A DNA stretch of 64,000 nucleotides, from contig NC_092098.1 of assembly GCF_045679555.1 (NCBI RefSeq), positions 19,746,038-19,810,037 of the forward strand, read 5' to 3'. Within the stretch, counting starts at the first letter, position 1. Every line of letters begins with the position of its first letter. The DNA comes from Salvelinus alpinus (taxonomy: Eukaryota; Chordata; Actinopteri; Salmoniformes; Salmonidae). This document shows positions 1 to 64,000 of this stretch, piece after piece. The notes under the pieces were generated by a model, which searched no databases, had not been told where the DNA came from, and saw only the letters and a program-made list of their open reading frames with translations. A program made the position numbers and the translations under genes.

Positions 1-949
1 AATTTCAGACTTCAGTGAGTTCAAGACAACTGGGAACTGAAAGAAATGAGCTCCGATTGGGAAAATACATTTTGAACGGTCACCCAACTCGGAATTCCAA
101 GTAGGGAACTCGGGCCTCTTTCTAGAGCTCTGACCTGAAGATCACTTACGTCATGATTTAAACTTTTTCAAAATTCCCGGTTGTCTTGAAAGCACCATAA
201 ATCCAGAGAATGCCAGATTTTGATGACAAAGTTTGATGACGACATTTGCCCATTAGAAAGACTGCCGTGCCACCTTCCTGTTCAAGTGAGCAAAGCACAA
301 CAATGGTCCAAAAATGTCAGAAAAGTCCAAAAATGTCTTGTATGCTGCTGCATAAATTATGTAATATGCCAGGGAGTTATGTATACTATAGCTAAGAAAG
401 TAATACTAAGTGTATGTGTAACAGTATAACTTTAGACCGTCCCCTCGCCCCGACACGGGCGCGAACCAGGGACCCTCTGCACACATCAACAACTGACACC
501 CACGAAGCGTCGTTACCCATCGCTCCACAAAAGCCGCGGCCCTTGCAGAGCAAGGGGAAACCCTACTTAAGTCTCAGAGCAAGTGACGTAACTGATTGAA
601 ATGCTAGTAGCGCGTACCCGCTAACTAGCTAGCCATTTCACATCCGTTACACTCACCCCCCTTTCAACCTCCTCCTTTTCCGCAGCAACCAGTGATCCGG
701 GTCAACAGCATCAATGTAACAGTATAACTTTAAACCGTCCCCTCGCCCCGACACGGGCGCGAACCAGTGACCTTCTGCACACATCAACAACGGTCGCCCA
801 CGAAGCATCGTTACCCATCGCTCCACAAAGGCCACGGCCCTTGCAGAGCAAGGGGAAACCCTACGTAAGTCTCAGAGCAAGTGACGTAACTGATTGAAAT
901 GCTAGTAGCGCATACCCGCTAACTAGCTAGCCATTTCACATCCGTTACA

Positions 950-973
950 CTCACCCCCCTTTCAACCTCCTCC
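950..973 (-). other. Putative polypurine tract
   Basis: On the minus strand this stretch is purine-rich (GGAGGAGGTTGAAAGGGGGG, then TGAG). It lies immediately before the LTR start TGTAAC at 949. The same tract occurs at 652-675 before the third LTR. This is the expected position for plus-strand DNA priming in an LTR element. Confidence 0.6.
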
Positions 974-992
974 TTTTCCGCAGCAACCAGTG

Positions 993-1010
993 ATCCGGGT
1001 CACGGCACCA
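993..1010 (-). other. Putative tRNA-His primer-binding site
   Basis: The plus strand reads ATCCGGGTCACGGCACCA, which is the 3' end of tRNA-His including CCA, with one mismatch by my recollection of that tRNA. On the minus strand it is therefore a primer-binding site beginning one base after the LTR end at 1012. The equivalent site in the other spacer (about 696-713) is degraded. This is the key evidence that the array is an LTR retrotransposon and not a DNA MITE. Confidence 0.7.
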
Positions 1011-2565
1011 ATGTAACAGTATAACTTTAGACCGTCCCCTCGCCCCGACACGGGCGCGAACCAGGGACCCTCTGCACACATCAACAACTGACACCCACGA
1101 AGCGTCGTTACCCATCGCTCCACAAAAGCCGCGGCCCTTGCAGAGCAAGGGGAAACCCTACTTAAGTCTCAGAGCAAGTGACGTAACTGATTGAAATGCT
1201 AGTAGCGCGTACCCGCTAACTAGCTAGCCATTTCACATCCGTTACATATGTTGTGTAGTAAGCTGTTAGTAGCCCATGTGCCTCACCCTAATAATTTTGT
1301 CCCTTTCCCCCTCAGAACTTATCCTACTGTTCTGACTTGGTGGTGCACATGTAGCCTATAGCATGTTTTAGAGAAATGTTATCACTGAATATTGTTAGAG
1401 CTTTCATTGTCTGCTTAAATGCCCCCTTTATTTATCCTATGGTTCTGACTTGGTGTACAGGGAGAATACTGTAAGAATGGCCCATGTTCTGAATTCTGTC
1501 CTGTACATTTCAAGTGCTGAACAAATATATTATATAGTTATATTGACTACATCCATCTTAGCTCGCTCATTAATGTCTTAATCGAAATTACAGATTGCCT
1601 CTTTATCACTCATCAATCCCTTATGCCATAGTTTGTACATCTCAATTGTTATAGGCCTATTGCTTATATAAGTCTAGCTCATTGGTATCTTATTCATAAT
1701 TTTAGGCAATGTTGGAATGATTTCATTGTTTTGCTAACTTTGTGTATTATAATTAGCTCATGTGCTTTTCTTGAGAAGATACTATATAATGTTGTTGAGT
1801 CTGTAACCATGTTTGCCAGTAATTCCATATTGCGAAGGTTGTGTGTCAGTATATTGTCTATGAAAGTGGATCTTCATGATTGTATTTTCCTTCCCTTTTA
1901 GACCACATATGCCTAATAAAATACTTAAAATGGTAGACTTACCGTCTCTCTCGCGCTGTCTCGCTCTCTCTCTCTCTCTGTGGTGACTTAAAGAAGAGTA
2001 AAGTTAAGGCTGCAACATCTTGCTGAATATATCTGAACTAACATCTATCTGAATTTCTGTCGAGGTCCATTTTGAAAGTGCTGAAGGAATAGTCCTACCT
2101 CGTCGCAGCTCGTTTGCTTTCACGTGCTTATACTTAGAGCGAAGTGTTAATAATATAAGAATAAACATTATGAATTTGTGAAAATAAATGTAATAATGTT
2201 TGTATATGGTTCAAAAGTCAAAACAAATTTTGGAGTTTGTTATTATTGAAGGAGAATGCGGTTCTTATCGACTTACCCAAATCCACAAGGAGTCAGTAGT
2301 AACCACATTTGTTTAAGCAAGTCAGCCATATCAGCTACAGTTGAAGTCGGAAGTTTACATACACCTTAGCCAAATACATTTAAATTAAGTTTTTCACAAT
2401 TCCTGACATTTAATCCTAGTAACATTTCCCTGTCTTAGGTCAGTTAGGATCATCACTTTATTTTAAGAATGTGAAATGTCAGAATAATGGTAGAGAGAAT
2501 TATTTATTTCAGCTTTTATTTCTTTCATCACATTTCCAGTGGGTCAGAAGTTTACATACACTCAA

Positions 2566-4694
2566 TTAGTATTTGGTAGCATTGCCTTTAAATTGTTTAA
2601 CTTGGGTCAAACGTTTCAGGTAGCCTTCCACAAGCTTCCCACAATAAGTTGGATGAATTTTGGCCCGTTCCTCCTGACATGGCTGTTGTAACTGAATCAG
2701 GTTTGTAGGCCGCCTTGCTCGCACATGCGTTTTCAGTTCTGCCCACAAATTTTCTATGGGCTTGAGGTCAGGGCTTTGTGAGGCCACTCCAATACCTTGA
2801 CTTTGTTGTCCTTAAGCCATTTTGCCACAAATTTGGAAGTATGCTTGTGGTCATTGTCCATTTGGAAGACCCATTTGTGACCAAGCTTTAACTTCCTGAC
2901 TGATGTCTTGAGATGTTGCTTCAATATATCCACATAATATTCCTGCCTCATGATGCCATCTATTTTGTGAAGTGCACCAGTCCCTCCTGCAGCAAAGCAC
3001 CCCCACAACATGATGCTGCCACCCCCGTGCTTCATGGTTGGGATGGTGTTCCTCGGCTTGCAAGCCTCCCCCTTTTTCCTCCAAACATAACGAGGGTCAC
3101 TACGGCCAAACAGTTCTATTTTTGTTTCATCAGAGGACATTTCTCCAAAAAGTACAATCTTTGTCCCCATGTGCAGTTGCAAACCGTAGTCTGGCTTTTT
3201 ATGGCGGTTTTGGAGCAGTGGCTTCTTCCTTGCTGAGCGGCCTTTCAGGTTATGTCGATATAGGACTCGTTTTACTGTGTATATAGATACTTTTCTACCT
3301 GTTTCCTCCAGCATCTTCACAAGGTCCTTTGCTGTTGTTCTGGGAGTCCTCTCCTGTACTTCCTGTTCACCCATGACTGCGTGGCCATGCACGCCTCCAA
3401 CTCAATCATCAAGTTTGCAGACGACACTACAGGTAGGCTTGATTACCAACAACGACGAGGTGAGGGCCCTCGGAGTGTGGTGTCAGGAAAATAACCTCAC
3501 ACTCAACGTCAACAAAACAAAGGAAATGATCGTGGACTTCAGGAAACAGCAGAGGGAGCAACCCCCTATCCACATCGACAGGACAGTAGTGTAGAAGGTG
3601 GAAAGTTAAGTTCCTCGGCGTACACATCACGGACAAACTGAAATGGTCCACCCACACAGACAGCGTGGTGAACAAGGCTCAACAGCGCCTCTTCAACCAC
3701 AGGAGGCTGAAGAAATGTGGCTTGTCACCGAAAACACTCAAACTTTTACAGATGCACAATCGAGAGCATCCTGTAGGGCTGTATCACCGCCTGGTACAGC
3801 AACTGCTCCGCCCACAACCGTAAGGCTCTCCACAGGGTAGTGTTGTCTGTACAACGCATCACCGGGGGCAAACTACCTGCCCTCCAGGACACCTACAGCA
3901 CCCGATGTCACAGGAAGGCCAAAAAGATCATCAAGGACAAAAACCACCCGAGCCACTTCCTGTTCACCCCGCTATCATCCAGAAGGCAAGGTCAGTACAG
4001 GTGCATCAAAGCTGGGACCGAGAGACTGTAAAACAGCTTCTATCTCAAGGCCATCAGACTGTTAAACAGCCATCACTAACATTGAGTGGCTGCTGCCAAC
4101 ATACAGACTCAAATCTCTAGCCACTTTAATAATTAATATTTGGATGTAATAAATATATCACTAGTCACTTTCAACAATGCCACTTAATATAATGTTTACA
4201 TACCCTACATTACTCATCTCATATGTATATACTGTACTCTATACCATCTACTGCATTTTGCCAATGCCGCACACCATCACTCATCCATATATTTACATGT
4301 ACATATTATTTTTCATCCCTTTACACTTGTGTGTAAAAGGTAGTTGTTGTGAAATTGTTAGATTACTTGTTAGACTGTCGGAACTAGAAGCACGAGCATT
4401 TCGCTACACTCACATTAACATCTACTAACCATGTGTATGTGACCAATAAAATGTTATTTGAGTTGCACTTTTCGCACCAAAGTACGTTCATCTCTAGGAG
4501 ACAGAACGCGTCTCCTTCCTGAGCGGCATGATCCCATGGTCCTATGGTGTTTATACTTGCGTACTATTGTTTGTACAGATGAACGTGGTACCTTCAGGCG
4601 TTTGGAAATTGCTCCCAAGGATGAACCAGACTTGTGGAGGTCTACAACAACAAAAAATTCTGAGGTCTTGGCTGATTTCTTTTGATTTTCCCAT
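2566..4694 (-). pseudogene. Tc1 transposase, split and frameshifted
   Basis: The start codon is at 4694. The N-terminal paired-type helix-turn-helix region (VDLHKSGSSLGAISKRLKV) lies at about 4457-4694, before the inserted LINE. The catalytic part resumes at about 3345 and ends at 2566. Catalytic residues appear in DETKIELFG (first Asp), [10 protein letters not shown] (second Asp) and DLKPIENLWAELK (Glu). There is a frameshift near 2770-2790, and the second motif has His where related elements usually have Pro. The protein would bind the terminal repeats and cut and paste the element; this copy cannot. Confidence 0.88.
3346..4459 (+). mobile_element. 5'-truncated non-LTR retrotransposon (CR1/Rex1-like) inside the Tc1 element
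   Basis: The plus strand encodes the C-terminal part of a reverse transcriptase. FADDTT is near 3414, followed by [22 protein letters not shown] (about 3478-3540, written here as the start of a longer match) and a decayed tail with several stops. It ends in a 3' UTR and CCAATAAAATGTTATTTG at about 4443-4458, the usual tail of this family. The same family recurs at 13256-14549 and 49286-50260. The 5' end is truncated as in abortive target-primed reverse transcription. The clade is inferred. Confidence 0.8.
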
Positions 4695-5105
4695 GATGTC
4701 AAGCAAATAGGCACTGGGTATGAAGGTAGACCTTGAAATACATCCACAGGTACACCTGCAATTGACTCGAATGATGTCAATTAGCCTATCAGAAGCTTCT
4801 AAAGCCATGACATCATTTGACATCAATTTTCTGGAATTTTCCAAGCTGTTTAAAGGCACAATCAACTTAGTGTATGTAAACTTCTGACCCACTGGAATTG
4901 TGATACAGTGAATTATAAGTGAATTATAAGTTAAATAATCTGTCTGTAAACAGTTGTTGGAAAAAGTACTTGTGTCATGCACAAAGTAGATGTCCTAACC
5001 GACTTGCCAAAACTATAGTTTGATAACAAGAAATTTGTGGAGTGGTTTAAAAACTAGTTTAAATGACTCCAACCTAAGTGTATGTAAACTTCCGACTTCA
5101 ACTGT

Positions 5106-6919
5106 ATATTTTTTTTAAAAAGGCAGTAAATGAGGGTGAATGAACTATTTCGCTGCCAGACTGTTAAGCTGTTAAGATATAGTCTTATTGTTTCAAGAAA
5201 GGAGTGTATATATTTGCCTGGCGAAGCGGTTTAATGCGCTGACTGAATGGAAGTGAATGAGTTTTTTTCTCAGCTGGTCTCAGGAAGAAATTAGGAGTCT
5301 CAATGTCCAATATCTGACACCGAGACAAGACCGAGACACTCAATATGTGGTCTGGAGACCGGACTCCAGTACTACAACACTGCTCCAGACAGAAGAACTT
5401 TCACCCTCCTCTGTCCTGGAACATTGGAGTGTCTCGTTAAACACTTGTGTCAAGAAAAAACCCCACACTTACTGGAATCATTTGGGAGCTCTTAGAGTTT
5501 TTTTTTGCCAGCTTCCCCTGTATCTTTTATCATAATAACACATAATTACACCTCTCTGTTGGGCCTAATCCTTTGAGACAACAGACACATGATTTTAAGA
5601 AGGGGCACATACGAAGGGGAGCGCAAAGGGTTTCCATCTGCAGGGGAGTTTGCCGTGCAGGGTCTTACACAACAGCCTTGGAGCTCGTAGCATAGATCTC
5701 TACTTGGATGTTTCACATGTGGATTTTATTATTCTGAAGTGGTGTAGGATCTGCTGGTATATCCTCATCATGACTCAGCATCACCAGATGTAAACAGTAT
5801 AGGCCTACTTCCACACGTTAACTTATTTCACCTGGTCAGCTAGTTGTAAAAAAGACAGCCTCAGATGTACAAGTACACCCCCTAGACAGGATGCTTGTCT
5901 GTCGCAAGGCCCTAAAATAACGGGATCCTAATCTTGTCCACCAGCTGGCTCCCTCTCTGCGCTGACAATTGAGCCTGGGGACGAGGTTATGTTGCAGTCT
6001 TTGTGCTGTACTCAATATCTTTAGCATAAGTAAGAGCATTTGGCAAAATCTAATATCAATGTGAGTCAAATGTCTTGAAAAGTAGATACAGGACTGACTT
6101 GAGCTAAGAAGCAAAGAATATGATTAATTCAGGAGGTCGGAATAGAATTATAGCGGTGAGTCATCTGGTATCATCCAGTTGTTACAAGGTTGGAATAGTG
6201 ATTAGGAGCTTTTTTAATCTTGATCTAGGGAATAAAACAATTAACAATCCTGCCAATAAAATGGTATGTGAAATTGTGTTATTATAGATGATATAGCCTA
6301 TGGTTTTGAGATTACAGACCCTGCCTTTATGCCTGCACAGCCTATATGAACCTGCACAGCACACTCTGTTTGTTGCTGGTTTATATTAATCAATTTAATA
6401 TTATGCAATTAACCCACCATGGCATGTATTGTTGGTAGAGGTGTGGAAGGCAATTGAATGAGGTTACCTCATAAATCTAATTGTGCCAATGGCAAAATTT
6501 CATATTCATAAATGTAAATTCACTAATAAAAAAAACACTCTTCCATGTTTCTATAAGGAATTCGAGCAGTACATTAAGACCATTCTACATTCTTCTGATA
6601 AGAAAGCTGTTAAAACCATCAATATGTGTGTTTCTTTTAAGGTCTTTGTATAATCTGTAATTTGTTGTACCCCCTATCATATGTTATCATTGTCTATTTG
6701 TGTACAGACTATTCTACATTATAAAAAAAAAATGTATGAGCCAATCACAAGCAGTTATGTGAATTTGAGAACAGCTGGTGTAATCAATGGGCGAGTTGGT
6801 TCTACATCACGCAGTGCCCGGACTAGGTGTAGTTCGGTCATTTTAGACCATTCCATTGGTCCTAAAGATAAATCTCCAATCCCCGGGGCACCAGGTAATG
6901 CTAAACGAACCTGCCCATT
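5106..6919. other. Non-coding stretch upstream of ucp2
   Basis: I see no gene here. The only frames are short and lack family features. 5255-5420 resembles a salmonid interspersed repeat rich in GAGACCG motifs. The remainder is AT-rich single-copy-looking sequence that could hold distal regulatory sites for ucp2, but no specific site can be supported. Confidence 0.4.
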
Positions 6920-7042
6920 AGTCCAAATTGTGCAATGGAAAACGTTTTGCAACAAAAGCAAGATTTTTTATTGGACAAATTCAGGTAGATCCCTCCCCGT
7001 TTCGTGCTTCCGTTTGGTCCTAGTGAATACACCCCAGGGCAT
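6920..7042. repeat. Short interspersed repeat abutting the ucp2 promoter
   Basis: The segment around AAAACGTTTTGCAAC (about 6938-6952) through GTGAATACACCCC (about 7022-7034) matches a MITE-like salmonid repeat that I recognise from memory. It lies only about 80 bp upstream of the ucp2 TATA box, so it is part of the proximal promoter region of this allele. Exact ends are uncertain. Confidence 0.4.
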
Positions 7043-7121
7043 GGCCAGTTCAGCTCTAATCCGCCAACCAGCTGAGAACAGACACGGTTGCCTTCTCATG
7101 ACGTATCAGGTTTAATGGTGG

Positions 7122-7128
7122 TATAAAA
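7122..7128 (+). promoter_or_regulatory. ucp2: TATA box of ucp2
   Basis: TATAAAA sits about 30 bp before the pyrimidine-rich start of the first non-coding exon, which ends at a good donor (CACT, then GTAAGT) at 7178. The spacing fits a TATA-dependent start near 7150-7155. The start site itself is inferred. Confidence 0.6.
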
Positions 7129-7149
7129 AGCTGCAGTTTTTTTCACCGC

Positions 7150-7591
7150 TTTCTGCTAACTCGTCTCGAGGTTTCACTGTAAGTGTTATAACAGAGGCAT
7201 CAACCCAAAGGATTTGACATCTTTTTTTCCTGATCTAACTTTTCGTTATTTTATTCACGGTAAACTTTTAATATGTTCATAGCCCTACTGTCTATATATT
7301 TTGTTTTAATTATGGAGAATGTAGTACAAAGTTAAGTTGATGTTACTGGTTATGCTTTGATGGCGTGTTTATTTTATTGTATCCTTGTTGGTGTAGGCTA
7401 CAGATTTGAACTAAACCTGTTTTGTCTTGTTTTTCAGAATTTGTAGTATGTTTTTTGGATACATCGTTTTTGAACGTTTTTCTATGGAAGAACAAGGCAA
7501 CCAAATCATAATTGAAAGTAATTTTGACCAGAGGGACGCCTTTAGAGAATCCTGATATCTGCCGTCACCGTCCTGGGTCACTTAAGTAAAG
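7150..7591 (+). other. ucp2: ucp2 5' UTR exons 1 and 2
   Basis: Exon 1 runs from about 7150 to 7178 and is followed by GTAAGT. Exon 2 runs from 7438 (after TTTTTCAG) to 7591 (before GTAAAG). The 5' UTR continues at 8406-8478 in the first coding exon, after a TTTTCAG acceptor. This three-part layout, with an untranslated second exon carrying an upstream ORF, matches the mammalian UCP2 gene. Exon 1 has no ATG. Confidence 0.65.
7448..7555 (+). CDS. Upstream ORF (35 codons) in the ucp2 leader
   Basis: The frame opens at ATG 7448 and closes at TGA 7553-7555, giving 35 residues. It begins MFFGYIVFERF and has a second in-frame ATG at 7484. It lies wholly inside untranslated exon 2. In the spliced mRNA its stop is about 109 nt before the ucp2 start, and no other ATG intervenes. 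Mammalian UCP2 mRNA has a uORF of almost the same length in the same exon. That uORF represses translation and mediates induction by glutamine. The same role here is inferred from position and length; peptide conservation was not tested. Confidence 0.65.
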   Translation: MFFGYIVFERFSMEEQGNQIIIESNFDQRDAFRES

Positions 7592-8478
7592 GTAAAGTAG
7601 GCCACATGGTTTATAAAAAAATAAAGTTGGATAAAGCTTTCGCCTGATATCTAGGTGTAATAATGCATAGCTTAATTTTATTAAGTAAATAGTAAGTTGA
7701 AATGTCGTCCAACATTAATATACTTATAATTAAACAATATAGGCTTGTCTGTTATTTTGAATTTGTGGAGTTTATGCTTTTGGTTTCACGATCACTACAT
7801 TGTATCGCTACACGCAGTGTTTCCTGAGTACTCACTATCTGATTCAGTGTCGCGTAAAGGAGGTACAGCACTTCCTTTGTTGTCTCGAGTCATTTGCTTA
7901 GTAGAGCGATACTGACATGGCAACAGGCAGCTCCGCCAATGGGGATGTCTCATGGCAGTTCTGCAAATTGAGTAGACCAGTAAGTGATGTCTGTTGAAAC
8001 AACTGCTTGCCTACAGTTTGAACTAAGCCCCTCCATTTTCCACTTGCTTGGACCCCTTGGGGACAGTAGGCTATCGTCCATGCCTGCACGAATTTTACAT
8101 GTTCCAGGCGTAAGCGGTCACTTGGGGCATCTGCTAAATGACAAATGTAGAATTGCAGGAAATATCATTTAAAACTACAAAAATATCTCTGCCCCATGGG
8201 AAGATGTGTAGAACTGCAGGACATTAACTTTAAAACTCACTTATTGCCCCCAAAAGGCTAGAGCTGGCTCTGGCTACCATAGTCTAGTCTGAGTTGTTGT
8301 GCCAACAATCAATTGTGACATGGAAACATGTCAGTGAAATTATGAATATTGCCATTTATTTGTACAATTGTTAATACACATGTGTTGTCCCTCCTCCCTT
8401 TTCAGAATTGGGTAGAGTTCCTGTTGTCTTCACCTCATCAGTCTTCTTAAATTTTCACATTCCATTTATCTGGATAAA

Positions 8479-11281
8479 ATGGTTGGATTCAGACCTGCTG
8501 ACGTGCCCCCAACCGCTGCTGTGAAGTTTATCGGTGCTGGAACAGCGGCCTGCATTGCTGACCTATTCACCTTTCCCCTGGACACTGCCAAAGTCCGGCT
8601 ACAGGTAAGCCTATGGATCATGTGTTCTTTGTTGAAATGAACTGGTGGGGTCCTGTATTGTAGCGCCATGAAATGGATCAACCAAGCATTTCCCACCTGG
8701 TTTTGTTCAGCAGATGGGGACCCAGGATGGTTGGAACTGGTCATCGTTTGTCATATGAAATCACATGTGAAAGGGCTCATTTGACTGGTCAAATGTGGTG
8801 AGCTGTCATACTAAAAGGGATACTTGACATTACCTCTGCATCAATATTTTTACTGTCCATGGGTCTAAATTCTGAAACTGGGTTGGTCTACAAGATGACA
8901 CCAAATTTGTCACTGACCCAAAAATGGCCCCTTTCATTTTTGGTTAATTGTATTGACCTTTTTTCTTCTTAACATTAAAACTGACTTGCACCTTCTATTT
9001 CCTTCAATTTTGTCCCTCCCAACTTCCTTCCACAACTAAGCGGCCCAGGAGGTGATGGTAAAGCCCTTGGAATCTGCAGGCCCTGGATGTAGCGTCATGG
9101 ACACTGCCTGGACTCTCCTGCCCAATTCTCCAGTGTCATTCCTATGCTCCCTCCCCAGTGTCTGTTTAGTCTCTCCATGTCCCTTATGTTCCACACAGAT
9201 CCAGGGAGAGGAGAAAGGTGCAGCAGCTAGTCATGGCACAGCAGTGAGGTATCGGGGCGTGTTTGGTACCATCACCACCATGGTGCGTACGGAGGGGGCC
9301 AGGAGCCTCTACAGCGGGCTGGTAGCAGGGCTCCAGAGGCAGATGAGCTTCGCCTCCATCCGTATCGGCCTCTATGACTCTGTCAAGTCATTCTACACCA
9401 AAGGCTCAGACCGTGAGTAGGCTACACATCGCACACTGTGTGAACATTGACCCTTTTCAAGTGATACTCATTCTCTTGAACGTGGAACTCCCACTGTTCT
9501 AACTGCCTTTCTCTCTCCAGATGTAGGGATTGGCAGTCGCCTGCTGGCGGGCTGTACAACTGGAGCCATGGCAGTCGCATTAGCCCAACCCACAGATGTG
9601 GTGAAGGTCCGCTTCCAGGCACAGGCTAGTTCCTCTGGGCCAAACCGACGTTACCATGGTACCATGCAGGCCTACAAGACCATCGCCAAGGAAGAGGGCA
9701 TGCGTGGTCTGTGGAGAGGTGGGTGTTTGCTTGTTCACACGGATCATTGTGCCTTTTGTCCAATGTTTTGGTCAGCAGTATTGCTAACATTTCCATCCCC
9801 ACCTTGCAGGTACTGGCCCAAACATTGCCCGCAATGCTATCGTGAACTGCACTGAGCTGGTTACATATGACCTCATCAAGGACGCGCTTCTTAAAAACAC
9901 ACCCCTGACTGGTGAGCCATTGCCTTGCCACATATTGTGCAAAATGACACATTTAAACTCTCATACTTCTGTCTGGTATTGTGATGCCTCTCCTTAACCC
10001 TTTTCATTCGGCCTGCAGATAACCTCCCCTGCCACTTCACATCTGCATTCGGTGCAGGATTCTGCACCACTGTGATTGCCTCTCCTGTGGATGTGGTGAA
10101 GACGAGATATATGAACTCTGCCCTCGGCCAGTACACCAGCGCCCTCAACTGTGCTCGTGCCATGGTGACCAAGGAGGGACCTCTTGCCTTCTACAAAGGG
10201 TAAGCCATAGGTCTTATGAATAAGTGTTTTAGTTGCCTGGAGTCTCCTGGACTGGGTTGTACCAGATGGATGGTTTTACAAGGCTCATACACCTTATTGA
10301 TCAGTACTTTAAATATAGCTGTTGCTGCTTGCTTTGTTTTATTCAAAGTATTGTCTAACAACCTGGTAATTACACTGAACAAAAATATAAACACATGTTA
10401 AGTGTTGGTTTTATGAGCTGGGGAAAAAATCCCTGAAATATTCCATATGCACAAAAAGCTAATTTCTCTCAAATTGTGCACACATTTGCTGACATCCCTG
10501 TTAGTGAGCATTTCTCCTTTGACAAGATAATCAAGTCAACTTATATTTGTCACATGCACCGAATGCAACAAGTATTACCGTGAAATGCTTGCTTACTTAA
10601 TCCATCCACCTGTGTGGCATATCAAGAAGCTGATTAAACAGCATGATCATTACACAGGTGCACCTTGTGCTGGGGACAATAAAAGGCCACTTTAAAATGT
10701 GCAGTTTGTCACACAATGCCACAGATGTCAAGTTGAGGGAGTGCGCAATTGGCATTCTGACGGAAGGAATATCCACCGAGAGCTGTTGTCAGAGAAGTTT
10801 GTGTAAATTTCTCTGCCATAAGCTGCCTCCTACTTCGCTTTAGAGAATTTGGCATTACGTCCCACCAGCCTCACAATCACAGACGATGTGTAACCATGCC
10901 ATGCCATCTGGCTTCTTCAACTGAGGGAGGGGTGGGGGGGCTCACCAGTGGGTTGACCTATGCCCTCCAAGGGCCACCCATGGCTACATCCCTGCCCGGT
11001 CATGTGAAATCCATAGATTAGGGCCTAATTAATGCATTTTAATTGACCTATTTCCTTATATGAACTGTAAGTCAGTAAAATCCTTAATTGCTGCATGTTG
11101 TGTTTATTTTTGTTCAGTATATTTTCTTTCCCCCGGTTTATTTAAGCGTTTGCCTTGGTCTGAGGTGTCTCAATTTGCTCCCTACAGGTTCATGCCCTCT
11201 TTTCTACGACTGGGCTCGTGGAACGTGGTGATGTTCGTTACATATGAGCAGCTGAAACGTGCCATGATGGCAGCCCGCTAA
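8479..11281 (+). CDS. ucp2: Mitochondrial uncoupling protein 2
   Basis: Coding exons are 8479-8604, 9199-9412, 9521-9718, 9810-9911, 10019-10199 and 11188-11281. All introns are GT-AG and phases are consistent, giving 304 residues. The protein is an inner-mitochondrial-membrane carrier with three repeats, each carrying a PX(D/E)XX(K/R) signature: [21 protein letters not shown] and [11 protein letters not shown]. It starts [17 protein letters not shown] and has the UCP-type [20 protein letters not shown]2 moves C4 metabolites and protons and limits reactive oxygen formation. The C-terminus ends MMAAR, a few residues shorter than human UCP2. Intron 7 carries a Tc1-like relic. Likely translational control comes from the upstream ORF at 7448-7555. 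Ucp1 and ucp3 are the alternatives; the sequence and neighbours favour ucp2. Confidence 0.96.
10373..11121. mobile_element. Tc1-like non-autonomous relic in the last ucp2 intron
   Basis: The left end reads ACTGAACAAAAATATAAAC and the right end is its imperfect inverted complement, ending TTTTTGTTCAGTA near 11120. The interior holds a remnant of a transposase N-terminus (GAATTTGGCA... region near 10846) but no usable frame. A 74-bp LINE tail was inserted within it. The element occupies most of the 10200-11187 intron and leaves the splice sites untouched. Confidence 0.65.
10526..10602 (-). mobile_element. LINE 3'-tail fragment inside the Tc1 relic
   Basis: The segment beginning AAGTCAACTTATATTTGTCA and containing CACATGCACCGAATGCAAC is the 3' tail of a salmonid LINE in minus orientation. 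TAATC occurs on both sides (about 10521-10525 and 10599-10603), a likely target duplication. A related tail occurs at about 19790-19821 beside a CA repeat. Confidence 0.5.
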
Positions 11282-11482
11282 AACTGTGGCACTCCTCTGT
11301 AGACCTGGCTATTGGCTGCAGTGGATGGTGATGGATGATGCGGTGTTGCTCTTATTCCATTTAACTATCTTTTGTGGCCCTTGTCGTTTCCATTTTAAAC
11401 CACTTTTCACTCACCTTTCACTGAAGTGTATTCCTGAGACTGAAGATCTTGTCTATTGTCTTTTTAAGCTCTAACTTTCGAC

Positions 11483-11488
11483 AATAAA
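11483..11488 (+). terminator. ucp2: ucp2 polyadenylation signal
   Basis: AATAAA lies 202 nt after the ucp2 stop codon and is followed by T-rich sequence (GTCTTTTTTAC at about 11511). It is the first canonical signal downstream, giving a short 3' UTR that ends before the dnajb13 relic begins at 11652. Confidence 0.8.
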
Positions 11489-11651
11489 ATGTATACTTAA
11501 TTATGACTTCTGTCTTTTTTACAAATAACTTATTCATAGGAATCATACCTATACCTGCTGGCAAGGAACACAATTCTAAATGTGGGGGTCAAAGGAAGGA
11601 GATTTCCAATCGGGTTTAAAAATCAGGCTTCATATTATGGCTGTTGATTCA

Positions 11652-13048
11652 GAAAGCTAGGGCTTGGTTGATCAGGTGTTTCTTGTCAGTGGCGCGCTTC
11701 AGAGGAAAGTATCAAACTGGATGTCTCCTCTCTGGGAAGGATCCTGGGATACGCATGGCTTCTTTAGACACCACTTTGCTGTATTTTGAGCTGGGTTGGG
11801 TGGGGAAGTGACTGAAAATCTGACGTACCGGGATGTTCCATTTCTCAGAACGGCATGCACTGTCAGCGTTCTTAACCTTTTACTGGCACTTTTTTTTGCT
11901 AATGAGGAATTTTGTGGGAAACCTTACTACCATTAGTGAGGAATGCCTTCAATGTCATAAATCATCTAAGATTTGTTTAACAAATGACTAGCGAACACGG
12001 ATCTCCCCCCCCCCCCCCCCATACAGTAATAGAAAAAGCACTGCACAATGTCATTGATAGGAATGTTGAGTAGCCTGCCATCTAGTGTCTCCGCATCAAC
12101 AGTGAATCCAGTCGAAGCCTGCAGGAGGAGGAATGAACTCTGTGGGTTGAAAGAACTGGATGCAGATTTGATGGCTGAAGTATATGGGAGAAATCCGTTT
12201 TAGTGGAACATGCACTCTGCACTTGCCCTCCTGGGTCAGACTTGTACTGTCTCAACTTCTCCAGAGACATCTGGGCCATATAGACCAGGTCATGGTGTTG
12301 CCTTGCAAACCGGGGATGACTCTTCTGCCGCACAATGGAAAGGCGGATACCTAGTCAACTGAAATGTTTCTTCCGCATTTAACCCAACCCCTCTAATGAA
12401 CATTATCTGCAGGAATACTGTTGGGTGCATGGGGGAAACAGCCAGATCAAAGAAACAGACCCCCCCCCACCCTGAATGACTAGATGTGGCAGGTTTGAGC
12501 CCCTGAGGGAACTGATGTCTGTAAAACACATTGATGAAAAGCACAAGATGTCATTCAAGCACTGAGTGGGTGATGATTCTCTTACCTGATCGGGAATGTT
12601 ATCCTAGCGCCTTCATTCCATCCTGGGTTTTACGGTGATAGTTTTTTATCCTTGATACTGAATATGTGTCCATCTTTGTTCTTGACCTGGTTCAGAGGTG
12701 GCGCAAAATTACACTGAAGTTGATACAGTGTTGCTTGAGTCTAAATATAGATACTGTACTCATGTTTCATGTTCCTCACCATAGGTTGCATGAAGTAAGC
12801 AGTACAGAATTTGAACTGAACAATATATTTTTAACTACTCATTAAGTAGGCCGATAAGATGTCCCTGAATTAACATACCTAACACTCACCAGGCATTGTG
12901 ATCCCATCTTGCCCAACAAGATATTTATATTTTTGGTGCATCCATAGAATAGGTCTTAAGTGAAGGTCCCTTTCAATAAGGGAGTCTTGTTTTTACTCCT
13001 CTTCCTTGCAGGCCTCTAAACCCAATGACCACTTCATTCCCATCTTTC
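11652..13048 (-). pseudogene. dnajb13: Eroded dnajb13 (DnaJ/Hsp40 homolog, subfamily B member 13)
   Basis: Five degraded exon remnants occur in the right order on the minus strand. 13048-12920 reads GFRGLQGRGVK and then, after a frameshift, IERDL and FYGCTKNINI. About 12700-12586 reads KDGHIFSIKDK and, after another shift, NPGWNEGARITFP before a GTAAGA donor. 12336-12256 reads IVRQKSHPRFARQHHDL and then MAQMSLEK. 12118-12043 reads ETLDGRLLNIPINDIV. 11790-11652 reads KYSKVV and then KKHLINQALAF out of frame. These match the C-terminal two thirds of DNAJB13, an axonemal radial-spoke co-chaperone. Frameshifts, stops and a repeat inside one exon show it is dead. It converges on ucp2, as in human. 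The J-domain exons are not found. Confidence 0.82.
12337..12485. repeat. Repeat insertion interrupting a dnajb13 exon
   Basis: This stretch separates the two halves of a dnajb13 exon: the remnant resembling PADIV at about 12486-12520 and IVRQKSHP at 12336. It contains GATACCTAGTCAACTGAAAT and a C-run (about 12460-12468), features of a short salmonid interspersed repeat that I recognise from memory. Exact borders are uncertain. Confidence 0.45.
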
Positions 13049-13054
13049 ATGCAT

Positions 13055-13255
13055 GGCTCCCGAGTGGCACAGTGGTCTAAGGTAGTACAGTCCCTGGTTC
13101 AAATCCAGGCTGGATCGCATTCGGCCGTGATTGGGAGTCCTATGGGGTGACGCAAAATTGGCCCAGCATCAGCCGTGTTTGGCCTGGTTAGGCTGTCATT
13201 GTAAATAAGAGTTTGTTCTTAACTGACTTGCCTAGTTAAATAAAAATATATTAAA
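13055..13255 (+). mobile_element. HpaI-type tRNA-derived SINE
   Basis: It begins GGCTCCCGAGTGGCACAGTG (tRNA-related head, box A region). The box B-like GGTTCAAATCC is at about 13095. It continues GGCCGTGATTGGGAGTCC and ends with TTCTTAACTGACTTGCC and an A/T-rich tail. This is the HpaI SINE family characteristic of salmonids, transcribed by RNA polymerase III and mobilised by partner LINEs. It sits directly upstream of the dnajb13 remnant, so it may mark where the N-terminal exons were lost. Confidence 0.88.
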
Positions 13256-14549
13256 ATTCATGTTGAAGTCTGAAGAGGGAAGCAGAATCAAATCAAAGCG
13301 AGAACAGTCTATGACTAAGGGTGGCTGGAGTCTTTGACAATTTTTAGGGCCTTCCTCTGACACCGCCTGGTATAGAGGTCCTGGATGATAGGAAGCTTGG
13401 CCCCGGTGATGTACTGGGCCATACGCGCTACCCTTTGTAGTGCCTTGCGGTAGGAGGCCGAGCAGTTGCCATACCAGGCAGTGATGCAACCAGTCAGGAT
13501 GCGCTTGATGGTGCAGCTGTAAAACTTTGAGGATCTGAGGACTCATGCCAAATCTTTTCAGTCTCCTGAGGGGGAATAGGTTTTCTCGTGCCCTTTTCAT
13601 GACTGTCTTAGTGTGCTTGGACCATGTTAGTTTGTTGGTGATGTGGACACCAAGGAACTTGAAACTCAACCTGCTCCACCTCAGTACAGCCCCGTCGATG
13701 AGAATAGGGGCATGCTCGATCCTCCTTTTCCTGTAGTCCACAATCATCTCCTTTGTCTTGATCACGATGAGGGAGAGGTTGTTTTCCTGGCACCACACGG
13801 CCAGGTCTCTGACCTCTCTATAGGCTGTCTCGTCGTTGTCGGTGATCAGGCCTACCACTGTTGTGTTATCGGCAAACTTAATGATGGTGTTGGAGTCGTG
13901 GCTGGCCATGCAGTCATGAGTGAACAGGGAGTACAGGAGGGGACTGAGCACGCACCCCTGAAGGGTCCCTGTGTTGAGGATCAGTATGGCGGATGTGTTA
14001 CCTACTCTTACCACCTGAGGGCGGCCCATCCGGAAGTCCAGGATCCAGTTGCAGAGGGAGTGTTTAGTCCCAGGGTCCTTAGCTTAGTGATGAGTTTTGA
14101 GGGTACTATGGTGTTGAACGCTGAGCTGTAGTCAATGAATAGCATTCTCACGCAGGTGAGGTGTTTCTTTTGTCCAGGTGGGAAAGGGCAGTGTGGAGTG
14201 CAATAGAGATTGCATCATCTGTGGATCTATTGGGGCGGTATGCCAATTGGAGTGGGTCCAGGGTTTCTGGGATAATGGTGTTGATGTGAGCCATGACCAG
14301 CCTTTCCAAGCACTTCATGGCTACAGACATGAGTGCTACTGGTCGGTAGTCATTTAGGCAGGTTACCTTAGTGTTCTTGGGCACAGAGACTATGGTGGTC
14401 TGCTTGAAACATGTTGGTATTACAGACTGAGACAGGGAGAGGTTGAAAATGTCAGTGAAGACACTTGGTCAGCGCATGCTCGGAGTGCACATCCTGTTAA
14501 TCCGTCTGGTCCTGCGGCCTTGTTAATGTTGACTACGGAGAGCGTGATC
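13256..14549 (-). mobile_element. CR1/Rex1-like non-LTR retrotransposon fragment
   Basis: The minus strand encodes reverse transcriptase in two frames. The fingers region at about 14384-14148 contains [20 protein letters not shown]. The palm and thumb at 14029-13232 contain [20 protein letters not shown], then [10 protein letters not shown] where FADD is expected, then [10 protein letters not shown]. The frameshift between the two parts and the altered active site show it is inactive. It is 5'-truncated. The family is the same as 3346-4459. Confidence 0.85.
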
Positions 14550-14719
14550 ACAAGAACTTAAAGAGTTACCAATAAATCAAACAAAAAAGAGAATACTGAA
14601 TGTCCTTCTTCCTACCTGCAAATGGGTTGTCACCTCCCATAAACTGCCTGAATATCTTTTCTGGATTTCCATGGTAGTTGTATTCTGATGTTACAAAATA
14701 GATGGCATCATGAGGAAAG
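14550..14719. other. Short unassigned stretch
   Basis: No exon or family signature is recognised between the LINE 5' break and the Tc1 fragment that follows. Confidence 0.3.
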
Positions 14720-15310
14720 AAAATTTGTGGTTATATTGAAGCAACATCAGTCAGGAATTTAAAGCTTGGTCGCAAATGGGTCTTCCAAATGGACAATGAC
14801 CACAAGCATACTTCCAAAGTTGTGGCAAAATGGCTTAAGGACAACAAAGTCAAGGTATTGGAGTGGCCATCACAAAGCCCTGACCTCCATCCTATAGAAC
14901 ATTTGTGGGCAGAACTGAAAAAGTGTGTACAAGGAGGCCTACAAACCTGACTCAGTTACACCAGCTCTGTCAGGAGGAATTGGCCAAAATTCACCCAACT
15001 TATTGTGGGAAGCATGTGGAAGGCTATCCAAAACGTTTGACCCAAGTTAAACACTTTAAAGGCAATGCTACAAAATACTAATTGAGTGTATGTAAACTTC
15101 TGACCCAGTGGGAATGTGATGAAAGAAAAAAGCTGAAAAAAATAATTCTCTCTACTATTATTCTGACATTTCACATTCTTAAAATAAAGTGGTGATCCTA
15201 ACTGACCTAAAACTATGAATTTTTACTAGGATTAAATGTCAGGAATTGTGAAACTGAGTTTAAATGTACAGTATTTGGCTAAGGTGTATGTAAACTTCTG
15301 ACTTCAACTG
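14720..15310 (+). mobile_element. 3' half of a Sleeping-Beauty-lineage Tc1 element
   Basis: The fragment starts within the catalytic region (ATTGAAGCAACATCAGTCAG at about 14737; GTCTTCCAAATGGACAATGA codes for the second Asp motif). It runs through an inner direct repeat near 15090 and ends in ACTTCTGACTTCAACTG at 15310. The 5' half is missing and the frame is broken. No TA follows its right end. Confidence 0.85.
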
Positions 15311-15943
15311 CAGCTGCACATCAAAATCAGGAACGTAAACACCTGCTCCTCTGTGCCCACTCTGGGCCCTTTGATCCATCTCTGATTCCCTATATCACTG
15401 ACTTCTGACCAATCTTTACTTTTCTCTATGACAGTTAGATCAACAACAGGATCTGAGAGTAACCATGGAGGAACATCCCCTATCACCACAGAAAGGCCAA
15501 CCTCCAACTCCCTCAAACCACTCTCATCAGCAAGCTTTCCAACTGTCCAACCAAAACCACTGCCTTGCCTACTAGTATATTCCCAACAGTCATCTAGAAC
15601 AGTAGCAGTGGGATGATCAACCTCACAGCCTTTCAACCTAACTCAATAAGCTAATGACAATTTTTTAATGCCGTACATCTAAAGGCATCTCACATCTCAT
15701 GTTGATTTAAATGCCCCAATACATATCCTTAAAGTTATATACAGGATTCTGTCCAGCTTCTGAAGCCAAGTCTTGCCCGCCGTTTCATAAACTATACACC
15801 CGTAATCAATTGTTGTCAGAGCTCTATAAATATCCATCAATGATTGTCTGTCAGCACCCCATTCATAACCAGAGACCGAGAGCATAAGATTCATCACCTT
15901 CTTACACTTTGTTTCAACATTTACGACATGATCTTCTCATGTA

Positions 15944-17520
15944 CAGTACCAGTCAAAAGTTTGGACACACCTACTCATTCAAGGGGTTTTCTTTATTTTT
16001 ACAATTTTCTACATTGTAGAATAATAGTGAAGCCATCAAAACTATGAGAACTCATATGGAATCCTGTAGTAACCAAAAAAGGTGTTAAACAAATCCAAAT
16101 ATATTTTATAATTCTGATTCTTCAAAGTAACCACCCTTTGCCTTGATGAAAGCTTTGCACACTCTTGGCATTCTCTCAACCAGCTTCACCTGGAATACTT
16201 TTCCAACAGTCTTGAAAGAGTTGCCACATGCTGAGCACTTGTTGGCTGCTTTTCCTTCACTCTGTGGTCCAACTCATCCCAAGCCATCTCAATTGGGTTG
16301 AGGCTGGGTGATTGTGGAGGCCAGGTCATCTGATGCAGCACTCCATCACTCTCCTTCTTGGTCAAATAGCCCTTACACAGCCTGTAGGTGTATTTTGGGT
16401 CATTGTCCTGTTGAAAAACGAATGATTGTCCCACTAAGCACAAACCGGATGGGATGGCGTATCACTGCAGAATGCGGTGGTAGCCATGCTGGTTAAGTGT
16501 GCCTTGAATTTTAAATAAATCAGTGTCACCAGCAAAGCACCCCCACACCATCACACCTCCTCCTCCATGCTTCACGGTGGGAACCACATATGTGGAGATC
16601 ATCCGTTCACCTACTCTGCATCTCACAAAGACACGGCGGTTGGAACCAAAAATCTTAAATTTGTACTCGTCAGACCAAAGGACAGATTTCCACCTGTCGA
16701 ATGTCGATTGCTCATGTTTCTTGGCCCAAGCAAGTCTCTTCTTATTATTAGTGTCCTTTAGTGGTTTCTTTGCAGCAATTTGACCATGAAGGCCCGATTC
16801 ACACAATCTCCTCTGAACAGTTGGTGTTGAGATGTGTCTGTTTCTTGAACTATGTGAAGCATTTATTTGGGCTGCAGTTTGAGGTTGGTAACTCAAATTA
16901 ACTTATCCTCTACAGTAGAGGTAACTCTGGGTCTACATTTCCCGTGGCTGTCCTCATGAGAGCCAGTTTCATCATAGCGCTTGATGGTTTTTGTGAATGC
17001 ACTTGAAGAAACGTTCAAAGTTCTTGACATTTTCTAGATTGACTGACCTTCATGTCTTATAGTAATGATGGACTGTCGTTTCTCTTTGCTTATTTAATCT
17101 GTTCTTGCCTTAATATGGACTTGGTCTTTTACCAAATAGGGCTATATTCTGTATACCACCTCTACCTTGTCACAACACAACTGATTGACTCAAACACATT
17201 AAAAAGGAAAGAAATTCCACAAATTAACTTTTAACAAGCCACACCTGTTAAATGAAATGCATTCCAGGTGACTAGCTCATGAAGCTGGTTGAGAGAATGC
17301 CAAGACTGTACAAAGCTGTCATCAATGCAAAGGGTGGTTACCTTGAAGAATGTAAAATCATTTTGATTTGTTTAACACTTTTTGGTTAATACATGATTCC
17401 AAATGTGTTATTTCATAGTTTTGATGTCTTCGCTATTATTCTACAATGTAGAAAATAGTAAAACAAAATGAAGAAAACCCCTTGAATGAGTAGGTATGTC
17501 CAAACTTTTGACTAGTACTG
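15944..17520 (-). mobile_element. Complete-length Tc1-like transposon (second family)
   Basis: Terminal repeats begin CAGTACCAGTCAAAAGTTTG and end as the inverted complement (CTTTTGACTAGTACTG). TA flanks both sides (15942-15943, 17521-17522). The length is 1577 bp. The family differs from the Sleeping Beauty lineage in termini and transposase. A 3' fragment of the same family lies at 34745-35069. Confidence 0.9.
16186..17030 (-). pseudogene. Transposase of the second Tc1 family, broken
   Basis: The start codon is at about 17030 (MSRTLNVSSSAFTKTIKRYD, helix-turn-helix region). A stop near 16896 interrupts the frame, which then resumes with SVLWSDEYKFKIFG (first catalytic Asp). Another break near 16450 separates FQQDNDPKYT (second Asp) and SPSLNPIEMAWDELD (Glu region). 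At least two disabling changes are present, so the element can only move if transposase is supplied in trans. Confidence 0.85.
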
Positions 17521-18290
17521 TATATCGCTCATTGTACCATAGACCCACATATTTGTACTTATAAAATGTCCCCATAGGCTGTCCATATAGAAACAACTGT
17601 ATATTATCAGCAACTTTCTTCTTCGAGAAGAACATACAACAAGACTTGGCCACTGACAATTTAAAACCCCAGTCAATCGACCATCTTTCAACATCCACTA
17701 TAGCTTGTTGAATAGATTTGATCCCATGAGAGACATTCCTTCCCCTCTTCCAAATAGCTCCACCATCAGCATATAGGGAAGCCCCAATACCCTTACCTAC
17801 ATTCAAAAACACTTTGATAATCATAATGTTGATCAAAATAGGACTGATGGTACTGCCTGAGGAATACCATTGTCAACTCTGTGGGCATCAGATAAAATTG
17901 ATCCTATTTTAACTCGAAAAGACAGATTAAAAGGCCAAAACCCAGTTATAAAATCTCCCACCAATACCAAGTCTTTCCATCTTAATCAGTAGGCCTTCTC
18001 TCCACATAGTGTCATAAGCCTTTTCAATGTTAATGTTCAATGTTAAAAAAAGAAAAAAAGGCCGTTGCCATTACTTCTTTCATGACCAGAGTTTTTTCAG
18101 CTTCATTGACGATCATCTTTTCCATCAGTTTACAGGTCAGTGCTATTGGTCTTATAACTATCAGCACATGAAGGGTCCTTACCAGGCTTTACAAAAAGGT
18201 AATATTACTGCACGTTTCCAACCAGAAGGTATAACCCCCTCACTCCAAATCTTATTAAATAATCCCAGGAAAACTTAACCTGAGCTCAGG

Positions 18291-18975
18291 GTGGGTGAAG
18301 TGGTGCGGATGAAGCCACTACCAGGGGACCGGACGGAAAGTTGAAAGCAGAAAGTTGCACCACACTCCTACTTCGTCGAAATGAATGGATCACTGTACCG
18401 CCATAACAGGGTTGACCTTTGTGTTGCTGAGCCAGCTCCTACTCAGAACCCTGATTGTCATAGGGGTCGCATAACAAAAGGACAGAGCCCCAGCATGGCA
18501 CGTGGAGCCTGAGATACTGGGCGAAGAGCCAGGGGATCACATGGCGGCTGCTCCATCGCCCATCAATACTCACCTCGGACAGTCAGGTGACACGTCTGTG
18601 CGTGATCCCGCAGTCCTCACAGAAAAGCCCCATCTTTTCACGCTGCGGGCGGCTGTCCCAGACAGAGATTTATAAATGGGAAAGTGAAGAGAATCAAAAT
18701 GTGTTGTTTATTTTATACCTGAAAAAAAAAACTAAACGGTTCATGTTGGATATTATTAGTAGGTTTGTTTTGTTAGTGAATTGACAGTTCCTGTCTTGTT
18801 TTATAAAATGGAAGATGTTATGGGCGTAAGATGGCACGTTGATGCCATCTGTTGGTAAATGTTAATTACTGCAATACCAATGTTTTTACCGGTGTGCTTG
18901 ACATACACAGATGCATTGTTTTTACCGGTGTGTTTGATATACCAGGATGCATTGCAATGTGCAAAGACTGGTTAC
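18291..18975. other. Unassigned stretch
   Basis: No repeat family or confident exon was recognised. On the minus strand around 18594-18680 there is WDSRPQREK followed by LFCEDCG and, further on, a GAG-GTGAGT donor. This was considered as a paaf1 WD40 remnant but is too weak to call. The locations 18895-18950 contain two copies of a short TTTTTACCGGTGTG motif. Confidence 0.3.
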
Positions 18976-19353
18976 TCACATCAATGACTCTGTCTCGTCA
19001 TTTATTAACTTCCAAACAACGCTGTTCTCTTCTGGGATCAGGTTATTGATGGAAGCCGTGACTATCGCTATCAGTATAGATATGAATAATGCCCCGAAGC
19101 CTGCTGTCTTTGGTATACGGATGAGTCCCCCTAGGATTGTCACTAGGCCCTTAGTCCAGATTGGTGCGTAGCTGCCTACTTCCAGTTTTTGTTCAGTGTA
19201 CTGCTTGTTCAGATTATCCAGGGCGTTTGGGCTGAAGAATGTCTGGAAAGTATTGTTGCAGGAATTCTGTGTGACTGCTGCTGATGCATCTTTGGGCTTG
19301 TTGCTGAGTTTCCCATTGTTTCTGAGAACAGTTTCTAAGACCTCAAAATTAGG
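18976..19353 (-). CDS. Unrecognised open exon-like frame with a hydrophobic segment
   Basis: On the minus strand an uninterrupted 125-codon frame runs from a possible acceptor (ACAGTAG, ending at 19354) to TGA at 18976-18978. It has no ATG near its start, so it would be an internal or terminal exon or a relic. The middle reads NLNKQYTEQKLEVGSYAPIW. A membrane-like stretch follows (GFGALFISILIAIVTASI), then a short charged tail. Base composition and length look coding. I do not recognise the family, and no neighbouring exons were found. It could be a gene fragment or part of a mobile element. Confidence 0.4.
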   Translation of the reverse strand, partial: PNFEVLETVLRNNGKLSNKPKDASAAVTQNSCNNTFQTFFSPNALDNLNKQYTEQKLEVGSYAPIWTKGLVTILGGLIRIPKTAGFGALFISILIAIVTASINNLIPEENSVVWKLINDETESLM

Positions 19354-19549
19354 CTACTGTCTGCTCTTCTTGATGTTGTTAGAAGATCGTGACCGTGTTG
19401 CTGTCTCTTTATGTTACTTTTATAAATGTAAAAAAAGTTAAATGTGATGTTTGAACAGGGCTGGACTTTTACTGGAAACCCTGTGGGTAAACATGGTGGA
19501 GCCATTGACAATTAAATGCCTGCAAGTATGGCCCCGGTGTGTAAACTCA

Positions 19550-19657
<108 letters not shown>

Positions 19658-19819
19658 AACTCTATTTGACTCTCTGGCCCCTCCAGCAGTAGGATTCACA
19701 CACACGACAGACGGGATATGAACCCGGTTCTACCGCGGGAAAAAACAACATCTTAATTTACTATTAGACCAAGAGGAAATTCCCTCTTCAAATCAAATTG
19801 TATTTGTCACATGCACCGA

Positions 19820-19937
<118 letters not shown>

Positions 19938-20059
19938 TGCATCAATATGTTTTGACCATGACAGTTTACAATCTAGGGTTACTCAACTTTCACATTATTT
20001 ATTAAAAAATTTAGTTGAGATTTAGGGTTTGGTGAGTGTTTTGTTCCAAATATAGGGCT

Positions 20060-23000
20060 AACTTTATTCCTTGCCACCCACTTTGAAACTAACTACAGCT
20101 CTTTGTTGAGTGTTGCAGTTATTTCAGTTGCTGTAGTAGCTGACGTGTATAGTGTTGAGTCATTCGCATACATAGACACTCTGGCTTTACTAAAGGTTAG
20201 TGGCATGTCGTTAGTATAAAGAAAAAAAAGCAAGGGGCCTAAACAGCTACCCTGGGGAATTGCTGATTCTAACTGGATTATATTTGAGAGGTTTCCATTA
20301 AAGAACACCCTCTGTGTTCTGTTAGACAAGTAACTCTTTATCCACATTATAGCAGGGGGTGTAAATCCATAACACATTTTTCCAGCAGCAGACTATGATC
20401 GATAATGTCAAAAGCTGCAATAAAATCTTACAAGACAGTCCCCACAATCATTTTATCATCAATTTCTGTCAGCCAATCATCAGTCATTTGTGTAAGTGCT
20501 GTGCTTGTTGAATGACCTTCCCTATAAGTGTGCTGAAAGTCTGTTGTCAATTTGTTTACTGTGAAATAGCATTGTATCTGGTCAAACACTATTTTTTCCA
20601 GAAGTTTACTAAGGGTTGATAACAGGCTGATTGGTCGGCTATTTGAGCCAGTAAAGGGGGCTTTACTATTCTTGGGTAGCGGAATGACTTTAGCATCCCT
20701 CCAGGTCTGAGGGCACATGCTCTCTAGTAGGCTTAAATTGAAGATGTGGCAAATAGGAGTGTCAATATCGTCTGCTATTATCCTCAGTAATTTTCCTTCC
20801 AGATTGTCAGACCCCGGGGGCTTGTCATTGTTGATAGACAACAATAATTCCACACTGACCACGGAACTCAAAAGTACAATTCTTGTCTTTCATATATACT
20901 TGGATGTGTAGTGTCAGCATTTATTGCTGGCATGTCATTCCTAAGTTTGCTTGCCAATGAAAAAGTCATTAAAGTAGTTTGCAATATCAGTGGGCTTTGT
21001 GATGAATGAGCCATCTGATTCAATGAAGGAGGAGCCGAGTTGGCTTTTTTCCCAAAAATTTCCTTTAAGGTGCCTCAAAGCTTTTTACTGTCATTCTTTA
21101 TATATTTTATCTTTGTTTCATAGTGTAGTGTAGTTTACTTTTATTTAGTTTAGTCACATGATTTCTTAATTTGCACTATGTTTGACAATCAGTTGGGCTG
21201 CCGGACTAAATTGCCATACCTTTTGCCTCATCCCTCTCAACCATACAATTTTTCAATTCCTCATCAATCCAAGGGGATTTAACAGTTTTTACAGTAATTT
21301 TCTTAATGGGTGTGTGCTTATTAGTAACAGGAATAAGTAGTTTCATAAATGCGTCAAGTGCAGCATCTGGTTGCTCCTCATTACACACCGCAGACCAGAA
21401 AATATTCTTTACATCATAAACATATGAATCACTACAAAACTTCTTGTATGACTTCTTATACACCATATTAGGCCCAGCCTTTGGAACTTTGGTTTTCCTA
21501 GATATGGCTATTATATTGTGATCACTACATCCTAAGGATTTGGATACTGCTTTAAAGCAAATATCTGCCGCATTAGTAAAGATGTGATCAATACATGTTG
21601 ATGATTTAATTCCTGTGCTGTTTGTAACTACCCTGGTAGGTTGACTGACAACCTGATCCAGGTTGCAGGCACTGGTTACAGTTTGAAGTTTTTTCTTGGG
21701 TGGGCAGCTTGATGAAAGCCAGTCAATATTTAAATCACCCAGAAAATATACTTCTCTGTTGATATCACATACATTATCAAGCATTTCACACATATTATCC
21801 AGATACTGACTGTTAGCACTTGGTGGTCTATAGCAGCTTCCCACAAGAATGGGCTTTAGGTGAGGCAGATGAACCTGTAGCCATACTACTTCAACAGTAT
21901 TTAACATTAGATTGTCTCTAAGCTTTACAGGAATGTGGTTCTGAATATAGACCTCAACACCGCCTCTGTTGGCATTTCTGTCTTTTCGGTAGATGTTCTA
22001 ACCATATATTGCTACCACTGTAACATCAAAGGTATTATATATGTGAGTTTCAGAGATAGTCAGAATATGAATGTAATCTGTTACAAGCAAGTTATTGACT
22101 TCATGGACCTTGTTTCTTAGGCTACATATGTTCATATGGGCTATTTTTAGCACTTTTCTGGGTTGCTTGATTGTTTTTAATGCTTTACTGGGAAGCTTAT
22201 CAGAGATAGACTTACTCATGTTATTTACTTTGGAGCTGATAGTGCACGGTGAGCTGCATAAAGTGGTCTTCCTACTATTGCTGTTGCTTAAAAAAAAAGA
22301 CTTTACAATCTCTTCTCTGGCCCTCAGCATTTGACTGCAGTACCTCCTAATCAGGGCTGGGTTGGTTACTATCTAAATGTAATCCGTTACAGTTACTAGT
22401 TACCAGTCCAAAATTGTAATCAGTAAAGTAATTTTTGGATTACCCAAACTCAATAATATAATCTTATTACATTCTGTTACTTTTAAATTACTTTCCCCCT
22501 GAGAGGCATTAGAAGAAGACAAAAAGGTATGTTACATATTGAACGACATCTATTGCAGGAAAAATCTATGTTAAACTTTACATAGCTGGTCATATATGGA
22601 TGTTAAAATGTACTTTATGGGTTGGTTGTGTGGCTTCTTCTAAACCATCTCTTTCTACTACATATAATAATACGATTCAATTATATCTTTACATTAAAAA
22701 CCGAAGTCTATCAGAATTCCAGTCATTCCAATAAATGTTATACCCCTTGATCTTCAAGAATAGGACTTGGAAATATGGATTAGCCCAATTGTTTTACCTG
22801 AGCATGACCCCAAAACTAAGGATTTATTAGCCAGCCCTACTCTTGTTAATGATTTTGTTGTCATGTAGGACTGATTGGACTCATTGATTCGAGTTGAAAA
22901 ATAAATGCTGCGCTCATGTAATGGCATGCTTTGAGCACTACTGTAAAGTGATCTTTACATGTGAAAAATGAATGCCATATGCTACATTTGCTATAGGCCT

Positions 23001-24290
23001 ATTGTTACCCTTTGAGTTGGTGACACTTTGATATCTTGATAATATGCAGCTGTTTAAAGGGAAAATCCACAGATGAAACAATAACAAAACGACCGCCCCG
23101 CCTCTGTTTTGGTAAAAAGCTGAAGGATGGGCCTGGAGAAATGTAACCACTCTCAGATTAATAGACAGAGCTATGGATGCAAGGACTGACAATCCATGAT
23201 ACAAACAATATTGTTTTAAGCATGTTATGAGGCTATACAGTGTTTGTTTACATTTACAATGATTACAAACATTGGAGTAAAACAACCTTATATTTTGGGT
23301 TCTCATGGAGTGTGAGAGTTGAACTAAGCATTTACAAGTTATATTCTTCACGAATCAATGGATATATATAAATATATAATGTATAAATCCAAAAAAGGAT
23401 GTAGCAACTACAGATTGCCCCTTTAAGTCTATCAAACGTGTGCAAGTTTGAGCATGTGTCCATTAGGCCTATGGATTTATTTATTTTTTATCATCATGAA
23501 TTAGATTGAGCAATAAAACCCCACTTTTATTCCATAGTCTTGGATCCGCACTATGCAGCTGTTGCAAGGGCGCATTTTTCACTGGCTGTCCACTGGTTTA
23601 AAAAACAATGATTGATAGGCAGTTTAAACGTCTTGAATTCAACCATTATTGGGTTCAAATACACATTTAGATTTGTGAAAAGCCATCCACAACAACCAGA
23701 ATCCGTAAGGCGCAAATAGCTAAATGAGAGACCAGCAGTGTGATTCACATCAATGCGCTATGTAGATATCAATAATAAGTGCTATCCGTATCGCCGTAGA
23801 CTACACCACTGCTGTCATCCTTACCTCCAAACCTTTATTCAAATTGGATAATCTTTGGATGCTGACAGCAGTCGCACCATTGGAAGACATAGCTTGGACT
23901 GTAGCCGACAAAACCCTATTCCTACTCTTTTCCCGCGATCCATCAAACACATTTGATGTGTCATTTTTTTCGCACACATGCTTTCTGAATGTAAAAGTTA
24001 TCCTCGAAGAAATCATCTAGTTTTTCAAAAGTATCTGTAATCTCATTATAATATTTTAGCTGGTAATGTCACGGATTACAGTTACCGTTTTTGTAATCCC
24101 TTACATGTAACAGATTACATGTAATCCGTTACTCCCTAACCCTGCTCCTAATTCAGTGTGCACTTGTACAGATTCCTCCTGCTCCTGATGGGCGTTGATT
24201 CTAACCATTATTTCTGTGTTCAGAGAGTGCCACCCTGTGGTCATTTAGTGGTTGTTACATGTTATACATTCTCTGCATGAAAACCTATTA
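20060..24290 (-). mobile_element. Non-LTR retrotransposon with APE endonuclease and RT, split by a hAT element
   Basis: Minus-strand segments in order are: endonuclease N-terminus at 22330-21998 (KIAHMNICSLRNKVHEVNNL, then ISETH), endonuclease core at 21907-21206 (CYRPPSAN, FLGDLNIDW, SDHNIIAISRK), RT fingers at 20871-20428 (NDKPPGSDNL, RPISLLSTLSKLLEKIVFDQ) and RT palm at 20377-20093 (IPQGSCLGPLLFFLYTNDM, then MYANDSTLY). The catalytic box reads YAND in place of YADD. Stops separate the segments. The 5' region resumes beyond the hAT insertion at 24153. Outer borders are approximate. Confidence 0.85.
22352..24144. mobile_element. Non-autonomous hAT-type element with 8-bp target duplication
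   Basis: The left terminus is CAGGGCTGGGTTGGTTACT and the right terminus ends ACTCCCTAACCCTG. Perfect CTCCTAAT duplications flank it (22344-22351 and 24145-24152). The subterminal regions are rich in GTAATCCGTTAC-type motifs in both orientations. It has no transposase frame. It is inserted in the 5' portion of the LINE at 20060-24290. Confidence 0.88.
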
Positions 24291-24532
24291 CAAGTAAGAG
24301 TGAGAATTCCGCAGGATAAAAGAAGATTTTAAACAATGACTGCATGCAAAGGTTCAATATTGATATGCATCGTGGTAGTGGTATGTCACTATTGTTTTTT
24401 TTGTTGCCAACCTTACTTTGCTACCTGACAACTTTACGGTTTTTACTTTTTAATTACCGTTTATATTTTTAGTTTTTCCCTCACAACTTTTTTTTTCATT
24501 CAACTTTTTCACTACGGACGCTTTATCTGGAC

Positions 24533-25464
24533 ATGGTTCGTCAGCACCTTCAACAGCCGAAGCTAAGTAGTAACATTAACATGATGCCTTCTAATTGCAG
24601 TCGCTGTACTCATAATATACAGGAGAACGATCGCCTTACGGCGAGGATGGCTGTGCTGCAAGCCCAGCTTCAGACGCAATCGTTAGGCAAGGGTCATTTC
24701 AGTGTAGGAAAGGATGAAACAGCGTCTATGCCACCAGTAGGTACAGATAGTAGTATAAATCCCCTCGCACAGTCCCCGCAGCCGGACAACTTTCTCATGG
24801 CTTCTGGAGGGAAATGCTGTAGGAATGCTCAACCGGTGTCGCTCATTAAGCCGACAGAAACTTTCAACCGGTTTTCCCCATTAAGCAGCGAGTCGGAGTC
24901 TGAGGCCGAGCCTTCTCTTGTCTCTACTCCTCCAGTTACGGGTCTGAGACGCATTGGCGACTCCATTACACGCAGTATTAGACTTAAAACGAATCATCCA
25001 GCGATCATACACTGTTTACCAGGCGGCAGGGCTACCGACGTTAAGGCTAATCTGAAGATGGTGCTGGCTAAAGCTAAAACTGGCGAGTATAGAGATATTG
25101 TTATCCACGTCGGCACCACGTGTTAGGATGAAACAGTCAGAGGTCACCAAGCACAACATAGCTTCAGCGTGTAAATCAGCCAGAAAGATGTCGGCATCGA
25201 GTAATTGTCTCTGGCCCCCTCCCAGTTAGGGGGAGTGATGAGCTCTACAGCAGAGTCTCACAACTCAATCGCTGGTTGAAAACTGTTTTCTGCCCCTCCC
25301 AAAAGATAGAATTTGTAGATAATTGGTCCTCTTTCTGGGACTCACCCACAAACAGGACCAAGCCTGGCCTGCTGAGGAGTGACGGACTCCATCCTAGCTG
25401 GAGGGGTGCTCTCATCTTATCTACAAACATAGACAGGGCTCTAACTCCTCTAGCTCCACAATGA
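24533..25464 (+). pseudogene. LINE ORF1 with SGNH-esterase-like domain
   Basis: The ATG at 24533 opens a frame with CSRCTHNIQENDRLTARMAV (possible metal-binding and coiled-coil start). Then come RRIGDSITRSIRL, the GDS block of SGNH hydrolases, and DIVIHVGT, where a stop follows instead of the usual GTND. The last block, DGLHPSWRG (about 25382-25408), carries the expected His in a shifted frame. Such ORF1 esterase domains are known from CR1/L2-group LINEs. This copy is broken by at least one frameshift and stop. Confidence 0.7.
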
Positions 25465-25667
25465 AATAGGGTGCAGGCCAGGCAGCAGGCTGTTAGCCAG
25501 CCTGCCAGCTTAGTGGAGTCTGCCACTAGCATAGTCAGTGTAGTCAGCTCAGCTATCTCCATTGAGACTGTGTCTGTGCCTCGACCTAGGTTGGGCAAAA
25601 CTAAACATGGGGGTGTTCGCCTTAGCAATCTCACTAGGATAAAGACCTCCATTCCTGCCATTTATTG

Positions 25668-28579
25668 AAAGAGATCGTGATACCTCACATCTCAAAATAG
25701 GGCTACTTAATGTTAGATCCCTCACTTCAAAGGCAGTTATAGTCAATGAACTAATCACTGATCATAATCTTGATGTGATTGGCCTGACTGAAACATGGCT
25801 TAAGCCTGATGAATTTACTGTGTTAAATGAGGCCTCACCTCCTTGTTACACTAGTGACCATATCCCCCGTGCATCCCGCAAAGGCGGAGGTGTTGCTAAC
25901 ATTTACGATAGCAAATGTCAATTTACAACAAAAAAAGACGTTTTCGTCTTTTGAGCTTCTAGTCATGAAATCTATGCAGCCTACTCAATCCATTTTTATA
26001 GCTACTGTTTACAGGCCTCCTGGACCATATACAGCGTTCCTCACTGAGTTCCCTGAATTCCTATCGGACCTTGTAGTCATAGCAGATAATATTCACATTT
26101 TTGGTGATTTTAATATTCACATGGAAAAGTCCACAGACCCACTCCAAAAGGCTTTCGGAGCCATCATCGACTCAGTGGGTTTTGTCCAACATGTCTCTGG
26201 ACCTACTCACTGCCACAGTCATACTCTGGACCTAGTTTTGTCCCATGGAATAAATGTTGTAGATCTTAATGTTTTTCCTCATAATCCTGGACTATCGGAC
26301 CACCATTTTATTACGTTTGCAATCGCAACAAATAATCTGCTCAGACCCCAACCAAGGAGCATCAAAAGTCGTGCTATAAATTCTCAGACAACACAAAGAT
26401 TCCTTGATGCCCTTCCAGACTCCTTCTGCCTACCCAAGGACGTCAGAGGACAAAAATCAGTTAACCACCTAACTGAGGAACTCAATTTAACCTTGCGCAA
26501 TACCCTAGATGCAGTTGCACCCCTAAAAACTAAAAACATTTGTCATAAAAACTAGCTCCCTGGTATACAGAAAATACCCGAGCTCTGAAGCAAGCTTCCA
26601 GAAAATTGGAACGGAAATGGCGCCACACCAAACTGGAAGTCTTCCGATTAGCTTGGAAAGACAGTACCGTGCAGTATCGAAGAGCCCTCACTGCTGCTCG
26701 ATCATCCTATTTTTCCAACTTAATTGAGGAAAATAAGAACAATCCAACATTTATTTTTGATACTGTGGCAAAGCTAACTAAAAAGCAGCATTCCCCAAGT
26801 GAGGATGGCTTTCACTTCAGCAGTAATAAATTCATTAACTTCTTTGAGGAAAAGATCATGATCATTAGAAAGCAAATTACAGACTCCTCTTTAAATCTGC
26901 GTATTCCTCCAAAGCTCAGCTGTTCTGAGTCTGCACAACTCTGCCAGGACCTAGGATCAAGAGAGACACTTAAGTGTGTTAGTACTATATCTCTTGACAC
27001 AATGATGAAAATAATCATGGCCTCTAAACCTTCAAGCTGCATACTATTCCAACTAAACTACTTAAAGAGCTGCTTCATGTGCTTGGCCCTCCTATGTTGA
27101 ACATAATAAACGGCTCTCTATCCACCGGATGTGTACCAAACTCACTAAAAGTGGCAGTAATAAAGCCTCTCTTGAAAAAGCCAAACCTTGACCCAGAAAA
27201 TATAAAAAACTATCGGCCTATATCGAATCTTCCATTCCTCTCAAACATTTTAGAAAAAGCTGTTGCGCAGCAACTCACTGCCTTCCTGAAGACAAACAAT
27301 GTATACGAAATGCTTCAGTCTGGTTTTAGACCCCATCATAGCACTGAGACTTCACTTGTGAAGGTGGTAAATTACCTTTTAATGGCGTCAGACCGAGGCT
27401 CTGCATCTGTCCTCGTGCTACTAGACCTTAGTGCTGCCTTTGATACCATCGATCACCACGTTCTTTTGGAGAGATTGGAAACCCAAATTGGTCAACACGG
27501 ACAAGTTCTGGCCTGGTTTAGATCTTATCTGTCGGAAAGATATCAGTTTGTCTCTGTGAATGGTTTGTCCTCGGACAAATCAACTGTACATTTCTGTGTT
27601 CCTCAAGGTTCCGTTTTAGGACCACTATTGTTTTCCCTATATATTTTACCTCTTGGGGATGTCATTCGAAAACATAATGTTAACTTTCACTGCTATGCGG
27701 ATAACACACAGCTGTACATTTCAATGAAACATGGTGAAGCCCCAAAATTGCCCTCGCTAGAAGCCTGTGTTTCAGACATAAGGAAGTGGATGGCTGCAAA
27801 CGTTCTACTTTTAAACTTTTAAACTTAAACTTTTAAACTTGTTCTAGGTCCCAAGAAACAAAGAGATCTTCTGTTGAATCTGACAATTAATCTTGATGGT
27901 TGTAAAGTCGTCTCAAATAAAACTGAAGGACCTCGGCGTTACTCTGGACCCTGATCTCTCTTTTGACGAACATATCAAGACTGTTTCAAGGACAGCTTTT
28001 TTCCATCTACGTAACATTGCAAAAATCAGAAATGTTCTGTCCAAAAATGATGCAGAAAAATTAATCCATGCTTTTGTTACTTCTAGGTTAGACTACTGCA
28101 ATGCTCTACTTTCCGGCTACCCGGATAAAGCACTAAATAAACTTCAGTTAGTGCTAAATACGGCTGCTAGAATCCTGACTAGAACCCCAAAATTTGATCA
28201 TATTACTCCAGTGCTAGCCTCCCTACACTGGCTTCCTGTTAAGGCAAGGGCTGATTTCAAGGTTTTACTGTTAACCTACAAAGCATTACATGGGCTTGCT
28301 CCTACCTATCTTTCCGAGTTGGTCCTGCCGTACATACCTACACGTACGCTACGGTCACAAGACGCAGGCCTCCTAATTGTCCCTAGAATTTCTAAGCAAA
28401 CAGCTGGAGGCAGGGCTTTCTCCTATAGATCAACATTTTTGTGGAATGGTCTGCCTATCCACGTGAGAGACGCAGACTCGGTACTGTACTTTACTGAAGA
28501 CTCGTCTCTTCAGGAGGTCCTACGATTGAGTGTAGTCTGGCCCAGGGGTGCGAAGGTGAACGGCAAGGCACTGGAATGA
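25668..28579 (+). pseudogene. LINE ORF2: APE endonuclease plus reverse transcriptase, disrupted
   Basis: Endonuclease motifs are VIGLTETW (about 25778), YRPPGPYTAFLTEF, IFGDFNIHME and SDHHFITF. RT motifs are [78 protein letters not shown] and YADNTQLY. The C-terminal part includes SRLDYCNALLSGYPDKAL and LHWLPVKAR. The frame breaks near 25670, 26555, 27090 and 27840. The catalytic box lacks its second Asp. Confidence 0.85.
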
Positions 28580-28678
28580 CAAACCGCCCTTGCTGTCTCT
28601 GCCTGGCCGGCTCCCCTCTCTCCACTGGGATTCTTTGCCTCTGACCCAATTACGGGGGCTGGCTTACTAGTGCTCTTC

Positions 28679-29995
28679 AATCAATCAATCAATCAATCAA
28701 GTTTATTTTATATAGCCCTTCGTACATCAGCTAATATCTCGAAGTGCTGTACAGAAACCCAGCCTAAAACCCCAAACAGCAAGCAATGCAGGTGTAGAAG
28801 CACGGTGGCTAGGAAAAACTCCCTAGAAAGGCCAAAACCTAGGAAGAAACCTAGAGAGGAACCAGGCTATGAGGGGTGGCCAGTCCTCTTCTGGCTGTGC
28901 CGGGTGGAGATTATAACAGAACTATGCCAAGATGTTCAAAATATTCATAAGTGACAAGCATGGTCAAATAATAATCATGAATAATTTTCAGTTGGCTTTT
29001 CATAGCCGATCATTAAGAGTTGAAAATGGCAGGTCTGGGACAGGTGGCGGTTCCATAACCGCAGGCAGAACAGTTGAAACTGGAATAGCAGCAAGGCCAG
29101 GTGGACTGGGGACAGCAAGGAGTCATCATGCCCGGTAGTCCTGACGTATGGTCCTCCGAGAGAGAGAAAGAAAGAGAGAATTAGAGAGAGCCAAGATTTT
29201 CAAAATGTTCATAAATGACAAGCATGGTCAAATAATAATCAGGAATAAATATCAGTTGGCTTTTCATAGCCGATCATTAAGAGTTGAAAACAGCAGGTCT
29301 GGGACAGGTAGGGGTTCCATAACCGCAGGCAGAACAGCTGAAACTGGAATAGCAGCAAGGCCAGGCGGACTGGGGACAGCAAGGAGTCATCATGCCCGGT
29401 TTGCCGTGACGTATGGTCCTAGGGCTCAGGTTCTCCGAGAGAGAGAAAGAAAGAGAGAACGAGAGAATTAGAGAGAGCATACTTAAATTCATACAGGACA
29501 CTGGATAAGATAGGAGAAGTACTCCAGGTATAACCAACTGACCCTAGCCCCCCGACACATAAACTACTGCAGCATAAATACTGGAGGCTGAGACAGGAGG
29601 GGTCAGGAGACACTGTGGCCCCATCAGAAGAAACCCCCGGACAGGGCCAAACAGGAAGGATATAACCCCACCCACTTTGCCAAAGCACAGCCCCCACACC
29701 ACTAGAGGGATATCTTCAACCACCAACTTACAATCCTGAGACAAGGCCGAGTATAGCCCACAAAGATCTCCACCACAGCACAAACCAAGGGGGGGGCGCC
29801 AACCCAGACAGGAAGATCACGTCAGTAACTCAACCCACTCAAGTGACGCACCCCTCCCAGGGACGGCATGAAAGAGCACCAGTAAGCCAGTGACTCAGCC
29901 CCTGTAATAGGGTTAGAGGCAGAGAATCCCAGTGGAGAGAGGGGAACCGGCCAGGCAGAGACAGCAAGGGCGGTTCGTTGCTCCAGAGCCTTTCC
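28679..29995 (-). mobile_element. 5'-truncated copy of the same LINE family, inserted inverted into its relative
   Basis: GCTCTTC occurs at 28672-28678 and at 29996-30002, a 7-bp target duplication. Between them lies a minus-strand copy of the same 3' UTR, ending in a (TTGA)n tail (TCAATCAATCAATCAATCAA on the plus strand at 28679). The arms 28679-29860 and 30040-31013 are therefore inverted repeats of each other about 1 kb long. The 5' end of the insert corresponds to the 28555-28678 part of the host LINE. Confidence 0.8.
28926..29453. repeat. Tandem duplication of a 264-bp unit in the LINE 3' UTR
   Basis: The unit starting GCCAAGATGTTCAAAAT at 28926 recurs at 29190 as GCCAAGATTTTCAAAAT. Both contain CAGTTGGCTTTTCATAGCCG and end in a GAGAGAAAGAAAGAGAGAA purine run. 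The plus-oriented arm at 30003-31013 has one copy only, so the duplication is private to the inserted copy. Confidence 0.85.
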
Positions 29996-31029
29996 GCTCT
30001 TCCATGCCGTCCCTATGAGGGTTGCGTCGGGTTGTGCCAGGGTTTTTGGTGCTATACTCGACTTTAGTGGGTTGAGTCACTGATGTGATCTTCCTGTCCG
30101 GTCTTGCGCCCCCTCGGGCTCGTGCAGTGGAGGAGATGTTTGTGGGCTATACTCAGCCTTGTCTCAGGGTAGTAAGTTGGTGGTCTGTTGATATCCCTCT
30201 AGTGGTGTGGGGGCTGTGCTTTTGCAAAGTGGGTGTGGTTATATCCTGCCTAGTTGTCTGGGGGTATTATTGGACTGGGTCACAGTGCCCCCCCCCCCCT
30301 GCCTCAGCTTCCAGTATGCTGCAACAGTCTGTGTGTCGGGGGGGGGTAGGGTCAGTCTGTCCTATCTGGTGAAATTCTCCTGTCTTTTCTGGTGTCCTAT
30401 GTGAACCTAAGTATCCTCTCTCCCTCTCTCCTGGAGGACCTGAGGCCTAGGACCATGTTCCAGGTATACCTGGCCTGATGACTACTGGCTGTCCCCAGTC
30501 CACCTGGTTGTGCTGCTACTCCAGTTTCAACTGTTCTATCTATAGCTATGGAACCCTGACCTGTTCACCGGATGTGCTATCTTGTCTCGGACCTGCTGTA
30601 TCTGGTCTCTCTCTCTCATCACCTGCTGTCTCGACCTCTGAATGCTCGGCTATGTAAAGCCAACTGACATTTACTTCTAAGGTGCTGACCTGTTGCATCC
30701 TCTACAACCACTGTGATCATTATTTGACCCTGCTGGTTATCTATGAACGTTTGAACATCTTGAAGAACGATCTGGACTCAATAGCCATATACCCTGATAA
30801 TCTCCACCCGGCACAGCCAGAAGAGAACTGGCAACCCCTCAGAGCCTGGTTCCTCTCTAGGTTTCTTACTAGGTTCCTGCCTTTCTTAGGGAGTTTTACC
30901 TAGCCACAGTGCTTCTACATCTGCATTGCTTGCTGTTTGGGGTTTTAGGCTGGGTTTCTGTATGAGCACTTTGTGACATCCGCTGATGTAAAAGAGCTTT
31001 ATAAATAAATTTGACATACAGCATTGACA

Positions 31030-31215
31030 CACACACACACTTACCCCACCAGCTATGTGTGACGTTTTAAATGTATGCAGTTCTGTCCTTGAGCTGTTCT
31101 TGTCTATTAATGTTCTGTATTATGTCATGTTTTATGTTTTGTGTGGACCCCAGGATGAGTAGCTGCTGCAATCGCCACAGCTAATGGCGATCCTAATAAA
31201 ATACAACAAATAAAA
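31030..31215 (+). mobile_element. LINE 3'-end fragment
   Basis: The stretch includes GTGTGGACCCCAGGATGAGT and ends AATGGCGATCCTAATAAAAT, the 3' UTR of an abundant salmonid LINE as I remember it. No coding part remains. Confidence 0.55.
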
Positions 31216-31849
31216 ATACAAAAATTCTAATTGGCTGAAATCACTAAAGTTTACAGCCCTAGACAATAATTGTGTACTCACTTGATAACAATACTACTTT
31301 CCTCATTGCAATGTGTTGTTGTAGCCTAGGTAGAATGTTATTGACTAAAAACGTAGGCCTAATCAATAGTGGAGCTTTGACAGGTAAATATTTATAACCC
31401 TAATATTTAGCTACTTCGGCTACACAACTCTTTTCTCTCTCTTCCATCTATTCCCGTGTGCAATAGGCTATATGACGCAAGGCTCTTTGCTATTCCTCTT
31501 CTCGTGAAATCCCAGGAAAAGCTAAAGGCTACAAAATCTAAAGGAGATTTATTTTTTATACCAGGCCTAATAGGCTTTTCCTGGAGAGAAGCCGGTTTGC
31601 TCTTGTTAATGTCTGAATGTAAAATAGGCCTAGTGAGATGTACATGGCGGAGGCTCAATCAAGCTAGTCGTCTTGACTTATTTCTTATGTAATTCCTGTT
31701 GGCACCAAAAGTTAAAAAGTGTTGATGGTATAGAATGCGGTCGGACCATCAGATAATTGGCATATACATTACTCTTACTGAATTTTCACGTGGGCAGGAT
31801 ATTGGAAATGTAATCAAAGCCTATTGGATGATAACTTGTTTTAACTAGG
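31216..31849. other. Unassigned stretch between repeats
   Basis: I see no exon. The longest frames (about 80 codons on each strand at 31407-31692) overlap one another and have no recognisable domain. This is one of the few stretches between dnajb13 and mrpl48 not clearly of transposon origin. Confidence 0.35.
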
Positions 31850-32058
31850 ACCAAGAAATTTATAACTGAATTTTTCCGACATAACATAGTTACAGCAAAT
31901 CCCTTTATTGTATGGGACACTTTTAAATGTGCCTTTAGAGGTCAAGCAATTCAATACTCATCTCTAAAACAAAAGCCATTTAGGTCAAAAGAGTCCATAC
32001 TAACAAAGGAAATAAAAGGTCTAACAGAACAGATGGAAAGCAATAAAAACGGTACCAT

Positions 32059-32394
32059 AGAGAATGGGCCAAAATTCACCCAATTTATTGTGGGAAGCTT
32101 GTGGAAGGCTACCCAAAACATTTGACCCAAGTTAAACAATTTAAAGGCAATGCTACCAAATACGAATTGAGTGTATGTAAACTTCTGACCCACTGGGAAT
32201 GTGATGAAAGAAATATAAGCTGAAATAAATCATTCACTCTACTATTATTCTGACATTTCACATTCTTAAAATAAATTGGTGATCCTAACTGACCTAAGAC
32301 AGGGAATTTTTACTAGGATTAAATGTCAGGAATTGTGAAAAACTGAGTTTAAATGTATTTGGCTCAGGTATATGTAAACTTCCAACTTCAACTG
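32059..32394 (+). mobile_element. 3' fragment of a Sleeping-Beauty-lineage Tc1 element
   Basis: It starts within the last codons of the transposase (ATGGGCCAAAATTCACCCAA), has the inner repeat near 32172, and ends ACTTCCAACTTCAACTG at 32394 followed by TA. The 5' part is absent. Confidence 0.85.
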
Positions 32395-32406
32395 TATAAA
32401 TGCCTG

Positions 32407-32644
32407 TGTAACGGATGTGAAATGGCTAGCTAGTTAGCGGGTACGCGCTAATAGCGTTTCAATCAGTTACGTCACTTGCTCTGAAACCTAGAAGTAGTGG
32501 TTCCCCTTGCTCTGCAAGGGCCGCGGCTTTTGTCTAGCGATGGGTAACGACGCTTCGTGGGTAACTGTTGTTGATGTGTGCAGAGGGTCCCTGGTTCGCG
32601 CCCGAGGTCGGGGCGAGGGGACGGTCTAAAGTTATACTGTTACA
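32407..32644 (+). mobile_element. Solo LTR of the TRIM-like element, plus orientation
   Basis: It begins TGTAACGGATGTGAAATGG, ends TTATACTGTTACA and is homologous over its length to the 235-bp repeats at 417-1246. Perfect CCTG duplications flank it (32403-32406 and 32645-32648). A single LTR with its own duplication is what LTR-LTR recombination leaves. Confidence 0.82.
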
Positions 32645-34744
32645 CCTGGAACATTTCAATTTTGGAGAATATCTTATAAAATGGGTTAAAATCATGTATA
32701 GTACTGTAAACCTTGGTGTAAAATAGTAAGTAATGTCTACTTCTCAAAAAGTTTTAAACTGTCGAGAGGAGTAAAACAAGCATGCCCACTATCGGCATGT
32801 CTATTTATTATGGCCATCAAAATGTTAGCTATTAAAATCAGATCCAATTAAGGGATTAGAAATCCAGGGCTTAAAAACAAAGTTGTCATTGTACGCTGAT
32901 GATGGATCCCTCCACAGCCTAATTAAGGATCTAGATAATTTCTCTAACCTCTCTGGATTACAACCAAATTATGATGTGTACTTACTATATTATGTATTGG
33001 ATCACAAAAAAATACAACTTTTACATTATTGTGTAGTTTACCAATAAAGTGGTCTGAAGGTGATGTGGATATACTCAGTATACATATCCTGAAATAACTA
33101 AATTATCTCACTCCAATACATTTTTATATAAAGTTAGCAAAAGTAGATAAGATCTTGCTACCGTGGAAAGGTAAATACCTCTATATTTGTGGTAAAATCA
33201 CCCTGATTAACTCTTTAGTCATATCTGTTTACCTATTTGCTTATGGTCTTGCTTACACCTAGAAACGTTTTTTTAATTACATGAGAAAAAAAGATTCCAT
33301 TTTATTTGGAACGGCAAGCCAGACAAAATTAAACAGGCCTATTTATATAATGAATATGAATTCAGCAGAAATGATTAAATATTAAAGGCTTAAATCCGAA
33401 CTGGTTTTCTAGCAAATTAGTGAAAATGTCTCACCATGTGTTCAAGAAAGGACTTTTTCCCTTTATTCAGATTACAACCTCACCCTTTATTCAGATTACA
33501 ACCTCACATTTTCAGTTATTTGAAGAGGAAATCATCTCCCAAATATCGCTATTTTTAAAACAAGCCATAAAGTTGGTTGCAATTTCAATTTAATCCACCA
33601 GAAAAGAGAGAACAAATAATACAACAAATATTTTATATTAAAAAAAGGTATAATCTTGGTAAATTATATCATAAATAGGATTGGTGGAGTTATGTCACAC
33701 ATGCAGCTAACAAAAACATATAGAAATGTCTGCTCTACCCAAAATTACAACCAACTAAGTGTAGCATTACCGCAAGGAATGTGTGTCGGCCCTGCATTAA
33801 AGATCACAATTGGTTAAAGAAAATTGTGATAAGTAAAAATGTATATCAGTTCTATTTAAGGACCAACAAATTGACAGCTGTGCCATATAGATTGTAAAAT
33901 AGTTAAGAAGACATACCGATTCCATGGCACATGGTTTATGAACTGATACGCAAAACGACGCTGGATTCAAAACTTTGAATTTTTCAATTTAAATTATTAT
34001 ACAAAATTCTTGCAACCAATGGAATGTTATTTATGTGGGGGATACAACCTTCCCAGCTCTGCAGATTTTGCTGCAAAGAGACAGAATCATTAGATAATTT
34101 GTTTCGGTACTGTCCATATGTAGCTTGTTTTTGTTCACAGGTCCAGGAATGGCTGAAGAATTGCAATTTTTACCTGGAGCTAACCCTGCAGATAGCACTA
34201 CTGGGTAATCTGAAAAGTCATAGTCAAACAATCAATAATATAATACTTTTAGCCCAAAAATATTTTCAATTTACAATCTGTACAAACAATGAGAATAGAA
34301 AGGTTCAGAACTTTTGTGAAACATCTCAGCACAGTTGAAAAAATATATGGCAAATAGAAATACAATATGGATGGTGTTAAGAGAGAGATGGGAGGGGTTG
34401 AATGGAGCTGAAGGTTGGGACTAATAACAAGATAACTACTGTAAAACATATATAGGTTAACAACTTTTGTGAAAGAGCAGTTTGAAAGATATGGCCAATA
34501 GAAATCAAACCCGGTTGGACATCAGAAATAGATGGGAGAGGTTGAGGGTAGAGGAAGAACAGTAGTAAAAACAAACAAAATGGAACTATTGTCAAATAGA
34601 CTGTGTCCATGAAATGTATATAGTATGTATAAGCTGGAAGTAGAGGCCTAAGCTTTGTTGTTCACTAGTTTACTCAAATTAGGGGAGGGGTGGTAGGATT
34701 AGAAATAAATAAAGTTAAAGACATTTAAAAAATATATATGATTT

Positions 34745-35069
34745 GGGATGAGTTGGACCGCAGAGTAAAGGAAAAGCAGCCAACAAGTGCTCAACATATG
34801 TGGGAACTCCTTCAAGACTGTTGGAAAAGCATTCCAGGTGAAGCTGGTTGAGAGAATGGCAAGAATGTGCAAAGCTGTCAAGATAAAGGGTGGCTACTTT
34901 GAAGAATCTCAAATATATTTTGATTTAACACTTTTTTGGTTACTACTTGATTCCATGTGTTATTTCATAGTTTTGATGTCTTCACTATTATTCTACAACA
35001 TAGTAAAACAGTAAAAAGAAATAAAAACCCTGGAATGAGTAGGTGTGTCAACTTTTGACTGGTAGTGTA
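34745..35069 (+). mobile_element. 3' fragment of the second Tc1 family
   Basis: It starts at the catalytic Glu region (GGGATGAGTTGGACCGCAGA), continues through the family 3' UTR and ends CTTTTGACTGGTAGTG before TA at 35070. It is related to 15944-17520 in opposite orientation. Confidence 0.8.
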
Positions 35070-35150
35070 TAGAACCTTCCAGCCCCACCTGGGATATGGA
35101 TGCCTAACGTTGTTATAATAAAATCACCTGGGAGCATGAGCAGCAGTGTT

Positions 35151-35156
35151 TTTATT
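35151..35156 (-). terminator. mrpl48: mrpl48 polyadenylation signal
   Basis: The plus strand reads TTTATT, so AATAAA on the minus strand, 272 nt past the mrpl48 stop codon. It is the first canonical signal downstream on that strand. Confidence 0.6.
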
Positions 35157-35427
35157 TCTCATGAATTAACCTACAACTCCAGCACCATTACCCAGTAGTG
35201 CTAAAAGCACCTGGATGTGCGTATGCTCTTCAGCTTTTGTACAATGTCCTACATTCACCCACAATTCATTCACAATATGTACACATCATGATTACAAAAA
35301 ACAACACTATTGTGAGGAAAAAAAGACGCATAGGCATCCACTGCTTCAAATGTGACAAAGTAGAGGTCAGAAAAAGTATGATGACAGTTGAGGTAAAAGG
35401 GTGGGGTGGACAGTGTTTTTCCTCTCA

Positions 35428-37061
35428 CTAGGTAATCTGTGCCATCAGTCCCTCTAGCTCTGGACGCGCCTTGAAACGGGCTTGGTAATCTGCCTCTGTG
35501 TGCTGGGGAAACAGACAAGCAAGTGTTATGTCACTGAACAATTACTAACAAATGACAAAAAAAGTGTACATACTGTAGATATGATATGATCCTTGTGCAG
35601 AGGTCAAGAACATAGATGTCATATGCTCACCGGCTTTACAGAGAGTTGAATCCCCTCTGGCTGATTCTTTAACAGGACCTCCATAAAGGTGGGGCATAAT
35701 GTGGCGTTTAGTTGGCTGAGCTGTAAACAAAACACTTATCAATGCTCTCTCTAGAGTGAAAAGCTGTTTGTCAGTGCAACTGTCAAAAGTTCAGAGAACA
35801 AATTATTATCACTAAAAACGCTCCATTACCTGAACAATTCGCTCATGGGTCTTGAGGATGGCATCTACATACATCTTGGTCCCTTGCTCTGGCATGACCA
35901 TGACTTCCGTGCTCTTAGTGGGCAATGCATAGCTGAGAGGAGAATAGTGTTAGTTCACCCCTTTAAGGTTAGTTAGTTAACCAATGATTCAGAGATATTG
36001 GATGATGTAATCCCATGCTACGCAAGAGGGCCAAATGTGTGCCTCCTATTGAAGCATTATGAACTTTGCGACAGAGACATGCATATTTGGGCCATCAAAT
36101 CTTTGAGTGAGGCCAGTAACACGGTGTCTTAAAGTCTACCTCTCACCTCTCAGCCACTTTGACACCTAGGCGGTTGCAGAGATTGTGGATGTACTGGGAG
36201 TAGTGCTCCACTAGGATCATGTCATACCCAGACACTTTCACGTTCAGAGTCCCGTACTCTGCATCTGTCGCAGTTTTGATCTGCTTCATCTGCTGTCTGT
36301 CTTTCTTTTTCTTTGGCTGAAGGCACAATAAATGTTCTATAAGCAAGTAGATATGCTAACAGTGTAAGCTGGTGGCTTCAGTATTAGAAAGTATAATTAA
36401 GTGATCTACTAAGGAGTCTTACCGCTTCTTTGGGTAACAGGTGCTTATATTTGCCAATCCCATGAGTAGGCATGGTCCTGTATTGTCGCTCATTGGACAA
36501 AGCCAGACTCCCTGTCGAAAACAGTTATCCAGCCAAACAGATGGCTTACATACACTTAGGTAATTATATAAGTGGCAATATAACTTTCAGGATATAGTCA
36601 CTTCCTAAGACTTAACTAGAAAGTCTAAATTGATACACAACAGTAACTAACTATTGTTATTGGTGGGAGGACTTACCCTGAATCGGATGTTGCACTGATA
36701 CTGATGCCCTTAAAATAAACATCAGAAACATTAGAGACTTTGAAATGTCGCTAGCTAACACCCCATCGAATGAAACTGATGTGGTCATTATTGTGTCCTG
36801 TAACAACCAGCAATTGCCTGCCTATATGCTTTTAACTAATTTACCGGAATAACAATCCTGCTTGGTCCAACACACGTGAATGAAGTGCGAAGGAAGCCTG
36901 TAATGGGATAGAAGACAAACAATCTATCATATACAAGTGTTTTGATATGCTGACATGTTTGACCTTCCTTCTTGCTAGCCAGCTAGCTACATCAACAAAA
37001 AAATGTGACAAACGCCATTTATGAGTAGAAGACACACTACCTTGCGAATGACAGTATTCAT
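35428..37061 (-). CDS. mrpl48: Mitochondrial large ribosomal subunit protein mL48
   Basis: Coding exons on the minus strand are 37061-37041, 36897-36845, 36708-36677, 36511-36423, 36316-36147, 35932-35830, 35720-35631 and 35502-35428. All have GT-AG borders and consistent phase, giving 210 residues (human 212). Exon 4 reads YRTMPTHGIGKYKHLLPKEA; exon 5 begins with the lysine-rich PKKKKDRQQMKQIK and holds EYGTLNVKVSGYDMILVEHY; the end is FKARPELEGLMAQIT. The S10-like fold protein belongs to the mitoribosome central protuberance. The short first exon encodes MNTVIRK, the start of the targeting region. It lies divergently to rab6a, as in human. The neighbouring coa4 and paaf1 of other vertebrates are not seen. 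Confidence 0.95.
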
Positions 37062-37682
37062 TGCTTCAAATTTAAGATGAAGTAATCACTTCACAACAAA
37101 TCACGAAATTATATTAGATTCACAATTTTGCAGAAGCTAGTTGTTGCACATGTACACAAGAGGTTCTGAAACAAATGCTTCCGGTTGGTCCATCTGACTA
37201 AAATGTGGTATGGAACAAGGACAATATCTTATTTCCGCTTTCAAATGTGTTTGCTTTAAATTGTATTTAATATATGCATCAAAGAGAAACCTAGCCGAGT
37301 ATGAGGGTATTGGATACAGCCAAACAAGTGTATAATATGTAATTATTGCTCACAGCACAATGTCATTGTATTACAAAGAAAGACGGCATTGCGTTCAAAG
37401 TCCGATGCTGGCACTGGAAACGTGGCGTCCTCGTCAAGCAACCTGCATCAACTCCCCTTTCATCTGACATATTATGCTCGGATGTGTAGTTACATTGCAT
37501 TACCATGCAAAAAACTTCGTTCCCATAACAATTTACATTGAATTTCATGAAATATGCAAATTCCACCAATCGTTCACCTCAGGACGTGAGAACAAAAGCA
37601 AAACATTGATCCCCATTATGAAATAGCTACTATATTATTGACGGATATATATTGGAAAGTTTATGTGGCCGGGTCACGAAAT
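37062..37682. other. mrpl48 5' flank
   Basis: It holds the mrpl48 5' UTR and presumably its promoter. No TATA box is evident close to the start codon. I see no other exon. Confidence 0.4.
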
Positions 37683-39066
37683 GGGTGCGTTCGTAAATTC
37701 ACTCTGGCTATCTACTCCAATTTCAGAGCACTGTCGTCTGAGCGCAGAATAACTGAGGAATTTACATTTAATTTAAGTCATTTAGCAGACGCTCTTATCC
37801 AGAGCGACTTACAAATGGGTGCATTCACCTTATGATATCCAGTGGAACAACCACTTTACAATAGTGCATCTAACTCTTTTAAGGGGGGGGGGGGGTTAGA
37901 AGGATTACTTTATCCTATCCTAGGTATTCCTTAAAGAGGTGGGGTTTCAGGTGTCTCCGGAAGGTGGTGATTGACTCCGCTGACCTGGCGTCGTGAGGGA
38001 GTTTGTTCCACCATTGGGGTGCCAGAGCAGCGAACAGTTTTGACTGGGCTGAGCGGGAACTGTACTTCCTCAGAGGTAGGGAGGCGAGCAGGCCAGAGGT
38101 GGATGAACGCAGTGCCCTTGTTTGGGTGTAGGGCCTGATCAGAGCCTGAAGGTACGGAGGTGCCGTTCCCCTCACAGCTCCGTAGGCAAGCACCATGGTC
38201 TTGTAGCGGATGCGAGCTTCAACTGGAAGCCAGTGGAGAGAGCGGAGGAGCGGGGTGACGTGAGAGAACTTGGGAAAGTTGAACACCAGACGGGCTGCGG
38301 CGTTCTGGATGAGTTGTAGGGGTTTAATGGCACAGGCAGGGAGCCCAGCCAACAGCGAGTTGCAGTAATCCAGACGGGAGATGACAAGTGCCTGGATTAG
38401 GACCTGCGCCGCTTCCTGCGTGAGGCAGGGTCGTACTCTGCGAATGTTGTAGAGCATGAACCTACAGGAACGGGTCACCGCCTTGATGTTAGTTGAGAAC
38501 GACAGGGTGTTGTCCAGGATCACGCCAAGGTTCTTACCACTCTGGGAGGAGGACACAATGGAGTTGTCAACCGTGATGGCGAGATCATGGAACGGGCAGT
38601 CCTTCACCGGGAGGAAGAGCAGCTCCGTCTTGCCGAGGTTCAGCTTGAGGTGGTGATCTACGTGATCTAGGTGATTTACGAACGCATAACACCCGTTGAA
38701 TATGACCGGTGTCTGTAAACGTAATTACATTGTCGGCAGCAGCACAGTTACAGTCAACAACGCTATAAAACACATGACAACAGCCTAACTAGCTCTGCTA
38801 GTAGGGCGAGTAAAATGGTCAGTGTGAGGTGTTCTCTCATTTGGGTCTGGAAGTAGCTAGCATGCTAGCCAACTTTAGCCAATAGTTTGGGTGCTTTCTT
38901 GTCATTGGTTGGTCAAAACACTCGAATTAACCCTACTCCTCGGCCAGAGCGTTTGATGGCCCCGAGAGCGAAACGCTCTGAATTTATGAACGGCACAATC
39001 TGACATTGAATTTACGAAAGCCAAGAGCGCACTCTGGCACTCCAGAGTGAATTTGCGAACACACCC
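37683..39066. mobile_element. Terminal-inverted-repeat element between mrpl48 and rab6a, with a LINE inside
   Basis: The left end GGGTGCGTTCGTAAATTCAC (37683, continuing to 37707) has its inverted counterpart at 39042-39066 (ending GCGAACACACCC), 25 bp with two mismatches. Internal repeats such as GAGCGAAACGCTCTG are typical of a non-autonomous hAT-like family I recognise from memory. No clear target duplication was found. Excluding the LINE (37760-38673) the element is about 0.47 kb. Confidence 0.72.
37760..38673 (-). mobile_element. 5'-truncated LINE (L2-like tail) in the mrpl48-rab6a interval
   Basis: A 230-codon minus-strand frame at 38607-37915 is the C-terminal part of a reverse transcriptase (SGKNLGVILDNTLSFSTNIK, SRLDYCNSLLAGLPACAI, LHWLPVEARIRYKTM, ending HLFKEYLG). 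The 3' tail (GTAAGTCGCTCTGGATAAGA on the minus strand) is a widespread teleost LINE/SINE tail. ATTTAC flanks it on both sides (37760-37765, 38674-38679). The frame is long and uninterrupted, which suggests a fairly young insertion. Confidence 0.85.
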
Positions 39067-60607
<21,541 letters not shown>

Positions 60608-62360
60608 CTCCAGCCTCCGTTTATCACTCTCCATCACTGTTTCTCTCTCCTGCGCTTTGTTCTTGTTCTTTCTCACCCTGGCTTATGGGCCTCTATACTG
60701 TACCTATCCTCTCTGCTTCACTGCTCTCCCTCTGAACCCCTTGATTCCTGACTCCTTCCCCACAGCCTGAAAGAGAACACTACCTGTCTGTCATCCTTGT
60801 CGTCGTGGAAACCCACTGTCTCACTGAGATTACCTTAAGCTTAACAAGCAAAATGTGGATGTGAATGCTGTTTTATTTCCGTTGAACTTTAACTCTACTT
60901 TGGCAATGAAAAAGGAAATAATTTATTGTTAAATTTTTCAAGCACTGCATCCTGTTTTTCTGTAATACGCCATGCAAGTGACTCGTTCTTACGTCCTACT
61001 TCCGTGTTCATGTCCCTGGTCTTTTACATGGGCCAACAGATATCATCAAATTAATTGAAACCCAGTTATATATTACGCTTTGTGGATGGAACTACTTCTG
61101 CCAGATGCCTTTTATGACATTTTTGACGATTGAAGACTTTAAAAAGCCTAGAAAAGTGCAAAAACGACAAGCCTACTTCCTGCGTCACTTGCATGGGTAT
61201 ACTCTGTGGAAATGGTTGGTTGCACAGTAGTCAAAAATGATTGCAGCATGTGAGAAACTGAGACTTCAGAGTAATGGATACCGAGTGGAATTTTTCTGCC
61301 GTAAGTGGGCTTAGCAGCCCCCAAGAATATCACTCACTCGGTGAACGTTGAGCACACCAACCTTACCTTTGTTATGCCGTTTCCACCACATAGCAGCTAC
61401 ACAGTGTCACTCCACAGAAGCATGGTATGACAACACAATGTAGGGGAACCACAAGAACTCACACAAACCGCATGATGACACAATTCCCACCACAACGTGA
61501 CGCAAAGTAACAATAAAACACAAGGGCAGTTTCACTACCACAACACGACCGTCCTTAATGTCACGTTGTCCTCACAAATTAAAAGGTATCTTCACCTTGG
61601 CTGCCATTTTCTATTATATCTCTTGGTTAGATCTATACTTTTTTCTAAAAGTAAAATTATTATCATAGATGAAACAATATTGCTTTGGAGAACGGTAGTG
61701 TTTGCGAAATGATTTTTGTATATTGAGAAGTATCATATTCAACGCAAACCCAACTTCGTTAGATATGCAGACATGCCTTTTTAAGTGTTAATTGTAGAGG
61801 GCTTCCATGGTTTTGGGATTTCCTAGCTTTGTTTGGGTTAATGTTATATTGACACTTTAGTTATTTTTTTGATCTTTTGTTAATGAGAATTATCTTACAT
61901 GTTCATTCAATCCACAAGGACTTGTGATATTTATTTCTACTGGATCATGTTTCTTTGTTTATTACTGTTAATACGATCATTGTTGGGATTATCCCTAAAT
62001 GACGAGAGTATTTTGTCAACCACCTGATTTTTTTTTTTTTTTTGATTGATTGATTTTTTTCAAACATGTCCTCCAGCTCTTCTGGTGATGTCACTACCCC
62101 TCCACTCCACCCCAAAATGCTGATTTGATCAAACTGAAGAAGAAAAAACCATTGCGCTATGTTTCTGGAGGAAAGACCAGGAGCGTCTTGGTCCGTAACC
62201 TTTTATCTTTGGAATGGTTTTAAAGGTTGGAGGCTGTCTGTGCTGCCACAAGCTCATCATTTGCACTGCTAGAATTCATCAGTGTCTTATCATCATCCCC
62301 AAGAAAGGTCTGCGTTTAGTAACTGAAATGTCCTTTTTTCATGGTTGAATAAATAGATAA
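60608..62360 (+). other. rab6a: rab6a 3' UTR
   Basis: The region after the stop codon has no exon of another gene. It contains AATAAA at 61512-61517 and 62348-62353; the second is followed by GATAAAAGCTAG and likely marks the main end, giving a 3' UTR of about 1.75 kb. The long UTR is AT-rich from 61600 on. Confidence 0.55.
62348..62353 (+). terminator. rab6a: Probable distal polyadenylation signal of rab6a
   Basis: AATAAA (in GTTGAATAAATAG) is the last canonical signal before unrelated intergenic sequence. An earlier AATAAA is at 61512. Confidence 0.5.
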
Positions 62361-64000
62361 AAGCTAGATAAGGTAAGCTGAAAAGCGTGACTAGTCTTAT
62401 TTCCTGTCAACTTCATGTCAGTGTTGAAAATATTTCAAGTCTAAATAATTTCCCCAAAACATTGGGTTGGGTCATAGTGGGCAACGTTTTGGCTGTATAT
62501 GACACATGGCCAAAACCTGCTATCGTCCTCAGACAAAATGTTTTCTGGTATTGTACTGAAAGTGAAGACAAGGTGAAGGACAACGTATTGGCCTGATGTC
62601 AGGGCAGGCTCCATCCTGTTTCAAGGGGAAGGTCTTGGGAAAGGTCAAAGAATGTGTACTCTGTAATCATGCCTGTCTGCACTCACCAGCAACACTTCAT
62701 CTACTTTCTGACAACCTCTCTGAAACAGCTTACCAGTAAGCTACAAGACCAATTGTCAGCGAACATATCAGTTAGTGATTACAGCCTCCCAGCATTTTTT
62801 CAGTGGGTTTGTTTTGGGTCACCTAATTGGAACCGGTAACAGTTGGTACTGATCTGATGCATAAATCAACTATGCCGCTGACTGGAGCCCATCCCTTTAC
62901 TGGCCTGCTGAGAGCTGGTACGGCCACTGGGTGGCAGCCTCTCCAACGACTGGCCCGGGGACCATGAGCAGAGAGAATTCCACATGAGATCCTCTGAACA
63001 GTTACTATGTTGGCTCCCTGATGAACATTACCAACACACACACCTGAGCTCTACACACACATACACCAATCGCTGCTTCCCCCCTCCCTTCATAGACATG
63101 TTGACCTACGTAGATATGCATCATCTAACGTACTATCACCCACTACCTTATCTACATAGTGTATGGTATGATAGATGACACAATAACTATCATTCATCTT
63201 TTGGTTAAGTGACCCCTATACAATTCTATTCGTGACAGATTCTAAACAGCTTACTATGAGGTAGTGAACAGTGTTCTCTAGTCTACTACAGCGCTAGCTG
63301 GATCATTTCCCCTGACTTTACACTATTTGGATTACAATATGTCAGATGTCTGTTCACCCCATTTGATTCATACTGAAGCTTCAAGCATGAAGCCCTAAAT
63401 ATGGAGTATCAATACAGGATTATGACAAGGGAATAGCAACATCTGTTATTAATGATCAGCATCTTTGTGACAAGAAAATTGTCAAATTTATCTTTTTGGA
63501 CTATCCATTAATCTAAGATTAATATTTCCTGTTAATTCATTAATGCAATTTGGTGTTTCCCTCCATCCAAGGTCATTGATGTAAGAGTAATATTTTTTGT
63601 GTGCGTGCACGTGTGTGTTTTTATTTCATTGTGGTGTTAAAAAAAAGCATGTGTGTTTGCTTGTGTGTGTCTGAGCTAGCTGTTCTAGGTCACTGATGAC
63701 ACACCTGTGTCTCACTCTCTTGTTCCATAGAGGTCTGAATTCATTCAGCCCCAGCCAGCTGACGACAGCTCTCCACAGCATCTCTATGTCACTAACCCAG
63801 GCCCAAACACATTCCACTGCCTCAGGACTGATACACCATGTGTCCTTGATGAGGATGAGACCCTAAGCCCCCTCGCCCAAGATGCTGAACACACACAATG
63901 TTCCCTCTCCGTCCCTATCTGCTCTCTCTATCTCTCTCTCACACACACACAGAGCTAGATACATTGATTCACTGCAGTGGTTGCTGTGTAAGGACTGTGG
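62361..64000. other. Intergenic tail of the window
   Basis: No gene was recognised. 63731-63958 is open in one plus frame after an acceptor-like CCATAG, but it runs into a CT/CA repeat (about 63920-63950) and lacks any family signature. In human the next gene on this side is PLEKHB1; nothing here resembles it. Confidence 0.35.

Follow-up and report, generated by a model that had tools for sequence, protein, structure and literature searches.

The window analysed here is a stretch of 64,000 nucleotides of Salvelinus alpinus DNA (NC_092098.1, positions 19,746,038 to 19,810,037 of the forward strand). Between positions 413 and 1250 it carries an array of the form LTR-spacer-LTR-spacer-LTR that is enclosed by one TATG duplication, and the transposon sense is the minus strand. 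Read on that strand, the order is 5' LTR, exact primer site, purines, middle LTR, altered site, purines and 3' LTR. The features of the array and of its two relatives in the window are as follows.

413 to 416, no strand: left target site duplication, 4 bp, TATG (sequence and alignment)
417 to 651, minus strand: 3' LTR (transposon sense), 235 bp, TG...CA
652 to 714, minus strand: second spacer, 63-bp form, with altered primer site TTGATGCTGTTGACCC and polypurine tract
715 to 949, minus strand: middle LTR, 235 bp, TG...CA, with 11 differences from each outer LTR
950 to 1011, minus strand: first spacer, 62-bp form, with exact primer site, second tRNA-His complement and polypurine tract
950 to 977, minus strand: purine-rich tract, ending in GGGGGGTGAG and adjoining the middle LTR
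978 to 988, minus strand: second tRNA-His complement, GGTTGCTGCGG, exact to the anticodon arm/variable loop and colinear with the primer site (alignment, duplex energy)
993 to 1010, minus strand: primer binding site, 18 nt, exactly complementary to the 3' end of host tRNA-His including CCA
1012 to 1246, minus strand: 5' LTR (transposon sense), 235 bp, TG...CA, same as the 3' LTR (LTR alignment)
1052 to 1062, minus strand: box-B-like GGTTCGCGCCC, LTR 185-195, one mismatch
1111 to 1122, minus strand: weak box-A-like TGGAGCGATGGG, LTR 125-136, two mismatches
1131 to 1150, minus strand: LTR 97-116, putative interval of the RNA 5' end (start of R)
1247 to 1250, no strand: right target site duplication, 4 bp, TATG (sequence and alignment)
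32407 to 32644, plus strand: solo LTR, 94% to the family, duplications CCTG/CCTG
43477 to 43697, minus strand: older solo LTR, 81% to the family, duplications CCAG/CCAG, with exact box B GGTTCGANNCC

An earlier reading of the letters alone (the sequence-only reading) had described three 235-bp TG...CA LTRs, two spacers of 63 and 62 bp and a single TATG duplication; coordinates and alignment agree with it, and the array as an observation is confirmed. LTR1 and LTR3 are 100% identical, LTR2 is 95.3% identical to both, and the two spacers are 95% alike. The purine tract that had been reported on one side of each spacer is present in both, where it ends the spacer and adjoins the next LTR. Coding capacity is absent, as the reading frames that overlap the array reach only 53-69 aa. 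The locus combines the features by which TRIMs are recognized: paired direct TG...CA LTRs within less than 1 kb in total, a primer site, a polypurine tract, a 4-bp duplication and no coding capacity. No ribozyme match was obtained in window positions 400-1260 up to E = 10, so the hammerhead ribozyme of a retrozyme was not found there.

On the minus strand, the 950-1011 spacer begins with TTGGTGCCGTGACCCGGAT, the last 18 nt of which exactly complement the 3' end of tRNA-His plus CCA. The host tRNA-His genes were located by a pattern based on human tRNA-His, and the four copies read are all identical. The primer site that had been called "near-perfect" is real, and the match was understated: aligned to the genome's own tRNA-His, it is perfect over 18 nt. 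The complement halts adjoining tRNA-His position 58, which in tRNA is a methylated A. In the 62-base spacer, the 18-nt site is followed by four bases and then by 11 exact bases that complement the anticodon arm, in the right order; in two older copies (L099 and L101), 38 exact bases antisense to tRNA-His are followed by a short purine-rich stretch that leads to the next LTR. Paired with tRNA-His, the first 46-47 bases of the spacer have a duplex energy of -68.0 kcal/mol in the 62 form and -55.3 in the 63 form, while the best of 200 shuffles of the 62 form reached -44.8 kcal/mol. In short, an extended tRNA-His primer site and a polypurine tract make up nearly the whole spacer. The sequence-only reading was silent on this extra tRNA complement, as it was on the tRNA-like box in the LTR and on the origin of the array.

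The family was searched for in the host genome, which comprises 2.37 Gb in 928 contigs. Junctions between the purine tract of a spacer and an LTR occur 1640 times at up to two mismatches, compared with 0 for the reversed pattern. The exact junction of the 62 form was found 325 times and that of the 63 form 1375 times; the primer site thus belongs to the family, with the altered form being the commoner one. The whole 830-bp array used as a query gave 48 match rows at 94-100%, with 40 candidates scored of 2428 from a first look; within the same 40, 39 further genomic places match at 94-98%, 35 of them over all 830 bases, and for this reason the array is not a product of chance. Among 100 junctions listed, 11 same-strand clusters with hits 296-364 bases apart were counted by eye, from which at least about one locus in eight is tandem.

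Including the window, 66 complete insertions were read: 24 with two LTRs (whole copies of 501-547 bp), 33 with three, eight with four and one with five. A 4-bp target duplication accompanies 59 of the 66 (chance rate for a 4-bp match, 1/256); 58 of these are exactly 4 bp and one matches at 4 and 6, and the other seven insertions have no duplication at any length of 3-7 bp. The duplications, which favour pyrimidine-W-W-purine, are found in 20 of the 24 two-LTR copies and, as a single duplication, in 39 of the 42 complete arrays with at least three LTRs. They match in 26/30 copies of the pattern list, that is, copies picked via the purine-tract/LTR junction, in which the purine tract is present by construction; the tract is found also in copies chosen by whole-array likeness and belongs to the family. 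A hold-out of 12 loci contained 10 complete insertions (L103 and L108 are incomplete and were left out), nine of them with a duplication. Most arrays came from the whole-array likeness search, which favours arrays like that of the window. Truncated copies and second ids of the same insertion (L013, L023, L024, L034 and L069) were left out of the counts, and the old diverged copies L080, L091, L092, L093 and L101 were left out of the half-LTR counts described below.

These results support the proposal of the sequence-only reading that the locus is a TRIM-like layout duplicated to LTR-int-LTR-int-LTR. That reading had named three observations that would speak against it, namely copies without paired LTRs, duplications of inconsistent length, and a primer site and purine tract absent from the family; all three were looked for, and it passed. 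The solo LTRs that it expected exist as well: the two other family members in the window are of this kind, each flanked by a perfect 4-bp duplication. In the literature searched, to which subscription papers were mostly external, no earlier account of the present family in salmonids was found. A salmonid LTR-like repeat was reportedly the subject of an earlier paper by Moir and Dixon, and it may or may not be the element of the window.

Comparison of the LTRs within arrays bears on the way in which an array arises. In 9 of 39 arrays with duplications, the window's among them, the outer LTRs are identical and the inner ones are 4-15 positions off. Compared with the mean distance from the ends to the middle, the distance between the two end LTRs is smaller in 26 of the 39 arrays, equal in 3 and larger in 10 (Wilcoxon p = 0.0005); this set contains L015, which shares flanks and duplication with L014 and is not among the 66 insertions. 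In the 33 three-LTR arrays, three of which are without a duplication, the odd LTR is the middle one in 20, the 5' one in 5 and the 3' one in 3, with 5 ties, and private sites number 57, 191 and 60 in the 5', middle and 3' LTRs, respectively. The middle LTR is also the odd one in 6/7 three-LTR arrays of the pattern list. Where spacers are mixed, the exact primer site is confined to the 5'-most spacer in 9/11 arrays (the exceptions are L042 and L050), which fits restoration there by the tRNA primer (primer refresh); all 11 were obtained with the window-array query, exact site first, so that the share of A-B-A arrays and the spacer order are biased to the window's pattern.

Because its outer LTRs are identical, its middle LTR is 4.7% off and the same pattern is repeated in the family, the array of the window was most likely reverse-transcribed and inserted as one unit. 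A fair share of the family's arrays, too, is better explained by insertion as a unit. Later crossing-over seems to occur too: the middle LTR is intermediate in L052, L053 and L067, resembling the outcome of unequal crossing-over after insertion. Seven arrays that are nearly uniform, and L042, an A-B-A-B array with unlike ends, also count against insertion as a unit.

Recombination among copies is evident in the LTRs, which are mosaics of a few blocks. Linkage decays with distance, r2 being 0.33 for sites no more than 10 bp apart and 0.01 for those separated by 51-100 bp. All four combinations are present in 68/105 site pairs; recurrent mutation could add some of these pairs but hardly the blocks. 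For 15 of 16 divergent middle LTRs, some other insertion has an LTR that differs from them at 0-3 positions; the exception is L048, whose nearest is 10 differences away. Two insertions with different duplications, L054 and L065, have an identical middle LTR that is matched this closely by no other insertion, which hints at a shared tandem parent.

In canonical reverse transcription, both LTRs of an insertion are identical. The end LTRs of the present family often are not, and they differ mostly in one half. Two or more differing diagnostic sites were taken as a difference of that half, with sites 45-96 representing U3 and sites 116-217 representing R-U5. Among 64 insertions, the end LTRs differ only in R-U5 in 31, only in U3 in 3, in both in 4 and in neither in 26 (p = 8e-7). 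With the hold-out added to this first sample, R-U5-only exceeds U3-only by 35 to 3 of 74 insertions; the hold-out itself (10 complete insertions) gives 4 to 0, with one insertion differing in both halves. The same excess is seen in two-LTR copies (13 to 1 of 22), in the pattern-list subset (16 to 2 of 30) and in copies with at most one other difference (11 to 1 of 36). In three-LTR arrays, the ends are 0.18 U3 differences apart per array as against 2.56 between middle and end, and the corresponding R-U5 values are 2.36 and 3.52.

The change from shared to unshared sequence can be followed along the LTR. Expressed relative to chance pairs, the two ends differ by 0.00-0.28 at sites 45-96 and by 0.36-0.66 from site 116, apart from 1.14 at site 177. 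Thirty copies differ in R-U5 and not in U3; in 12 of them the differences start at site 116, and in the others further along. The 5' end of the RNA, that is, the start of R, probably lies within LTR 97-116. The end LTRs of L018, L042 and L105 differ in both halves. The element kind itself is known; what is new beyond the sequence-only reading is the half-LTR rule, by which end LTRs usually agree in U3 and often not in R-U5. Neither this rule nor the primer-bypass reading set out below was found in the literature searched.

We consider it probable that the family is a TRIM resembling Helenus, and that its three-LTR arrays are made in reverse transcription from two co-packaged RNAs and inserted once. 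A foreign LTR element would supply the proteins to the non-autonomous TRIM. With RNAs A and B packaged as a pair, tRNA-His would prime RNA A, and the strong-stop DNA would jump via R to the 3' end of RNA B. The minus strand would then copy B, pass through B's primer site into U5 and R, and reach B's 5' end; as the strong-stop jump came from A, the 5' end of B would still be intact, and this is why the minus strand could pass B's primer site. A second jump by R to a 3' end would produce LTR-spacer-LTR-spacer-LTR. Alternatively, pairing by R with plus-strand U3-R-U5 DNA would produce a two-LTR copy with a mismatched R-U5-primer region, later settled to A or B. Steps of this kind would leave the outer LTRs with a shared U3, and their R-U5 could stem from A at one end and from B at the other. 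Directly observed are the single duplication of each array, the identical end LTRs, the half-LTR pattern, the recombination between copies and, in one insertion, the copied mature tRNA-His; the pairing of RNAs in the particle, the sequence of jumps, RNA polymerase III and the helper belong to the proposed model.

Other explanations have been weighed against the same data. Two-LTR insertions could have grown later if LTRs on sister chromatids or homologues underwent unequal crossing-over, which is among the usual explanations in plants, as given in the accessible parts of PMC7215508 and PMC11899658, and would suit the intermediate middle LTRs of L052, L053 and L067 as well as the seven nearly uniform arrays. 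It would not readily produce identical outer LTRs with a middle one 11 differences away, as in the window, nor an exact primer site only in the 5' spacer of 9/11 mixed arrays, nor a U3 that is common to the ends but not to the middle; the LTR distances of the window array speak against it, and while it holds for a minority of loci, we regard it as unlikely to be the general origin. As under the two-RNA steps, identical ends around a different middle would be expected if arrays served as master elements: a tandem copy in the genome would be transcribed in its entirety, with read-through at the inner LTR, and would re-insert repeatedly. Concatenated transcripts have been reported for Cassandra (accessible part of PMC7215508), and the identical middle LTR of L054 and L065 at different duplications agrees with such a parent. 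Most middle LTRs, though, are not one lineage but are near LTRs of unrelated insertions, ends and middles swap roles between loci, and a T-run polymorphism at which read-through might become possible is not enriched in middles (C in 21/52 middle LTRs and in 31/84 tandem ends). A master element of this type is also unlikely as the source of the arrays. A single tandem master behind all arrays is not supported by the kinship of the middle LTRs, even though L054 and L065 share one. The idea that the T-run at LTR 120 controls read-through into arrays was not supported either, given the lack of enrichment in middle LTRs.

The unlike R-U5 halves might owe nothing to reverse transcription if gene conversion between genomic copies had introduced them after insertion. 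The family is large and its members similar, so conversion is possible, and L018, L042 and L105, which differ in both halves, are what it might leave behind; against it, the pattern is already present in insertions with at most one other difference, and 12/30 of the R-U5-differing copies without a U3 difference differ from site 116 onwards. We judge gene conversion to be rather improbable as the cause. As for the kind of element, short length, many copies and a box-B-like motif in the LTR would also suit a SINE or MITE that had been mistaken for an LTR element, a reading to which the paired LTRs, primer site, purine tract, fixed 4-bp duplications and solo LTRs leave practically no room. SINE identity, with a single unit, an A-rich or repeat tail and duplications of variable length, is ruled out by the paired LTRs and the fixed 4-bp duplications.

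The two-RNA steps that we favour also predict alike R-U5 halves in copies whose primer site has been restored. In the first sample, unlike R-U5 was found in 1/13 exact-site and 36/51 altered-site copies (p = 5e-5; 1/13 and 34/51 with a stricter site list). Exact-site copies are younger on average; among young copies the counts are 0/12 exact and 13/24 altered (p = 0.002), and among two-LTR copies alone 0/2 and 14/20 (p = 0.12). The small hold-out did not repeat the link (3/5 exact and 2/5 altered), and the pooled counts are 4/18 and 36/56 (p = 0.003). The test is weakened because exact-site RNAs also exist as templates, and the link between primer-site form and R-U5 likeness is suggestive.

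Traces of the primer itself are preserved in a few insertions. L098 is complete, with TAGA on both sides, and after its 5' LTR it contains 75 nt that are antisense to the entire mature tRNA-His, including a complement of its CCA. Since the four tRNA-His genes read continue downstream with TTG rather than CCA, it was the mature tRNA that was copied. Beyond the tRNA copy lie about 20 bases of LTR end (U5), 13 of which, TAAAGTTATACTG, are as in the family, and then a normal 63-form spacer with the altered site. Canonical minus strands stop at the primer site; the U5 past the tRNA copy suggests that the partner strand ran beyond it. L098 is a single copy and could instead be an array that has lost most of its middle LTR. 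In L083, the LTRs are identical to the outer LTRs of the window, and tRNA-His sequence in sense orientation comes after the 18-nt site. A complete insertion that contains a full tRNA copy documents, as a fossil, the identity of the priming tRNA.

From these data we tentatively propose that the minus strand of this family regularly bypasses the primer site, reads through U5 and R of the second RNA and resolves by R, a proposal that we hold to be slightly more apt to fail than to stand. If it is true, the two LTRs of new insertions differ in R-U5 from the outset, a mutated primer site is passed on where the tRNA would otherwise have restored it, and this one step also yields the arrays as a side product. 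If such bypass is general for short-LTR TRIMs, the divergence of their LTRs cannot serve as a clock, and genome sequence by itself reveals where the RNA starts.

The position of the RNA start can be compared with promoter-like motifs in the LTR. Among five older copies tested, box B is exact (GGTTCGAGCCC) in two, the window copy at 43477-43697 and L080, and in each case 0/200 shuffles reach it (all box shuffles used an approximate procedure). L092 and L101 each have box B with one mismatch in one LTR, and the truncated LTR of L092 is without the box. In young LTRs box B has one mismatch, a score reached by 2-6 of 200 shuffles; the weak box A and box B together are reached by 13/200 shuffles for LTR3 of the window and by 0/200 for the 43477 copy. 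The Rfam tRNA model had no match in the LTRs given to it, and ARAGORN found no tRNA in the window. The interval LTR 97-116 precedes the box-A-like motif at 125 by 9-28 bases, a spacing in keeping with a promoter of the tRNA type, and transcription by RNA polymerase III is plausible on these motifs.

An autonomous LTR element sharing the primer site, for which the sequence-only reading had proposed a search, was not found by the primer-site pattern: of 18 places, 13 were opened (L079-L086, L092 and L098-L101) and none was identified as such a partner. The first eight of these (L079-L086) comprise three with family LTRs and five without. Three 8-kb candidate stretches were read further: ten open reading frames from two of them were without gag/pol matches in Pfam, and tandem repeats make up most of the third.

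The comparison with known systems covers the accessible parts of PMC10886601, PMC7215508, PMC4717578, PMC5668417 and PMC11899658, together with PMC1950507. Helenus TRIMs (TRIMp3) carry a tRNA-like sequence in the LTR and have 4-bp duplications in animals, and the primer tRNA of their vertebrate members is among His, Leu and Lys (PMC10886601). One of them, LTR-11_DR of zebrafish, has thousands of copies and forms tandem arrays, so that the remark of the sequence-only reading that TRIMs are best known from plants needs qualification: TRIMs, tandem ones included, were already known in animals (PMC10886601). The present family is like Helenus and LTR-11_DR in its short LTR pair, 4-bp duplications, tRNA-His primer, tandem arrays and putative RNA-polymerase-III-like box B, and unlike Helenus in that its box A is weak and its box B has one mismatch in young copies. 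The accessible part of PMC10886601 does not describe a half-LTR rule or a tRNA copy of this kind for Helenus, and salmonids are absent from its species table (Table 1). Compared by description, the family resembles Helenus, with LTR-11_DR as its closest known counterpart; membership in Helenus is unproven, given how weak the tRNA-like promoter is.

Tandemly arrayed TRIMs are common in plants, for example L3I2 and L5I4 with one target duplication (PMC4717578, PMC7215508). They share with the present family three or more LTRs, shared inner LTRs and one duplication, as in 39/42 of our complete arrays; the maize examples have 5-bp duplications as opposed to 4 bp here (PMC4717578). The LTR of Cassandra has a polymerase III promoter, with which the box-like motifs of the present family may be comparable, and the origin of Cassandra arrays was left between recombination and template switching (PMC7215508). 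For tandem LTR arrays in general, the accessible texts leave insertion as such or later recombination undecided (PMC11899658, PMC7215508). With many arrays that have duplications and with segregating LTR haplotypes, the origin of an array becomes decidable copy by copy in the family described here. A shared U3 with an often unlike R-U5 breaks the identical-at-birth assumption of LTR dating, at least in this family, and the half-LTR pattern provides a map of the RNA 5' end from sequence only.

Recombination between copies has a parallel in Onsen of Arabidopsis, a family of LTR retrotransposons that is mobile in plants under heat stress: there, too, family members recombine at high frequency, which was attributed to reverse transcription (PMC5668417). 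Recombinant LTRs of Onsen were seen in extrachromosomal DNA, and the accessible part of that paper describes no arrays or primer-site fossils. A precedent for the proposed jumps is a set of four long-element complexes from Triticeae, rice and maize, for which template switching between two RNAs was proposed (PMC1950507). These have the same LTR-core-LTR-core-LTR layout, one duplication, alike outer LTRs and the same proposed R jump; they are four cases, of long elements, with no half-LTR pattern. The model of PMC1950507 predicts identical outer LTRs, and in the present family this prediction fails for R-U5 in 40/74 insertions.

The middle LTRs of two three-LTR insertions of the family in the host genome (loci L054 and L065) are identical to each other and unlike the others read, and the target site duplications that flank these insertions differ, being CTAG for L054 and CAGC for L065. 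The shared middle LTR possibly reflects one tandem parent that moved twice. Unlike LTRs were also observed within a two-LTR copy:

1273-1809 of locus L018: copy with a pair of LTRs, one at 1275-1509 and the other at 1573-1809, duplication CTGT

The differences between this pair fall at 10 diagnostic sites (the LTR positions used for the half-LTR counts) and at no other sites, and both the U3 and the R-U5 halves are affected.

Rearranged copies were encountered as well, namely an inverted (fold-back) copy at L033:1279-1684, in which two spacer parts lie head to head, and an array of four LTRs at L022 (G000:C1:55973221), with an additional stretch of about 55 bp inside its 5' LTR. At L083:1506-1571 (G000:C8:87067233), the spacer is a variant in which the exact 18-nt primer site is followed by sense tRNA-His sequence (AGTGGTTAGTACTCTGCGG); the LTRs of this copy are the same as the outer LTRs of the window.

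Elsewhere in the genome, G000:C17:46888352-46912148 holds 18 successive matches, about 1.4 kb apart, to the 5' portion of tRNA-His; they start with GCCATGATCG and stand apart from those of the standard GCCGTGATCG form.

By its motif, window 2338-2400 resembles the terminal repeat found in salmonid transposons of the Tc1/Sleeping-Beauty type; an HTH domain of Sleeping Beauty was found at another locus, L089:6937-7464.
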